Shown: in pieces, positions 1 to 61,645 of the stretch | Numbering within the stretch: position 1 is the first letter of the stretch | Layout of the letters: each line of letters opens with the position of its first letter | Origin: Thermoproteota archaeon | GTDB lineage: Archaea > Thermoproteota > Thermoprotei_A > Sulfolobales > Acidilobaceae | Assembly (NCBI GenBank): GCA_030549835.1 | Contig: JAUQQR010000003.1 | Span: 1-61,645 of the forward strand | Direction of reading: 5' to 3' | DNA length: 61,645 bases | The notes under the pieces: model-generated | Database searches by the model: none | What the model saw: the letters and a program-made list of their open reading frames with translations, nothing else | What the model was told of the DNA's origin: nothing | Made by a program: the position numbers and the translations under genes

Positions 1-29
1 TGGCTATTTTTGTAGCTACTACTTCCTTT

Positions 30-130
30 TTGTGACCCTAAGTTTCCGAGACCCATGGCAGACAGTGGGAAGGGAGCTTAGGGAAAAAGCGGTGACACGC
101 ACCAAAAACCTAGGACGGGAAACGGTAGGA
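30..130 (+). repeat. Structured intergenic element, family D copy 1
   Basis: The 214 bases downstream of rtcA hold no gene. Bases 36-42 (CCCTAAG) can pair with 77-83 (CTTAGGG), enclosing CCCA (52-55) with TGGG (66-69), and CCTA (109-112) can pair with TAGG (126-129), so the stretch looks like a folded RNA. The 19-mer CCTAGGACGGGAAACGGTA at 109-127 recurs exactly at 59003-59021. An open frame covers most of the stretch, which leaves open a decayed tnpB 3' end. I cannot tell an RNA gene from a transposon relic. Confidence 0.4.
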
Positions 131-214
131 GATGGTTACTACACTATATCTATAAACTGAGGACTGTTAACGTTAATATGAGTTTGATTAGAAATGTTCT
201 ATTTAGTTTACCTT

Positions 215-1282
215 CTAGACACCAGAACTCTTTATTACCGCTTTAAAAGGCTTATTCTCTCCTCCCTCTAGTATCTTATAATCGTAATCTTCTAGTATTA
301 GTTTTAGGAGGTTTAAGACTGTTATGGTATGTAATGTTAGCATAGCTCCATATATTGTTGATGTGCCTTTTGCTAGTGATAAGTATAGTGGTATCATATC
401 AGATGCATGTCTATCTAGGGCTGCACCAGTACTTATATCTTCTATTAGTTTCTTGCTTGCCTCTTCTCCTACAATTTCTGCTCTCTTACCTGGAGCTCCT
501 AGGCTATCAGATCCTATTACAGTATTCTGGAATATAGCCCATACTGTTACCCCACTTCCAGGTCCTAGGTGTGGATCTTTTCCTTCCTCATAGTACTCTA
601 ACTCTACTATAGGCTCTACTCTAAGCTTCTCTCTTATAATACTACTAGCTGATTTAGCCTGCCTCTCAGAGACATGTCTAGGAAGTTTTACGGCATGACT
701 CCTAATATTTATACTCTTTAACTCGCCCTTCTCAATGAAATCTCTAGGCTTAAATTCTTGTGGTGGATTCTCTATAGTAGTTAATACTAAACCTCCCCCC
801 TTAGGGTAGTGTCCTCTTTTCTCTACATGAATATTGAACTGGTAGCCTAGACTAGATACTAGCCTAGATAAGACTTCCCTCATATAATCTATCGTAGGGG
901 CCATTGGGACATCTGTTCCTCCCCTAATCTTAACTATTACTCTCGTATCTGCAAATGCTAAGACTGGTAGGATAGCCTGTAGGACTAGTGATATGCTACC
1001 AGCAGTCCCCACATCGAAGACGTAGTTACCTCCACGGATAGTACCTGGGTAGAATTCTAAAGTTAAACTCCCAATCTCTGCTCCCTTAACTTTACCATTA
1101 CAGAGTAATGCTATAGCCTTAACAGCTGTAAGATGCTGTGGTCTAAGCCCAGGATTATCCCTCTTAACCCTAATATTATAGATCCTTATAGGCTTACCTG
1201 TTATAGCTGATAACGCTATAGCTGTTCTAAGAATCTGTCCTCCTCCCTCACCCATAGAGCCATCAATCTCTACTAGCCTCAA
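215..1282 (-). CDS. rtcA: RNA 3'-terminal phosphate cyclase
   Basis: Converts RNA 3'-phosphates to 2',3'-cyclic phosphates with ATP, through an enzyme-AMP intermediate. The N-terminus carries the family signature EIDGSMGEGGGQILRT, and later sections include RGGTDVPMAPTIDY and a C-terminal HASDM segment containing the histidine expected to be adenylylated. The length (about 355 residues) is normal. I chose TTG at 1282 because RtcA proteins begin a few residues before IDGS; TTG 1297 and GTG 1291 are also in frame. It overlaps the end of nadM by about 20 bases, so the two are probably co-transcribed. Identity is secure; the start is not. Confidence 0.95.
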   Translation of the reverse strand: MRLVEIDGSMGEGGGQILRTAIALSAITGKPIRIYNIRVKRDNPGLRPQHLTAVKAIALLCNGKVKGAEIGSLTLEFYPGTIRGGNYVFDVGTAGSISLVLQAILPVLAFADTRVIVKIRGGTDVPMAPTIDYMREVLSRLVSSLGYQFNIHVEKRGHYPKGGGLVLTTIENPPQEFKPRDFIEKGELKSINIRSHAVKLPRHVSERQAKSASSIIREKLRVEPIVELEYYEEGKDPHLGPGSGVTVWAIFQNTVIGSDSLGAPGKRAEIVGEEASKKLIEDISTGAALDRHASDMIPLYLSLAKGTSTIYGAMLTLHTITVLNLLKLILEDYDYKILEGGENKPFKAVIKSSGV

Positions 1283-1808
1283 TATTAACACCTGCAAGCC
1301 TCTTAACTCTCAATGTAAACCCTATATTCTCTAAGTCGTTCATTATAACTTTAGGTACACACTCCCACCAGTTACCCCCTCTAGCTACTAAATCTCTAAT
1401 AATACTACCATTACAAACATCAGGCTTGTAGAGTGAAGGCTTAAGTGCGGCTAAACCCATATCCTCGAAAAGCATTAATACAAGCTCATTACCTGAAACA
1501 ACACCATCAAAAGGTGGTAGTAGCATTCTAAGGTACTGAACCCAAACCTTATGCATTTTAATATCCATAACGGGGACAATATAGACCCTATAGTAATCAT
1601 CTCCCAGCTCATGAGATAAAACCTTCCTAAGTAGTAGTACCCTCTCACCTGCTGTGAGAGGGTTAGATAACGTGTAAGACTCCTGAGCAGAGCCAACAAC
1701 AACAATAACCTCATCAGCAAGCTTTAAAGCATACTTAATAGTACTTATATGGCCATAGTGGGGAGGCTGGAACCTACCGGGAACAAGTAACCTAGCATAC
1801 TTACTCAA
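1263..1808 (-). CDS. nadM: Nicotinamide-nucleotide adenylyltransferase, archaeal type
   Basis: Joins NMN and ATP to make NAD+. The N-terminal Rossmann fold has the nucleotidyltransferase motif GRFQPPHYGH at residues 11-20, with both motif histidines present. The 181-residue length fits the archaeal NadM family. The start is TTG at 1808, which places the first strand (YARLLVPGRF) directly after the initiator. The 3' end overlaps rtcA. NAD kinase is also present at 9005, so two steps of pyridine nucleotide supply are in this window, though not in one operon. Confidence 0.93.
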   Translation of the reverse strand: MSKYARLLVPGRFQPPHYGHISTIKYALKLADEVIVVVGSAQESYTLSNPLTAGERVLLLRKVLSHELGDDYYRVYIVPVMDIKMHKVWVQYLRMLLPPFDGVVSGNELVLMLFEDMGLAALKPSLYKPDVCNGSIIRDLVARGGNWWECVPKVIMNDLENIGFTLRVKRLAGVNIEASRD

Positions 1809-2031
1809 ACTATTTAACCCCCTCTACATGCTATAATCAACCCCTTTTATAACTTTAAATAAGAAACGATATACCTTAAGTATCTTACTTACACTATACC
1901 TTTGCCGTAAATATAGTAAGAATTCAGACTAGGATTAACCTTCTATAAGCATCTCAAAATGCATTTAATTAACTTTATTTAATTAGAATAATTTATTTTT
2001 CTAGATAGGATATAGTATTTGTGGTGTCGGT

Positions 2032-3306
2032 ATGAACCTAGATTCTATTGCTTGGAGTTTAGTTAGTTATATTGTAGAGCTTTCTAGGCTTGATTGGAGA
2101 GTTAGAGAGGCTTTTCATAGATCAGGTTGGAGTAGAGGTGTTGTAATTGGTATGGGTAAAGCATCTATTCCGATGGTTAGCGGGTTGCTAGGCTCTTATA
2201 GCTTTGATGGTGGTGTAATTGTTACTATTAGAGGTTTATCTAGGAGAATTGAGGGTTTAGAGGTTATTGAAGCCAGCCACCCTATCCCTGATGAGTCTAG
2301 CTTAAGAGCTGGTGAGGCTGTCTTAGAGTGGGCTAGAGCTTCTCGTAATAGTAGGCTTATAGTATTAGTCTCTGGTGGAGCCTCAGCACTGGTGGAGAAG
2401 CCTCTAGATCCTCTAACACTAGATGATATTAGGGAAACTACTAGGCACCTCCTTACATGTGGCGCATCTATCCATGAGATTAACTCTGTTAGGAAACACC
2501 TCTCAGCAATTAAAGGCGGTAGGCTAGCTGCAACAGCTTATCCTGGAGAGGTTTTAGGATTATATGCTAGTGATGTTCCAGGGGATATTCTAGATGTTAT
2601 AGGCTCTGGACCTACAGTAGCTGATCCTACAACTTTTAGTGATGCTCTAGGAGTAATATTAAGGTATAATCTAGCAGGCATTATCCCAGATAGAGTTTTA
2701 AGATTCCTTAATGAAGGCTCTAGAGGATTAAGAGAGGAGACTCCTAAGCCAGGCTCGCAAATCTTATCTAAGACTAGAAATGAACTCATAGCCGGGAATA
2801 TTGATGTCTTAAGAGGATTAGAGTCTAAGCTTAAATCTCAAGGATTCAATACTATAATACTAACGTCTAGGCTTGAAGGTGAGGCTAGAGAAGTTGGGAG
2901 AGCTCTAGCATCTATAACATTAGAGGCTATGAGTAGGGGGATACCTATAGCTAAACCTGGAGCTATCCTAGCTGGAGGCGAGACTACTGTGAGGGTTAAG
3001 GGTAAGGGTAGAGGTGGCAGGAATATGGAGCTAGCATTCTCATGGGCTCTATCAATGAGATATTGGGGTGTTAGAGAGGAAGCAGTAATATTATCAATGG
3101 ATACAGATGGAATAGATGGAGTTACAGATGCTGCTGGAGCTATTATATCCCCAGCTATAGTAGATAATGTTAGGAGTCTAGGCTACGATCCATATAAGGT
3201 TCTAGAAGATAATGATACATATACTGTACTATTAAAAGCTGGAGGTCTAGTAAAGACTGGACCTACAGGATCTAACCTGAATAGTATACAGGTTATTTTA
3301 TTTTAA
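2032..3306 (+). CDS. Glycerate 2-kinase (MOFRL family)
   Basis: Phosphorylates D-glycerate to 2-phosphoglycerate, the step that feeds the non-phosphorylative Entner-Doudoroff branch of archaea into lower glycolysis. The glycerate kinase domain is seen in VIGMGKAS (about residue 40), VSGGASALVEKP (about 117) and NSVRKHLSAIKGGRLA; the C-terminal MOFRL part has GGRNMELAFSWAL and SMDTDGIDG. At 424 residues it is full length. ATG start at 2032 after an AT-rich leader. The last nine bases overlap the convergent membrane protein gene. No other sugar-pathway genes lie beside it. Confidence 0.93.
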   Translation: MNLDSIAWSLVSYIVELSRLDWRVREAFHRSGWSRGVVIGMGKASIPMVSGLLGSYSFDGGVIVTIRGLSRRIEGLEVIEASHPIPDESSLRAGEAVLEWARASRNSRLIVLVSGGASALVEKPLDPLTLDDIRETTRHLLTCGASIHEINSVRKHLSAIKGGRLAATAYPGEVLGLYASDVPGDILDVIGSGPTVADPTTFSDALGVILRYNLAGIIPDRVLRFLNEGSRGLREETPKPGSQILSKTRNELIAGNIDVLRGLESKLKSQGFNTIILTSRLEGEAREVGRALASITLEAMSRGIPIAKPGAILAGGETTVRVKGKGRGGRNMELAFSWALSMRYWGVREEAVILSMDTDGIDGVTDAAGAIISPAIVDNVRSLGYDPYKVLEDNDTYTVLLKAGGLVKTGPTGSNLNSIQVILF

Positions 3307-4545
3307 ATTAAAAACAATCAACCTATTATCACATCCCGGGAATCCTACTAGGGTAGACCCCTTAATCATAATATCTCTAAGATCTTCAGCATTACTTGGA
3401 GCCAAGGCATTAGCTAGAGAGTCTGCCTGTTTAGGGTCCGCTAAGCCTGCTATTATAAATCCAGATGATTTAGCTGGGCCTCTAGGAGATATTCTAGGCT
3501 CAGTCCACGGTATGTCTGGTAGAGATACTATTACTCTCTTAGCTCTCCTTACAGCCTCAAATACTAGCCTAAATATATTATTGGTGTCTATGTTAACTCC
3601 CTCGAGATCTATAACAATATTCTCTATCCCAAGCCTCTCTATGTAGTCGTAAATGCTTAGTGTTAGAGCTACCCTAACTTCTACAGGCTCTAATCCCCCT
3701 ACGCTAACTTCTGCTATATTTCCGCTTCTAATCTCCTCTAATATGCTCCTAATCCTATCCTCTATATCCTCTATAGCTGCTTTTGGAGCTCCTAAATTAA
3801 TTATTAGGGCTCCATCTAGTCTCCTAGCTATACTCTCACTTACAATTCTAGATCTTCTACCATAAACCCATAGTATCCACGGTTCTTCTAGTTCTAATAC
3901 AGCTTTCGAGTATGCTGAGCACGCTATAATCTTCTGTCTCCAGTCCCCTACTCTAGTTCTAAGTAGAGCTCTAGTTACTGATGAGAAGCTACTAAAGCCT
4001 ACGAGCTCCCCAATATCTAACCCATTACACTTAGGGGGATCAAGAGGCTTAAATGAGGCATAAGCTAATGTTATAGTTAATCCTACAGGCCCTAAACCCG
4101 ATATTAGCCCTAATCCTATAGACTCGTAGGGTTTTGTAGATATAGATGCTCCTATAATAGATGATATTAGAGAAGTAGAATAGTATAAGATTTTTAGGGG
4201 ACATTGAAATCTACCTAAGATAATAGCATCGATAATATAGAGTATTAATGCTGTAAGTGCCAGAACTGTAGGGGACCACCTAGTAGGACCCTTAAGTATA
4301 TCAGTTAAAGGCTCCCCAAATTTACCCCTATATATGATGATTGCAGAGAATATAGCAATAATAGTTGATATAGCTACGAGTATTAAAATAGCTAGCTGAA
4401 GTCTAGGATTAAAGCTTGCTAACAAGACAAAACTTGTGGCTGCAGGAACAGCTATTATAAAGCTTCTAGTAGTATAAACTATGATTATCATAGAAATAAG
4501 AGTAATAACTAGAATTGATATAATCTGAGCTGTAATAGCAATCAA
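3298..4545 (-). CDS. Membrane protein with C-terminal soluble domain, unknown function
   Basis: Not recognised. From TTG 4545 the protein has about five hydrophobic segments in its first 150 residues, then a soluble domain of about 230 residues. That domain has alternating strands and helices (LDGALIINLG, ENIVIDLEGVNI, RVIVSLPDIPW) that hint at a nucleotide-binding-like alpha/beta fold. The frame stays open upstream to a TAG at 4753-4755, adding about 69 codons that read as further membrane helices (for example LLICFLLAHRLYWG), yet that extension has no ATG, GTG or TTG codon. The true start is therefore uncertain and the listed protein may lack one or two helices. Convergent with glycerate kinase. 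Confidence 0.6.
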   Translation of the reverse strand: MIAITAQIISILVITLISMIIIVYTTRSFIIAVPAATSFVLLASFNPRLQLAILILVAISTIIAIFSAIIIYRGKFGEPLTDILKGPTRWSPTVLALTALILYIIDAIILGRFQCPLKILYYSTSLISSIIGASISTKPYESIGLGLISGLGPVGLTITLAYASFKPLDPPKCNGLDIGELVGFSSFSSVTRALLRTRVGDWRQKIIACSAYSKAVLELEEPWILWVYGRRSRIVSESIARRLDGALIINLGAPKAAIEDIEDRIRSILEEIRSGNIAEVSVGGLEPVEVRVALTLSIYDYIERLGIENIVIDLEGVNIDTNNIFRLVFEAVRRAKRVIVSLPDIPWTEPRISPRGPAKSSGFIIAGLADPKQADSLANALAPSNAEDLRDIMIKGSTLVGFPGCDNRLIVFNLK

Positions 4546-4770
4546 CGATGTTAATCCCGTACTAGGTGGTAGAGTATAACCTATAATACTGAGGTAAGCT
4601 AGATAAAGGAGTATGGTGAATAATGCTGTTATAATAGTAAATTTAAGATAGTTCCTTAAACTACAAGCTATACCCTTCCCCCAATATAATCTATGAGCTA
4701 AAAGGAAACATATTAAAAGGTTAAGGGTTACTACTAAGTTTAGGGATAATAACTATTGGATAATGCTAGC

Positions 4771-7632
4771 ATGCTTCACCCAAAGATTAGAGATATTTTA
4801 TTAAAACTAGGCTATACTAGACTATTCCCGATACAGGAGAAAGCTATCCCCCCAATACTCTCAGGCTATAACACTATAATCGTAGCCCCTACTGGTAGTG
4901 GTAAGACTGAAGCAGCATTAATACCTGTACTCTCACTTATGCTAAGTGAAAGAGATAAAGGTACCTTAGGCAACTACATTAAACTAATCTATATTACACC
5001 CCTTAGAGCCCTAAATAGAGATATAGCTTATAGGATATCGAAGCTATGTGAATCTCTAGGATTTAGAGTATTAGTAAGGCATGGAGACACAGGCCCTAGT
5101 ATTAGGAGGAAATTCCTAAGAGAGCCTCCAGATGTCATGGTAACTACTCCAGAATCTCTGAATCTACTATTGACACTTAGAGATTATATAGATATATGGG
5201 GTAATGTAGGCTGGGTAATAGTAGATGAAGTCCATGAGCTCTTAGATAGCGAGAGGGGAGCAGAACTCACGGTTATATTAGAGAGGCTACAGAGAATATC
5301 TAGGAGGAGAATTCAGAGGATAGGATTATCAGCTACATTATCTAGGAAGAGTCTCACCGAAGCCTTAAATCTCCTCTCCTACGGTAGATACGTTAGCATA
5401 GTTGAGGATAGCCAAATTAAAAGCTATGATATTAGTGTCGATGTAGTTGATTATACTAATGAGGATAGAGTTTGGGATAAAGCTATTAAGAGAATAGCTG
5501 AGATTATTAATAACACTCCCGGATCTATCCTAGTATTCACTAATACTAGATCTACAGCTGAGCTTCTAGCCTCTAGCCTCTCAAACATAATAGGTGAGAG
5601 TAGTGTAGGAGTTCACCACGGTAGCTTATCTAGAGATATTAGAGAGTCTATAGAGAGAGATTTTAGAGAGGGGAGGATTAAAGCCCTAGTAGCAACTTCT
5701 AGTATGGAGCTCGGAATAGATATTGGTAGAGTTAATCTAGTAATGCAGTTCCTCTCACCAAAACAAGTTATAGCTATGACTCAGAGAGCTGGGAGAGCAG
5801 GTCATAGGCTGGGAGAGACTAGTAGGGCAGTTATAGTAACTATTAATAACATATTCGAGATCCTAGAATCAGGTGTCATAGCCTTTAGAACACTTAAAGG
5901 AGACCTAGAGGATATTAAAGCCCATAGAACATCATATGATGCAATGGCCCACCAGATAGTTGCTATGATAGTTGGAGGTATAGCCAGGAATATAGATGAT
6001 ATACATAGGATACTAACATCAACCTATACATTCAGCGACATATCTATAGATGATGTTAGAGGAGTAGTAAATCACTTAGCAAGCGTTAAGGTATTAAATG
6101 TAGACTCTAATGGTAATATTGGAGAGTCAAGGAGATCTAGAAAGTACCTCTATAGCGTATCCATGATACCAGATGAGAGGACTCTAGAAGTTATAAATAT
6201 AGTAGATGAGTCTAAGATTGGAGAGGTTAGCGAGGTTTTTATAGAAACAATCCTGCTACAGTCTAAAGACTCTAATATGCTCAAATCTAAAGGGGTAAGT
6301 TCAGATAGATTTAAATTCGTACTAGCTGGTAGAATATGGGAAGCTCTAGACATAGACTTAGACAGTGAGAGGGTAACTGTTAAGCCTATAGCTGAGGTTG
6401 AGGGCGTCATACCATCATGGGAGGGTGAGCTTATACCCGTAAGCTATAAGGTTGCTAGAGAAGTATGCTCTCTAATGAGTCTACTAATGCAGGATCCCTC
6501 TAAGTCATCTAAGATACTAGAACCTAGGAGGCTTAAAGCGTATGAGTCTAGAATTATAGATGTTCTCGAGAATACTAGGAAACTCTGGGGTGTAACCCCC
6601 ACATACTCTAGTCCCGTGATAGAGGAGGTTAATAACTTATCTGTACTACATGTATGTTTAGGATCTAAAGGTAACTTTACCCTAGCACTAGTACTATCTA
6701 AGCTTATGGAGAAGTATAAGCCTGTAGAATTTAAGTATATACCTTACGCTATAGTATTTAAGAGTACTACTGGTGTAAGTGGAGAATTTATTGCTGAGGC
6801 ATTAGAGAAAGCTAAGAGCCTAGATAAGGGTATAATATTATCATTAATATATGATTCTCTAAGATCAACAAAAGCATATATGATTAGATTCTATCATGTA
6901 GCTAAGAGAATGGGAGTTATAGATCCCGAAGCTGATGTACGCCAAGGATTAATACAGAAGCTAATTGAAGCTTACAATAACTCAGTAATAGAACGTGAAG
7001 CCATAAGAGAGATGATATATGATAAACTAGACTTTGAAGCATTAGAAGAATTCCTTAGAAACTTAGATAAGCCAGTTGTAGTAAGTCTAAATGATCCATC
7101 ACCCCTAACACTAGAAGTATTAAGAAACCCATATATAAGGAGGGATACTGCAGCAAATATTAAGATGCTAGCACTAGATTACATAATAGAAGCTAAGAAG
7201 AAGCATATAGAAGCTAAAGAATCACTACTACTATGTATCAAATGTGGTAACACCTTTAAACGGAGAGTTTCAGATATTAAAGGGAGAGTTAAATGCACTA
7301 AGTGTAATGAACTAACACTAGCACCACTACCAGACACAGAGTGGGGACGTAATACAGTAGAGATTTACAGGAAGTATTTAAGGAATGAAAAACTACAGAG
7401 TGAAGAGAAGAAGATAGTAGAAGAAGTAATGGATAGAGCAGGACTGTACATGAGCTACGCCGCATACGACCTAGGAGGCTATGTAGTTAAAGCATTAATG
7501 GCCCACGGTGTAGGCCCTAAGAGAGCAAGGAGAGTTATGGAGGCTTATATTAGAGGGAAAGAGAGAGCATTCTGGGAGGAGCTAATAAGAGCTGAAGAGG
7601 AATATGTTACAACGAGGAGATTCTGGAGTTAA
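4771..7632 (+). CDS. Lhr-type superfamily 2 helicase with zinc ribbon
   Basis: ATP-dependent nucleic-acid helicase of the large Lhr (COG1201-like) group, probably acting in DNA repair or RNA handling. Counting from TTG 4756, the Q-motif FPIQEKAI is near residue 24, Walker A APTGSGKT at 44-51, DEVH at 157-160, LSATLSRK near 193, and motif VI QRAGRAGHR near 350. A long C-terminal part carries a four-cysteine zinc ribbon (CIKC...CTKC, about residues 827-851). I prefer ATG 4771, which begins the helicase core (MLHPKIRD). A second Lhr paralogue lies at 43069; only this one has the cysteine pairs. I cannot assign an aLhr subclass. Confidence 0.9.
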   Translation: MLHPKIRDILLKLGYTRLFPIQEKAIPPILSGYNTIIVAPTGSGKTEAALIPVLSLMLSERDKGTLGNYIKLIYITPLRALNRDIAYRISKLCESLGFRVLVRHGDTGPSIRRKFLREPPDVMVTTPESLNLLLTLRDYIDIWGNVGWVIVDEVHELLDSERGAELTVILERLQRISRRRIQRIGLSATLSRKSLTEALNLLSYGRYVSIVEDSQIKSYDISVDVVDYTNEDRVWDKAIKRIAEIINNTPGSILVFTNTRSTAELLASSLSNIIGESSVGVHHGSLSRDIRESIERDFREGRIKALVATSSMELGIDIGRVNLVMQFLSPKQVIAMTQRAGRAGHRLGETSRAVIVTINNIFEILESGVIAFRTLKGDLEDIKAHRTSYDAMAHQIVAMIVGGIARNIDDIHRILTSTYTFSDISIDDVRGVVNHLASVKVLNVDSNGNIGESRRSRKYLYSVSMIPDERTLEVINIVDESKIGEVSEVFIETILLQSKDSNMLKSKGVSSDRFKFVLAGRIWEALDIDLDSERVTVKPIAEVEGVIPSWEGELIPVSYKVAREVCSLMSLLMQDPSKSSKILEPRRLKAYESRIIDVLENTRKLWGVTPTYSSPVIEEVNNLSVLHVCLGSKGNFTLALVLSKLMEKYKPVEFKYIPYAIVFKSTTGVSGEFIAEALEKAKSLDKGIILSLIYDSLRSTKAYMIRFYHVAKRMGVIDPEADVRQGLIQKLIEAYNNSVIEREAIREMIYDKLDFEALEEFLRNLDKPVVVSLNDPSPLTLEVLRNPYIRRDTAANIKMLALDYIIEAKKKHIEAKESLLLCIKCGNTFKRRVSDIKGRVKCTKCNELTLAPLPDTEWGRNTVEIYRKYLRNEKLQSEEKKIVEEVMDRAGLYMSYAAYDLGGYVVKALMAHGVGPKRARRVMEAYIRGKERAFWEELIRAEEEYVTTRRFWS

Positions 7633-7653
7633 GATAATATATTTTAGTATATG

Positions 7654-8388
7654 TTACTGTTGAGTAGAAGGCTGGCCTCCCTCTTCTCTTTTCTCAACTT
7701 TCTCAGGATACTCTACTTCAATTATTATTAGTAGCTTCTTTGGCTCTAATACCTCATAAATATCAGCTGCGATTGCTGATAGTCTTGCCTCTAGGTCTGT
7801 TAATCCTAGTACTCCTTGTGGTAGTATAATTTTTAATGTTTTACTCTGCCCATCATACTCTGCTCCTACACTTGTGTAGTGTAAGCCTAGCATTCTAGCT
7901 GCTAATATTCTAGCTTTATCATCTATAGTCTCTACTTTCTTCATTATTTCTAATGTTATTTTTAGTGTTTTACCTGCTAGTGGATGGTTCATATCTATGT
8001 AGGCGAATCTCTCAGTTATCTTACTTATCACCCCTCTCCTCCCCCCAATCTCTATCTCTTCTCCTACTCTCGGTCTTATATTGAGTCTTTGTAGTTGCTT
8101 TAATGGGACTCTTACTACTAAGTCTTCTCTTCTCTCTCCATAAGCTTTTTCTGGGGGAGCTATGATTTCTCTTCTCTCTCCAACACTCATCTCTGCTAGA
8201 GCCTCCTCTACTGCAGGTAGTAGGGGTGATTTACCGTATACTATAGTGGCCTCTCTATATGTCCTATTAGGATCATAGATTCCAGCTTCTCTAGCTATAG
8301 ACTCTATTGTCGTATCTACTACTCTCTCCCTCCCCTCTTCTAATGCTACTATGGTATAATTGACTAGTAACATATCTCCCTTATTCAA
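7654..8388 (-). CDS. FKBP/SlyD-type peptidyl-prolyl isomerase
   Basis: Cytoplasmic folding helper that isomerises Xaa-Pro bonds. The FKBP domain is split by an insert-in-flap chaperone domain: VNYTIVALEEG near the N-terminus, VEEALAEMSVGERREI in the middle, then the insert, then MNHPLAGKTLKI closing the FKBP part as in SlyD. A further domain of about 90 residues follows, as in long archaeal FKBPs, and the protein ends in a charged tail. ATG start at 8388. It is convergent with the helicase and stands alone. Confidence 0.9.
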   Translation of the reverse strand: MNKGDMLLVNYTIVALEEGRERVVDTTIESIAREAGIYDPNRTYREATIVYGKSPLLPAVEEALAEMSVGERREIIAPPEKAYGERREDLVVRVPLKQLQRLNIRPRVGEEIEIGGRRGVISKITERFAYIDMNHPLAGKTLKITLEIMKKVETIDDKARILAARMLGLHYTSVGAEYDGQSKTLKIILPQGVLGLTDLEARLSAIAADIYEVLEPKKLLIIIEVEYPEKVEKREEGGQPSTQQ

Positions 8389-8469
8389 TCTCTAAACACC
8401 AGAGATTCTCCACTAATATCAAGCCTTAATAAGCTACAATTCTAAATCTAATCAAGGCTAGAGTCTACT

Positions 8470-8913
8470 ATGAGCTCTGACATATTAGAGGTTATAGCTA
8501 GAGGTATTAAGTTTAGAGCTAAGGGTCACCCTAATATAAGAGCTACTCATAGATCTACATTTGAGATAACTAGAGAGGATTACTTAACCACTAGAGGAGA
8601 CTGTATAATTGGCGTGGGCTCTGAGGTAGCTTCATCAGATCTCCCAGAATGGTTTAAGGAAGCTATTACTAGAGAAGATTCTAGGATAATAGCTATACTA
8701 TGCACTAATAACATATGTGATGTGGTAATTGGGAGAGGATCACCTAAACTAATACTCTCAGATAATACTAGAATGGTATTTAGAAAATCAACATATATAG
8801 GCCCAGAGACTATAATGATAGGAGCTAGTAAAGCTGCAGGAGAGATTAGAAGAGACTTAATAAATAAGCTAGTTACAGGAGGAGTTCTAGAAGTAACAAT
8901 ATTAGTAGTTTAA
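8470..8913 (+). CDS. DUF371 family protein
   Basis: Small conserved archaeal protein of unknown function. The pattern KFRAKGHPNIRATHRSTFEI at residues 16-35, followed by GDCIIGVGS and a basic-acidic C-terminus ending in beta-strand VLEVTILVV, matches what I know of DUF371. The 147-residue length is typical. ATG start at 8470, divergent from the FKBP gene with about 80 bases between starts, enough for two promoters. No functional context nearby. Confidence 0.8.
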   Translation: MSSDILEVIARGIKFRAKGHPNIRATHRSTFEITREDYLTTRGDCIIGVGSEVASSDLPEWFKEAITREDSRIIAILCTNNICDVVIGRGSPKLILSDNTRMVFRKSTYIGPETIMIGASKAAGEIRRDLINKLVTGGVLEVTILVV

Positions 8914-9004
8914 GCTAAGTATCCTAAAACTCTTATCTTAGCATACCCTATTCGTTTTAGCTTTTAACCTCATCTATGTAAATCATAAATTTGGGGATTA
9001 TATA

Positions 9005-9841
9005 TTGGAGCCTATAGGCATAATTGTTAAGCGTGAGAGTAGCTTAGCTGAAGAAGTTGCCCTTAAGGTTGTCAAGGTTCTAGACTCTTTTAATGTTAAA
9101 TTTCTTATAGAAGAGAATGTAGAATATAAAAGCTTATCAGACTACAGTAAGTTTAACCTACAGGACTATGTACCTGAGAAGCTTATAGTTATTGGCGGCG
9201 ACGGCACACTACTTAGAACCCTCCTAAAGATACAGGATAAGACTCCGATAATAATGGGTGTAAGAGCTGGGAAGAGGGGATTCCTACTAGATGTAGAGAG
9301 GTATGAGGTAGAAGAGAGAGTTAAAGATTTCCTACATGGGAGATATAAGGTTATAGAGTACCCTAGACTATCAGTCTACGCTAATAATAGGAAACTATAC
9401 TGTATACTAAATGACTCAGTAGTAATATCTAAGATGGCTAAAATGGTTAGATTAACAGTCTCTATAGATGGTCAGACAGCTATGAGAATTGACGGTGATG
9501 GTGTAGTAGTATCTACAACAGTTGGGAGTACAGCATATGGGCTTAGTGCTGGAGGCCCCATTATAGATCCTAGACTTAATGTTATACTAGTAGTCCCATT
9601 AAATCCGGTACAGCTACACCTCAGACCTATAGTTATCCCAGGTGACTCCCTCATAGAAATATCTCTTACAGCTCAAAGTAATGAAGCATATCTAAGCCTA
9701 GACGGTCAAATAGTAGAAGAGCTACGCCCAGGTAGTACTATAGCTATAGGACCCTGCCCTATAAGTGTTAGAATAGCTAGGTTTAGGTGGTGGGAGAACT
9801 TCTATGAGAAACTATACACAAGAGTACTCACATACTGGTAA
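9005..9841 (+). CDS. nadK: NAD kinase
   Basis: Phosphorylates NAD+ to NADP+ in the cytoplasm. The kinase signature VIGGDGTLLRTL is near residue 62 (GGDGT binds the phosphates), and DGDGVVVSTTVGSTAYGLSAGGPI near residues 160-180 forms the NAD site with its conserved aspartate and serine. The 278-residue length is normal for archaea. The start is TTG at 9005, giving MEPIGIIVKRES, where the first beta strand normally begins. The last 38 bases overlap nob1, indicating translational coupling. Confidence 0.95.
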   Translation: MEPIGIIVKRESSLAEEVALKVVKVLDSFNVKFLIEENVEYKSLSDYSKFNLQDYVPEKLIVIGGDGTLLRTLLKIQDKTPIIMGVRAGKRGFLLDVERYEVEERVKDFLHGRYKVIEYPRLSVYANNRKLYCILNDSVVISKMAKMVRLTVSIDGQTAMRIDGDGVVVSTTVGSTAYGLSAGGPIIDPRLNVILVVPLNPVQLHLRPIVIPGDSLIEISLTAQSNEAYLSLDGQIVEELRPGSTIAIGPCPISVRIARFRWWENFYEKLYTRVLTYW

Positions 9842-10235
9842 CACTACGATAATAGTAGATACAGGAGCAGTTTTAGCAGGACTACCACTAATAATAAAAT
9901 GCTACACAACACCACAAGTAATAGAAGAAGTTAAAGACAAAGAGAGTAAAGAAGTAGTAGAGAAAGCATTAGAATCGGAAAAACTAAAGGTTATAGAACC
10001 ACCTCAAAGATACATAGACAAAGCAGTAGAGATTGCTGAGAAAGCAAAAACAGTAGGTAACCTAAGTAGTACAGACATAAGCATAATAGCATTAGCACTA
10101 AACCTAAAAGATAAGAACATAGATGTAATAGTAGCAACAGACGACTATAAACTACAATTAACATTAATAAAAGCAAATATCAAAGTAACTAGTATAAGGT
10201 ATAGGAAGATAAGAGAAGCCTCAATTAATACATGA
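9804..10235 (+). CDS. nob1: PIN-domain endoribonuclease, Nob1-like
   Basis: PIN nuclease related to Nob1, which matures the 3' end of 16S rRNA in archaea. Acidic active-site residues are visible: aspartate in IIVDTG (about residue 19), acidic residues in VIEEVKD, aspartate in SSTDISIIALAL, and TDD in VATDDYKLQ. At 143 residues it holds only the PIN domain; the C-terminal zinc ribbon of many Nob1 proteins is absent. The ATG lies inside nadK and gives a 14-residue lead before the first strand. A VapC-type toxin is the alternative, but no antitoxin gene is adjacent. Confidence 0.75.
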   Translation: MRNYTQEYSHTGNTTIIVDTGAVLAGLPLIIKCYTTPQVIEEVKDKESKEVVEKALESEKLKVIEPPQRYIDKAVEIAEKAKTVGNLSSTDISIIALALNLKDKNIDVIVATDDYKLQLTLIKANIKVTSIRYRKIREASINT

Positions 10236-10290
10236 AATAAGCCATACATTTAGAACTCATAACCAGTTCAACCATCTACTCTATACTACT

Positions 10291-10484
10291 GTTTGTCCCT
10301 AGATGTTACATCTAGGGACTTCCACCTCGCCTACGTGGATTTAGGTATCCGCGTGGAGTCATGGATGGCTGTTGAGTCTAACGGCACGGGGGCTCTCATC
10401 TAGTTTTAGCTCTGAGAAGCTTGGAGCATTGCTCCTTATTGCTTCCGAGGCTCCTCCTAAGCTTATAAGCATTTCCTCGAAAAA
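10291..10484 (-). repeat. tnpB 3'-end relic with perfect terminal hairpin, family A copy 1
   Basis: The 412-base gap between nob1 and the next gene holds a relic. On the minus strand an open frame from 10484 to a TGA at 10361-10359 ends in DESPRAVRLNSHP, resembling the C-terminus of IS200/IS605-type TnpB proteins. Downstream, 10295-10319 is a perfect inverted repeat (GTCCCTAGATGT, one base, ACATCTAGGGAC), as at the right end of such elements. The same arrangement recurs diverged at 47763-47955. No transposase body, zinc-finger codons or left end remain. The rest of the gap (10485-10647) shows nothing clear. Confidence 0.6.
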
Positions 10485-10647
10485 TTAGGAAGAAAACAGA
10501 CCTCCACCTAGACTATTAATAATAGTAGGAGTACTTCTCTCCAACTTGTACTCATAGAATACGATAGAGACATGATGAGAGGCTATACTATCAAAATAAA
10601 GCATGAACATTTTAGTCTAGTATGAGATTATAAACCTAGGGGTCTGC

Positions 10648-11058
10648 TTGAGGATTCTGAGAAGCTCTCTTAATATATCTACTAGGAGTCGCTTCGAGGT
10701 TATAGATATTACTAGTATGATCGAGAACTGGCTTAGAGAATCTAATGTAGGCAATGGATTACTACTAGTATATACACCTCATACTACGGCAGCTCTAGCT
10801 ATTAATGAGTATGAAAGCGGGCTAAGACAGGATATCTTAGAGATGCTTAAGTCTTTAACTAAACCAGATGCTCATTGGAGACATAATCTGATAGATAATA
10901 ACGCCCACGCTCACTTAGCTAACGTAATAGTAGGCGGAGATAAGATAGTCCCAGTAGAGAATGGTAAATTAACATTAGGAACATGGCAGAGACTACTATT
11001 TATAGAGCTTGACGGTCCCAGGAGAAGAGAAGTAAGACTAGTCTATGTAGGAGAATAG
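10648..11058 (+). CDS. YjbQ / UPF0047 family protein
   Basis: Compact metal-binding family of uncertain cellular role; some members show weak thiamin phosphate synthase activity. Hallmarks are LLVYTPHTTAALAINEYE near residues 39-56, DAHWRHN near 75-81, NAHAHLANVIVG near 85-96, and LGTWQRLLFIELDGPRRREV near the end, with all the usual histidines and glutamates. The 136-residue length is normal. TTG start at 10648, preceded by an AT-rich leader. Monocistronic, between two decayed transposon ends. Confidence 0.88.
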   Translation: MRILRSSLNISTRSRFEVIDITSMIENWLRESNVGNGLLLVYTPHTTAALAINEYESGLRQDILEMLKSLTKPDAHWRHNLIDNNAHAHLANVIVGGDKIVPVENGKLTLGTWQRLLFIELDGPRRREVRLVYVGE

Positions 11059-11213
11059 AATTCAAAAATCATCAATAACCTAATGTAATTGTTTTGGTTT
11101 TATAGTTGTTTATATTAGTTTATGTTATCCTCTGGGTATAGAGAAATCCTATAAACTACCTCTACTATTTTAAATGTAGGACAAGTCGAGATGTGGGATG
11201 CCCGGGATCACTC

Positions 11214-11297
11214 TGAAAGCCCCTAAGGGTAATGTAAACTAAAGGCCGATGCGGAGGAAAAGAGATGAGGCAATGAACCTATATCAGAGCTGAACCC
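11214..11297 (+). repeat. Relic repeat, family B copy 1 (probable tnpB 3' end)
   Basis: In the gap of roughly 525 bases before the livK-like gene, this stretch aligns over its whole length with 24788-24867. Both share GAAxGCxCCC at the left, then RATGAGGYAA and TATATCRGAGCTGAACCC at the right (R and Y mark differences). Translated pieces (SELNP near the end) resemble a TnpB C-terminus broken by stops and indels, so I read it as a decayed transposon tail. Elsewhere in the gap, 11419-11445 contains a weak TGAGCT/AGCTCA stem; I see no gene or tRNA there. Confidence 0.45.
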
Positions 11298-11527
11298 ATC
11301 TCCATATACTCTTTCCGTTATATACTTTAGTCTTGCATCTTAATCTCTCTTAATCTAAAACTCCAATATAAGTATGTAATAGTTAAGTGAGGCTCGCGTG
11401 GTCCGTAAACTCTTCATTGCGTGAGCTCTGCTAACCCGGCGTAGCTCATAGCCATGGTTATAACTAGTATTTGAAGCTTTTTAGCTTATTATATGGAGAG
11501 TTTAGTATCATAGCTCTGGTAGTATAG

Positions 11528-11540
11528 GAAAAGCTTAAAA
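11528..11540 (+). promoter_or_regulatory. BRE/TATA box of the livK-like operon
   Basis: The A-rich stretch followed by CTTAAAAGG matches a crenarchaeal BRE plus TATA box. It sits about 50 bases before GTG 11587, leaving room for a short leader with the ribosome site GAGGTGAG at 11573-11580. This placement argues against the upstream GTG at 11542, which would lie before or at the transcription start. Confidence 0.5.
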
Positions 11541-11586
11541 GGTGTACTGTAAACTACTTATCTTAGTGTTTAGAGGTGAGTTTGAG

Positions 11587-13053
11587 GTGGATACAAGAAT
11601 AGCTAGATTAGTAGCATTTAGCCTCCTAGTGTTATTAGTTTTAGCTAATACACTTTTATGGGTTTTCCCTGTTGAAGCTCAGGTAACAGAAGTTACTATA
11701 GGTGCTCTCTACCCTCTAAGCGGTGATCTAGCAACATTTGGTAAAGCTAATGTTGAAGCCTTACTTATAGCCCTAGAAGATGTTAATAAGTGGATGGCTG
11801 ATAATAAATTCCCATTTAGGTTTAAGCTAGAGATTAGAGATACTGCCACAGATCCAACTACAGCAGAGAGTTTATTCAGGACACTATATGGAGCCGGGGT
11901 TAGATACTTCTTAGGCCCTATGAGTAGTGGAGAGCTTGGTAGAGTAATGGGTGCTATGGAGGCTGCAGGTCTTAAATCGGTCATAATAAGTCCTTCAAGC
12001 ACTTCTCCAGCATTAGCTAAGAAGGATTCAGTGTATAGGTTCCCACCGCCAGATGAGTATCAAGGTAGAGTATTAGCACTACTCTTCAAGGCTGATGGAG
12101 TTAAGAATCTCATTATAGTTTATAGGAGTGATGATTGGGGTAAACTACTAGCAGATATTACTAAAAGTGAATCAGAGAAGCTTGGTATAAAAGTTGAAGC
12201 CTCTCTGGGCTACGACCCTAAGAGCCCAGACTTTAAATCATTAGTTGAAACTGTTAGAGGCATCATTAGTAGACTTGTAGCTGCTGGAGTTAAATACGAG
12301 GAGATAGGCTTAAACATTATATCATTCGAGGAAGGCATAGACTTCCTTGTTGAAGCAGCTCCTAAGCCCGAGTTTAGTAAGATTAAATGGTATGGTAGTG
12401 ATGGCACAGCCCTCTCAGCTAAAGCTACAGCCACTCCTGCAGCTGCTGAGCTAGCTGCAACTACTGTATGGAAGAATCCTATAACATTCGGATTAACAGA
12501 TATAGCTGTTAGGCTATTCTGGACAATTAAGGATAAGATAGGATACTCCCCAGACCCATATAGTATAATTAGCTATGATTGTCTATGGGTTCTAGCACTA
12601 GCCATAGTAGCTGCAGGAGGACCAGCTAATATCGATAAAGTCGCTGAGCTAATACCTAAAATAGTAGAGTTATATGTGGGAGCCTCCGGTAAAATAACCT
12701 TAAATGAGTTTGGTGATAGAGCTGGAAGCGACTACGCTATTTATACAATAAAAGAAGTTGCTCCAGGGAAGTATGATTGGAGAATAATTGCAAAATATGA
12801 TTTCGCCACTGATAGAATAGTAACTCTTGAGGAAGATCCCCTAGCTGAGAGACCGGTAACAATACCAACAGCTTACCCTACGATTGACATGACTAAGTTT
12901 ATGGCTCTACTCCCACCAACACCTACTCCGACTCCTGCTCCAACTCCTACTCCAACGCCGGCTCCAGCTATTTCACCAACACTCGTAGCGGTAGTAATAG
13001 TTATTCTAGTATTGGTAGCGTTAGCAGCATACTTCTTATTAAGGAGAAGGTAG
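11587..13053 (+). CDS. livK: Branched-chain amino-acid-type ABC binding protein, membrane anchored
   Basis: Extracytoplasmic solute receptor of the LivK/PBP1 class. After a signal sequence (SLLVLLVLANTLLWVF) ending near VEAQ, the mature domain starts TIGALYPLSGDLATFGKAN and contains GVRYFLGPMSSGEL and VYRSDDWGK, typical of the type I periplasmic fold. A Pro/Thr-rich linker (repeats of TPTPAP) leads to a C-terminal helix and LLRRR, anchoring it to the cell surface as in archaea. GTG 11587 was chosen because GAGGTGAG lies 6 bases upstream. First gene of a five-gene importer operon. The substrate could be amino acids, amides or urea. Confidence 0.9.
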   Translation: MDTRIARLVAFSLLVLLVLANTLLWVFPVEAQVTEVTIGALYPLSGDLATFGKANVEALLIALEDVNKWMADNKFPFRFKLEIRDTATDPTTAESLFRTLYGAGVRYFLGPMSSGELGRVMGAMEAAGLKSVIISPSSTSPALAKKDSVYRFPPPDEYQGRVLALLFKADGVKNLIIVYRSDDWGKLLADITKSESEKLGIKVEASLGYDPKSPDFKSLVETVRGIISRLVAAGVKYEEIGLNIISFEEGIDFLVEAAPKPEFSKIKWYGSDGTALSAKATATPAAAELAATTVWKNPITFGLTDIAVRLFWTIKDKIGYSPDPYSIISYDCLWVLALAIVAAGGPANIDKVAELIPKIVELYVGASGKITLNEFGDRAGSDYAIYTIKEVAPGKYDWRIIAKYDFATDRIVTLEEDPLAERPVTIPTAYPTIDMTKFMALLPPTPTPTPAPTPTPTPAPAISPTLVAVVIVILVLVALAAYFLLRRR

Positions 13054-13118
13054 GGGATACTAAAATTAAATTTTTATTTACCTTATTTATCTCTTTTTCT
13101 TAGTATTATCATTATGGG

Positions 13119-13901
13119 GTGGTTAAGATAAATCAGGTTACTGATGTAATTCTTGAGGTTAACAAGGTTAGTAAGTATTTTGGTAGTTTGAAGGCTCTAG
13201 ATGATGTTACATTAGCTTTACCTAGAGGTAAAATTACTCTACTTATTGGGCCTAATGGCAGTGGTAAGACAACTCTTATTAATGTTATTAGTGGAGTTTT
13301 AAGTATTGATAGTGGTAGTATAATATTTGAGGGTAGAGATATAACTAGGCTCCCTCCACATGATAGATATAAGCTTGGTATTGTTAGGAGTTACCAGATA
13401 CCTAGACTATTCCAAGGTCTTAGTGTCCTAGAGAATACCGTAGTAGGAAAGGACGGGAATCCTGGTGAGGGTATGATCTACGGGTTACTTAAGAGAATTT
13501 GGTATAATTATGAGAAGTCTTCTATTGAAGACGCGCTCGCTAAGCTATTATTCCTTAACCTCATACACTTACATGATAGGAGACCTGGAGAGCTTAGTGG
13601 TGGTCAGATGAAGCTTCTCGAGCTATCAAGGAGTATTATGGCTACTAAGCCTAAACTCATACTCCTAGACGAGCCCGCAGCAGGGGTAAACCCTGTATTA
13701 GCTAAAGAGATTATGTCTATGATTAGGAATATTAGGGATGAACTTGGAATAACATTTTTAATTGTTGAGCATAGGCTAGATATAGCTATTGATTACGCCG
13801 ACTACGCTATAGGAATGCATCTTGGTAGAGTTATAGCTCAAGGCAAACCTAAAGAAGTTGTTGAAGATCCTAAAGTTATCGAGAGCTACCTAGGTGGCTA
13901 A
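13119..13901 (+). CDS. livG: ABC transporter ATPase, LivG type
   Basis: Cytoplasmic ATPase that powers the importer. Walker A GPNGSGKTT is at about residues 44-52, the signature LSGGQMK near 160 and Walker B LILLDEPAAGVNP near 182, with the switch histidine in VEHRLD. GVNP after Walker B and the RSYQIPRLFQGLSVLENT Q-loop region are typical of LivG rather than LivF. GTG start at 13119, 65 bases after livK, so probably on the same transcript. It pairs with the next ATPase. Confidence 0.92.
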   Translation: MVKINQVTDVILEVNKVSKYFGSLKALDDVTLALPRGKITLLIGPNGSGKTTLINVISGVLSIDSGSIIFEGRDITRLPPHDRYKLGIVRSYQIPRLFQGLSVLENTVVGKDGNPGEGMIYGLLKRIWYNYEKSSIEDALAKLLFLNLIHLHDRRPGELSGGQMKLLELSRSIMATKPKLILLDEPAAGVNPVLAKEIMSMIRNIRDELGITFLIVEHRLDIAIDYADYAIGMHLGRVIAQGKPKEVVEDPKVIESYLGG

Positions 13902-13903
13902 TA

Positions 13904-14617
13904 ATGTCTCTCTTAACTGTAGAAGGATTAAATGCAGGTTACGGTAAGTTTCACATACTATTCGATATCAGCTTAAATATTGAAGAGAAAGAGATTCTCG
14001 CAATAGTAGGCCCTAATGGTAGTGGTAAGAGTACACTGCTTAAGGCTATAACTGGGATAGCTGACGTATATTCTGGGAGAATAACGTTTAAAGGATCCGA
14101 TATTACAAGACTTCCTCCACATGTTAAAGCAAGGATGGGTTTAGCATATCTCCCCCAAACTAATAATGTGTTTACAAACTTATCAGTATGGGAGAATCTT
14201 AAGATGGCAGCCTATACTCTAGATGAGAGTATAGCTAGAGATAGGATTGAGGAAGTTCTAAGCTACTACCCCATGCTGAGAAGTAGGTTAGGATTTAAAG
14301 CTAGGAGTCTTAGTGGTGGTGAGAGGCAGATTCTAGCCCTAGCTATGACGCTAATAAGAAAACCTGAGATTATAATGCTAGACGAGCCTACAGCCAACCT
14401 AGCACCTATAATAGCGAAGGATTTACTAAAGAAGATTCAGGCACTTAGGGAGGACTTAGGTAAGACTATAATCCTCGTGGAGCAGAATGCTAAAGCGGCA
14501 TTAGAGATTAGTGATAAAGCTCTACTACTAGTAAGTGGGAGGATTGAATATAGTGGTTTTGCAAGTAAGCTACTTGCTGATACAGAGCTTAGTAGAAAAT
14601 ATCTTGGGCTAAGGTGA
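13904..14617 (+). CDS. livF: ABC transporter ATPase, LivF type
   Basis: Second ATPase of the importer, expected to form a heterodimer with LivG. Walker A GPNGSGKST is at about residues 35-43, the signature SLSGGERQ near 137 and Walker B IIMLDEPTANLAP near 158. YLPQTNNVFTNLSVWENL and the 237-residue length fit the LivF group. The ATG is 2 bases after the livG stop, with the ribosome site inside the livG end, so translation is probably coupled. Confidence 0.92.
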   Translation: MSLLTVEGLNAGYGKFHILFDISLNIEEKEILAIVGPNGSGKSTLLKAITGIADVYSGRITFKGSDITRLPPHVKARMGLAYLPQTNNVFTNLSVWENLKMAAYTLDESIARDRIEEVLSYYPMLRSRLGFKARSLSGGERQILALAMTLIRKPEIIMLDEPTANLAPIIAKDLLKKIQALREDLGKTIILVEQNAKAALEISDKALLLVSGRIEYSGFASKLLADTELSRKYLGLR

Positions 14618-14621
14618 TATT

Positions 14622-15626
14622 ATGCCTATTTTAAGTATAGACTTCCTAATCAATGGGTTAGCGTCTGGAGCAGCACTAGCACTCTTATGCTTAGGCTTAA
14701 CTCTAACATATATGACGACTAGAGTCCCTAACTTTGCACATGCAACTATAGCAGTAGTAGGGGCTGTAGTTACACTCCTACTACTAGATTGGGTATATAT
14801 AGGTTTGAGGGGAGGCGCAGTCTACTATACATTATATATTGTAGCGCCTATACTCTCAGCTTTAATTGCTGGACTCCTTGCTCTAACTATCTACATAGCT
14901 ATTTTGAGGCCTTTATCTAAGAAGGGGATAGGAATTATTGGGTTGATGATTGCTACGTTCGCTCTAGATATAATAATCAATAATATTTTAACCCTTATAC
15001 TACACTTAACACCTTCAAAGTATATTGGGAAACTTATAGGTGCTAGTGTTAAAGGCTATGGGGTTCTAGTTTATATTCCCATACTCGACGTTAATATCTA
15101 TCTTAGTAGACTCTTACTACCAATCATTGCAGTTATCTTAACTATATCACTACACCTATATATGACTAGGACTAAGTTTGGTATAGCCATGAGGGCTTCA
15201 ATAGAGAATCCTCAATTAGCAAAGGCTCTAGGCATAAATGTTGACTTAGTATATGCTATATCATGGTTCTTATCAGGAAGCTTAGCTGGACTAGCTGGAA
15301 GCTTTCTAGCTTTCGAGTTTCCAGGTATTAACCCAGCGATAGCATACCTATACATTGTTAGCATATTTGCTGGTAGTATTCTTGGCGGGTTAAGTAGTAT
15401 GTATGGAGCTCTAGCTGGGGGATTAGTCGTTGGAGTTAGTGAAGTCTTAATCCCGGTAATGATACAGAATATCTACTACACTATAACAGGTAGTATTATA
15501 GACATTATTAGATATCAGAAATTTATAAGCCTACTAATTATAATCATAGTTCTCTTAGTAGCTCCTCAGGGGCTTGCTGGAGTTAGCTGGAGGAATCTAT
15601 TAGCTAGGGTGGTTAGAGTTGGTTGA
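14622..15626 (+). CDS. livH: Branched-chain amino-acid-type ABC permease, LivH type
   Basis: Integral membrane channel subunit with about eight hydrophobic segments. The N-terminal GLASGAALALLCLGLTLTYM and the loop FGIAMRASIENPQLAKALGI, containing the ATPase-contacting EAA-like region, are typical of LivH. ATG at 14625 or the start at 14622 follows livF by a few bases. Its 3' end overlaps livM by 8 bases. It forms the pore together with LivM. Confidence 0.9.
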   Translation: MPILSIDFLINGLASGAALALLCLGLTLTYMTTRVPNFAHATIAVVGAVVTLLLLDWVYIGLRGGAVYYTLYIVAPILSALIAGLLALTIYIAILRPLSKKGIGIIGLMIATFALDIIINNILTLILHLTPSKYIGKLIGASVKGYGVLVYIPILDVNIYLSRLLLPIIAVILTISLHLYMTRTKFGIAMRASIENPQLAKALGINVDLVYAISWFLSGSLAGLAGSFLAFEFPGINPAIAYLYIVSIFAGSILGGLSSMYGALAGGLVVGVSEVLIPVMIQNIYYTITGSIIDIIRYQKFISLLIIIIVLLVAPQGLAGVSWRNLLARVVRVG

Positions 15627-16836
15627 GCTACCAATTATACTCATGGAACTAGCTAATATGCTTGTATTTATTATCGTAGTTTTAGCATTAAACCTAATGG
15701 CTGGCTACGCGGGGATACCAAACTTAGGTATGGCCCTCTTCGTCTATATTGGAGCTTTTGCGGTAGCAGGCTTAAGTGTTAGATTTGCTATTATCCTAGT
15801 TAACATATTAAACCCTGATTTTATTGAGATGATGAGGGTAACACCTCCATATAAGTATGCTGTAGGAGAGAGTTCTATACTAGATATAATATTATTTAAA
15901 GTTACAGACCCAGCTGTTAATAGACACTTGGTCCCAGAGTTAAATAGCATAATTGGGGATAGTATACCGCTATCAATAATGATATTAACTTTTATCCTAG
16001 CCTCAGCTATAGCTCTAGGAGCAACATTAGGACTTATAGTTAGCTTTACCGCTGTGAGATTAAGAGAAGATTACCTAGCTATAGTCCTACTAGCATTTAG
16101 TGAAATGCTTGTCCAAGTATTCTTTGCACAAGTAGATTGGGTAGCTGGTGGTAGGTATAATACCTGGGCTCTAACACCATGGCCTCAAAAACTATCACAA
16201 TCTTTAGGGAATCTATTACCAAGTGGCGTTAAACCAGAGCTCTTTATAGGCTTAATAGTTGCTATTATACTAGCAATAACTACACTCATTTATACTGAGA
16301 GGATAGCTAATAGCCCTATGGGTAGGGTTTTGAGGGCTATGAGAGATGATGATTTAGCACTTACAAGTTATGGTAGAGATATTGCTAAGATAAGACTTAA
16401 GGTTATGATGGTTGGATCATCTATAGCAGCTCTTGCAGGAGTAGTTTACGTGTTAAGTGTTCAGCCTGTAGTTAAAGCTACTGACTATACTAGAGTTACC
16501 TGGACATTCATCCCATGGGCTATGATGATACTCGGTGGGATAGCCAATAACTGGGGTGTGATTATAGGGGCAGTAATAGTATATATTGGTAGGAAGCTTA
16601 TAGAAATTCTAGCTCCACCAGCATTTACTACAATCTTATCTCTTATCGGAGTTGAGGTTACTGGAGCCACAATAGATATCGTGAAAGCTGTTACAGTAAA
16701 TATTCTAGTCGGAGTCATAATAATATTGGTATTATATCTAAAACCTGAAGGTATAGTGCCTGAGAAGCCTAGTAAAACTTTACCTAGAAAAACTTTAAAT
16801 AGTCTTATTGAGAAGTTTAGAGGGTCTAGCTCTTAA
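15619..16836 (+). CDS. livM: Branched-chain amino-acid-type ABC permease, LivM type
   Basis: Second channel subunit. Landmarks are LALNLMAGYAGIPNLGMALFV at the start, SFTAVRLREDYLAIVLLAFSE in the middle and MGRVLRAMRDDDLALTSYGRD, the coupling loop. At 405 residues it carries an extra loop of about 50 residues between the second and third helices. TTG start inside livH. The last 11 bases overlap the convergent aconitase gene, so no terminator separates the two converging transcripts. Confidence 0.9.
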   Translation: MVELPIILMELANMLVFIIVVLALNLMAGYAGIPNLGMALFVYIGAFAVAGLSVRFAIILVNILNPDFIEMMRVTPPYKYAVGESSILDIILFKVTDPAVNRHLVPELNSIIGDSIPLSIMILTFILASAIALGATLGLIVSFTAVRLREDYLAIVLLAFSEMLVQVFFAQVDWVAGGRYNTWALTPWPQKLSQSLGNLLPSGVKPELFIGLIVAIILAITTLIYTERIANSPMGRVLRAMRDDDLALTSYGRDIAKIRLKVMMVGSSIAALAGVVYVLSVQPVVKATDYTRVTWTFIPWAMMILGGIANNWGVIIGAVIVYIGRKLIEILAPPAFTTILSLIGVEVTGATIDIVKAVTVNILVGVIIILVLYLKPEGIVPEKPSKTLPRKTLNSLIEKFRGSSS

Positions 16837-19528
16837 GCATTTTTCTCAGAACATACTTAAGTATACCGCCATGCTTATAATACTCGACTTCTACTGGAGT
16901 ATCTAGTCTAGCTTTAACCTTAAACTCTACTATATCACCATTACTCTTCCTAGCTCTAACAGTAAGTATCTTACCGGGAACTAAGCCTTCCTCAATCCCT
17001 ACTATATCATATTCTTCACTACCATCTAAGCCTAGCTTCTCAGCATTCTCTCCAGGCATAAACTCTAAAGGTAGGATACCTATACATACTAGGTTACTCC
17101 TATGTATTCTCTCAAAACTCTCAGCTATAACAGCCTTAACTCCTAAGAGGAAGGGCCCCCTAGCAGCCCAGTCTCTACTACTACCCACTCCATACTGTTT
17201 ACCAGCTATAATTATTAATGGTATATTAGCCTCCCTATACTTTTGTGATGCATCATATACGTGTAGCTCCTCACCTGTAGGCCAGTACCTTGTCCAAGCA
17301 CCGGCCTTACTAGGAACTAGCTTATTTCTAAACCCAGGACTATCGAATGTTCCCCGAGCCATGACATCATGGTTACCTCTTAGACCTCCAAATGTTAACC
17401 CTTGCCTCTCAGGGTCTATATTAAAGACTTGTCTTATGTAAGTTCCTGCTTTTGAATCACTAGCAATCCTACCAGCTGGACTTATATGATCAGTATTTGT
17501 CCTATCTGGAGCCCAAACAATGACTCTAGCCCCTCTAATATCTCTTAGAGGCTCTACTTCTAGGCTGAAATCATCTAGGAACGGGGGTCTTCTAATCATT
17601 AAGCTCTTATCACTCCATTCGTATAAGTCACTTGTTGGAGCTTCAAGCTTTTCCCAATTCTCATCTCCAGAGTATATATCCTTATACTTCTCTCTAAACA
17701 TCTCTACGCTTAAGGTCTTATCTAAGACACTATTAACCTCATCTATACTAGGCCATATATCTCTAAGGTATACTGGGTTACCGTTAGGATCATATCCTAG
17801 AGGCTCATTCTCGAAATCTATATCTATTCTACCTGCTAACGCGTAAGCTATAACCAATGGTGGGCTGGCTAGAAAACTAGCCTTAGTTAATGGGTGAATT
17901 CTACCAGCAAAATTCCTATTACCACTTAATACAGCCACAGCATATAATCCAGTCTTCTTAACTGCATCTTCTATAGGTTTAGGCAGTGGACCACTATTAC
18001 CTATACATGTTGTACAACCAAAACCTACAATATGGAATCTTAGAGATTCAAGATAAGGCATAAGCCCAGACCTCTCCCATAACTCTTCTATAACCCTACT
18101 ACCTGGAGCATTACTAGTCTTGACCCAAGGCTTAACAGTTAAACCTCTTTCGACAGCATTCTTTGCTAGTAGACCTGCAGCTATCATGAGTGCCGGGTTA
18201 CTCGTGTTAGTACAACTCGTTAGAGAAGCTATAGCTATAAAACCATCTCTAATCTTACCTTCAACACCATCAAATGATATTGTTAACTCTACTCTATCTC
18301 TCTTCTTCTCCCTCAAATAATTAGCTATCATGTCTGAGACTATTTTTGAAGCTTCTCTTAATGGTATCCTATCCTCGGGGTTAGCTGGTCCAGCTATACT
18401 TGGCTCAATATCACTAATATCTATCTTTAAAACCTCACTATACTTCGGTATACTAACGCTCTCATCATACCATAAGCCTACTCTCTTAGCATATAACTCT
18501 ACGATTTTAACATGATCCTCTCCTCTACCAGTTAAGAGTAGGTATTTTAATGTATTACTATCTATGGGGAAGAATCCTATTGTAGCCCCATATTCTGGAG
18601 CCATATTAGCTACTGTAGCCCTATCTGGTACTCCTAGCTTCCTAACACCAGGCCCTATAAACTCTACAAACTTCCCTACAACATTCTTCTTTCTCAAAAA
18701 CTCTGTAACATATAATGCAATATCTGTTGACGTGACACCCTCTCTAGGCTCACCTTCAAGCCATACCCCCACAACTTCAGGTAGTAATATATAGTTTGGC
18801 TCTCCTAATATTACAGCTTCAGCCTCGACACCTCCAACACCCCAGCCTAATACACCTAGAGCATTAACCATTGGGGTATGGCTATCAGTGCCTAGTAGGC
18901 TATCAGGGTATGCCCATAGATTACCTCTATAATCTTTAACCCATACTACTCTAGCTAAATACTCTAAGTTAACCTGGTGAATAATACCCTTACCTGGTGG
19001 AACAACATTAAAGTTCTTGAACGCCTTCTGAGCCCATTTAAATAGCCTATACCTCTCAATATTCCTCTCATACTCTCTCTTAATATTCATTAAGTAAGCA
19101 TACCTAGTACCATAGTAGTCTACTTGAATACTATGATCTATTATTAAATCAACTGGAACAGCTGGGTTAATCCTAGAGGGATCAACTCCAAGCTTAGATA
19201 CAATATCCCTCATAATAGCCAAGTCGAGAATAGCAGATACCCCAGTTAAATCCTGCATTATAACCCTCTCAGGATAAAATGGAACCTCCTTCTTACCAGC
19301 AAAGCTATGCCACCTAGCTATAGTGTTAATATCTACATCTCTAACAGTAAACCCGTCATAGTGCCTAATAGCATTCTCGAGGAGAACACGTATAGAGAAA
19401 GGTAAGCTATCATAATCGCCAAGACCTAGACTAGAAATCTTCCTTAACTCAATAATCTTAGCTTTACCATAATAAGTTTCAATATAACCCTCAAGCTCTC
19501 TAATCAAATCATACACTCTAACCACCAA
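16826..19528 (-). CDS. acnA: Aconitate hydratase
   Basis: Interconverts citrate and isocitrate in the cytoplasm with a [4Fe-4S] cluster. Cluster ligands are visible in IASLTSCTNTSNP and GFGCTTCIGNSGP. Other landmarks are LLGTDSHTPMVNALGVLGWG (substrate site), DRTNTDHISPAG and the swivelling C-terminal domain with YGVGSSRDWAARGP. The 900 residues match the AcnA/IRP type. The listed start is TTG 19528; GTG 19525 and GTG 19516 are alternatives and would remove only a few residues. Convergent with livM and upstream-adjacent to two tRNA genes. It implies at least a partial citric acid pathway. Confidence 0.95.
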   Translation of the reverse strand: MVVRVYDLIRELEGYIETYYGKAKIIELRKISSLGLGDYDSLPFSIRVLLENAIRHYDGFTVRDVDINTIARWHSFAGKKEVPFYPERVIMQDLTGVSAILDLAIMRDIVSKLGVDPSRINPAVPVDLIIDHSIQVDYYGTRYAYLMNIKREYERNIERYRLFKWAQKAFKNFNVVPPGKGIIHQVNLEYLARVVWVKDYRGNLWAYPDSLLGTDSHTPMVNALGVLGWGVGGVEAEAVILGEPNYILLPEVVGVWLEGEPREGVTSTDIALYVTEFLRKKNVVGKFVEFIGPGVRKLGVPDRATVANMAPEYGATIGFFPIDSNTLKYLLLTGRGEDHVKIVELYAKRVGLWYDESVSIPKYSEVLKIDISDIEPSIAGPANPEDRIPLREASKIVSDMIANYLREKKRDRVELTISFDGVEGKIRDGFIAIASLTSCTNTSNPALMIAAGLLAKNAVERGLTVKPWVKTSNAPGSRVIEELWERSGLMPYLESLRFHIVGFGCTTCIGNSGPLPKPIEDAVKKTGLYAVAVLSGNRNFAGRIHPLTKASFLASPPLVIAYALAGRIDIDFENEPLGYDPNGNPVYLRDIWPSIDEVNSVLDKTLSVEMFREKYKDIYSGDENWEKLEAPTSDLYEWSDKSLMIRRPPFLDDFSLEVEPLRDIRGARVIVWAPDRTNTDHISPAGRIASDSKAGTYIRQVFNIDPERQGLTFGGLRGNHDVMARGTFDSPGFRNKLVPSKAGAWTRYWPTGEELHVYDASQKYREANIPLIIIAGKQYGVGSSRDWAARGPFLLGVKAVIAESFERIHRSNLVCIGILPLEFMPGENAEKLGLDGSEEYDIVGIEEGLVPGKILTVRARKSNGDIVEFKVKARLDTPVEVEYYKHGGILKYVLRKMLKS

Positions 19529-19613
19529 ATATTCACTAAATACTTAAACCTTAAGAATACGGATTATAGCATTAAAACATAAAGCCTATAGAGTAACTAA
19601 ACAAGTATATGGA

Positions 19614-19716
19614 GCCGGGGTGGCCGAGCGGTTAAGGCGGCGGGCTGCAGAGGATAAGAAATAGCCCATCGCAGAAACCCGTTAAAACCCGGGTTCAAAT
19701 CCCGGCCCCGGCTCCA
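19614..19716 (+). tRNA. tRNA-Cys(GCA) with 26-nt intron, CCA encoded
   Basis: The acceptor stem GCCGGGG/CCCCGGC, T arm CCGGG-TTCAAAT-CCCGG and U73 (the cysteine discriminator) are followed by encoded CCA. The anticodon stem GCGGG (19640-19644) pairs with CCCGT (19678-19682), but the loop is interrupted. The exon CTGC (19645-19648) can pair with GCAG (19671-19674) to form the central helix of a bulge-helix-bulge. The bulges AGA and AAA place the cuts after 19650 and 19676. This gives an intron at the canonical 37/38 site and anticodon GCA at 19647-19649. The length and extra bases could suggest a long-arm Leu/Ser tRNA, but splicing restores a class I shape. Confidence 0.88.
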
Positions 19717-19756
19717 ATAAACCTTAATAAGCCTCCCAACATAACTATATTAGGAA

Positions 19757-19834
19757 GCCGCGGTAGTATAGCCAGGCCCAGTATGCGGGCCTTTCGAGCC
19801 CGTGACCCGGGTTCAAATCCCGGCCGCGGCACCA
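19757..19834 (+). tRNA. tRNA-Glu(TTC), CCA encoded
   Basis: The acceptor stem GCCGCGG pairs with CCGCGGC before ACCA. The anticodon stem CGGGC/GCCCG encloses loop CTTTCGA with anticodon TTC, and the T arm is CCGGG-TTCAAAT-CCCGG. No intron. It lies 40 bases after tRNA-Cys in the same direction and may share its transcript. The pair sits directly before an operon of differing base composition. Confidence 0.93.
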
Positions 19835-19940
19835 TAAGCACACTTCTACAACCAAGGATTACTATTTAGATGAGAGAATAATACAGGCTTCTCTATAATG
19901 GCATAAAGATTCTCCATAAAGCTTCAAAGGTTTGATTATA

Positions 19941-19951
19941 AGACTATATAA
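19941..19951 (+). promoter_or_regulatory. TATA box of the peptide transporter operon
   Basis: ACTATATAAGC matches an archaeal TATA box. It lies about 50 bases before the GTG start at 19999, and the ribosome site GAGGTGAGG follows at 19985-19993, six bases before the start. A functional core promoter ahead of an operon of foreign-looking composition suggests it is expressed here. Confidence 0.5.
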
Positions 19952-19998
19952 GCTTTCATGCTAGTATATTAAAGATGTAGTTTAGAGGTGAGGTTATA

Positions 19999-21597
19999 GT
20001 GAAGAGCTCAAGACTCACATATATAGCTTTAGTTCTAGTAGCCGTAGTAATCATAGGAATGGTAGGCTATTTTTATTTCTTAAGAGCTCCTGAAGCACCT
20101 CCTAAAGTAGAGACTCCTCTCGAAGAAACTCCCGTAACCTTTAAGGAGATAGATGTACTTAAGATCTCTCAGAGAGCTGATCTCTCTACAATAGATGTCC
20201 AAGTAGCTACTGATGCGCCAACGCTATCTGTTCTCGGGCACGTCTACGAGACTCTATTTAGAGTCAAGTTTGACGAGACTGGAACTCCTACTTTTGTTCC
20301 ACATCTAGTAGAGTCATATACGAAAATCAATGACACCCTTTGGGAGTTTAGGCTTAAGTCAGGAGTGAAGTTCCATGACGGGAAACCTCTCACGGCACAT
20401 GATGTAAAGGCTAGCTTTGAGAGAGGCCCTCAAGTAGGAAGTCTTCCGAGGATCCTACTAGGATTCATAGAGGAAGTTCAAGTAGTCGATAACCTAACTT
20501 TCAGATTAGTTTTAAAGTACCCCTTTGGCCCTATGATAGCTCACCTTTCTCACCCATCTACTGCTATTATTCCAGCTTGGGTTGCTGAGCGTTTCCCCAA
20601 TGCCCCTATAGATAGCACAGCTTACATCATAGGTACAGGGCCTTACAGATTCGTTGAGTATAAGAAAGGAGAGAGGACAGTTCTCGAAGTTTTCGCAGAT
20701 TACTGGGGCCGTAAGCCTACAGTGAAGAGAATCGAGTGGGTACCTATTCCAGACGATTCAACGAGAGTATCCTTCTTAGAAGCAGGTACAGTGGATATAG
20801 TAACTCATGTTCCACCTCAATTCGTTAATCTACTTAAAGATAAAGGCTTTCAGGTTGTTCAAATCCCAAGTGTTAGAGTGATATACATAGGAATCAACGT
20901 CGAGAGGATCCCCGATGCTAGAGTAAGGCAAGCTCTCAACCTAGCTGTAGACAAGGAAGCCATTGTGAAGCACATCTTAGAAGGTGCTGGAAGCGTAGCA
21001 TCTGCCCCTATTCATCCTTCAGTCTTTGGCTACTCAAAACAAACCCCATACCAGTATGACGCCGCTAAGGCTCGTGAAGCTATAAGAGCGGCTGGATGGG
21101 AAGGTAGAGAGCTAGTTTTCATCACTCCTCAGGGTAGATATCTGAAGGATAGAGAGATAGCTGAAGCTGTGAAAGCCTACCTTGAAGCTGTTGGTCTAAG
21201 AGTTAAAGTTGAGGTGATGGAGTGGGCTGCCTACATATCTAGAGTTACTACTCAGAAAGACTTTGACCTCTTCCTCTTAGGCTGGTCTACTGTGACTCTA
21301 GACGCTGACTACGGCTTATACTCTCTCTTCAGATCAGGGGCCCCGTTCAATAGAATGCAGTACAGCAACGCGGAAGTTGATAGACTCCTTGATGCTGCTA
21401 GGGCTGAAAGCGACCTAGCTAAGAGGGCTCAACTATATGCGGAAGCTCAAAGACTTATATGGCAAGACGCTCCTTGGATATTCCTACACTATGAAGACAT
21501 AATTGTAGCTTTTAAGCCTAAGCTTGTAGACATCGAGATTCAGCCAATTGAGAGATGGATCCTTACCTATGCTATGGTAAGAGAAGAGAGCAGATAA
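19999..21597 (+). CDS. Peptide/nickel-type ABC substrate-binding protein
   Basis: Solute receptor of the SBP_bac_5 (DppA/OppA/NikA) family. An N-terminal membrane segment (YIALVLVAVVIIGMVGYFYF) tethers it outside the cell. The mature domain contains VETLFRVKFDETGTPTFVPHL-like strands, FHDGKPLTAHDVKASFERG near residue 125, IGTGPYRFVEYKKGE and INVERIPDARVRQALNLAVDK, all family hallmarks. 532 residues, full length. GTG start with a good ribosome site. Its G+C and codon choice (more C-ending codons) differ from the flanking genes, suggesting transfer. The substrate may be peptide or oligosaccharide, since archaeal members often bind sugars. Confidence 0.88.
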   Translation: MKSSRLTYIALVLVAVVIIGMVGYFYFLRAPEAPPKVETPLEETPVTFKEIDVLKISQRADLSTIDVQVATDAPTLSVLGHVYETLFRVKFDETGTPTFVPHLVESYTKINDTLWEFRLKSGVKFHDGKPLTAHDVKASFERGPQVGSLPRILLGFIEEVQVVDNLTFRLVLKYPFGPMIAHLSHPSTAIIPAWVAERFPNAPIDSTAYIIGTGPYRFVEYKKGERTVLEVFADYWGRKPTVKRIEWVPIPDDSTRVSFLEAGTVDIVTHVPPQFVNLLKDKGFQVVQIPSVRVIYIGINVERIPDARVRQALNLAVDKEAIVKHILEGAGSVASAPIHPSVFGYSKQTPYQYDAAKAREAIRAAGWEGRELVFITPQGRYLKDREIAEAVKAYLEAVGLRVKVEVMEWAAYISRVTTQKDFDLFLLGWSTVTLDADYGLYSLFRSGAPFNRMQYSNAEVDRLLDAARAESDLAKRAQLYAEAQRLIWQDAPWIFLHYEDIIVAFKPKLVDIEIQPIERWILTYAMVREESR

Positions 21598-21617
21598 CTC
21601 TAGCATGGTAAATAGAA

Positions 21618-22553
21618 ATGTTTAGATATTTTCTTTATAGGCTTTTTCTCTATGTCCCAACTCTCTTGATCATGCTATTTGTAGTTTTCATTCTAGTAAA
21701 AGCTCTTCCAGGCGATCCCATAACGGTTATGTATGGAGAATTTGACCCTCCACCCGAAGTTAGAAAAGCGTTAGAAGAGAGGCTAGGGCTCGACAGACCT
21801 CTGCTGGTACAGTACATGCTCTACGTTATGAGGATACTCCAAGGAGATTGGGGTAAATCCGTGGGTACCGGCGAGGAGGTTCTACGGTTAGTGTTGAGGA
21901 GATTTCAAGCAACACTAGAGCTAGCTGTAGCTAGCGTAGCAATCGCTACTTTTATAGGACTCTCACTGGCTTTAATAAGCGCATGGAGACCTAACTCTCT
22001 AGCTGATAAGATAATCAGGATAGCTAGTGTGGCTAGCTACTCGATTCCGGTTTTCTGGTGGGGTCTTATGTTGATCCTCATCTTTGCAGTCTACCTACAA
22101 TTACTGCCTCCAGGAGAAAGAGGAGGACTTAAACATCTAATATTGCCTGCAGTCACGTTAGGTGTAGTCAGTTTCGGAATGATAGCTAGAGTGTCGAGAG
22201 CTTCAATGCTTGAAGTTATGACGCATGATTACGTGGTCGCAGCTAGAGCTAGAGGGCTAAACGAGGTCAAAGTCCTTTTAAGCTATGTAATGAGAAATGC
22301 TATTGTTCCTATTGTAACTATAATTGGACTTAGGTTTGGGGTCTTGATGAGTGGAGCAGTGATCACAGAAACTGTTTTTAAGTATCCAGGCATAGGTTCT
22401 ATGATCTATGACTCAATACTAGCTAGAGATTACCCTGTAGTTTTCGGGGGTATTTTATTCGTAGGTATAGTAGTGATGACGGTCAACTTGCTCGTAGACA
22501 TCTTGTACTATTTCGTGGATCCGAGGGTGAAGTTAGAGAAAACCAGAGTGTGA
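21618..22553 (+). CDS. dppB: Peptide-type ABC permease, DppB family
   Basis: Membrane channel subunit. The N-terminal YFLYRLFLYVPTLLIMLFVVF and ALPGDPITVMYG are typical of DppB/OppB, as is the C-terminal coupling region ARVSRASMLEVMTHDYVVAA followed by ARGL. The C-terminus TVNLLVDILYYFVDPRVKL is the standard family ending. About six hydrophobic segments in 311 residues. ATG start 20 bases after the binding protein. It shares that gene's richer G+C. Confidence 0.92.
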   Translation: MFRYFLYRLFLYVPTLLIMLFVVFILVKALPGDPITVMYGEFDPPPEVRKALEERLGLDRPLLVQYMLYVMRILQGDWGKSVGTGEEVLRLVLRRFQATLELAVASVAIATFIGLSLALISAWRPNSLADKIIRIASVASYSIPVFWWGLMLILIFAVYLQLLPPGERGGLKHLILPAVTLGVVSFGMIARVSRASMLEVMTHDYVVAARARGLNEVKVLLSYVMRNAIVPIVTIIGLRFGVLMSGAVITETVFKYPGIGSMIYDSILARDYPVVFGGILFVGIVVMTVNLLVDILYYFVDPRVKLEKTRV

Positions 22554-22559
22554 GGAACT

Positions 22560-23471
22560 GTGAAGTCTTGGACTTACCTTAAAGGGCTCGCTCGTATTGC
22601 TTACACTAATATGCGCTTTCTGAAAGCTCTCAGCGGAGATGTAACTACGCTGATAGCTCTTAGTATTGTGCTTGGAACTTTTTTCGCAGCCTTTATTACT
22701 ACAGTCCTCCTTTATACTGAAGTAGTTTCAGAAAGTTTATATGCGGGCATAAGCTTAGCTAACAGACTTCAGCCTCCAAGCCTCAAGCACCCGTTAGGCA
22801 CAGATCATCTAGGTAGAGACTTGCTAGTAAGGATAATATTTGGAGCTAGGATAGCAATCTTAGTGATCTTAACGTCTGTGACAATAGCTGTAGTTTTAGG
22901 GACAACTATAGGTCTGCTAGCTGGATACATAGGAGGCTATGTAGACCTGATAGTTTCGAGAATAGTTGATGCTCTCATGAGCTTTCCAGCAGTATTGCTA
23001 GCGTTAGCTATAGTCACAGTTCTAGGACCGGGTCTTGAGAGCGTGATCATAGCGATAGGGATAGCCGAAGCTCCAATTTTCGCCAGACTTTCAAGAGGTC
23101 TAGTAGCAGTAGAGAAAGAGAACTTATATGTAGAAGCTGCGAAAGCGATAGGAGCAAGTCATATCAGGATATTAGTAAAGCATATATTACCTAATATAGC
23201 GGGTCCTCTTCTAGTTCAAGCCACGTTCACATCGTCATCAGCCATTCTCTGGGAAGCCGCTTTAAGCTTCTTAGGTCTTGGCGTTCAACCTCCAACTCCA
23301 AGCTGGGGTTTGATGATGGCGGAAGCTAGGGCTTATATGAGAGTTGCTCCCCACGCTATAGTGTTCCCAGGTCTCGCTATATTCTTACTCGTCTTTAGCA
23401 TTAATACATTAGGAGAAAAGTTAAGAGATCTTCTCGACCCGAGATATAGAGCGTTAATGAGCAAAAGCTAA
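22560..23471 (+). CDS. dppC: Peptide-type ABC permease, DppC family
   Basis: Partner permease. HPLGTDHLGRDLLVRIIFGARI is the classic DppC signature, the coupling loop reads ARLSRGLVAVEKENLYVEAA followed by KAIGAS, and the protein ends LGEKLRDLLDPRYR. 303 residues, GTG start 6 bases after dppB. In complete systems one or two ATPase genes (DppD/DppF) follow, but here the operon ends. An ATPase must come from elsewhere in the genome or the system is incomplete. Confidence 0.92.
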   Translation: MKSWTYLKGLARIAYTNMRFLKALSGDVTTLIALSIVLGTFFAAFITTVLLYTEVVSESLYAGISLANRLQPPSLKHPLGTDHLGRDLLVRIIFGARIAILVILTSVTIAVVLGTTIGLLAGYIGGYVDLIVSRIVDALMSFPAVLLALAIVTVLGPGLESVIIAIGIAEAPIFARLSRGLVAVEKENLYVEAAKAIGASHIRILVKHILPNIAGPLLVQATFTSSSAILWEAALSFLGLGVQPPTPSWGLMMAEARAYMRVAPHAIVFPGLAIFLLVFSINTLGEKLRDLLDPRYRALMSKS

Positions 23472-23502
23472 GCTGTAAGGTTCAGTAACGAAACTTGAAG
23501 TT

Positions 23503-23634
23503 GTGAGAGGTTCACTACGGCTAACGGATGTAAGGTTCAAGGTAGAAGTTTATCTAGGTTATGACGGGTTTCCTTCCTCAAACTCAAATCTAGAATACAG
23601 TGTTTTCGTCCTCTCTAGTCAGTTTTGGATTTGA
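23503..23634 (+). CDS. Possible small ORF or gene fragment after dppC
   Basis: A 43-codon frame from GTG to TGA (VRGSLRLTDVRFKVEVYL near its start) lies 31 bases after dppC and shares the operon's base composition. It has no Walker A motif, so it is not the start of the missing ATPase. It could be the remnant of a fourth transferred gene or chance. The rest of the gap to 23713 shows nothing. Confidence 0.2.
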   Translation: MRGSLRLTDVRFKVEVYLGYDGFPSSNSNLEYSVFVLSSQFWI

Positions 23635-23713
23635 AATGTGATATTAAGCTCTCAAAGCTAATACTAGCTCTGTGTGGTAAAAATGTTATAATTAAATTTC
23701 ATATACTCTCTGT

Positions 23714-24166
23714 CTATGGCATGAGTATTTTTATTGTTAAAGATTTGATTATAGTTACTATTATTATGGCTCCTAATCCTAGTGCTGCTACTCTTAATGC
23801 TGACTTTAATATGTTTTCTCCACTTATCTTAGCCATGTAAGCTCCTAGTATTAACAGTATTAATATTGACATAATGTTAGTTAAAGTATATGCCATACCT
23901 ACACTTATTATATTATAGTATGCTAATAGGTACATTGCTGCTAGCATTGTAGGAAATATTATTACTCCTATTGAGCTCATTAATGCAACATAAACTGGAA
24001 CTATTACCGTGACCTTCCCATATATTGATGATTTTAAGCTTTTACCTATAGCTCTCTCAATCTCCTTAAATTCTCTTATTCTCTCAGCTCTTTCACTTAA
24101 AAACGTCCCAACAAAACCAGACATAAAGCCGAAAGCTAAGCCTCCCCCAATTATAGCTAAGCTCAT
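23714..24166 (-). CDS. VIT1/CCC1-like metal transporter, start unclear
   Basis: Four or five hydrophobic helices and the segment GFVGTFLSERAERIREFKEI resemble VIT1/CCC1 iron/manganese transporters, whose second half has a similar SERAE-type motif. From ATG 24166 the protein is only 150 residues and starts inside the domain. The same frame is open to 24340 and reads on smoothly (PDAIFIARRLF, SAIGVNIGTYREDLDPLVM), yet holds no ATG, GTG or TTG. A GTG at 24346 with ribosome-site-like context reads VIWF then TAG, and skipping one base there enters the long frame. So the gene either has a non-standard start, a +1 shift, or an indel. It lies just after the zinc ribbon gene. Confidence 0.55.
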   Translation of the reverse strand: MSLAIIGGGLAFGFMSGFVGTFLSERAERIREFKEIERAIGKSLKSSIYGKVTVIVPVYVALMSSIGVIIFPTMLAAMYLLAYYNIISVGMAYTLTNIMSILILLILGAYMAKISGENILKSALRVAALGLGAIIIVTIIKSLTIKILMP

Positions 24167-24350
24167 AACAAGCGGGTCTAAGTCTTCCCTATATGTTCCA
24201 ATATTAACTCCTATAGCTGATATAATGCTATCTATAGAGTTCGTGAGGAAGAGCCTCCTAGCAATAAAAATAGCATCTGGACTAGCTTTTAAAACATCAC
24301 GTATAAAGTTAAGAGGGCGTCTAGAAAAACTAAAACCAGATCACCTCTAG

Positions 24351-24581
24351 TTATAAATTCTCTATAACTAGAAGCCTCTTACTACCCATGCTAAACACTA
24401 TTATTAAACTCTCACCATTAACATTAACAGAGAGCTTCTCATCAAGCAACCTATAACTACAAGCAGGACACCTATAATATCTAAAGAGCTGCTTAATACC
24501 ACTATTACTCTTAACAGTTTCACTTATATAATCCATATCAACTTTACATCTAGGGCATAGTACTCTAACTCTACTACTCAT
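24351..24581 (-). CDS. Small zinc ribbon protein
   Basis: A 76-residue protein with two CxxC pairs (CPRC near residue 9 and CPAC near residue 38) that should hold one zinc ion. It is followed by a strand-rich tail (SVNVNGESLIIVFS). The order ribbon-then-strands is seen in small archaeal nucleic-acid or partner-binding proteins, but I recognise no specific family. Its stop lies at the ribosome site for the transporter gene, so the two are probably one operon. Confidence 0.6.
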   Translation of the reverse strand: MSSRVRVLCPRCKVDMDYISETVKSNSGIKQLFRYYRCPACSYRLLDEKLSVNVNGESLIIVFSMGSKRLLVIENL

Positions 24582-24787
24582 ACTACAATCACCAAACTAG
24601 CAACTATGCCAACAGTCTTCAAACTCTAAGTCCGATGTAAATATATTACACTAGAGCTAAAAACTCATAATGAAATAAGAGGATACTCTCTTTCTATTCC
24701 CTTTAAAGAGTATAATTATTCTCTAAATATTACTATTTTAGAGTTTAAATATTTAACTCTATCATGGGCTTGCTCGAGGGTCGCTAT

Positions 24788-24867
24788 GAACGCTCCCAGA
24801 AGATGATGCAATCCTAAGACCAATCCAGGGGATAAGAAATGAGGTAAATATATCGGAGCTGAACCCT
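24788..24867 (+). repeat. Relic repeat, family B copy 2 (probable tnpB 3' end)
   Basis: Lies in the 352-base gap between the zinc ribbon and RHH genes. It aligns with 11214-11297 (shared RATGAGGYAA and TATATCRGAGCTGAACCC). In this copy a clean frame from 24790 to a TGA near 24873 reads PEDDAILRPIQGIRNEVNIS then ELNPVL, like a TnpB C-terminus. No zinc-finger part or catalytic domain precedes it. The rest of the gap (24600-24770) is AT-rich without a gene and holds the promoter side of the zinc ribbon gene. Confidence 0.5.
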
Positions 24868-24933
24868 GTTTTATGATAGCTTTATGTGGAGTTAAAAAAG
24901 AGATAGGCTAGACTGTTATGAGTACCTATAAGT

Positions 24934-25158
24934 TTATGCTTCTACTTCTTCTCCTCCAGGTAGTTTGAATGGTGCTTCTGCCTCTATTTTTGCTGGTAGT
25001 ATTTCATATTTGAATGCTGATCCCCATAACTCTCTTTTTAGTAGCTCTCTTATCGCTATTCTTATTACTTCACTTCTACTAGAGTATCTTCCGGCTTTTA
25101 CTAGCTCATCTATTCCTTTAACATACATTTCTGGCATCTTCACCGTTATGAGTCTCAA
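24934..25158 (-). CDS. Ribbon-helix-helix (CopG-type) regulator
   Basis: A 74-residue DNA-binding protein. The N-terminal strand ITVKMPEMYVKGID is followed by helices DELVKAGRYSSRSEVIRIAI and RELLKRELW, a standard RHH fold that binds DNA as a dimer. The C-terminal 25 residues are acidic and may mediate assembly or partner binding. It could be an antitoxin, but no toxin gene adjoins it. It is more likely a stand-alone archaeal regulator, perhaps self-controlling. Confidence 0.8.
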   Translation of the reverse strand: MRLITVKMPEMYVKGIDELVKAGRYSSRSEVIRIAIRELLKRELWGSAFKYEILPAKIEAEAPFKLPGGEEVEA

Positions 25159-25350
25159 ATCTCCCCCCGCTTATTTTATCTAATATGATGATCTATTTAG
25201 GCGATAATCTCCGTATCTCTACCTCTAACTATCATTGAACCCGTGATTACTTTGTTATTATTCTTAATATTGAATTTTCCACTTGATTTAAACCCTTAGA
25301 GTTAAAGAGTTAATAGTGTTAGTATACTCGTAGTACTTTATGGTGGTGGT

Positions 25351-26280
25351 TTGAGGGTTAAAGTCATTACTGGTAGTAGGCTTCACGGAGGCTTCTACTA
25401 TATTGGTAGGAGCTGGGGAGTTTACTATGGTGGCCTAGGCTTCTACTCTGAGCTCCCTAAGCTTGTCTTAGAGGCTTGGGAGTGTAGTGATACTAGGATT
25501 TATAACCTAGATGATTTCTCTAGCGTTATTACGGGTGTGTTAGATAAGTTAGGCTTAAGTAATGTATGCTTAATGGCTAAAGAATCTATACCAATACATG
25601 TAGGTTTAGGTAGTACTACTCAAACCCTCCTAGCGGTAGGCGTTGCTATAGGGAAACTTAAGGGGATAAACTATAATATTATAGAGTTAGCTAAACTACT
25701 AGGCCGAGGCAGAGTGAGTGGTGTAGGAACACTCCTATTCAAGTATGGAGGATTTATATTAGACTCAGGAAATCCTGACATTGGGGGACCTAGGACCCTA
25801 CTAAGGCTAAGAGTACCTGGTGAGTGGAGATTCGTAATACTAATCCCAGAGGCTAAAAGAGGCTTGAGTGAAGATGAAGAGTCAAATATACTAAGAGAGC
25901 CTATAGAGCCGAGCTCTTATATTAAACAACTTATGAGTAGAGGGGCTCTAAGACTAGCCTCAGCTATAGCTAGAAGAGATTTACAAGAAGCTTTAGAAGG
26001 ACTAAGAGAAGTTCAAACTGGAACAGGCCTCTATTTCTCGACTATCCAAGGGGGAGTATATAGGAGTGACCTAGAGGATCTCGTATCTGAGGCTAGTAAG
26101 GCTGGATTAGTCTTAGCTCAGTCAAGCTGGGGGCCAACACTATATACTATAACGAGTAAAGAGTCAGCTAGGGCTGACGCTAATATGCTATTATTGCTAA
26201 TGAGGGAGCTAGGTATTAGGGGTAATGTATTATTAGCTAAGCCTAGGAATATGGGTGCACGCGTAGCTTTGGGTGGTTAA
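25351..26280 (+). CDS. Beta-RFAP synthase-like GHMP family protein
   Basis: Related to beta-ribofuranosylaminobenzene 5'-phosphate synthase, the first committed enzyme of tetrahydromethanopterin synthesis. The N-terminus GSRLHGGFYYIGRSWGVYYGG and the glycine-rich phosphate loop PIHVGLGSTTQTLLAVG (about residue 90) mark a GHMP-kinase fold. GGFILDSG and SSWGPTLYTI match the archaeal COG1907 group. 309 residues, TTG start. Whether this organism makes a methanopterin-like cofactor cannot be judged here, since no partner genes are adjacent; the family also occurs in non-methanogens. Confidence 0.75.
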   Translation: MRVKVITGSRLHGGFYYIGRSWGVYYGGLGFYSELPKLVLEAWECSDTRIYNLDDFSSVITGVLDKLGLSNVCLMAKESIPIHVGLGSTTQTLLAVGVAIGKLKGINYNIIELAKLLGRGRVSGVGTLLFKYGGFILDSGNPDIGGPRTLLRLRVPGEWRFVILIPEAKRGLSEDEESNILREPIEPSSYIKQLMSRGALRLASAIARRDLQEALEGLREVQTGTGLYFSTIQGGVYRSDLEDLVSEASKAGLVLAQSSWGPTLYTITSKESARADANMLLLLMRELGIRGNVLLAKPRNMGARVALGG

Positions 26281-26283
26281 TAT

Positions 26284-26478
26284 TTAAGCTCTAATTCCTT
26301 GTATTTGCTTTTCAACTTCATCTATCATCTTAGCCACAATATAGACTATCTCTGGGCTTGCCTTAATCTCTATAAGCCTATCATAGATCTTCCTAAGTTT
26401 ATCAATATCTCTAGCTCTATATGCTTTTCTAGCCTCATCATATAGCATTATATCTTCTCCACTAACCTTCATGCACAT
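26284..26478 (-). CDS. Small helical protein, unknown
   Basis: Not recognised. From ATG 26478 the 64 residues are almost wholly helical and charged (EARKAYRARDIDKLRKIYDR), resembling a single helical-repeat pair. ATG 26472 (MKVSGEDIML) is an equally good start. It lies convergent with the GHMP gene and divergent from lysS. Codon use resembles its neighbours, so it is probably real. Confidence 0.5.
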   Translation of the reverse strand: MCMKVSGEDIMLYDEARKAYRARDIDKLRKIYDRLIEIKASPEIVYIVAKMIDEVEKQIQGIRA

Positions 26479-26597
26479 CTTTTATCTCCTTTGATTCTAG
26501 GGTTCCTGAAGGTTATAAGTATTAGTTTTAACCTCTATCAACAATCAGATATACCCTTATTAGGGTTAAGGATCTCTCTAATGTCTAGGTGTAGTGC

Positions 26598-28148
26598 TTG
26601 AGTTTTAGTATTGAAGCCAAGATTAAAGAGTTGATTAGGTTAGGGTTAGATCCTTACCATGTAGCCTATAAATATGTAGTTACTAGTAGAGCCGAAGATA
26701 TAAAGGCTAAGTATTCAGATCTACCCCCAGGCTCAGAGACAGAGGACTATGTGAGTATTGCCGGCAGAGTTTGGCATATAAGGAGGCATGGTGGTATAAT
26801 CTTCATAGACTTATACGATGAGACTGGCAGGATCCAGCTTGTAGCTAGGAGAGATATAGTGAGTGGTAATAGTAAGCTAGAGTCTATAGTCAGACTATTA
26901 GATAAGGGTGATATAATTGGTGTTAAGGGTAAGATAATAAAGACTAAGACTGGAGAAGTCTCAGTACTAGTCAACGATATAGATATACTATCTATAGCCT
27001 GGAGACCTATACCATTCCACGAGTTTGGAGTTAAGGATCCAGAACAGAGGTATAGGGAGAGGTATATAGACATAATGCTTAACTCTAAGATTAGGAGAGC
27101 AATAGTAAGTCTCTATAGAGTAGAGATGGAGATGAGAAGGATACTTGACGAGAAGGGATTCATAGAAGTACATACGCCAAAACTACAGCCTATCTATGGA
27201 GGAGCTCTAGCCAAACCATTTGTAACAAGGATTAATACCCTAGATATGATGGTATACCTTAGTATAGCTCCCGAAACATACCTAAAGAGACTCGTAGTAG
27301 CAGGACTATTCAAGGTATACGAGATAGCAGTATGCTTTAGAAATGAAGATATAGATACTACACATTACCCAGAGTTCATACAACTAGAAGCTTACCAGGC
27401 ATTTGCAGACTGGAATGATATGATGAATCTAACTGAAGAGCTTATAGCTGAATCTGTTAAGAGAGTCTATGGGGACTATAAGCTAGAAGTAGAGCGTGGA
27501 GGAGAAAATATAGTTATAGACTTTAGTAGGCCATGGAAGAGGATAAGTCTTGAGGAATCAATAGAAGGAGTTCTAAACACGAGTATTAGGGGGAAGAGTA
27601 GAGAAGAGCTTAGAGAGATAGCATCAAGTTTAGGAGTTGAAGTTAGAGATGTGAGGAGAGGCAAGATACTAGAGAAGCTATTTGAGAAACTAGTTGTTCC
27701 AAAAACTACAAACCCAACATTCGTCGTACTCTTCCCAAGAGATATAAGCCCACTAGCTAGACCATATAGAGAAAACCCAGACTATGCTGAGAGATTCGAG
27801 CTATACATTAATGGCCTAGAAATAGCCAATGGCTACACAGAGCTTAACAACCCAATACTACAATACTACTTCTTCAAAGAAGAAGAAGAACTCAGGAAAC
27901 TAGCTGGAGGTGAAGCTGAAATACACCCAATGGATAAAGACTATATAAGAGCCCTAGAATATGGTTTACCACCTACGGGAGGCGTAGGTATAGGGCTCTA
28001 CAGACTCCTCATGGTCCTGAACAGTCTACCATCAATAAAAGATATAATACCATTCACGATAACAGCACCAGAAGACGTGAAGCTCGTATCAGAAGAGCTA
28101 CAACACCTATTAGAATACTATCTAAAACTCGGAAGTAATAAGAGCTAG
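26598..28148 (+). CDS. lysS: Lysyl-tRNA synthetase, class II
   Basis: Charges tRNA-Lys. An OB-fold anticodon-binding domain (residues about 45-150, with SIAGRVWHIRRHGGIIFIDL) precedes the class II core. That core has motif 1 at GFIEVHTPKLQPIYGGALA, motif 2 at VYEIAVCFRNEDIDTTHYPE followed by FIQLEAY, and motif 3 at GLPPTGGVGIGLYRLLM. 516 residues. TTG start at 26598. A class II LysS is the rarer choice in archaea, where many use class I, though it is usual in several crenarchaea. Stands alone. Confidence 0.95.
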   Translation: MSFSIEAKIKELIRLGLDPYHVAYKYVVTSRAEDIKAKYSDLPPGSETEDYVSIAGRVWHIRRHGGIIFIDLYDETGRIQLVARRDIVSGNSKLESIVRLLDKGDIIGVKGKIIKTKTGEVSVLVNDIDILSIAWRPIPFHEFGVKDPEQRYRERYIDIMLNSKIRRAIVSLYRVEMEMRRILDEKGFIEVHTPKLQPIYGGALAKPFVTRINTLDMMVYLSIAPETYLKRLVVAGLFKVYEIAVCFRNEDIDTTHYPEFIQLEAYQAFADWNDMMNLTEELIAESVKRVYGDYKLEVERGGENIVIDFSRPWKRISLEESIEGVLNTSIRGKSREELREIASSLGVEVRDVRRGKILEKLFEKLVVPKTTNPTFVVLFPRDISPLARPYRENPDYAERFELYINGLEIANGYTELNNPILQYYFFKEEEELRKLAGGEAEIHPMDKDYIRALEYGLPPTGGVGIGLYRLLMVLNSLPSIKDIIPFTITAPEDVKLVSEELQHLLEYYLKLGSNKS

Positions 28149-28255
28149 AAATTCTAATACTAAGTCATCTTATTTAAGCTAAGGGAAAAGATTCTCAATT
28201 ATTCTAACTTAGGAGACTCGTTTATATAAATAAGTTTTGTCTATTATGGTTATTA

Positions 28256-28993
28256 GTGGTGCTATTGGTGCCGGTTTTAAGTAAAGCTGAGAAGCTTAAG
28301 TATAGGATTCTTGCTATTGAGGCTTTGAGAGCTATTAGGAGGCTTCTACCATATTCTTATAGGAGGTTATCTAGAGAGATTGATTTCGACGAGACTCTCC
28401 TAGCTAGGTATTCTAGTGGTTTAACAGTTCCTAGCTATGATGTAGCTGTTAAACTTATAAGTTCTATTAGGAAGGCTCTAGATCCTGCTAGGATTACTAT
28501 GTTAAAGATTGGAGAGTATAAGGGTTTACTAGACTTAACACCGCTACTCTCAGATCCCCACATGTTGAAAATCTTAGCTTTAGAGTTTTACGAGAGGTTT
28601 AAGGATAAAGATGTAACTAAGATATTGGTCCCTGAGACTTCAGGGATCACGCTAGCCACATCACTAGCCCTAACATTTGATGCTAACCTGGTAATAGCTA
28701 GGAGAGTTAAAGAGAATCCAATGATAGAGTACCTAGAGGAGCATATAGTTGAGCCTCCATCAATTAAAAACATATTCTATATACCTAAGGGTAGTATTAA
28801 GAGAGAAGATAGGGTTCTAGTAGTTGATGATATTGTTCAAAGCGGGCTCACATTATCTGTAATGAAGAAGCTTGTCGATAGAGTAGGCGCTAAGCTACTA
28901 GGGGTAGCAGCTATAGTAGTAGTAGGAGATGAGTGGAGGAAGAGAGTAGATATTGAGAAGATTGAAGCCCTAATTACAATATCTAAAACATAG
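28256..28993 (+). CDS. HTH-phosphoribosyltransferase regulator
   Basis: An N-terminal helix-turn-helix (about residues 20-65, YRRLSREIDFDETLLARYSS then GLTVPSYDVAVKL) is fused to a type I phosphoribosyltransferase domain. The PRPP-binding loop RVLVVDDIVQSGLTL lies near residue 193. This architecture is known from archaeal regulators such as GfcR/PurR-like proteins that sense PRPP or nucleotides. It lies directly before the nucleoside importer operon in the same direction, so control of that operon is a reasonable inference. GTG start at 28256; the first seven residues may be untranslated. Confidence 0.8.
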   Translation: MVLLVPVLSKAEKLKYRILAIEALRAIRRLLPYSYRRLSREIDFDETLLARYSSGLTVPSYDVAVKLISSIRKALDPARITMLKIGEYKGLLDLTPLLSDPHMLKILALEFYERFKDKDVTKILVPETSGITLATSLALTFDANLVIARRVKENPMIEYLEEHIVEPPSIKNIFYIPKGSIKREDRVLVVDDIVQSGLTLSVMKKLVDRVGAKLLGVAAIVVVGDEWRKRVDIEKIEALITISKT

Positions 28994-29045
28994 ATATCAT
29001 TGAATCTACTAAATCAAAGTAATATATTCAGGCTTATTACAGGAT

Positions 29046-29056
29046 TACTTATAACC
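29046..29056 (+). promoter_or_regulatory. TATA box of the nucleoside importer operon
   Basis: ACTTATAACC fits a crenarchaeal TATA box. It lies about 40 bases before the GTG start at 29091, so the transcript would have a leader of only about 10-15 bases. Any operator for the adjacent HTH-phosphoribosyltransferase should lie close to it. I could not pick out a clear palindrome. Confidence 0.4.
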
Positions 29057-29090
29057 TTGAATCATATAAGTTAAAATATGGTGTTTTATA

Positions 29091-30404
29091 GTGGCCATTA
29101 CTAGGAGAGACTTTATTAGATTAGCTGGAGCTGGTGCTATAGGCCTTGGTCTAGGATTAATAGGGGGCTACTGGCTTAAGTCCCGTGAAGTTACAGCTCC
29201 CGTACATGAGGTTACACCTACAACACCAGCTCCTAGGAAGATTAAAGCCCTATGGATTTATGTTGGACCTATAACAGATATTGGGTGGACTGCAGCTCAC
29301 CACGAGGCTAAAGAGAATGTTTCAAGAAATTTCGCAGCATGGCTTGAAGCTAAGCATATAGAGAAAGTTAGTGAAGCCGAAGCTAAGAGTATAATAGAGG
29401 TTGAGCTTAGAAGAGAAAAGTATGATGCGGTATTTGCAGCGAGCTACGGGTTCAAGTATGCTGTTGCAGAATTAGCGCCGAAATATCCTGATGTAAAATT
29501 CTATCATTGTAGTGGTGAGTGGGAGTGGGAGGGTTTCAGAAACTTACCTAATGTTACAACATATTTTGCAGAGTTCTACCAGCTCTACTATCTTAATGGT
29601 ATAGCTGCCGGTGCGGTTACAGGGTCTTGTAGAGTTGGCTACGTCCCAGCATTCCTCATACCAGAAGTTGTGAGGCATATTAACGCCTACGCTCTAGGAG
29701 CAGTATATGGAGCTAAGCTTATGGGTAAGTGTGGTAATGGAGAGAAGCTTGAAGTATATGTTACTAGACCTCTCCTAAGCTGGTTTAACCCAGATAAGGC
29801 TAGGGAATATGCCGCATACCTTGTAGAAAGGTATGATGTAGATGTAATAGCATTCACAGAGGATAGTACAGCTATACTAGATAAAGCTGAAGAATATATG
29901 GCTCAAGGTAAGAAAGTCTATAGTTTTAGCCACTATAGTAACATGTACGAATACTATAGGAGGAAGGGTATAATCTTAAAGTCACACCTAACAGGTCAAA
30001 TAGCAGACTGGACACCAATATATGCAGACCTTCTAATTAAGCTATATGTTGGAGCATACAGAAAAGAAGATATATGGACTAGGATTGGCGACTATACAGA
30101 TATAAGGTGGAGGAGGGGAGTAGAAGAGTCAACGGCAGGCTTACCAGAAGGTACAGTTTACCTTGCACCACTAAATACAGCTGTTATACCGCCTAAGGCT
30201 GTATATGAGATTAAGAGACTATATGAGGATATGAAGGAGTTACTCTTCGAGCCATTCACCGGACCTATAAGGGGTTATATTATAGATGATGAGGGTAGAC
30301 CTCAGGAAGGAGTAAAGCTTAAGGTTGAGCCTGGAGTTAGACTTAGTAGAGATGACTTATGGCATATGAAGTGGTTCTACGAAAAGATAGTGTCTCCTGC
30401 TTAG
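29091..30404 (+). CDS. BMP/PnrA-type nucleoside-binding protein, TAT-exported
   Basis: Solute receptor of the basic-membrane-protein family, which usually binds purine nucleosides. The N-terminus ITRRDFIRLAGAGAIGLGLG has a twin-arginine motif and hydrophobic core, so it is exported folded. The mature part has ALWIYVGPITDIGWTAAHHE, matching the opening strand and GW site of BMP proteins, and WKSH-like LKSHLTGQIADWTP. The C-terminus adds a short extension (GYIIDDEGRPQEGVKLKVEP). GTG start. First gene of a four-gene importer. Confidence 0.88.
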   Translation: MAITRRDFIRLAGAGAIGLGLGLIGGYWLKSREVTAPVHEVTPTTPAPRKIKALWIYVGPITDIGWTAAHHEAKENVSRNFAAWLEAKHIEKVSEAEAKSIIEVELRREKYDAVFAASYGFKYAVAELAPKYPDVKFYHCSGEWEWEGFRNLPNVTTYFAEFYQLYYLNGIAAGAVTGSCRVGYVPAFLIPEVVRHINAYALGAVYGAKLMGKCGNGEKLEVYVTRPLLSWFNPDKAREYAAYLVERYDVDVIAFTEDSTAILDKAEEYMAQGKKVYSFSHYSNMYEYYRRKGIILKSHLTGQIADWTPIYADLLIKLYVGAYRKEDIWTRIGDYTDIRWRRGVEESTAGLPEGTVYLAPLNTAVIPPKAVYEIKRLYEDMKELLFEPFTGPIRGYIIDDEGRPQEGVKLKVEPGVRLSRDDLWHMKWFYEKIVSPA

Positions 30405-30423
30405 CTAGCTGAGGTATATAGAT

Positions 30424-31935
30424 GTGAGAACTAAGATATTAGAAGCAGTTAATATAACAGTTATTTACCCTAATAATGTTAGAGCTAATGATAATATAAG
30501 TATATCTGTTAATGAAGGTGAAATATTAGGCCTTCTAGGAGAGAATGGTGCTGGTAAAACTACACTTGTAAAAGTTATATCTGGGATAATTAAGCCAACT
30601 AAAGGTGAAATACTATTATATGGTAAAAAAGTAGAGTTTAATAGCTATAGAGATGCTTTAAGAAGTGGAATATACTATTTAAGCCAGAATCCTCAACTCA
30701 TTGAAGGCTTAACAGTACTAGAAGATATAGGTTTAACATTAACACTAGCAGGCAAAAGTATGAGTAGGGGGAGTATAGAGCAGTATGTAGCTAGTATAGC
30801 TTCAAAGTATAATCTAAAAGTTGACCTTAAAGCTTTAAGCGATAATCTATCCGTGGGGGAGAGGCAGAGAATTGAACTAATAAAACCAATACTACTAGAT
30901 TCTAAGATTATAATACTAGATGAGCCTACAACACACATGTCCCCGCTAGAAATAGAATCATTATATAGCATGCTTAGAGACTTAGCGGGTAAGGGTAAGA
31001 GTATTATATTTATTACTCATAAGATTAGAGAAGCTACTAGTGTATCTGATAGGATTATAGTTATGAGGAAAGGGAAGATATCAGGTATCATTGAGAGAGA
31101 TAAATTTGACCGAGAGGTACTATTAAATCTAATGTTTGGATCAAATAATACTATTAATAAGCTAGGCTTAAGGTATGCTAAGCCTAGAGAGTATAAGTCT
31201 AATATATTAGAAGTTAGGGAGCTATGGGTTAAGGGAGACTATGGAGATCTAGCTCTTAGAGGCATTAATCTAAGTGTAGGCACTAGTGAAATAGTAGGAG
31301 TAGCTGGAATAGCTGGGAATGGTCAGAGAGAATTATTTGAGACACTAGTAGGTTTAAGGAAGCCTATTAGGGGCTCTATAATTTTTAATAATGTCGATGT
31401 AACCTCCTATAGCCCACGTGATAGGATTAAGCTTGGCCTAGCTATAGTCCCAGAGGATAGACTAGGTTGGGCTCTAGTTCCCGGGCTTAACATCGTATCT
31501 AATATAATCTTCGCCTTAACCAACGTAGACTCTACTCTTAAGAGTTACATTATTGACTGGGGCATGGCGTGGAGGATAGCTAAGGAAGCTTTAGAAATAG
31601 TACCTATACAAGCTGATAGTCTAAATACTAGTGTAGAGTCTCTAAGTGGTGGTAATATGCAGAGGCTTATCTTAGCTAGAGAGCTTAGTAGAAAACCCAG
31701 GTTGATAATAGCTATGAATCCAACAAGTGGCTTAGACTATGTAACTAGTATCAATGTAAAGCAAGTCTTAATAGATTACGCTAGTAGAGGTGTAGGGATA
31801 CTACTAATATCTGAGGATCTAGATGAGCTAATTGAAGTATCTGATAGGGTACTCGTTATGAATAGGGGGGCTATTGTTGGAGAGTTTATGAGACCATATA
31901 GCTTAGAGAATATAGCCAAACTTATGATAAGCTAA
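30424..31935 (+). CDS. Nucleoside/sugar-type ABC ATPase with two ATP domains
   Basis: A tandem ATPase like NupA/YufO or the RbsA group. The first domain has Walker A GENGAGKTT near residue 39, LSVGERQRIEL and Walker B IIILDEPTTHMSP. The second has a degenerate Walker A (GIAGNGQRELFE near residue 297), as is usual in this family, with LSGGNMQRLILARELSR and AMNPTSGLDYV. It has 503 residues. It powers the two permeases that follow. TTG or GTG start about 20 bases after the BMP gene. Confidence 0.92.
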   Translation: MRTKILEAVNITVIYPNNVRANDNISISVNEGEILGLLGENGAGKTTLVKVISGIIKPTKGEILLYGKKVEFNSYRDALRSGIYYLSQNPQLIEGLTVLEDIGLTLTLAGKSMSRGSIEQYVASIASKYNLKVDLKALSDNLSVGERQRIELIKPILLDSKIIILDEPTTHMSPLEIESLYSMLRDLAGKGKSIIFITHKIREATSVSDRIIVMRKGKISGIIERDKFDREVLLNLMFGSNNTINKLGLRYAKPREYKSNILEVRELWVKGDYGDLALRGINLSVGTSEIVGVAGIAGNGQRELFETLVGLRKPIRGSIIFNNVDVTSYSPRDRIKLGLAIVPEDRLGWALVPGLNIVSNIIFALTNVDSTLKSYIIDWGMAWRIAKEALEIVPIQADSLNTSVESLSGGNMQRLILARELSRKPRLIIAMNPTSGLDYVTSINVKQVLIDYASRGVGILLISEDLDELIEVSDRVLVMNRGAIVGEFMRPYSLENIAKLMIS

Positions 31936-31951
31936 TCTAGGGAGGAATCTA

Positions 31952-32977
31952 TTGGAGGTTTTAGAGAAGAGAGCTACACGGGGAGAGATTATATTAAAGG
32001 CTTTAATTGGAGCTCTCACAGGCTACATTATAGCTATTATACTAGCATCTATAATACTAAACCCCTCCGACGTATTACGTAGCGTACTATGGGTATATAC
32101 GAATACTACGCCTATAACTACTGCTATACTATTCTCTATCCCTATAGCTGCGTCAGCTCTAGGCTTAACATTAGCTTATAGAGCTAAATTTATTACTATA
32201 GGAGCTGAGGGTCAGGTCATTCTAGGCTCAGCTGTAACCTTATGGTTTATAGCTTACTCAGGCATAAACCTACAACTCCCATTTTCTATACTATTGGCTA
32301 TCATACTAGCATCTATACTCGGAGCCCTATACTCTCTCATAGTAGCACTCCTCAGGATATATGCTGGAGCTAACGAGATATTATCTAGTCTAATGCTTAA
32401 CTTTATAGCTATGTATACAGTAAATTACCTAATAGCAACTAGTTGGAGAATAGGCCCATTTACTATAACAAAGTCTATACCCGAGGAGTATAGGCTGAGC
32501 GTTAGCTTCATAATAGCTACTCTCATAGTCTTAACACTACTAACATGGTTTATACTAGCTAGGACTAGGTTTGGATTATCTATAGAGGTTTATGGTAGAG
32601 CTCCGAGAGCAGCAGAGACATACGGTTATAGCCCTAAGACTATAATTATTGGCGTATCTATCATATCAGGTTTAATGGCTGGACTTGGAGGGGCATTAGC
32701 TATGTTAAGCTTCCAGCACCACCTAACACCAATGAGCTCACCGCCGGGATATGGGTATATGGGTGTATTGGTTGCATGGTTATCAGCAAATAACCCAATC
32801 ATAGCTATGGTGGCTTCTATATTCTTCTCAACTATAGTTGTCTTAGGTAGAACACTCCAAGCTATTGGAGTTCCTTTAAGCTATGTTTTAGCAATACAAT
32901 CTATGATAGTCCTCTCAACTCTAGTAGCTGTAGCGACAGCTAAGTATACTATAAGATTTAGGTGGTTTAAATGGTAG
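31952..32977 (+). CDS. Nucleoside ABC permease, YufP/BPL family
   Basis: Channel subunit with eight to ten hydrophobic helices. GLTLAYRAKFITIGAEGQVILGS near residue 70 and AGANEILSSLMLNFIAMY near 147 are hallmarks of the BmpB/NupP-type permeases. TTG start 16 bases after the ATPase; it overlaps the next permease by 7 bases. 341 residues, full length. Confidence 0.9.
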   Translation: MEVLEKRATRGEIILKALIGALTGYIIAIILASIILNPSDVLRSVLWVYTNTTPITTAILFSIPIAASALGLTLAYRAKFITIGAEGQVILGSAVTLWFIAYSGINLQLPFSILLAIILASILGALYSLIVALLRIYAGANEILSSLMLNFIAMYTVNYLIATSWRIGPFTITKSIPEEYRLSVSFIIATLIVLTLLTWFILARTRFGLSIEVYGRAPRAAETYGYSPKTIIIGVSIISGLMAGLGGALAMLSFQHHLTPMSSPPGYGYMGVLVAWLSANNPIIAMVASIFFSTIVVLGRTLQAIGVPLSYVLAIQSMIVLSTLVAVATAKYTIRFRWFKW

Positions 32978-33813
32978 ACTTAAGTTTACTACTCAGAGTA
33001 TTATCTAATGCTATTCCAATAATGCTATCAGCTTATGGAGAGCTCCTTGTAGAGAGGAGTGGTAGAGTTAATCTAGGAGTAGACGGTATTATGGCTCTAG
33101 GTGCTAGCATGTCAGTACTAGTATCAGCTATAACTGGTAATACTATGTTAGGACTCATATCAGGTCTAGCTACTGGTCTAGCTGCTAGCATATTATACAT
33201 TATCCCAGTTATAGTATTCAGAGTAGACCAAGTAGCTACAGGCCTACTACTAGTATTCCTAGCGTGGGGTCTAGCAGACTTAATTGCTAGCATTGGTTAT
33301 AGAGTATCTCCAAGCATACCTATTGGCTCACTACAATATAATATCCTAGCTCTAATAACAGTCATAATACCCCTAATATTATGGCTCTTAATGTATAAGA
33401 CTTGGATTGGAGTAGAGATTAGAGCAATAGGCTATAATGAGATCTTAGCCAGAGAAAGAGGGTTAAGAGTTGATACTATTAGGGCTATAATGTTATTAAT
33501 TGGAGGAGCTTTAGCAGGACTATCTGGATCATATATGGCCTTAACATTATATAATGGAAAATACTTTACAGGAATAACTGGGGGGTGGGGGTGGCTAGCT
33601 ATAGGTTCAGTAATCCTAGGCTACTGGCACCCAGTAGGAGTAGCAGTTGCAGCATACTCAATAGGACTAATATTAACCCTAAGACCATACCTTGAAGCCA
33701 TGGGGCTAGGACCCTTATCAATATCAACACCATACATAATGGTAATATTATCATTAATAATAGCAGCATATATATCTAGAAGTCCTCGATTCAAACCACC
33801 TAGAATCCTATGA
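32971..33813 (+). CDS. Nucleoside ABC permease, YufQ/NupQ family
   Basis: Second channel subunit. AYGELLVERSGRVNLGVDGI followed by MALGAS is the typical N-terminus, and ARERGLRVDTIRAIMLLIGGALAG-type sequence is the coupling loop region. 280 residues, about eight helices. ATG inside the previous gene (overlap 7 bases), so translation is coupled. Its stop is only 5 bases from the convergent XTP pyrophosphatase stop. Confidence 0.9.
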   Translation: MVDLSLLLRVLSNAIPIMLSAYGELLVERSGRVNLGVDGIMALGASMSVLVSAITGNTMLGLISGLATGLAASILYIIPVIVFRVDQVATGLLLVFLAWGLADLIASIGYRVSPSIPIGSLQYNILALITVIIPLILWLLMYKTWIGVEIRAIGYNEILARERGLRVDTIRAIMLLIGGALAGLSGSYMALTLYNGKYFTGITGGWGWLAIGSVILGYWHPVGVAVAAYSIGLILTLRPYLEAMGLGPLSISTPYIMVILSLIIAAYISRSPRFKPPRIL

Positions 33814-33818
33814 GGATG

Positions 33819-34409
33819 CTATGGGTGCCTCCACATATGGGGGTATAGTCTCTTAAGATCGCCTAGTAGTAGTTGATATGCTTTACTCCTATGGGAGTAT
33901 CTATTCTTCTCCTCTATACTCATCTCAGCATATGTCCTTGTTGATCCTTCAGGTATAAATATTGGGTCAAAACCAAACCCCATATCTCCTCTTGGCTTAT
34001 CAGCTATTACTCCACATGTTTCCCCCACATATACTTTCTCTAGTGGTGGTATGATTGCTGCTAATGCTGTTTTAAAGCATGCTCTCCTATCCTCTATTCT
34101 CTCCATTAGTTTTAGTATCCCCTGTACTCCAATCTTCTTATAGACATAACTAGAGTATGGACCCGGGAACCCATTTAGTGAATCAATGAATAAACCCGAG
34201 TCATCCACTACTAAAGGCTTCTTTATATTAAGGTATGCTATTCTAGCTGAGTATAATGCTATCTCTTCTAAGCTATCTGACTGTATCTCTTGTTTCTTCA
34301 TTGTTAATATTTCAGCTTCTACCCCGCAACTCTCTAGTATTTTTAATGCTTCTAACCCCTTACCTCTATTCTCTGTCACTATACTCAACTTTATCTTAGA
34401 GCTCCCCAT
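33819..34409 (-). CDS. rdgB: XTP/dITP pyrophosphatase (RdgB/Ham1)
   Basis: Removes deaminated purine nucleotides (ITP, XTP, dITP) from the pool by hydrolysis to the monophosphate. SIVTENRGKGLEALKIL is the substrate-binding N-terminus (usually TxNxxKxxE), VVDDSGLFIDSLNGFPGPYS holds the catalytic DDSGL motif, and GFGFDPIFIPEG and SHRSKA are the conserved C-terminal patches. 196 residues. It overlaps bud32 by 19 bases and ends the ribosomal/KEOPS operon. Confidence 0.94.
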   Translation of the reverse strand: MGSSKIKLSIVTENRGKGLEALKILESCGVEAEILTMKKQEIQSDSLEEIALYSARIAYLNIKKPLVVDDSGLFIDSLNGFPGPYSSYVYKKIGVQGILKLMERIEDRRACFKTALAAIIPPLEKVYVGETCGVIADKPRGDMGFGFDPIFIPEGSTRTYAEMSIEEKNRYSHRSKAYQLLLGDLKRLYPHMWRHP

Positions 34410-35101
34410 ACTGTTCTCCTCTCTTCTACATATCTACCCCTTAATCTTATTTCTTTAGCTCTCTCTATTATCTTCTCAGCTCTCTCTCCTAGTATACTCT
34501 TGTAGCCTCCTATAAACGCCTCATACATATTATAGGCTATTCCAGCATGTGTGCTCTCAACAGCTCTCCTATAGAGGTGTATGTCTACAGCTAGATCTTC
34601 TACATCTTCAGTGAAATCTGCTAACCCATAATCTATTAGTTTGAGCTCTCCACTCTTTGATACTATAAAGTTTGATGTTGTTGGGTCACCATGTGAAACT
34701 CCAGCTTTATGCAGCATTCCTATAATCCTCCCAGCTACTCTAGAATACTCTACTGCTTTAACCTGATCTATATTAGTATAATCTTTCAATGTAACCCCCT
34801 CAATGTACTCCATTACGATTAAGCCTATTGATGGGAATACTGCTAGCAGTCTCGGAGCCTGTATACCTCTACTTAGAGCATAAGCTATAACTTTAGCCTC
34901 CCTCCTAGTCCTCATATAGACTAGAGCTTGAGCTAGCTTAGGGTGCATGTAGGGCTTACGAACTCTATACTTGAATATTGCAGGTATACCCATAAAGTAT
35001 CCTAGTCTAATCTCTGACTCAGCCCCCCTCTTAACTAGAGCTAATTTACTAGTCCACTCTGAGAATATTCTAAGCCAATCTTCTGCTATTATAGAGCTCA
35101 A
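34391..35101 (-). CDS. bud32: KEOPS kinase/ATPase Bud32
   Basis: Small RIO-like atypical kinase that activates Kae1 in the KEOPS complex, which makes t6A37 in ANN-decoding tRNAs. Visible are the nucleotide-binding N lobe with lysine in AIFKYRVRKPYMHPKL, the catalytic loop VSHGDPTTSNFIV (HGD...N) and IDYGLADFTED (DYG metal motif). 236 residues. Lies 3 bases after kae1, as a separate gene rather than the fused form of some euryarchaea. Confidence 0.95.
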   Translation of the reverse strand: MSSIIAEDWLRIFSEWTSKLALVKRGAESEIRLGYFMGIPAIFKYRVRKPYMHPKLAQALVYMRTRREAKVIAYALSRGIQAPRLLAVFPSIGLIVMEYIEGVTLKDYTNIDQVKAVEYSRVAGRIIGMLHKAGVSHGDPTTSNFIVSKSGELKLIDYGLADFTEDVEDLAVDIHLYRRAVESTHAGIAYNMYEAFIGGYKSILGERAEKIIERAKEIRLRGRYVEERRTVWGALR

Positions 35102-35104
35102 TAC

Positions 35105-36127
35105 TTAAACCTCTACTGGTGGGAAATCATAGTACCAGGGTATATCTACCTGATCTATCCTCCACCTCTGCCTTATAAATGCTTTTGAGGGCTCAATAGT
35201 AATACCCCACTTATAAGCTACTAAGCCTGTTAAGGCTATCATAACGCCATTATCTCCAGTATAAGCTTTAGGTATGGGCTTAAACTCTGCACCATGAAGA
35301 CTGGCCATTACAGCTATCTTCTCATTTAAGAGATCACTAGCAGCAACACCTCCAGTTAAGAGTATCTGCTTCTTACCAGTATGTGCTAACCCCCTCTCTA
35401 AGACCTCAACTACTGAAGAGTATGCTATCTCACGTAGAGTAAAGCATATATCCTTAAGCTTATACCCACTCTTATATAATCTTAGTGCAGCTGTTAGGAG
35501 TCCAGAGAATGAGGAGTCCTGACCTTTAACAATATAAGGTAGACCTTCAATGAAGTCTCCTCCCTCAGCACAATTATCGATAGCATGCCTCCCCCCAACA
35601 ATATATGGTGGAGCGATCTTAACCTCTCTAGCAAATGTATCTAACAAGTTACCGAGAGGCATATCTAGTGTCTCACCGAAAACCCTATACTTACCCTCAG
35701 AGTATGATACAACAGTAGTATTACCTCCAGCTACATAAAGTACAATTGGATCCTTGAGACTAGTTAAGAATCTAGCAATCTCAATGTGGGCAACAGCGTG
35801 ATTAACTGGTACTAGTGGTTTACTATAGTAGCTTGATAAAGCCCTAGCTACTGATGCTCCAACTCTAAGCTGTGGACCCATACCTGGACCTAGGGCTATA
35901 GCTATAGCATCAATATCCCTAACTGTTAAACCAGCCTTAGCTAAGGCCTCTCTTATACACTCACTAGCGACTTTAGAGAAGAATGGTGCAACTTCTCTAG
36001 GTAGAATACCTCCTTCTCTAGGCGTATATACTCTTCTAACATCTGATAATATATAGGGCTTATAATCACCTACTATTGCTACTCCGAAGGTATGCGCTGT
36101 AGACTCTATGCCTAGGATTATTGTCAA
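35105..36127 (-). CDS. kae1: KEOPS subunit Kae1 (tRNA t6A transferase)
   Basis: Transfers the threonylcarbamoyl group to A37 of tRNA. The ASKHA fold begins [16 protein letters not shown], iron/metal ligands are the histidines in NHAVAHIE, and [16 protein letters not shown] and [11 protein letters not shown]-type loops bind nucleotide. 340 residues, as usual. The start overlaps the end of the S27ae gene by 4 bases. The order S24e, S27ae, Kae1, Bud32 is a common archaeal operon. Confidence 0.96.
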
Positions 36128-36384
36128 GTCTTCTTCCTCTTATCTTTCTCTTCGACTTTCTCTTCTCTCTTAGCTATCTTCTTAGGCAGAGCTGGGGCTA
36201 CAGGTTTAGTTATAAACTCTGTGTAACTACACTTCCCGCAGTGCCATCTTTCTACAGGTTGCATATGGTGAGCCATAATACTACCACATCTAGGACACTT
36301 CTTATTCTTAAGTCTTATACTTCCTTTCTCTACATCTATAATATACACTTTATGGATGTATGTTTTGAGTTCTTTCTTAGCCAT
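36124..36384 (-). CDS. rps27ae: 30S ribosomal protein S27ae
   Basis: Zinc-binding small-subunit protein. Two cysteine pairs, CPRC and CGKC, enclose [15 protein letters not shown]. The C-terminal 25 residues are very rich in lysine and glutamate, a longer tail than in many archaea. I chose ATG 36384 ([10 protein letters not shown]), one base after the S24e stop. GTG 36393 would add three residues and overlap S24e. Confidence 0.95.
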
Positions 36385-36385
36385 A

Positions 36386-36721
36386 CTAGACACCCTCAGG
36401 TCTTAAACCACCATTCTTCCTAATAATGTGCTCTGGCTCGAATACCTTAGCTCTCTCGGTAGTATCATAGATGTGGACAATAACTATAGAAATCCCAACT
36501 CCATACTCTGTCTTAATCGATCTAACATATATCCTCTCAATATCAACATTTAGTATCCTAGAGAGCTTAACTCTAATATCTAGCCTACTGGGCGTCGACT
36601 TTAGGATATGATCTACTCTAATAGTTAACTCTCTCCTACCAATAAGGCCATTATACTTATCCTCTAAGACCTCACCCTTAATCCCATCAAAGTCTATTAC
36701 TCTACTAGTACTTAACACCAC
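36386..36721 (-). CDS. rps24e: 30S ribosomal protein S24e
   Basis: Small-subunit protein S24e. The strand pattern [13 protein letters not shown], then [20 protein letters not shown] and [20 protein letters not shown] match the family; 111 residues. GTG start at 36721 with a second GTG next to it. First gene of the S24e-S27ae-kae1-bud32-rdgB operon, transcribed from the TATA box at 36756-36765. Confidence 0.95.
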
Positions 36722-36755
36722 TACTTTTACCCAGTCAGAATTTGCATCTTGTGAT

Positions 36756-36765
36756 CCTTATAAAG
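36756..36765 (-). promoter_or_regulatory. TATA box of the S24e operon
   Basis: On the minus strand this reads CTTTATAAGG, a near-ideal archaeal TATA box, 35-44 bases before the S24e start. With the mirrored box at 36791-36800 it makes a compact divergent promoter for two ribosomal transcripts. Confidence 0.6.
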
Positions 36766-36790
36766 TTGATGATTGAATTCTAGATTTGAG

Positions 36791-36800
36791 ACTATATAAG
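36791..36800 (+). promoter_or_regulatory. TATA box of the L40e gene
   Basis: ACTATATAAG lies about 40 bases before the GTG start at 36835. The leader carries GGAG at 36826-36829, a fair ribosome site 5 bases before the start. Confidence 0.55.
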
Positions 36801-36834
36801 GCTTTAATGCAAAGAGGAGGTCTAGGGAGCTTAA

Positions 36835-36987
36835 GTGCCAGTAAAAGATCCAGAGCTCATAGCAATATTTAAGAATAGGGTATTACTCAAGAAAGTCTGT
36901 AGGAAGTGTGGAGCACTAAATTCAGCAAAAGCTATCAAGTGTAGGAGATGTAGGAGTACAAATCTTAGATTTAAGAAGGCGAAGTAG
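36835..36987 (+). CDS. rpl40e: 50S ribosomal protein L40e
   Basis: Short zinc-binding large-subunit protein of 50 residues. From GTG it reads [16 protein letters not shown], then the cysteine pairs CRKC and CRRC with basic residues between and after, ending RFKKAK. This matches archaeal L40e in length and layout. The gene is easily missed because of its size. Its stop directly abuts the stop of the convergent nucleoside phosphorylase, with no base between. Confidence 0.92.
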
Positions 36988-37710
36988 CTATACTCTAGTA
37001 TTAGTTAATGTCTCTAAAGCAATGCTAGCCGCTACCTTGATCTTCTCATTTAATATACTCTCATCTAGCTTCCTATAATTTAATGGGGAGTCTACGACTA
37101 CAAGTATAGCTCCACTCTTAACGCCCCTCATTCTACTAATAGTGAATAATGTAGAGCACTCCATCTCAACAGCTAGAATACCCCTCTCACTCCAAACCCT
37201 AGCAAACCCGGGACTTTCACTATAGAAGGCATCACTAGAAACTATAGGGCCAACATGGTAACTAGTATTACTCCTAGAAGACTCTTCAACTAATAACCTT
37301 AATATATCGAAGTCTGGGGCTGAAGGACCGCATATGAGCTCACCATAATACTGATAGTAGATGTTACCTGGGTAATAGGCTGCAGCAATAGGGATAACTA
37401 TGTCTCCCAGCTTAATACTAGGAGTTAAAGAGCCACATGTGCCAAGCCTAATAATGGCTCTCGCTCCTAGCATTATGAGTTCCTCGAAAACAATAGCTGC
37501 TGAAGGCCCCCCAATGCCATGTGTGGCTATAGTGACTGGGATGCCCTTATAGTAGCCAGAGTATACTAGGAGTCCTCTATAATCATTGACTAGCCTAGCA
37601 TTTTCCAGAAAATTCTCAGCAATAAACTTAACCCTGCCAGGATCGCCCGAAGCTAAAACCCTACTAGCTATGTCTCCAACTGATGCTTTAATATGAGTAG
37701 GCTTCCTCAA
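36988..37710 (-). CDS. Purine-nucleoside/uridine phosphorylase family
   Basis: Cleaves nucleosides with phosphate to free base and ribose 1-phosphate. VLASGDPGRVKFIAE binds phosphate, THGIGGPSAAIVFEELI and LGTCGSL are the central motifs, and VEMECSTLF carries the ribose-contacting glutamate after VSSDAFY. 240 residues, hexameric NP-I group. VSSDAFY and the EMEC motif fit a DeoD-like or MTA-accepting purine enzyme, but a uridine phosphorylase cannot be excluded. It suits the nearby nucleoside importer. Confidence 0.85.
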   Translation of the reverse strand: MRKPTHIKASVGDIASRVLASGDPGRVKFIAENFLENARLVNDYRGLLVYSGYYKGIPVTIATHGIGGPSAAIVFEELIMLGARAIIRLGTCGSLTPSIKLGDIVIPIAAAYYPGNIYYQYYGELICGPSAPDFDILRLLVEESSRSNTSYHVGPIVSSDAFYSESPGFARVWSERGILAVEMECSTLFTISRMRGVKSGAILVVVDSPLNYRKLDESILNEKIKVAASIALETLTNTRV

Positions 37711-37874
37711 CTAGTATTCACCACTAGTATCACTAAACGTATACTCCTAATAGTTTTTAGTTTAGAATGCTCTGCAAGTAATCTAAGATTAGATGTGATG
37801 TCTCAGAGGTAATGTTAATAATATAGTATGGTTTCTGAGAGTACTCACGATCTATAATACTCTTATAGGATTTA

Positions 37875-38408
37875 CTAGCTTATCTCCTCTAAGCTGTAGC
37901 CTAGCTTCCTAGTAGCGTGGAGTGCTGTAGCGAATAAAGCATCAGACAATCTATTTAATACTTTTATTAAGAGACTATCTACTTCAAATCCAGATTCTCT
38001 CAGATTTACTAATTTCCTCTCAGCCCTCCTTACTAGGGTTCTAGCTACATGTAATGCTGCTACTCCAGGCGGCCCCCCAGGTAATATGAATTTTCTTAGA
38101 GGCTCACTATAGTATTTATCACATATGTCCTCTAGAATCTTAACATCATCCTCAGACACCTTTAGCTCTCTCCCCGTTATACTAAATCCTACTCTGAATA
38201 GTAGACTCTGAGCATATCTTAACTCATTATCATACTCTTTAGTCAATTGATCTAGTAAACTCCTCGCTAAGCCTATCATCGAGTTCGCTTCATCTAATGC
38301 CCCATAGAACTCTATTAGTGGATGACTCTTAGGAACCTTCTCACCCAGCCTAGCATATGTATACCCATTATCCCCACTTCTAGTATACAGCTTACCCACG
38401 ATTAACAT
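37875..38408 (-). CDS. Cob(I)alamin adenosyltransferase, PduO type
   Basis: Transfers adenosine from ATP to reduced cobalamin to give adenosylcobalamin. The N-terminus KLYTRSGDNGYTYARLG is the ATP loop, FYGALDEANSMIGLAR follows, and RTLVRRAERKLVNLRE is the C-terminal helix signature with paired arginines. 177 residues, four-helix bundle. About 65 bases after the oxidase cluster end in the same direction; functionally unrelated to it as far as I can see. Confidence 0.93.
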   Translation of the reverse strand: MLIVGKLYTRSGDNGYTYARLGEKVPKSHPLIEFYGALDEANSMIGLARSLLDQLTKEYDNELRYAQSLLFRVGFSITGRELKVSEDDVKILEDICDKYYSEPLRKFILPGGPPGVAALHVARTLVRRAERKLVNLRESGFEVDSLLIKVLNRLSDALFATALHATRKLGYSLEEIS

Positions 38409-38475
38409 CCCTAAGCGGATGAGAAAGGTGGCAATTAAAAATAAATCTATATAATTAGTTATGGTTAGGGAGAGT

Positions 38476-40086
38476 TTATGGAGTAAGTGGTGGTACTGGG
38501 CTTAACCCCCTAGCTATGTATAACTCGTATAGTGCACCAGAGTATGCTATTATAACTATTACTACTGCTACTATTACTAATATAGATATTCTATCCAGTA
38601 TTGTCGCCTTTCCAGGGCTATGAGGATTCATCATTACGACTGCGGGCTGTGCTAGTGTTATCCTAGACCCTGATGCTAGTGATCCGAAGAATTGTACGAG
38701 GAATATGAGTCCGCCCGTAGCAAATATGAACGCACCTATAGCTGCTATCTGCATTGGAACTACCCACTCTTTAGGCATTAGGCCTGCAAAGGTTACATCA
38801 CTAGTTTTCCTAGGGCTTCCATATAGTCCTGCTATGTAGTAACCTATACTGAATAATGTCATACCTATAAACCATTGTGTTGGTACTGTTAGTGATAAAC
38901 TCTCTAGTATTAACTTTCTACCATATAAATCTCTTAGTAGCACGTAAGTGTAGGCCATGAATGATAAAGCTACAGCTGTCCCTACAGTGGTGTGGATGTG
39001 TCCTACAATCCATGCTGTATTATGGACAACATTGTTGAGCTGGTAACTTCCATTAATAATCCACGATATGCCACCACTACCAAATGCTATGAGGGCTAAT
39101 ATTAGACCTGTAAATGCTGGATCACGCCAAGGTAGCTTAAGTAGCCATCCTAGAAGCCCTCCGCCACCCCTAGCTCTACCAGCTCTCTCAAGTGTAGCTA
39201 TTATATTAAATGCTGTTAGCATACTTGGAGTAGCTACTACTAGAGTTAGAAGGGTCTGCAGATACTTAACGTATGGATTAATACCTGGATCAGTTAACTG
39301 GTGGTGCGTGCCTACAGGCGTTGAGGCTAATATAAAGATCGAGAATGATACCTTAGCCATAGTATCACTGAAGAGAGGTACACCTAGAGCCTTAGGCACA
39401 TAGTAGTACCATAGTGTTATAGCTGGTAATAGCCAGAAGTAGACTAAAGCATGACCAAACCATTAGAAGTAAAGTCTAGACTCTAAGACATCAGTATTAG
39501 AGCCTAAGACACTAGCTGGTATATGATTCTTTAGAACTATGAAAACTAGTGGTGTTGTAGCCATAATCCATACAATATAGGTTGCTAGCATACCGAAAAA
39601 TGGTAACGGTATAGCTGAGAGTAGGGCTGCGCCTAGGTAGAAGAGTGGGTGTGCTATAAGCGGTAGGTAGAATGTGTATAGTACATTAGCCCACCCAGCT
39701 AATATAGCTATAGCTGCTAAGATAGTACCAGTAACCATCACTATTAGGCTAATACTTAATAGTCTTGGTTTAATATTAACACCTATAACCCTAGGCGTTA
39801 GGTATGCCGATAATCCTACAATATAGAATGTTATTAGTACTATAGCAAGTAGTACTCCATGTGCTGTTAGTCCCCTATAGTATAGCTCATGTGGAAAGTT
39901 AGATAAGCCAATCCTAGCTAGAGGCTCATATAGGTTGGGAAAGTATGGCGTCCTACTAACGACCTGTAAAACTCCGAATATCCCGCCTAATAGTAGGGCT
40001 ACGAATGCTATAGCTATAGTAACCTTGGCATAGAAGTCTTCCCTAAAAGTATATACTTTACCTGACCCCACTAAAATCACCCCCAT
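38476..40086 (-). pseudogene. coxA: Heme-copper oxidase subunit I with one in-frame TAA
   Basis: Catalytic subunit of a terminal oxidase, closest in look to B-type (ba3/SoxB-like) enzymes. One frame runs from 40086 to 38476, broken only by TAA at 39465-39463 (codon 208). Before it: HGVLLAIV with a heme ligand. After it: WFGHALVYFWLLPA (CuB histidine and cross-linked tyrosine), THHQLTDPG (two CuB histidines) and HNTAWIVGHIHTTVGTA (both heme ligands). Thermus ba3 has FWW where this has F-stop-W, so the stop probably replaces an aromatic residue. There is no frameshift. All ligands are kept on both sides, so the loss is very recent or the stop is read through. Overlaps subunit II. Confidence 0.85.
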
Positions 40087-40582
40087 CTAGTAGTAAGCTA
40101 CTCCTCTCAATTAAGAGAGTCCCCCTCATTAAATGATGTCCCACACCACAGTACTCATGGCATATGAATAGGTAGTTACCCTTAGCATTCTTAGGAGGCT
40201 CCCACACAAACTCTGCAACATATCCCGGGAAAACCATTACATTAATACTAGTTCCTACTACGTGAATACCATGTATAACGTCTCGGGAGTATACTCTGAA
40301 CGTAACTCTAACAGGGTCTTTAAGCTTAATCTCCATAGGTATAAATACAAACTGTGCAGCTTTTATTGTAACCTCATATATACCCGGCCCGACCTCTCTA
40401 ACCCCAGGTGTTAGATCTATTCCTCTAGCCTTAGCCTCCTCTATAGTGTAAGCTTCACATGAAGGATTCAAATTTCTAATAAAGCCGTAATAAGCCATTG
40501 CTGCCGAGAATCCAGTAACAATTGCTACTATTATAAGCACCCATATATACTCATATACCATCTCTCCCCTATGGTACTCCAT
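40058..40582 (-). CDS. coxB: Cytochrome c oxidase subunit II
   Basis: Membrane-anchored electron entry subunit. One N-terminal helix (YIWVLIIVAIVTGFSAAMAYY) is followed by a cupredoxin domain with CuA ligands: histidine in VIHGIHVVGT and the cluster CHEYCGVGHHLM (two cysteines, histidine, methionine). A single helix fits the B-type oxidases. I chose ATG 40582; ATG 40618 is also in frame but lies inside the small gene before it. Intact, overlapping subunit I by 29 bases. Confidence 0.93.
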   Translation of the reverse strand: MEYHRGEMVYEYIWVLIIVAIVTGFSAAMAYYGFIRNLNPSCEAYTIEEAKARGIDLTPGVREVGPGIYEVTIKAAQFVFIPMEIKLKDPVRVTFRVYSRDVIHGIHVVGTSINVMVFPGYVAEFVWEPPKNAKGNYLFICHEYCGVGHHLMRGTLLIERSSLLLDGGDFSGVR

Positions 40583-40700
40583 AGAACCACCCTCCCCTAA
40601 TGAGGTGTAATAACACATAGATCCAAGCCAGCACTAAAAGCGCAGCCCACAATACTAGCAATAATAGAGTAGCTCTAGGAGGCTTAGACTCCGAAGACAA
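40569..40700 (-). CDS. Small membrane protein, probable oxidase subunit IIa
   Basis: A 43-residue frame from TTG 40700: a short polar start (SSESKPPRA), then one long hydrophobic helix (TLLLLVLWAALLVLAWIYVL), then a short tail. Subunit IIa of Thermus ba3 oxidase has the same design (polar EEKPKG start and a single helix) and the same place before subunit II. GGAGG lies 8 bases before the TTG. It starts 2 bases after the TAG of the cytochrome frame and overlaps the subunit II start. The IIa assignment is by design and position, not by clear homology. Confidence 0.65.
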   Translation of the reverse strand: MSSESKPPRATLLLLVLWAALLVLAWIYVLLHLIRGGWFYGVP

Positions 40701-40702
40701 GC

Positions 40703-41227
40703 CTAGCGCCTCCTCGTCAATAAGTAAGCTAATACAACTACTTATGCAACAATAATGGCAGCTATAATGGCAGCCAAACTGAAGGGAATCCCCCTAGCTT
40801 CAGCAGTCGGTGTTGGTTTAGGTGTTTTTTCAAATCCTAGAAGTGATGCTAGATACGATTTAACTATATTAACTCTAGGATCTCCAGGCTTACCTGATAG
40901 AGTTTACATTAGCGTAAATAACTCATCCCATGTTTTAGGATCGCCAAATCCCCTCTCTTTAACCACAGGTCCGATTTCTTTAACTACAAGTTCGTCAAGG
41001 CTAGCATACTTACCGGCATATACTTCCTTAAATTTTTTGACTATATCGCTCCAATCACTAGCTATACCACCACTTCTATGGCATACTATACAGCCTAAGC
41101 CCTCGAAAGCTCTCCTAGCCTCATCCTCAGTAGGTTAACTTAAGACTATTGATGAGAGTCCAGACACTAATAGTATTAGGAATAGAGATACTAATAATAT
41201 AATATATTATCTCGAATGATATATCAC
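40703..41227 (-). pseudogene. Membrane-anchored cytochrome c with four in-frame TAA codons
   Basis: A 175-codon frame from GTG 41227 to TAG 40703. It shows a signal helix (IILLVSLFLILLVSG), a heme c site GCIVCH at about codons 46-51, a distal part with MxTLSGKPGDPRV that may give the axial methionine, a Pro/Thr linker (KTPKPTPTAEA), and a C-terminal anchor ending in TRRR. TAA interrupts it at codons 7, 31, 108 and 162 (41209-41207, 41137-41135, 40906-40904, 40744-40742). There are no TAG, TGA or frame changes. Likely electron donor to the oxidase. A pseudogene by ordinary rules; the intact frame is odd for one with four lesions. Confidence 0.75.
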
Positions 41228-41258
41228 CTCTATCTTTGCTCTAATAGATAACATCTAT

Positions 41259-41268
41259 GCCTTAAAAA
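41259..41268 (-). promoter_or_regulatory. TATA box of the oxidase cluster
   Basis: On the minus strand this reads TTTTTAAGGC. It lies 32-41 bases before GTG 41227, placing the transcript start about a dozen bases before that codon. It supports GTG 41227 as the real start of the cytochrome and suggests the cluster still has a working promoter. Confidence 0.45.
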
Positions 41269-41334
41269 TATTTGCTTTCTAGAATATATATAAGAAATAT
41301 GTATTTCATTCTTTGATTATTATGTAGTTATAAG

Positions 41335-41571
41335 TTAATCCTCACGTAATCTCTCATATAGTGTTATTATACTTTCATATGTTCTACTTCTTAGTACCTT
41401 TCTCACCACTTTTCCCAATGATGGATTTGTTCTTAGTACTTCTCTAATTACTATCTTTAACAGTTTTAATCCTTCAGAGTTAAGTTTTTCATGTTTATCA
41501 AAGTATTTAGCTCTCTCTACTGTAAGCTTTTCTAAAATTTTTAATATTCTATCTCTACTCTCTGATTTCAT
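41335..41571 (-). CDS. Small helical protein, unknown
   Basis: Not recognised. 78 residues, highly charged and helical throughout (ILEKLTVERAKYFDKHEKLN), without cysteines or membrane segments. The ATG overlaps the dUTPase stop by one base, so the two genes are co-translated. That coupling suggests a real gene, but gives no function. Confidence 0.55.
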   Translation of the reverse strand: MKSESRDRILKILEKLTVERAKYFDKHEKLNSEGLKLLKIVIREVLRTNPSLGKVVRKVLRSRTYESIITLYERLRED

Positions 41572-42065
41572 TATAGGCCCTCTTTCTGATATACTCCCTC
41601 GTAGAGTTTGTGTGGCTTTCCTTTTAGTTTAATAAATATTATTTGTGCTATCTTAGCCTTATGCTCTATTGTTACCCCTGATTCATTATACACTATTAGT
41701 AGTCCTTCTCCTCTACCGTGGTAGCCTGGATCCCATACTGCGCACTTTACGTCAACCCCCATTCTTAGTAGGCTACTCCTCGGGAAGCATAGTCCTATAG
41801 TATCCTCTGGTACTTTTACCGCCTCGCAATACCTAATCCTATATGCTCCCCTTGGGAGATGCCATAGTCCTTCTCTGAGCTCTAATAGTTTAGGCTTTGG
41901 TATAATCCTATCTTTTATGCCTAAATGCCCTGGCTCTTCTATTATGTTGACTTCGCATATGCTTAAATCTATTCCCGCAGGTTGTATAGAGTCTAGATCT
42001 ACTCTATCAATATACTCTCTAGCTTCATGTCCTGGGAGCACCATTAGGGGAGACACCATTACCAA
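41571..42065 (-). CDS. dut: dUTPase / dCTP deaminase-like protein
   Basis: Trimeric dUTPase-fold enzyme that keeps uracil out of DNA. SIQPAGIDLSICEV corresponds to motif 1, CFPRSSLLRMGV to the phosphate-binding PRSSL motif, and DPGYHGRGEGLLIVYN to the motif with the catalytic region. AQIIFIKL and the C-terminal YEGVYQKEGL end it. The mix fits archaeal dUTP diphosphatases of about 160 residues; dCTP deaminase is the alternative. The listed ATG 42065 has later in-frame starts, and MVLPGHEAREY at 42044 is equally likely. Confidence 0.82.
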   Translation of the reverse strand: MVMVSPLMVLPGHEAREYIDRVDLDSIQPAGIDLSICEVNIIEEPGHLGIKDRIIPKPKLLELREGLWHLPRGAYRIRYCEAVKVPEDTIGLCFPRSSLLRMGVDVKCAVWDPGYHGRGEGLLIVYNESGVTIEHKAKIAQIIFIKLKGKPHKLYEGVYQKEGL

Positions 42066-42114
42066 GTTTTAGATTCTTAGGTTTAAATTGAGTCTAGGTC
42101 TATGGTGATTAGAA

Positions 42115-43032
42115 ATGGGGAGGCCTGTTATAGCTGTTCATGGCGGTGCAGGGGCTTGGAGGGGGCTGGATTTTGACTACAAGCTTGTATATGATGCTAT
42201 TGAGGAGTCTATAGTTAGGGGTCTTGAAGCATCGCGTACTGGTAACTGTATTGATATGATTGTAGAGTCTATAGCATACCTCGAAGACTCCGGATTATTT
42301 AATGCTGGTGTTGGTAGTACGCTAGACTATATAGGTAATGTTTTAATGGATGCGGGGTTAATGACTAGCTATGGTAAAGCTGCTGGTGTAGCCTCAGTCT
42401 CGTATCCAAGAAATCCTATAAGATTAGCTAGGCTAATTTTAGAGAAAACCCCGCATGTCATAATCTCTGGTCCTTGGGCTGATGATATTGCTCGTAGGTT
42501 TAGTTTAGAGAAGCATCCTGGGCCTAGTATTAGAGCTCAGGCTATGTGGAGAGATTTAAAGAGTGGTAAGATAGAATCACCTTGGGTTAAGGCTAGAATT
42601 GAATCTGCTAAAACTCTAGGCTATGATACTGTAGGTGCTGTAGCTCTTGATAGTAGTGGGTGTTTAGCTGCTGGTGCTAGTACTGGAGGTGTTGCTTTAA
42701 AGCTTCCTGGTAGAGTTGGTGATAGTCCTATACCAGGTGCTGGTTTTTATGCTGATAGTAATATCGCGGTATCTGCTACTGGAATTGGGGAGACTATAAT
42801 ATTATCAATGACATCATTAAGAGTAGCTAATCTATACGCAACACTTGGGATGTTAGATAATACTTTAAGAATTATTGTTGAAGAGCATACTAGGAGATGG
42901 GGTCCCGGAACACTAGGGCTTATAGCCTTAAGCTTTAAGGGTGAGATATCAGGGTATTATAATACTGAGGCTATGCCATGGGGATACGCAAGGCTAGGTG
43001 AGGAGATTAGAATTTTAGGTTTAAATGTTTAA
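42115..43032 (+). CDS. Isoaspartyl peptidase / L-asparaginase (Ntn hydrolase)
   Basis: Plant-type asparaginase that self-cleaves to expose a threonine nucleophile. The N-terminus VIAVHGGAGAWRG, then GSTLDYIGNVLMDAGLM (substrate loop), and YDTVGAVALDSSGCLAAGAS with the nucleophile Thr after Asp at about residue 173, followed by STGGVALKLPGRVGDSPIPG. 305 residues, full length. ATG 42115 follows directly from an AT-rich promoter region shared with the divergent dUTPase. Its role may be removal of isoaspartyl damage, which is frequent at high temperature. Confidence 0.93.
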   Translation: MGRPVIAVHGGAGAWRGLDFDYKLVYDAIEESIVRGLEASRTGNCIDMIVESIAYLEDSGLFNAGVGSTLDYIGNVLMDAGLMTSYGKAAGVASVSYPRNPIRLARLILEKTPHVIISGPWADDIARRFSLEKHPGPSIRAQAMWRDLKSGKIESPWVKARIESAKTLGYDTVGAVALDSSGCLAAGASTGGVALKLPGRVGDSPIPGAGFYADSNIAVSATGIGETIILSMTSLRVANLYATLGMLDNTLRIIVEEHTRRWGPGTLGLIALSFKGEISGYYNTEAMPWGYARLGEEIRILGLNV

Positions 43033-43068
43033 ACTCCTATAAGCCTAGGTTTAAGAATAGAATTTAGG

Positions 43069-45720
43069 ATGGGTGATTTAAGGCTAGTGGCTAATGTAGA
43101 TGAAAACATATACTCTATGCTTAGACCATATATTGCTAGGTGGTTTAAGGAGAAATATGGGAGTTTCACCGAGCCTCAGAGGCTAGCTATACCTCTAGTT
43201 AAACAAGGTAAGAATGTATTAATATCGTCACCTACAGGTACTGGTAAAACTCTAGCCGCATTCTTAGGTGTTATTGATGAAATCTTCAGGATATATGAGG
43301 AAGAAGGGGGGCTCGAAGACTACGTGTATGTAGTCTATGTTAGTCCTCTTAGAGCTCTAAATAATGATATGAAGAAGAACCTGTTAGAGCCTTTAAGTGA
43401 GATTAGTAATGTAGCTAAAGAAATGGGATTCAATATTCCCGATATTAGAGTTGCTGTTAGGACAAGTGATACTAGTAGCTATGAGAAGCAGAAAATGCTA
43501 AGGAAGCCTCCACATATACTAATAACTACTCCTGAAAGCTTAGCTATAAGTCTCGTAGCTCCAAAGTTCAGAGAGAAGCTATCGAGAGCTAGATGGATTA
43601 TAGTAGATGAAATACACGACTTAGCTTCAAGTAAGAGAGGAGCTCATCTAATGCTTAGTATAGAGAGGCTAGATAATACTATTTACTCTACTGCAGGGAG
43701 GTGGTTGCAGAGAATTGGCTTATCTGCTACAATAGCTCCTCTAGAAGTGGTTGCAGAATTTTTAGGCGGCTATGTTAATGGTAAGCCTAGACATGTAGAG
43801 ATTGTTGATGCTAGATTCGTTAAGCCTATAGATATAAGAGTTATAGTACCCGATGTAGACATTATAAGAGACCCACCTGATAAGGTTAATGAAGCTATAT
43901 ATGTTAAGTTAGCTGAGCTCATAGAGAATCATAGGACAACACTAGTATTCACTAATACTAGGAGTGCTACTGAAAGAGTTGTTTTCAAACTTAAGAAGAT
44001 AATAACAAATAATAACCTAGTAGATATGGATAAAATAGAAGCCCACCACTCAAGTATATCTAGAGATCTAAGATTAGAAATAGAAGATAAACTTAAGAGA
44101 GGAGAGCTTAAGGTTGTAGTATCTAGTACAAGCTTAGAACTAGGCATAGATGTAGGCTATATAGACATTGTAGTACTACTAGGCAGCCCTAAGAGTACTA
44201 CAAGACTACTACAAAGGGTAGGAAGAGCAGGACACCACATAGCACAAGTTAGCAAAGGCAGAGTTATAGTTGTTGATAGAGATGATCTAGTAGAGTGTAC
44301 TGTTCTAGCTAAAAGCGCTATGGATAGATTAATTGATAATGTAAGGATACCGGAGAAACCACTAGATGTCTTAATACAACATATTGTTGGATTATCAGTT
44401 GAGAAAAAGTGGAGAATAGATGAGGCTTACGAGTTAATTAGAAGAGCATTTAACTTCAAGAATTTGAAAAAAGAAGAATTTATAGATGTGCTGAGGTATC
44501 TAGCGGGGAAGTACAGTTTAGAAGATGAGGGAGTATACCCTAAAATATGGCTAGATGAAGATGAGGGGGTTTTTGGTAGAAAAAGAGGTGCTAGAATGAT
44601 ATATCAGCTAAACTCTGGAGTTATACCCGATGAGGCAAAAATGGTTGTTGTAACTACTAATGGGAGATTTGTTGGTAATCTTGAAGAAGAATTTGTAGAG
44701 ATTCTAGAGCCTGGAGATATATTTGTCTTAGCCGGTAGAACATACAAGTTTCTTAAAACTGATGGATTAAAAGTTTTAGTAGATCCTGCTGATGGAGCCA
44801 AACCTACAGTTCCAAGCTGGTTTAGCGAAATGCTACCCTTAAGCTTTGATAGTGCTCTCAAGGTTGGCAAATTTAGGAGGCTAATAGGTGAGTTAATATC
44901 TAAGGGTGAAGAAGGTGAAGCTCTTAGATTGCTAATAGAAAATTATAAGCTTCAAGTAGAGGCGGCTAAATTTATAATAGACTATATTAAAGAACAATTA
45001 CTCTATATTGGGGTAATTCCAGGAGATGATTTAATATTAATAGAATACTTCTGGGATGAAGGGTGGAACATAGTATTCCATACGCTATACGGTAGGAGGG
45101 TTAACGATACACTCTCTAGAGCTTATGCAAGTAAACTATCAGATATGCTATTAGTACCTGTTAAAGTATCTGTAACAGATAACGGGTTTATGTTAACATA
45201 TATCAAAGATGTAGAGCCAAGTAGGGACTTGATATTAAAACTATTAGAGTCTATAACTCCAGATAATATTAGAAGTATATTAGAGAAAGTCATATTAAAT
45301 ACTGAACTATTTAAGAGGAGATTTAGGCATGTAGCTGAGAGGAGCTTCATGATACTTAGAAGATATAAGGGTTACGAGAGAAGCCCTGAGAGAATACAGT
45401 TAAGCTCTCAACACCTACTAAAAATAATCCTAGAAGATTACCCAAACATACCGCCAATTAAGGAGACATTAAGAGAAATCTTAGAAGACTATATGGATAT
45501 AAAGAATGCAATTAACATCCTAGAGCGGATTGTGAGAGGAGATATTAAAATTGAAATTAAAGGACCCCTAAAGTATCCATCGCCTATGGCTCATAATATT
45601 GTAGTAAAGAGCTTCAGTGATGTTGTCTTAATGGAGGATAGAAGGAAAATACTTAGAATGCTATATGAGAATATTCAGGCTATAATTAGTAAGAGAGCTA
45701 CTGAAATTCAAAGCAAGTAG
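43069..45720 (+). CDS. Lhr-type superfamily 2 helicase, second paralogue
   Basis: ATP-dependent helicase with Q-motif FTEPQRLAIP near residue 33, Walker A SPTGTGKT at 54-61, DEIH at 180-183, GLSATIAPLE near 222 and motif VI LLQRVGRAGHH near 383. A long C-terminal region of about 450 residues has the Lhr winged-helix and core layout but no cysteine ribbon, unlike the paralogue at 4771. 883 residues. ATG start 36 bases after the asparaginase, possibly on its transcript. Acts in repair or RNA processing. Confidence 0.92.
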   Translation: MGDLRLVANVDENIYSMLRPYIARWFKEKYGSFTEPQRLAIPLVKQGKNVLISSPTGTGKTLAAFLGVIDEIFRIYEEEGGLEDYVYVVYVSPLRALNNDMKKNLLEPLSEISNVAKEMGFNIPDIRVAVRTSDTSSYEKQKMLRKPPHILITTPESLAISLVAPKFREKLSRARWIIVDEIHDLASSKRGAHLMLSIERLDNTIYSTAGRWLQRIGLSATIAPLEVVAEFLGGYVNGKPRHVEIVDARFVKPIDIRVIVPDVDIIRDPPDKVNEAIYVKLAELIENHRTTLVFTNTRSATERVVFKLKKIITNNNLVDMDKIEAHHSSISRDLRLEIEDKLKRGELKVVVSSTSLELGIDVGYIDIVVLLGSPKSTTRLLQRVGRAGHHIAQVSKGRVIVVDRDDLVECTVLAKSAMDRLIDNVRIPEKPLDVLIQHIVGLSVEKKWRIDEAYELIRRAFNFKNLKKEEFIDVLRYLAGKYSLEDEGVYPKIWLDEDEGVFGRKRGARMIYQLNSGVIPDEAKMVVVTTNGRFVGNLEEEFVEILEPGDIFVLAGRTYKFLKTDGLKVLVDPADGAKPTVPSWFSEMLPLSFDSALKVGKFRRLIGELISKGEEGEALRLLIENYKLQVEAAKFIIDYIKEQLLYIGVIPGDDLILIEYFWDEGWNIVFHTLYGRRVNDTLSRAYASKLSDMLLVPVKVSVTDNGFMLTYIKDVEPSRDLILKLLESITPDNIRSILEKVILNTELFKRRFRHVAERSFMILRRYKGYERSPERIQLSSQHLLKIILEDYPNIPPIKETLREILEDYMDIKNAINILERIVRGDIKIEIKGPLKYPSPMAHNIVVKSFSDVVLMEDRRKILRMLYENIQAIISKRATEIQSK

Positions 45721-45789
45721 AGTATCTAAGATAATTATCACTATGTTAAACTTAAGTGAGCCTTGTTTAGATTATCGATTAGTATTATA

Positions 45790-46695
45790 TTAGAACGCTA
45801 CTATGTGTCTTAGTATATCTGTTCTCGTTATTATACCTGTAGGCTTCTTAGTAACCGGGTTAATTATTAGTAGTCTACCTACGCCATAGAAGTCCATTAT
45901 CCTCATTGCCTCAGCTATACTCTCTTTACTACTTATAGTGAATACTGTACGTCTCATATACTTAGATACTGGGGCATTAACATCTTCATTATTTGCTACA
46001 ACCATAGCTATATCAGTTGTCGTTATAAAACCTACAATATTCCCCTCATCATCTATGACAGGAGCTCCCCTAATACCATTAACATATAGTGTTCTAGCTA
46101 CCTCTCTCAAACTATCTTTTGTCTTAACTGTTATTAGCCTCTTAGATCCAACATTCTCTACTAGCTCCTCGGGTATAACAGCCATTTTTGTCATTTCAAC
46201 TAATAGCTCACTAGCATTTAAGTCTCTTCTCTTTATAATCCCTTCTATAACTAGCTTCCTCCTAGGTAAGCTCTCAATCCTAACCCTAAGACCTTCCTCA
46301 ACAAGCGTTAAGTCACCCATAACCTTTACTAGAGCTCTAGCAGGCTCTGCAGAGAATAATCCTATTATCTCCATAGATATAGCAGCTAATCTGATATCCT
46401 CTCCATCTCTAAATACTATAACAATACCATAACCTGGTTCTATGAGCTGGGGAGCAATACTCTTAATAGCCTCGTAAGCTTTAAGTGTTGGGACGTAGCC
46501 CCCAGCAGGGCCTGTACGACTCTCTACATACCCCATACTCTTAAGCCACATAATTATATTCCTAACAGTACCCTCATCCTTACCTAGAATCTTTGCAACC
46601 TCTCTACTCTTAACCATTCTCCTACTCTGATCATATAGCTTAACAAGAACCTCTAATACCTCTCTATGAACACTTCTAAGCTGGTGCCTATACAT
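45790..46695 (-). CDS. HTH-CBS domain regulator
   Basis: An N-terminal winged helix (about residues 5-75: REVAKILGKDEGTVRNIIMW then LKSMGYVESRTGPAGGY) joins a middle domain of about 110 residues and two CBS domains (LITVKTKDSLREVARTLYVN and VFTISSKESIAEAMRIMDFY). CBS pairs bind adenine nucleotides, so DNA binding is probably tuned by energy charge or SAM. This architecture is common in archaea and its targets are unknown. Convergent with the helicase; ATG start at 46695. Confidence 0.85.
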   Translation of the reverse strand: MYRHQLRSVHREVLEVLVKLYDQSRRMVKSREVAKILGKDEGTVRNIIMWLKSMGYVESRTGPAGGYVPTLKAYEAIKSIAPQLIEPGYGIVIVFRDGEDIRLAAISMEIIGLFSAEPARALVKVMGDLTLVEEGLRVRIESLPRRKLVIEGIIKRRDLNASELLVEMTKMAVIPEELVENVGSKRLITVKTKDSLREVARTLYVNGIRGAPVIDDEGNIVGFITTTDIAMVVANNEDVNAPVSKYMRRTVFTISSKESIAEAMRIMDFYGVGRLLIINPVTKKPTGIITRTDILRHIVAF

Positions 46696-46852
46696 TTTCC
46701 CTCACCCATATTTTACACTAATCTCTACTATTCTATACTAACAAACAGAGCATATATATCATACGTTATATAAAAGAATCTTATGATCGGTATAGAAATA
46801 GTTAAATTTTAATAATTAAATTTTAAATAATTTAATAGTGTAGAAATTTAAT

Positions 46853-47608
46853 CTAGAATTTCTTATGCTTTAAACTTCTAGCGGTTAATATATTATTTAG
46901 TATCTTCTCTGGTATATTAAATACTTCTCTAGCTATCATTCTAATATAGGAGTCATCTGGGAGCCCCTTCTTCTCTAGTTTAAACTCTAAGGCAAGCGCG
47001 TGTTTTAAAGCCTCTTTACTTATTCTATCCCTCACTTCGCCATTACTAATAGCTTCTGCAATTTTAAATGCTATATAGAATTTAATATAGTTTTTTATTG
47101 TTTTAGACTTCTCAGGATATATTTTTAAAGCTGTTTTTATAAGATTTATAAGCTCATCTTTACTAGAAAAATTAAAGAATACCTCTGTTAACTTTAATCT
47201 AAGTATTCTAGATAGAGTATTATCGTCTACATCTCCTAATATAACCTTAATCTTCTCTCTAGCTATTTCTAGAGGCTCTTTACTCATTATATTAATTACA
47301 TTCTCATATTTAATCTCTTCTCTAAAAATTTTATCAAAAATATCTGGATACTGCTCTTCCAAACCCATACCGTACCTACCAACAACATATAGGCTAGCAA
47401 GCTCCTTATCATATAAGTCAGCTGGATTAGCGGCCCCCTTTAATGGCTTAATAGATTCTCTATTATAGGCATCCATAAGAATCCTAGTAACGTCAGATCT
47501 AGATAATGATCCCCCAGACTCCTCCCAATACTCTATAATATTATTCCATACATCCATAAGCACGTTAATTCTCTTCTTAACATCAACCTTACCTTTAACC
47601 ATGCCCAA
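46853..47608 (-). CDS. DUF2192-like protein, unknown function
   Basis: An all-helical, charged 251-residue cytoplasmic protein. KKRINVLMDVWNNIIEYW at the start and VGRYGMGLEEQYPDIFDKIF in the middle resemble the crenarchaeal DUF2192 family as I remember it; this is not verified. MGMVKG allows an alternative start at the second ATG. A lone gene with promoter sequence upstream; 157 AT-rich bases separate it from the HTH-CBS gene. Confidence 0.6.
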   Translation of the reverse strand: MGMVKGKVDVKKRINVLMDVWNNIIEYWEESGGSLSRSDVTRILMDAYNRESIKPLKGAANPADLYDKELASLYVVGRYGMGLEEQYPDIFDKIFREEIKYENVINIMSKEPLEIAREKIKVILGDVDDNTLSRILRLKLTEVFFNFSSKDELINLIKTALKIYPEKSKTIKNYIKFYIAFKIAEAISNGEVRDRISKEALKHALALEFKLEKKGLPDDSYIRMIAREVFNIPEKILNNILTARSLKHKKF

Positions 47609-47762
47609 AAAGCCACCCCAGCATGATCACAGCTATTTATCTCTACTTACTCTAGCTTTCTATTCCCTCTAAGGATTATCAGATCTACTGCTTTAAAGTT
47701 TACCCTTCTATTCCTCCGTTTCCTCCATGATTTTTAATAAAGGCTTTATAGATATTCAATTT

Positions 47763-47955
47763 GTCTCCAGATATTTCATATCTAGGAACTTCCATCTAGC
47801 TCACATAGATATGTTTATCCATATGAATTCATGAATAGTTTTTAAATCCAACTGCACAGGGCTCCCATTTAGGCTTATCCTCTGGGAAGCTTGGATTACT
47901 GCTTCCCAGGCTTCTTCTAGAATATAGACACTTATAATGCCTATAAGCATTTCCT
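47763..47955 (-). repeat. tnpB 3'-end relic, family A copy 2
   Basis: The 436-base gap between the DUF2192 and DUF996 genes holds a diverged copy of 10291-10484. The minus strand reads EMLIGIISVYILEEAWEAVI and on to NGSPVQLDLKTIHEF, in the frame matching copy 1 (EEMLISLGG...DESPRAVRLNSHP). The terminal hairpin survives at 47763-47789 (GTCTCCAGATAT/ATATCTAGGAAC) with mostly paired or wobble positions, so the stem outlived its sequence. The rest of the gap shows only AT-rich spacer. Confidence 0.5.
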
Positions 47956-48044
47956 CAAAACATCAAGAGAAAACAACCTCTCGCTATTCTCTAGATCTCT
48001 AACATCCGGTGAGCTATATTATCATTTTTACTTTCATTTAATTT

Positions 48045-48725
48045 TCATACCAAAATTCTCCCTAAGTTTATACCTATGCTATTCATAATAGCTCTTAATA
48101 TTTCCATTTGAGGTGGTTTTATTCTATGAAATGCTATAGCTAGTAGAATAAATCCCCATAGTATTACTATGTCTCCTACCAAAATATAGGGACTTATAAG
48201 ATATCCGCTTAATATTATGGATGCTAGCAAGCCTATAATAAATATTACATACCCGCCTAGTAATGTTAACCCTGAGGTCTTGAATAATCCTTCACTTGAA
48301 ACCTCAGATAATCTACTTAGAGACTTATATAGGAAGTATAATCCTATAGTGACAGCTATACCAGATATAATCTCTATGATAATTAAAGCGATCATTATAA
48401 TAACAGCAAAAACAGCGCCGAGGAGTGCACCAGCCGGATTCATAGTGTCGGAACTATTAGAGAAAATTATGTGTATAGAACCAATACCAATGAATAATGT
48501 AGCAATACCTATAAGAGCAAATATAACGAATAAATTAGCATTTTTAGATATGGACTTGTCTCCATAAATTTTAGATAGATTATAGAGAGAATAGACTATT
48601 AATATTAAACCTATAATTGCGAGGAGAGGCAAAACAATACTTGCAACCATAAAAACAGAACCTATTAACCCCAATAACCTGACAGTCCCAAACTTGACCA
48701 CTAAAACCACTTCACACTCTCTCAA
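48045..48725 (-). CDS. DUF996 family membrane protein
   Basis: 226 residues with five or six hydrophobic helices. LIGSVFMVASIVLPLLAIIG near the start, followed by LYNLSKIYGDKSISKNANLF, is the recognisable DUF996 pattern, in which a short helical-hairpin unit precedes a conserved Y-x-D motif. Function unknown. The first ten residues (MRECEVVLVV) may be untranslated; GTG codons just downstream would start at VKFGTVRLLG. Confidence 0.75.
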   Translation of the reverse strand: MRECEVVLVVKFGTVRLLGLIGSVFMVASIVLPLLAIIGLILIVYSLYNLSKIYGDKSISKNANLFVIFALIGIATLFIGIGSIHIIFSNSSDTMNPAGALLGAVFAVIIMIALIIIEIISGIAVTIGLYFLYKSLSRLSEVSSEGLFKTSGLTLLGGYVIFIIGLLASIILSGYLISPYILVGDIVILWGFILLAIAFHRIKPPQMEILRAIMNSIGINLGRILV

Positions 48726-48938
48726 ATTCTATCTAATTCAGCAGTAATAACATTGCATGGAATATTTGGGGTTCTGATAGTCTATGGTCAAATGGCTCAT
48801 ATATTGTTAATAAATCCTACTAATACCATTATTTGAATAGTTTCCCTATAGGCTTTACTAATTACGTGTACTTATAGGTTTTTGACACACCTTAATCTAT
48901 AACTTTTAGGTCTAATTTTTAATTCAAAGGGGTAGATA

Positions 48939-49121
48939 TTGTTTAGTGTTAAGGAGGTTTTGAGAGAAGATATTGAGGTTATTGATGCTGAGGATTGTGG
49001 AGATATTAATGATTGTATAAGGTTATGCTATGAGCGTAAAGTGCTGAGAGTTAGGCCTGAGATTTTAGAGAAGATTAAGGGGGTTAGTAGGGATTGTGTC
49101 ATTATCGTTAGTATAGACTGA
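48939..49121 (+). CDS. Small acidic protein, unknown
   Basis: Not recognised. 60 residues from TTG 48939: VKEVLREDIEVIDAEDCGDI and on to a basic middle and IVSID end, with three cysteines spaced as if in a small fold. An A+T-rich region with a G-rich ribosome site (GGGG, about 8 bases upstream) precedes it. A real but orphan gene is likely. Confidence 0.5.
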   Translation: MFSVKEVLREDIEVIDAEDCGDINDCIRLCYERKVLRVRPEILEKIKGVSRDCVIIVSID

Positions 49122-49161
49122 TTTCTTTGTAAAAGTTTTAAACTGTTTTAGTTACTATATG

Positions 49162-49401
49162 TATGACAAGTTCAAGTGTAAGATGTACGGGTTTGAGCGA
49201 AACCCACACTATGCAGCCTGCCTAAACCTATTCTCCGCCTCAATGATAGCTGGGTAGCTATTAGGAACTAAAGTATATTCCTATTCCTCAAGGCGGGCTC
49301 GGCGGTGTCCGCTAATGTACCCCCCCAATGACTCCGCGGTAGGTGAGCGGGTGCTGAGGGAAAGGCCCGTGTTGAATATATTCAAAACGGGCAACCACTG
49401 A
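49162..49401 (+). repeat. tnpB 3'-end relic with zinc-finger remnant and hairpin, family C
   Basis: The 324-base gap between the small ORF and the SpoIIM-like gene. A frame from 49162 to TGA 49399, with one TAG, begins KFKCKMYGFERNPHYAACLN, a decayed form of the TnpB pattern CxxCGFexDRDxxAxxN, and ends VGERVLRERPVLNIFKTGNH. The end coincides with a stem-loop at 49365-49392 (GCCCGT...ACGGGC around the palindrome TTGAATATATTCAA). Only the last 80 or so codons exist, so this is a truncated transposon end. Confidence 0.6.
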
Positions 49402-49445
49402 TTTATTAAGGTTAACTCTATAGTTATTACTGTGGGTCTGGTGGT

Positions 49446-50015
49446 TTGAGTAGGTTATTAGTGTTTATGTTAGATTATAGGCTTATATATGCTTGGGTAT
49501 TGCTTACTCTCATATTTGGGCTTTTCGCTGTTATTGCTTCAGCTGTGTACCCTCTCTTTAAAGGTTCTATTGAGGATTTTATCTCTAGTTTTATTGAGAG
49601 TAGGCTTCCTGAACCTAGTATTAATCCATTCCTAATACTATCTCTTATCTTAGTTAATAATTCTATTGTAGTAATTGTTGTAGGATTATTATCTATAACA
49701 GTTTTGGTTCCATTAGCTGTATTAGCTTTTAATGGTGCTATAGTAGGTTTTATTATATCTCTTACTAATATTAATATGGGTTTAAGTTATCCAGCAATAT
49801 TCATATTACTAGCACCTCACGGTATAATTGAGGTCCCAGCTTTAGCCTTAGTCTCATCAGTATTTATAGCATTCTTTATTGGTGGGCTTAAACTATTCAT
49901 ATCTATACTGCCTAGGGTTATAGTCACATCTCTCATAATGATATTTGTAGCTGCTATAATAGAATCTACAGTAACATTAATGTTAGGGTTAATATTCATG
50001 TCCATATTTAGGTGA
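49446..50015 (+). CDS. SpoIIM (DUF95) family membrane protein
   Basis: 189 residues with five hydrophobic segments. FNGAIVGFIISLTNI and ILLAPHGIIEVPAL are the hallmark of the SpoIIM/DUF95 family, found in many archaea without a sporulation role. TTG start. Its stop overlaps the start of the next gene by 4 bases, and it is likely to act together with that secreted protein at the membrane. Confidence 0.8.
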   Translation: MSRLLVFMLDYRLIYAWVLLTLIFGLFAVIASAVYPLFKGSIEDFISSFIESRLPEPSINPFLILSLILVNNSIVVIVVGLLSITVLVPLAVLAFNGAIVGFIISLTNINMGLSYPAIFILLAPHGIIEVPALALVSSVFIAFFIGGLKLFISILPRVIVTSLIMIFVAAIIESTVTLMLGLIFMSIFR

Positions 50016-50770
50016 GTAATGTGCTAATACCAATACTATTACTACTAACTATAACATTAAGCCTTGCTAGTACATCATATGAGCTCAGAGATAGGCAATC
50101 CTTAGACCTCTTAGATAGCGGGTTATATACTCTGAGAGTTAATGGTTTAGACCTAGTTAAAGTACGGTTAGAAGCTAATATGTACAATGTGAGTATACAT
50201 GTAGTGAGTTATAGTAATAACCTAGACATAATTCTAATCCTACTAAGTAGAGGTAATGTCTCAATAAGTAGCTGGGATCGAGAACTAGATGGAGGCTTAA
50301 GTATTAGTGTAGAGTTAAGAGTACCTCACTGTAATATTACTTCTATCCCTACAATTTATAGGGGTATGAGTGAGATACCTATACCAATAATAGGTGTATA
50401 CTGTAGAGATAGGGGACCTGGATATACTGTTACTATCAAGCCAGTTATACCCCACGATTCTATCAAGGCCAGTCCTAACAGCTGGGTTTCAGTAAGGGCA
50501 TATTCTAAGAGTTTAGACTATGAAGCCATAGTCATATATGGAGTCTATATGGGGTTAGGCCAAGAGAATACTACCACTAGAAGTGTAATATTAACTCAAC
50601 CTAGTAATTTAACCTTAATAACCCCTCTAATAATAGAATCTACGAGTAGAAATTATTTTATAATCTCAGAAATTATATCTAGTATTAATTACCTTAAATT
50701 AATAGGTTTACTTACTATACTTCTATTCGTGATGGTGCTAGAATTTGGAGTTTTTAGAGAAGGTAGTTAG
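50012..50770 (+). CDS. Secreted, C-terminally anchored protein, unknown
   Basis: Not recognised. 252 residues: a signal sequence (IPILLLLTITLSLASTS), a beta-rich exterior part with many asparagine-serine/threonine sites (for example NVSIH, NITSI, NTTTR) and two cysteines close to residue 108 and 129, then a single C-terminal helix (LIGLLTILLFVMVLEFGVF). This is the layout of an archaeal surface protein. Coupled to the SpoIIM-like gene before it, and its 3' end overlaps ribB by 26 bases. Confidence 0.6.
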   Translation: MSNVLIPILLLLTITLSLASTSYELRDRQSLDLLDSGLYTLRVNGLDLVKVRLEANMYNVSIHVVSYSNNLDIILILLSRGNVSISSWDRELDGGLSISVELRVPHCNITSIPTIYRGMSEIPIPIIGVYCRDRGPGYTVTIKPVIPHDSIKASPNSWVSVRAYSKSLDYEAIVIYGVYMGLGQENTTTRSVILTQPSNLTLITPLIIESTSRNYFIISEIISSINYLKLIGLLTILLFVMVLEFGVFREGS

Positions 50771-51434
50771 AGCTATTAGACTAGGATACCCAGTAATGAT
50801 CTATGATGATGACAATAGAGAGGCAGAAGTTGACCTAGTATACCCTGCATGGGCTGCAGACCCAGATGTAATTTATACTTTAAGAGTTGAAGCTGGAGGT
50901 CTAATATGCTATGTTACAGAGTCTAGAGTTACTAGTATTCTAGGACTCCCCTGGGGTGACGAGATCCTAATGAACTACGGTAAGCTGGCTCTCTTAGCGA
51001 GTAAGAGGTTAAGGTATGGGGATAGGCCTGCCTTCACCATATGGGTTAACCATATTAATGTCAGGACTGGAATTAGTGATGAGGATCGAAGCCTAACTAT
51101 TCGTAGACTTGATGATATAGTTAAGCTAATACATGAAGGTAGGATTGAGGAGGCTAAGAGTATATTCTACTCAGAGTTTCAGGCTCCAGGACACGTTCCA
51201 ATACTTGCAGCTAGAGACTTAAGAGTTAGGAGAGGTCATACTGAGATTAGTATAGCATTATTTAAGATTGCAGGACTAAGACCGAGTCTAGTATTAGCTG
51301 AAATGCTCTCTAGGGGTAAATCTATGAGTTTAGAGGAGGCTAAGACTATAGCCTTAAGTAGAAGTATCCCCCTAGTTCTTGGGAGTGATATTATTAAGTG
51401 GTGTATGAGTAGTGAAGTGTGTTGGAGTAGTTGA
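50745..51434 (+). CDS. ribB: 3,4-dihydroxy-2-butanone 4-phosphate synthase
   Basis: Makes the four-carbon precursor of riboflavin from ribulose 5-phosphate. IYDDDNREAEVDLVYPAW near residue 19 holds the acidic metal-binding loop (DDxNREaE), TYRV-like GGLICYVT follows, and RRGHTEISIALFKIAGLRPS then LAEML is the C-terminal signature with the catalytic histidine. 229 residues. Starts inside the preceding gene and overlaps ribC by 23 bases. Confidence 0.93.
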   Translation: MEFLEKVVRAIRLGYPVMIYDDDNREAEVDLVYPAWAADPDVIYTLRVEAGGLICYVTESRVTSILGLPWGDEILMNYGKLALLASKRLRYGDRPAFTIWVNHINVRTGISDEDRSLTIRRLDDIVKLIHEGRIEEAKSIFYSEFQAPGHVPILAARDLRVRRGHTEISIALFKIAGLRPSLVLAEMLSRGKSMSLEEAKTIALSRSIPLVLGSDIIKWCMSSEVCWSS

Positions 51435-51876
51435 TACAACTTTCGCTAGAGTTGATATGGCTAAAGTTGCTATTGAAGTATTAGAGAGAGAATTACCAGG
51501 CTATAGGATTGTGAGGCACACAGTGCCAGGTATAAAGGATATACCGGCAGCCGCTAAGAGATTAATAGACTATGGTTGCGACGCTATAATAACATTTGGC
51601 TGGGTCGGATCACACATCATAGATAAGTATAGCTACTTAGCATCAAGCATAGGCTTAATAATGCTCGGCATAATGACTGGCAAAGTACTAATAGATGTAA
51701 CAGTACATGAAGATGAAGCTGAGAAACCTGAAGACCTGAAGAGAATAGCCATAGATAGAGCTAGAGCACATGCAGGCAACCTAGTAGCACTTATTAGAGG
51801 CGGAATGCAAGCATTAACTCCAAAAGCTGGTATGGGGGTTAGGCAAGGCTACCCAGATGTAGGACCTATATCTTGA
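51412..51876 (+). CDS. ribC: Riboflavin synthase, archaeal type
   Basis: Dismutates two lumazines to riboflavin. Archaeal enzymes are unrelated to bacterial RibE and resemble lumazine synthase. GVVDTTFARVDMAKVAIEVL opens it, TVPGIKDIPAAAKRL gives the substrate loop, and HEDEAEKPEDLKRIAIDRAR follows. 154 residues. It overlaps ribB at the start and the convergent RHH-coiled-coil gene by 28 bases at the end. Confidence 0.92.
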   Translation: MKCVGVVDTTFARVDMAKVAIEVLERELPGYRIVRHTVPGIKDIPAAAKRLIDYGCDAIITFGWVGSHIIDKYSYLASSIGLIMLGIMTGKVLIDVTVHEDEAEKPEDLKRIAIDRARAHAGNLVALIRGGMQALTPKAGMGVRQGYPDVGPIS

Positions 51877-52559
51877 ACTCTTAAAACCCACACACCATTA
51901 TCCTCGTCATATAATAGTAAGCCTATCTTAGCTAGCTTCCTAAATAGCTTACCAGCACTCTCTCCTAGAAATGACTCTATTAGTGTTGAGGCTTCATCAA
52001 CATCCCTAATACTAATACTTTGAACTTCTTCTCTAAAACTCTCCCATAAATCAGGGTCTATAGCTATTCTCTCACCGCCATACTCTAATACTATAGCCCC
52101 TTCTTTCTTAAGCTTCTCAAAGAACTTCTCAGGGGACTTCATCCACTGAACATCTTCACTAAAAACTACACCTTGACTTTTAAGTCTCTCAATAGCCGTT
52201 ATAGGCTTCTTAGCTTCTCTTACAATTGTCTTAGCAGTCTTCTCCTTCTCTTGACTAATAGATTCTAAGATTGTTATAATATCTGATATCTTCCTAGAAA
52301 TATCATCTATTTTACCTGTATATGGGTTCATGAGATCAGATACTATTCTCTCAATTCTCTTACCTATAGCTTCTGAGAGCTCTTTAACACTTAAACCCTC
52401 GACTTTCTCTCCACGTTCTCCTAAAGCTTTCTTAACCACACTTTTCACATATTCTGAGACTAGATTATACCCCTCTCTCCTACTTATAGCTTTTAAAGCC
52501 TCATACTCACCTCTACTAAGCTCAATCTTAATTATAACCTTATCTTCGGTCTTAGACAA
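51849..52559 (-). CDS. RHH/coiled-coil protein, unknown
   Basis: 236 residues. The first 50 (VIIKIELSRGEYEALKAISR...SEYVKSVVKKAL) look like a ribbon-helix-helix DNA-binding unit, followed by a coiled-coil-like stretch (residues 60-120) and a C-terminal domain of about 90 residues with an aromatic-acidic pattern (YGGERIAIDPDLWESFREEV). Not a family I can name. It is inserted between ribC and ribH on the other strand, so a role in the riboflavin genes is possible but only suggested by position. Confidence 0.65.
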   Translation of the reverse strand: MSKTEDKVIIKIELSRGEYEALKAISRREGYNLVSEYVKSVVKKALGERGEKVEGLSVKELSEAIGKRIERIVSDLMNPYTGKIDDISRKISDIITILESISQEKEKTAKTIVREAKKPITAIERLKSQGVVFSEDVQWMKSPEKFFEKLKKEGAIVLEYGGERIAIDPDLWESFREEVQSISIRDVDEASTLIESFLGESAGKLFRKLAKIGLLLYDEDNGVWVLRVQDIGPTSG

Positions 52560-52811
52560 CTATATCCCTACTTAAAGTTTACTAATCCTAGGCTATTAAC
52601 ATATAATGATTCAACTAGGGTAAAAGTAGTAGTAATATTCTCTAAAGTCTTGTATTACCTTAATAATTAGGGCTATAGGCATTCTAGTGGAAAGTTTCTT
52701 ATAACATAGTAGTGTATTGAATTCACCTATGCATAATGTCTAGTGGTACTTTCTGTATATACTTATATTAGCTTTTAAGGGTTAGATATTATCGTTATGT
52801 GAGGGATCTTA

Positions 52812-53270
52812 ATGTCTAGTGCTAGGCTTGCCATAGTCGTGTCTGAATTTAACTATGATATTACTAGGATTATGCTTGAGAAAGCTTTAGATCATGCTAA
52901 GTTTATTGGAGCTGAGGTTACTGTAATCTATAGAGTACCTGGTACTTTTGATTCGCCCTACGGCGTTCTTGAGGTTATTAAGCTTGACTATGTTGATGCT
53001 GTAGTAGTTTTGGGTGCAGTGATTCAGGGTGAGACTAGGCATGACGAGGTTGTAGCTCATCAGGCTGCAAGGAAGCTATTGGATCTTGGAGTCCAGTATG
53101 GTAAGCCTGTAACTCTAGGTGTTATAGGTCCTGGAGCCTCTAGGATACAAGCCTTAGAGAGAGCTGAAGAATATGCTAGGAGAGCTGTTGAAGCTGCAGT
53201 TAAACTAGTTAAGAGGAAGAGTTTAATAGAGAAGACTAAGTATGAGGGTAAAACTATTATTATAGAGTAG
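52812..53270 (+). CDS. ribH: 6,7-dimethyl-8-ribityllumazine synthase
   Basis: Condenses the RibB product with the pyrimidine intermediate. [35 protein letters not shown] and [20 protein letters not shown], with the catalytic histidine after GETRHDE, are family features. 152 residues, cage-forming. ATG 52812 after GAGGGATC; a TATA-like CTTTTAAGGG lies about 45 bases earlier. Confidence 0.95.
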
Positions 53271-53310
53271 GGGGAATAAGATTACGTAGAGTAAAAGGTG
53301 TAAATTAGAG

Positions 53311-54042
53311 TTGAGACTAAAATACGCTACAAGGATAACCGTCATAGAGCTCGTAGGCTATAGAGAGTGGACTGAGAGTCTAGGGAGTGATAGAGAGTGG
53401 TTTATACAAGAAACACAGGCAACCCTATATAAGAGCTTACAGGAGGTAGCCTCAAGGCTTGGAGGCTTTGTGTTACCAGTTAGATATGACTATATGCTAA
53501 TACTAGCTTCTAATATTAACGTAGATGATCACCGAGAAATACTAGAGATAGCATCTCAAAACTCAAAAGTAGAGGTTAGGATAGCTAGCTCATGTGATAA
53601 AACCCCTCTAGGAGCAGAGAGGAGAGCATTAGAAATACTTAGAAAAATAAGAGGGGATGGCCTAGCATATGAGGTATGTGGTGATGACGAAATAGTAGTA
53701 ATAGCTCACCTAGATGTTAATAATATAACATTAAATACGCTAAGCGAGGGAGTAGTAAAGACTTATCATACAATGCTAAATCTTATAAGTAGACTAGCAG
53801 ATTTAATAGAGCCTAGGGGGGGCGTAATACAGTATTTAGGAGGAGATAATATACTAGTAGTACTACCAGTAGAAGAGTATTTAAGCTCAGCTACTTTACT
53901 TATTAGAGAATCAAATTTAAAAGCTGGGCTTGGCATAGCTAGAACAGCTCGAGAAGCCTTAAAACTAGCAGCACAAGCACTTCACGAAATTAGATCTAGA
54001 GTAGATAAGCGTAACATGGTAATATCATATATTGACTTATAA
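53311..54042 (+). CDS. GTP cyclohydrolase III
   Basis: Opens GTP to the formylaminopyrimidine phosphate in the archaeal riboflavin/F420 route (EC 3.5.4.29). Two related halves: ITVIELVGYREWTESLGSDR and DNILVVLPVEEYLSSAT, and GLGIARTAREALKLAAQALH, which ends like the Methanocaldococcus enzyme. 243 residues; two GGDN/DYM-type metal sites (RYDYMLIL, LGGDNILV). TTG start. Completes the riboflavin supply with ribB, ribC and ribH. Confidence 0.92.
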   Translation: MRLKYATRITVIELVGYREWTESLGSDREWFIQETQATLYKSLQEVASRLGGFVLPVRYDYMLILASNINVDDHREILEIASQNSKVEVRIASSCDKTPLGAERRALEILRKIRGDGLAYEVCGDDEIVVIAHLDVNNITLNTLSEGVVKTYHTMLNLISRLADLIEPRGGVIQYLGGDNILVVLPVEEYLSSATLLIRESNLKAGLGIARTAREALKLAAQALHEIRSRVDKRNMVISYIDL

Positions 54043-54114
54043 TGAACCTTAAATATCCTAGCATCTATAGGATTATAAACTGTGACTTAAAGTTATAGAT
54101 TATAGGATTAGAGT

Positions 54115-56295
54115 ATGAGTATATTAGAGCTTAAAGTAGCAGAGGCACACCCTACAGATGCTGGGAGGAAGATTGCTAGAGTTAGCTTTACAGCTATGTC
54201 AAAGTTAGGTGTTAGAAGTGGTGATTTCATCCAAGTTGAAGCCAATGGTAGGGTTGCTGTTGTCCGTGTCTGGCCCTTAAAAGGAGAAGATATAGATAAG
54301 AATATTATTAGGATTGATGGTTATCTAAGAGAAGCTTTAGGTATTAAGATTGGAGATGTTGTTAAGGTTAGTAGGGTTGATAGGATAGAGCCTGCAACTA
54401 GGGTGACTCTAGCTCCCGTAGAACATCCTATTAAGGTATCTAAAGATCTAATAGGTTATATTAAAGAAGAGTTAATTAATAAGCCCGTTAGCCGTGGCGA
54501 GCTTATAGTTATTCCAACGCTCTATGGCTATATTAACCTAGTTGTAGTCTCAACTCAGCCCTCACAAGTTGTATATGTATCTCAGGATACAGAGATTACT
54601 ATTAAGGAGTCTCCAGTTACTTTAGAGAGAGTTACTCCTAGAGGAGTTCCTCGAGTAACATGGGAGGATATTGGTGACTTAGAAGATGCTAAAGAGAGGA
54701 TTAGAGAAATAGTCGAGTTGCCTATGAGGCATCCCGAGCTCTTTAAACACTTAGGGATAGAGCCTCCTAAAGGAATACTATTATATGGGCCTCCAGGGAC
54801 GGGAAAGACGCTATTAGCTAAGGCTTTAGCTAACGAGATTGGAGCATACTTCATTACTATAAATGGCCCAGAGATTATGAGTAAATTCTATGGTGAAAGT
54901 GAGGAGAGGTTAAGACAGGTATTTAAGGAGGCGGAAGAGAACGCTCCGGCTATCATATTCATTGATGAGATTGACGCTATAGCGCCTAAAAGAGAAGAAG
55001 TTGTAGGTGAAGTTGAGAAGAGAGTAGTAGCTCAACTCTTAACATTAATGGATGGGCTTAAGGAAAGAGGAAAGGTCATAGTCATAGGAGCAACTAATAG
55101 ACCTGAAGCCTTAGACCCAGCACTTAGGAGGCCCGGGAGGTTTGATAGGGAAATAGAGATTAGACCTCCAGATAAGAATGCTAGAGCTGAGATACTAAGA
55201 GTACACACTAGATATATGCCCTTAGCAGAGGATGTTGATATAGATAAGATAGCTGAGATAACTCATGGATATACTGGTGCAGATATAGCTGCATTAGCTA
55301 AAGAAGCCGCTATGGCTGCTCTAAGAAGATTCATTAAATCTGGAGTCGTGGACTTATCTAAAGCTGAAGAGATCCCAGTAGATATACTTAGGAACCTGAA
55401 AGTTACATTAGCGGACTTTATGGAGGCTATGAAGTTCATTAGACCGTCACTTATGAGAGAAATTTATGTTGAAGTCCCAGAGGTTAGATGGAGTGATATT
55501 GGTGGTCTTGAAGATGTAAAGCATGAGTTGAGAGAGGCTGTAGAGTGGCCATTAAAATATCCAGGTCTCTTTGAGAAAATGGGTATAAGGCCTCCTAGGG
55601 GTATTCTACTCTATGGTCCTCCAGGGACTGGTAAGACTCTACTAGCTAAAGCTGTAGCTACTGAGAGTGGAGCAAACTTTATAGCAGTTAGAGGACCAGA
55701 GATTCTAAGTAAGTGGGTTGGAGAAAGTGAAAAAGCTATTAGGAAAATCTTCGAGAGAGCTAGGCAAGTTGCTCCAGCAATAGTATTCTTTGATGAGATA
55801 GACTCTATAGTCCCAGCTAGAGGCTACAGGTTTGACTCCTCAGGTGTAACTGATAGGATAGTGAATCAGATGCTTACAGAAATGGATGGAATACAGCCTC
55901 TAAAGAATGTTGTAGTAATCGGAGCATCTAATAGAGCTGAGCTCTTAGACCCAGCACTTCTAAGACCTGGGAGATTCGATAGAATAATCTACGTACCACC
56001 ACCAGATAGAAATGCTAGAAAAGAGATATTCAGGGTTCACCTTAGAAGAGTGCCAGTAGCGAGTGATGTAGATATAGATAAACTAGCTGAGCTAACAGAA
56101 GGATATACAGGTGCAGATATAGAAGCTATTGTTAGAGAAGCTGTTATGTTAAAGTTGAGAGATAAGCTTGAGCCAGGCCCAGTAGAAATGAAGTATTTCC
56201 TTAAAGCATTAGAGAAGGTTAGACCAAGTTTAACAAGTGAAGATGTAGAGAGATTTGAAAGAACATATAGAGAGCTTAAGAGAATGGTAGGATAA
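54115..56295 (+). CDS. cdc48: CDC48/VCP two-ring AAA+ ATPase
   Basis: Hexameric unfoldase for protein quality control. An N domain of about 180 residues precedes two AAA modules. Walker A GPPGTGKT lies at about residues 225-232 and 501-508, Walker [15 protein letters not shown] and [14 protein letters not shown], and second-region arginines [10 protein letters not shown] and [10 protein letters not shown]. 726 residues, full length; ends without the extra eukaryotic tail. ATG at 54115 after a TATA-like ATTATAAAC. Confidence 0.97.
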
Positions 56296-56365
56296 CAGGA
56301 ACAATCAGTATTATATGCTAAATATTTAAGGTTATATATTTATCTTCTAGGTAGGCGTAGTATAA

Positions 56366-57259
56366 TTGAGCTTAATAATTGAAGCTAAAAATATATCTAA
56401 AAACTTTGGGTCTTTAAGGGCATTAGACAATGTGAATCTTAGGGTAAGGAGAGGGGAAATAGTTGGCTTAGCTGGACCTAATGGGGCGGGAAAGAGTACA
56501 TTGTTAAAAATTATTTTAGGCATTATGCGTAGAGATTCTGGAGAAGTCTTACTTAACGGTTATGATCCCTACTATGATTCTAGAGCTAGACTTGGTGTAG
56601 GTGTTATCTTTGAGAGGCCTGTGCTACCAGATTCTCTAACCATAAGAGACTTACTATACCATGCATCAAGGATATACGGGTCTACTATTGAGGATATTAG
56701 GAGTGCTATAAGATATACTGGGTTAGAGGAGCACATAAATAAAACCTTTAGCGAGCTCAGTGCTGGGTTAAAGCAGAGAGCAGCTATAGCTCACGCTCTA
56801 CTATCAAGACCTACCCTTATCATAGCTGATGAGATTACTAGTAACCTAGATCCAATAGAGAGAGTTAAAATCCTAGATCTCATAGATATATTAAATAAAG
56901 ATGAAGGTATAACATTCATCATATCTAGTCATGTTATACCAGAGATATCTAGGATAGCTAAGAGAGTTGTAGTCTTAAATAGAGGCAGAGTCGTAATGGA
57001 TGGTGATGTCAGTGATGTTATACTGAAGACTCTAGTAGCTAGGATTAGGTCTAATGATCCTATTAGATTAGCTAAGAGGCTTGAGAATGAGGGTTATAAT
57101 GTTGAACTTAAAGGTTTAAATATTATAGTTAGGTTTAAGAGTCCTGAGGATCAGGAGCGTCTCTTATCAGTATTATCTATGCTATCTAATGAAGGCATTA
57201 GGCTTTTTAGCTTAGACTTTACAGGTGCTGGTTTAGAGGAGATTATTAGAGGTGACTAG
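56366..57259 (+). CDS. ABC exporter ATPase
   Basis: Walker A GPNGAGKST at about residues 37-45, signature ELSAGLKQR near 130 and Walker B LIIADEITSNLDP near 153 (alanine replaces the usual leucine, with DE intact). EITSNLDP and the C-terminal 70-residue extension are typical of Ybh/CcmA-like exporters. 297 residues. TTG start at 56366. First gene of a three-gene operon; the stop overlaps a likely permease start. Confidence 0.9.
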   Translation: MSLIIEAKNISKNFGSLRALDNVNLRVRRGEIVGLAGPNGAGKSTLLKIILGIMRRDSGEVLLNGYDPYYDSRARLGVGVIFERPVLPDSLTIRDLLYHASRIYGSTIEDIRSAIRYTGLEEHINKTFSELSAGLKQRAAIAHALLSRPTLIIADEITSNLDPIERVKILDLIDILNKDEGITFIISSHVIPEISRIAKRVVVLNRGRVVMDGDVSDVILKTLVARIRSNDPIRLAKRLENEGYNVELKGLNIIVRFKSPEDQERLLSVLSMLSNEGIRLFSLDFTGAGLEEIIRGD

Positions 57260-57336
57260 CAATATCTTTAAGAACATACTATCATATCTTATACATAGAT
57301 GTAAGTGATGTCCTAAAACCCCCAGCCTTAGATATT

Positions 57337-58005
57337 ATGATTCTACTAGTAGCTATGCTAGGCGCTATTATTGTAACAATTCAGCCTATTACAAACCCTG
57401 TTATAGCAACTAGTACAGCCTTAGAACCTACACTATTCGCTACAGTCCTCTTCCTAGCCATTCGTGGAGCCTCAGGAGTTACGTGGCTAATTCAAAGTGG
57501 TATTATTAATGTTTACATATCTTACCCTATACCTAAAATATCCCTGATCCTGATATTAATATTAAGTAGAGTCTTAATACCATCACTCCTAATACTAGCT
57601 TCCCCGCTACTAATAGTTTCAATACTATTAAGTAATGTTATGGTTAAGGGTATAGATGAAGTTCTAGGATTATACCTAGCTTACACATATCAGGCTATGC
57701 TGTATGGCCTCCTATTCCTACTCATAGCACTACGATCTAAGAGCCAGACCACTAGTGGGCTTATAAGTGTAGCTTTATACTTCACATATACAGCATTATA
57801 CGTAATCTTAGTAAGTATTGGAGGATCCATTGGAAGCGATACTATTAGGAGAATTGGTGAATCCATGTACCTACCTGGTATTGTGTATTATAGCTATCTA
57901 GGACAAGATATGGATATAGATCAGATGCTATTAGTACCTATAATTTCTTTAATACTAATACTTACTACTACCATATACTTCTCTAGGAGGTTTGAGGTTC
58001 TATGA
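57337..58005 (+). CDS. ABC exporter permease, N-terminus uncertain
   Basis: From ATG 57337 it has six hydrophobic segments in 222 residues and matches ABC-2-type permeases of exporters. The natural start would be GTG 57252, overlapping the ATPase stop, which reads TSNIFKNILSYLIHRCK before a TGA at 57306-57308. The frame used from 57337 is open back to that point and reads DVLKPPALDI. A one-base skip at the TGA joins both into a standard permease N-terminus. Without it, about 28 residues of the amino-terminal cytoplasmic helix are lost. Whether it is a real shift or an indel is unknown. Confidence 0.7.
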   Translation: MILLVAMLGAIIVTIQPITNPVIATSTALEPTLFATVLFLAIRGASGVTWLIQSGIINVYISYPIPKISLILILILSRVLIPSLLILASPLLIVSILLSNVMVKGIDEVLGLYLAYTYQAMLYGLLFLLIALRSKSQTTSGLISVALYFTYTALYVILVSIGGSIGSDTIRRIGESMYLPGIVYYSYLGQDMDIDQMLLVPIISLILILTTTIYFSRRFEVL

Positions 58006-58652
58006 GTAGGGTGTTTAGGAGGTTAACGTTAGCCTCTAGGCTATTAATAATTATGTCAATAGCGTTATTAATCTCTAGTATTGTAGCTGAGCTTTACGGA
58101 GCTAAGCTTAACAGTTCCTATGAGAATATTGTAGCAATGAGTCCTAGAATAGCTACCCTAATAACTATAGCTCCTATAACAAGTGAGGGTAGAGCTAAAA
58201 TAAGTGTAGAGGGGGCAGATAGTATATACTATGTTAGGGTAACTGGAGATATATACATAATATCTCGACAACTTAGATCGCTAAACTTTAATGTAACAGC
58301 TGTAAGGTCTATAATAGATCTTAGGGCTGGGGTAGCCTACGCAACTATCATAGTAGGCTCAAGTCCTATGCTTATCCAAGCATTATCAATACTAGGAAAT
58401 GTTATCCCAATAGAGCAGATTAAAGGAGAGAGTGCAATAGTAGAAGAAATCATTAAGAGCGGAGAGACGCATATACTGGTAGTATCAGTTAATAGTGAGA
58501 GGGAAATTAAGTATAGAGTAGACTATACTATAGAGGGGTATAGTAGACTATCCTTAAATAATGTACTAGTAGTTTCTCTAGGGATGTTTCTACTAACCGT
58601 AATCTTAGAATTTGGGAGAAGATATATTCGGCTAGGCGTTAACTATGTTTAG
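58002..58652 (+). CDS. Membrane protein of the ABC operon, unknown
   Basis: 216 residues with one N-terminal helix (RLLIIMSIALLISSIVAELY), an exterior beta-rich middle of about 150 residues, and a C-terminal helix (VLVVSLGMFLLTVILEFG). The ATG overlaps the permease stop by 4 bases, so it belongs to the exporter. It could be an accessory subunit or a surface substrate holder. No family recognised. Confidence 0.6.
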   Translation: MSRVFRRLTLASRLLIIMSIALLISSIVAELYGAKLNSSYENIVAMSPRIATLITIAPITSEGRAKISVEGADSIYYVRVTGDIYIISRQLRSLNFNVTAVRSIIDLRAGVAYATIIVGSSPMLIQALSILGNVIPIEQIKGESAIVEEIIKSGETHILVVSVNSEREIKYRVDYTIEGYSRLSLNNVLVVSLGMFLLTVILEFGRRYIRLGVNYV

Positions 58653-58780
58653 GATGATGGCATGATTTTTAGCAGCTAATACTTATTATGAATGATTCGC
58701 TAAATGGCCATGTATTAAAACAGTATACACATTAATCTCACTTCTCAAGGGTTAAGATGAGAAGAGAGCCTGGGACGTTA

Positions 58781-59021
58781 CTATGAGTAATATGTTACCA
58801 TAGCTTATAAAGAATGAATAGCAGTTTCTAGGTGTAATTGCCTGTGAGAGCCTAGAGCATCTTAGTGGATAAGCTCTCAATCATAAATTTATGCCCCATA
58901 CTGTTAGGCTTGAAAAAGTCAGTGAATTTAATGTGGAGTAGTCTGCAGACGCGGTAAATTATTGAATTGGAGCATCTCCCACCATAGGAAAATCTACAAA
59001 ACCCTAGGACGGGAAACGGTA
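58781..59021 (+). repeat. Structured intergenic element, family D copy 2
   Basis: The 421-base gap before the next gene holds this region. It has a bulged hairpin at 58781-58803 (CTATG-a-GTAA/TTAC-CATAG), a stem GAGAGC/GCTCTC at 58846-58878, and the 19-mer CCTAGGACGGGAAACGGTA at 59003-59021 shared exactly with 109-127. The frame before the 19-mer reads KTLGRETVS, and in copy 1 TKNLGRETVG, which could be the end of a TnpB or chance. A structured RNA is the other reading. Confidence 0.4.
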
Positions 59022-59073
59022 TCGTAATTAAGGCTGATAACCTCTTACTAAAGCTTAAAATATAGATGCTGAG

Positions 59074-60315
59074 TTAGAGTGTGTTTGTGGTAATGTTTAG
59101 TATCTTTCTAGCTATATATGCTATTATTGGTGCTGAAATTACTATAACCGTGAATATCTTCTCCATCCTACTCTCTATAGCCTTAATCTTTACTATTGGA
59201 ATACTTATTGTACTAAAGCTTATAGATTCCTCTATTAATTTGACTTGATCTACGCTCGATTTAACTACCTCGATTTCTGGGGGAATTTTAAATTTATTAA
59301 TTCTAGGGATTGGTTTAACTTCTTCAGTTAGGAAGAATGCTTTTAAACTACTCTCCCCTATGATAGCTTTCCTAGTAGATTTAATAGATAATACTATGGT
59401 ACCCTCATCTACTAGTTTACCAGAGAACCATATACTGTTAGAGGCTCCAGCGCTGTAGAATACAAAAGGCTTTAAACCTATAAACTTAGCGTCTGAAATA
59501 TAACTCCATAATTTAAACTCTATTATGAATGGCCAGTCACCCTCAGGTCTTATGAGAGCTCTACACCAGTAGTCTTCACATAGCACTACGTCAGCGTGTG
59601 ATATTCTACCTGGGACTTCTATTACTATTACCTCTCTCTCATCAAACCTATATATGAAACTACCTGAATCTCTCGATCCATAGGCTATAAGTGAGTCTCT
59701 ATCTAAAGTTAAGCCTTTAATATCCATATTCTCAACTAGCTTGTAGACTTTGATATTTAGATCTGTAATCTCGACTATCAGGCTGCTTACTGCAACATAT
59801 ATCACATTATTATGGACTAGGGTATATGTTTCTCCTACCATGCTAGTATTAATACTCCAAATAGTGGCCTTAAGGTTACTAGTGTCTACTCTTAAAACTC
59901 TTAGAATGCCTTTAGAGAATCCAGAGACTACTAGAGTGTTATCTGAGCACCATAAGCCATAATTATTAAGCTTGAATGGTAAGATTAGGCTTCGTAAATC
60001 AACACCATCTACATGAGATACTAGTATTAGCTTATCCTCTGTAACAATATATAGCTCCGATCCCCCGCTGTAGCAGGGTTTACCTACTTCATCTAGCAGT
60101 ATACTGGCATCTTTAAGTATCACAATAGTGCTATTATCTTTGATCATAGAGACTACACTATCAGAGAATAGTATGACTCTATAGTCGTCCCTCAATAACA
60201 GCCCATTATAGGAGGGTTCAGGATAAGTTAGTATAGCTAGTAGTATAGCGGTTATAATGTATACTATCAATATGAGAGGTATTACTCCCCTAGATTTATA
60301 CAATAGAAGCACCAT
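59074..60315 (-). CDS. Anchored surface protein, possible beta-propeller, unknown
   Basis: 413 residues. A signal-anchor helix (GVIPLILIVYIITAILLAIL) near the start and another near the C-terminus (IFTVIVISAPIIAYI) enclose a long exterior part of repeating short strands (IVILKDASILL, LYIVTEDKLILVSHVDG, IYVAVSSLIVEI), as in beta-propellers. The repeat count cannot be fixed by eye. Two cysteine pairs may form disulfides. TTG or ATG near 60315. No family recognised; it precedes the MgtE-type gene in the other orientation order. Confidence 0.6.
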   Translation of the reverse strand: MVLLLYKSRGVIPLILIVYIITAILLAILTYPEPSYNGLLLRDDYRVILFSDSVVSMIKDNSTIVILKDASILLDEVGKPCYSGGSELYIVTEDKLILVSHVDGVDLRSLILPFKLNNYGLWCSDNTLVVSGFSKGILRVLRVDTSNLKATIWSINTSMVGETYTLVHNNVIYVAVSSLIVEITDLNIKVYKLVENMDIKGLTLDRDSLIAYGSRDSGSFIYRFDEREVIVIEVPGRISHADVVLCEDYWCRALIRPEGDWPFIIEFKLWSYISDAKFIGLKPFVFYSAGASNSIWFSGKLVDEGTIVLSIKSTRKAIIGESSLKAFFLTEEVKPIPRINKFKIPPEIEVVKSSVDQVKLIEESISFSTISIPIVKIKAIESRMEKIFTVIVISAPIIAYIARKILNITTNTL

Positions 60316-60369
60316 AATACTTACTCCTTTTATAAGCCTTTAAACACTATGCATATAGCTTATCTAAGC

Positions 60370-61551
60370 CTAAACTGTAGCTACTGCTACTAGACTTAAA
60401 GTTATTATGCCTACAACATCCATAACAGTAGTTACTGCGGGCACAGCAACATTATCTGGGTCTAGCCCTAATTTAAATGATAACATAGCGATTGAGAAGG
60501 CTACTATAGAGCCGGCTACTACTGCTATAACCATACTAATAGCTATAACCGTAATGGTCTTAGCGAAGCCCATACTTAGAACGCTATGAAAGAAGACTGT
60601 TGTCATGAAGCCTACACTAGATATAAGTATTATAGCAGGGATAGAGGAGATTAGTACGTCAGCAAGAGATTTTAGAAACTCTATCATAATGCCTCTATAG
60701 CCGTAAATGTGGAGGTGAACACTCAACCTTAATGCTATAATTGATGATAAGGCACCGACTACCCCAATAAAGCTTATAGAGACTTGAAATAACCCTAGCT
60801 CGCTCAAAATATCCTCATATTGAGCTAATAGTATACCGGCTAGAGGCTCTAAGACTAGTATTAACGCTATAACTATGATTCTCTCGCTTATAACTCTTCT
60901 AGCTTTTGCGCTAAGCAACAAGATGGCTACACTAACAGCTACACTAATAGAGATAGTGGCTAGAAATAGTAGTGGCGATAATCTACTTGGAATAGCAGAT
61001 ATTATAATGAAAGATAATACTATGATAGGGAATGATATGAAATCTCCACCAACAGTTGTAAGAGTAGGTAGTATATTACCCGGGTTCCAGCCTCTACTAT
61101 ATGTTATTGCAGCTATAGCTGCAGTATAGGGTAAGAGTATTAATGTAGCTATTATTGATGCAGTGAATCCAATTAATTGTAAAAGCTTAATATCAAAGCT
61201 ATCTCCAGTGATGATAGAGTAAGCATATATTACGAAGACCATTGTGAGTGTAGTTAGTAAAGTTGTAACTATAACTATTTTAGATTCTAGCACTGTTAAG
61301 TCTAGGGTTTTAGCTCTAACTTCACCTAGATGTAGGGCTGTATTCATTCTAGAACCAGAGGATCCCATTATGTCACCTCTAAGATCATTCATGACAGGTA
61401 TTACGGCAATGACCTCTTTTCTACCAGCAATTATAGGATGTAGGAGTGCTATAACTATTATGTTTACAGCATACATCACATACGCTATACTTAACCCTAC
61501 TGTTATCTCAGCAATACTCTTAGCTCTACTCTTAAACGCTTCTATTAGCAT
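60370..61551 (-). CDS. mgtE: MgtE/SLC41-type divalent cation transporter
   Basis: Membrane domain only, duplicated as in SLC41A. First half: VMNDLRGDIMGSSGSRMNTA then LHLG, with the acidic and polar pore residues; second half: LGLDPDNVAVPAVTTVMDVV. GWNPGNILPTLTTVGGDFIS is the pseudo-repeat loop after the first unit. About ten hydrophobic helices in 393 residues. Lacks the cytoplasmic N and CBS regulatory domains of bacterial MgtE, so gating differs. The start is not certain: TTG 61551, with the remaining bases to 61645 showing no gene. Confidence 0.85.
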   Translation of the reverse strand: MLIEAFKSRAKSIAEITVGLSIAYVMYAVNIIVIALLHPIIAGRKEVIAVIPVMNDLRGDIMGSSGSRMNTALHLGEVRAKTLDLTVLESKIVIVTTLLTTLTMVFVIYAYSIITGDSFDIKLLQLIGFTASIIATLILLPYTAAIAAITYSRGWNPGNILPTLTTVGGDFISFPIIVLSFIIISAIPSRLSPLLFLATISISVAVSVAILLLSAKARRVISERIIVIALILVLEPLAGILLAQYEDILSELGLFQVSISFIGVVGALSSIIALRLSVHLHIYGYRGIMIEFLKSLADVLISSIPAIILISSVGFMTTVFFHSVLSMGFAKTITVIAISMVIAVVAGSIVAFSIAMLSFKLGLDPDNVAVPAVTTVMDVVGIITLSLVAVATV

Positions 61552-61645
61552 TGTTCTTCCACTAACATTACACCTAAAGAATGTTTTCTCTATAAAAGTT
61601 TTTATGCTGTTTTAGCTACTATTAGAATCAAGATAGGTATTGAAC

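Follow-up and report, generated by a model that had tools for sequence, protein, structure and literature searches.

The window, a stretch of 61,645 nucleotides, carries on its minus strand a respiratory cluster whose reading frames are conserved and nevertheless interrupted by in-frame TAA codons. Such stops raise the question of whether the cluster is damaged or whether TAA is somehow read as sense. The window belongs to the genome of an uncultured relative of Aeropyrum (G000; 1.42 Mb in 68 contigs, 96% complete), a metagenome assembly placed in the family of Aeropyrum. In transcription order, the cluster comprises the genes of a cytochrome c, subunit IIa, subunit II, and subunit I of a heme-copper oxidase (Table 1). 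Subunit I is followed by an intact gene which, from its sequence resemblance, would encode an ATP:cob(I)alamin adenosyltransferase.

Table 1. Positions of the oxidase cluster, its interruptions, and its downstream neighbour in the window
Feature	Position	Strand	Remarks
ATP:cob(I)alamin adenosyltransferase-like gene (presumed), intact	37875..38408	-	synteny marker and rate control
Oxidase subunit I pseudogene, ba3-type (B-family)	38476..40086	-	536 codons including one internal TAA
In-frame TAA, subunit I	39463..39465	-	codon table and alignment of relatives
72-base deletion junction, subunit I	39619..39620	-	24 columns absent only from the window
Oxidase subunit II, open	40058..40582	-	CuA motif present; PF00116 at cut-off; 70% identity to G005
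Probable subunit IIa, open	40569..40700	-	~43 residues, single transmembrane segment; translation and position
Membrane-anchored cytochrome c pseudogene	40703..41227	-	CIVCH intact; three certain TAAs, one doubtful at the start
TAA, cytochrome c	40742..40744	-	C-terminal membrane anchor; variable, mostly aliphatic column
TAA, cytochrome c	40904..40906	-	Ser/Ala column in relatives
TAA, cytochrome c	41135..41137	-	Gln column in closest aligned relatives
TAA, cytochrome c	41207..41209	-	at or just before the signal peptide start; doubtful

Pfam analysis of subunit I reports a hit with PF00115 (E=2.4e-63). The protein also matches the Thermus ba3 structures (E~1e-83) and shares 72% identity with the intact 571/573-residue orthologues of two congeners, G003 and G005. 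The heme and CuB histidines and the His-Tyr pair of the COX1 domain are all there (HGV, FGHALVYFW, HHQ, and HIH motifs), so the earlier note was right that the heme and copper ligand motifs have been kept. It was equally right that the frame contains a single internal stop. This TAA lies four residues ahead of the CuB-ligand histidine of the FGH..VYFW motif, in a column occupied by Trp (TGG) in 13 out of 13 aligned relatives, and deriving it from TGG requires two substitutions. The view that indels are absent was wrong in substance, since it overlooked a clean in-frame gap of 72 bases in the subunit I DNA. Of 14 family members (the window and its 13 relatives), the window alone lacks the 24 consecutive residues concerned, which make up the greater part of transmembrane helix IV plus the loop leading to helix V (on Thermus ba3, a gap between residues 158 and 185, about 159-184). 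Subunit I is therefore neither uninterrupted nor in possession of every core helix. Moreover, the window exhibits six missense changes in ~120 otherwise invariant subunit I columns, compared with none in G003 and one in G005 (Fisher P=0.008), including GHFH to GHIH, which alters the residue between both histidines, and a G to W change. Changes at otherwise invariant positions, together with disabling lesions that are absent from the close orthologues (G005 is intact, as is subunit I of G003), are as expected of a pseudogene. A dN/dS analysis of the whole frame, in which synonymous sites approach saturation (proportions 0.61-0.80), returns a mildly long window branch, and control genes behave alike. 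Because subunit I shows no clear rate increase over these control genes, it can only have been inactivated very recently. The frames of subunits II and IIa are both open, as had been stated. A subunit IIa is described in B-type oxidases (PMC3128077). The window candidate sits between the cytochrome c and subunit II genes, and a Pfam search with it returned no match.

In the cytochrome c frame, the four TAAs reported earlier are all found at their places, but only three are certain as breaks. The most upstream one lies directly 5' of where the alignment with relatives begins, is internal only if translation begins at the GTG at 41227, and has counterparts just upstream of the signal peptide in G005 and in a paralogue on contig C15 of G000, so that three stops rather than four count as certain. 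Of these, the first (41137-41135) falls on a conserved Gln within the QP motif that opens the mature domain. Cytochrome c displays 26 unique missense changes in the window versus 22 and 20 in congeners, a small excess for a frame with three or four nonsense codons, and its stop density is higher than that of subunit I (P~0.013 with four stops, 0.045 with three). Decay may have set in earlier in cytochrome c, helped by the C15 copy, or the imbalance may be due to chance. The C15 paralogue (L047:725-1165, minus strand) adjoins a CDP-archaeol synthase-like gene, is stop-free, and is 75% identical to the window gene over 299 bases of DNA.

The partner genes of the chain are also affected. The bc-type genes of G000, located on contig C26 (L076:5118-7530, minus strand), are broken too: the cytochrome b frame is interrupted by a TAG (L076:6392-6390) at a position occupied by Glu in G005, and the Rieske protein is missing the twin-arginine and anchor segment of its N-terminus. 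Next to both lies an intact, short heme A synthase-like gene (146 residues). A cytochrome bd, in contrast, is intact on contig C58 (542 and 375 residues). The earlier suggestion of a recent loss of aerobic respiration is supported for this oxidase branch, in view of the helix deletion, the changes at invariant sites, and the orthologues broken or missing in four of the five congeners, but not for aerobic respiration itself, since an intact cytochrome bd is encoded.

A literature search found no report on this genus, and comparison relies on five congeneric genomes (G001-G005). The whole chain is intact in one of them, G005 (oxidase, cytochrome c, Rieske, and cytochrome b), an uncultured Sulfolobales MAG and the only genome returned when genome contigs were scanned for closer orthologues; cytochrome bd was not found in this assembly, which is 86% complete. 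In G003, subunit I is intact, while subunit II is split by a frameshift around position 9019 of L022 (G003:C98), the Rieske gene contains a TAG, and cytochrome b contains a TGA before being cut off with loss of its 3' part. G002 retains of subunit I just the final ~160 codons (the last third), which border immediately on the upstream gene; no cytochrome c, IIa, or II gene was found at the locus of this remnant, and no bc-type Rieske in the genome. Finally, neither an oxidase nor a bc-type Rieske was found in G001 and G004, both of which possess the flanking adenosyltransferase gene; such absences are limited by the incompleteness of the assemblies, to a lesser degree where flanking genes were found. 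Among the six genomes, a bc-type Rieske thus occurs in G000, G003, and G005 only, and cytochrome bd is intact in G000-G004, that is, in every genome of the genus with the heme-copper branch broken or gone. Since the sister genomes are losing these genes by different routes and retain cytochrome bd, the stops are damage and not a hidden reading of TAA. The cluster is hence, with high confidence, a recently inactivated operon encoding a ba3-type heme-copper oxidase (subunits I, II, and IIa) and its cytochrome c. At the level of the genus, the best reading is that lineages possessing cytochrome bd have recently, and repeatedly, lost the bc/heme-copper oxidase branch. Cytochrome bd would have made this branch dispensable, selection on it would then have been relaxed, and lesions would have gathered independently in each lineage. 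Four points count against decay: the small missense excess in cytochrome c, a subunit I rate not clearly above that of the control genes, the chance of about 1-2% of encountering only TAA, and the fact that the sequence is a metagenome assembly.

A variant of decay, which we regard as unlikely, assumes that cytochrome c was lost first, its C15 copy having taken over, and subunit I later, with a partial complex perhaps keeping a role. The stop-free paralogue, the denser stops in cytochrome c, and the open frames of subunits II and IIa would all fit. However, the C15 copy has no in-frame ATG, GTG, or TTG start ahead of its conserved region, and its oxidase partner is broken anyway. As for a partial role, two short genes remaining open is expected by chance in recent decay (48% stop-free at 0.025 substitutions per site).

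It is far less probable that the lesions are assembly or consensus errors and that the living population harbours an intact operon. Although the genome was assembled from a metagenome into 68 contigs, such errors do not typically take the form of a clean 72-base in-frame deletion together with a number of isolated substitutions, the flanking genes are intact, and independent lesions are present on another contig and in the assemblies of other congeners.

Local readthrough, recoding, or RNA editing of TAA, yielding full-length subunit I and cytochrome c, had been put forward on the grounds that every stop is TAA. It is confirmed that no TAG, TGA, or frameshift occurs within the two window frames, which are otherwise well conserved; the pattern fails for the chain as a whole, in view of the TAG of cytochrome b. 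Alignment, proposed earlier as a check on the residue that each TAA replaces, reports an invariant Trp, a conserved Gln, a Ser/Ala, and a variable aliphatic position. The stops do not share one residue, and therefore no one rule of reassignment, suppression, or editing fits. TAA as Trp, considered from the invariant Trp of subunit I, is contradicted by the three cytochrome c columns, and A-to-I editing (UAA to UGG) would suit only the Trp site. ARAGORN analysis identifies no UAA-reading (UUA) anticodon among 44 tRNA loci found in G000 (genome 96% complete). TAA is still a normal terminator, as had been noted, ending 20 of the 43 window genes, and is the commonest terminal stop nearby. Furthermore, no reading of TAA can restore helix IV, and lesions in the chain partners of this genome or its sisters include TAG, TGA, frameshift, and truncation. 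From window codon use, TAA should make up 32-36% of new nonsense mutations, so that the probability of four TAAs out of four is 0.010-0.016 for the window alone, and that of at least five out of six is 0.015-0.024 when the doubtful stop and cytochrome b are included. This is a mild bias noticed post hoc, and the TAA-only pattern in the window is a coincidence of small numbers, to which A+T mutation pressure may have contributed (38% G+C). Readthrough, recoding, or editing across both genes is accordingly a most improbable explanation. That cytochrome c alone is still made through its TAAs, a reading that arises because its stops outnumber those predicted by the small missense excess, would call for context-specific TAA suppression inserting mixed residues in an archaeon and can scarcely be credited either.

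The recently inactivated operon resembles, in its subunit I and II sequences, short IIa gene, and ligand motifs, the ba3-type (B-family) oxidases with IIa of Thermus thermophilus and Aeropyrum pernix, from which it differs in lacking helix IV, in the premature stop of subunit I, and in the three or four stops of cytochrome c. Recent prokaryotic pseudogenes that follow functional replacement share with it the scattered stops, the deletion, and the changes at invariant sites, as well as an intact sister orthologue and several stages of loss across a genus. The restriction of the window stops to TAA, a mild chance bias, is the only departure from such pseudogenes. Stop reassignment or suppression, as in the ciliate-type TAA=Q or the archaeal TAG=pyrrolysine, likewise places in-frame stops within conserved frames. 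Unlike in these systems, the window stops have no residue in common and no cognate tRNA was found among the tRNA loci, TAA remains a normal terminator, and a helix is deleted.

Elsewhere in the window, a tRNA-Cys with an intron (19614-19713) is reported by Rfam, as well as by ARAGORN when introns are permitted, and is missed by the default tRNA scan. Two intergenic, non-coding stretches (10292-10504 and 47760-47980; ~225 bases, 69% alike) do not match any Rfam family and are possibly relics of a mobile element. A direct repeat of 243 bases (55072-55314 and 55906-56148, 73% alike) is an internal duplication within a single frame of 726 residues (54115-56295).

These results close the possible claim of recoding at this locus. 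They document instead how the bc/heme-copper branch has been lost repeatedly in a single archaeal genus, in which intact, damaged, remnant, and absent states are found side by side and could help in dating and ordering the steps of a respiratory switch.
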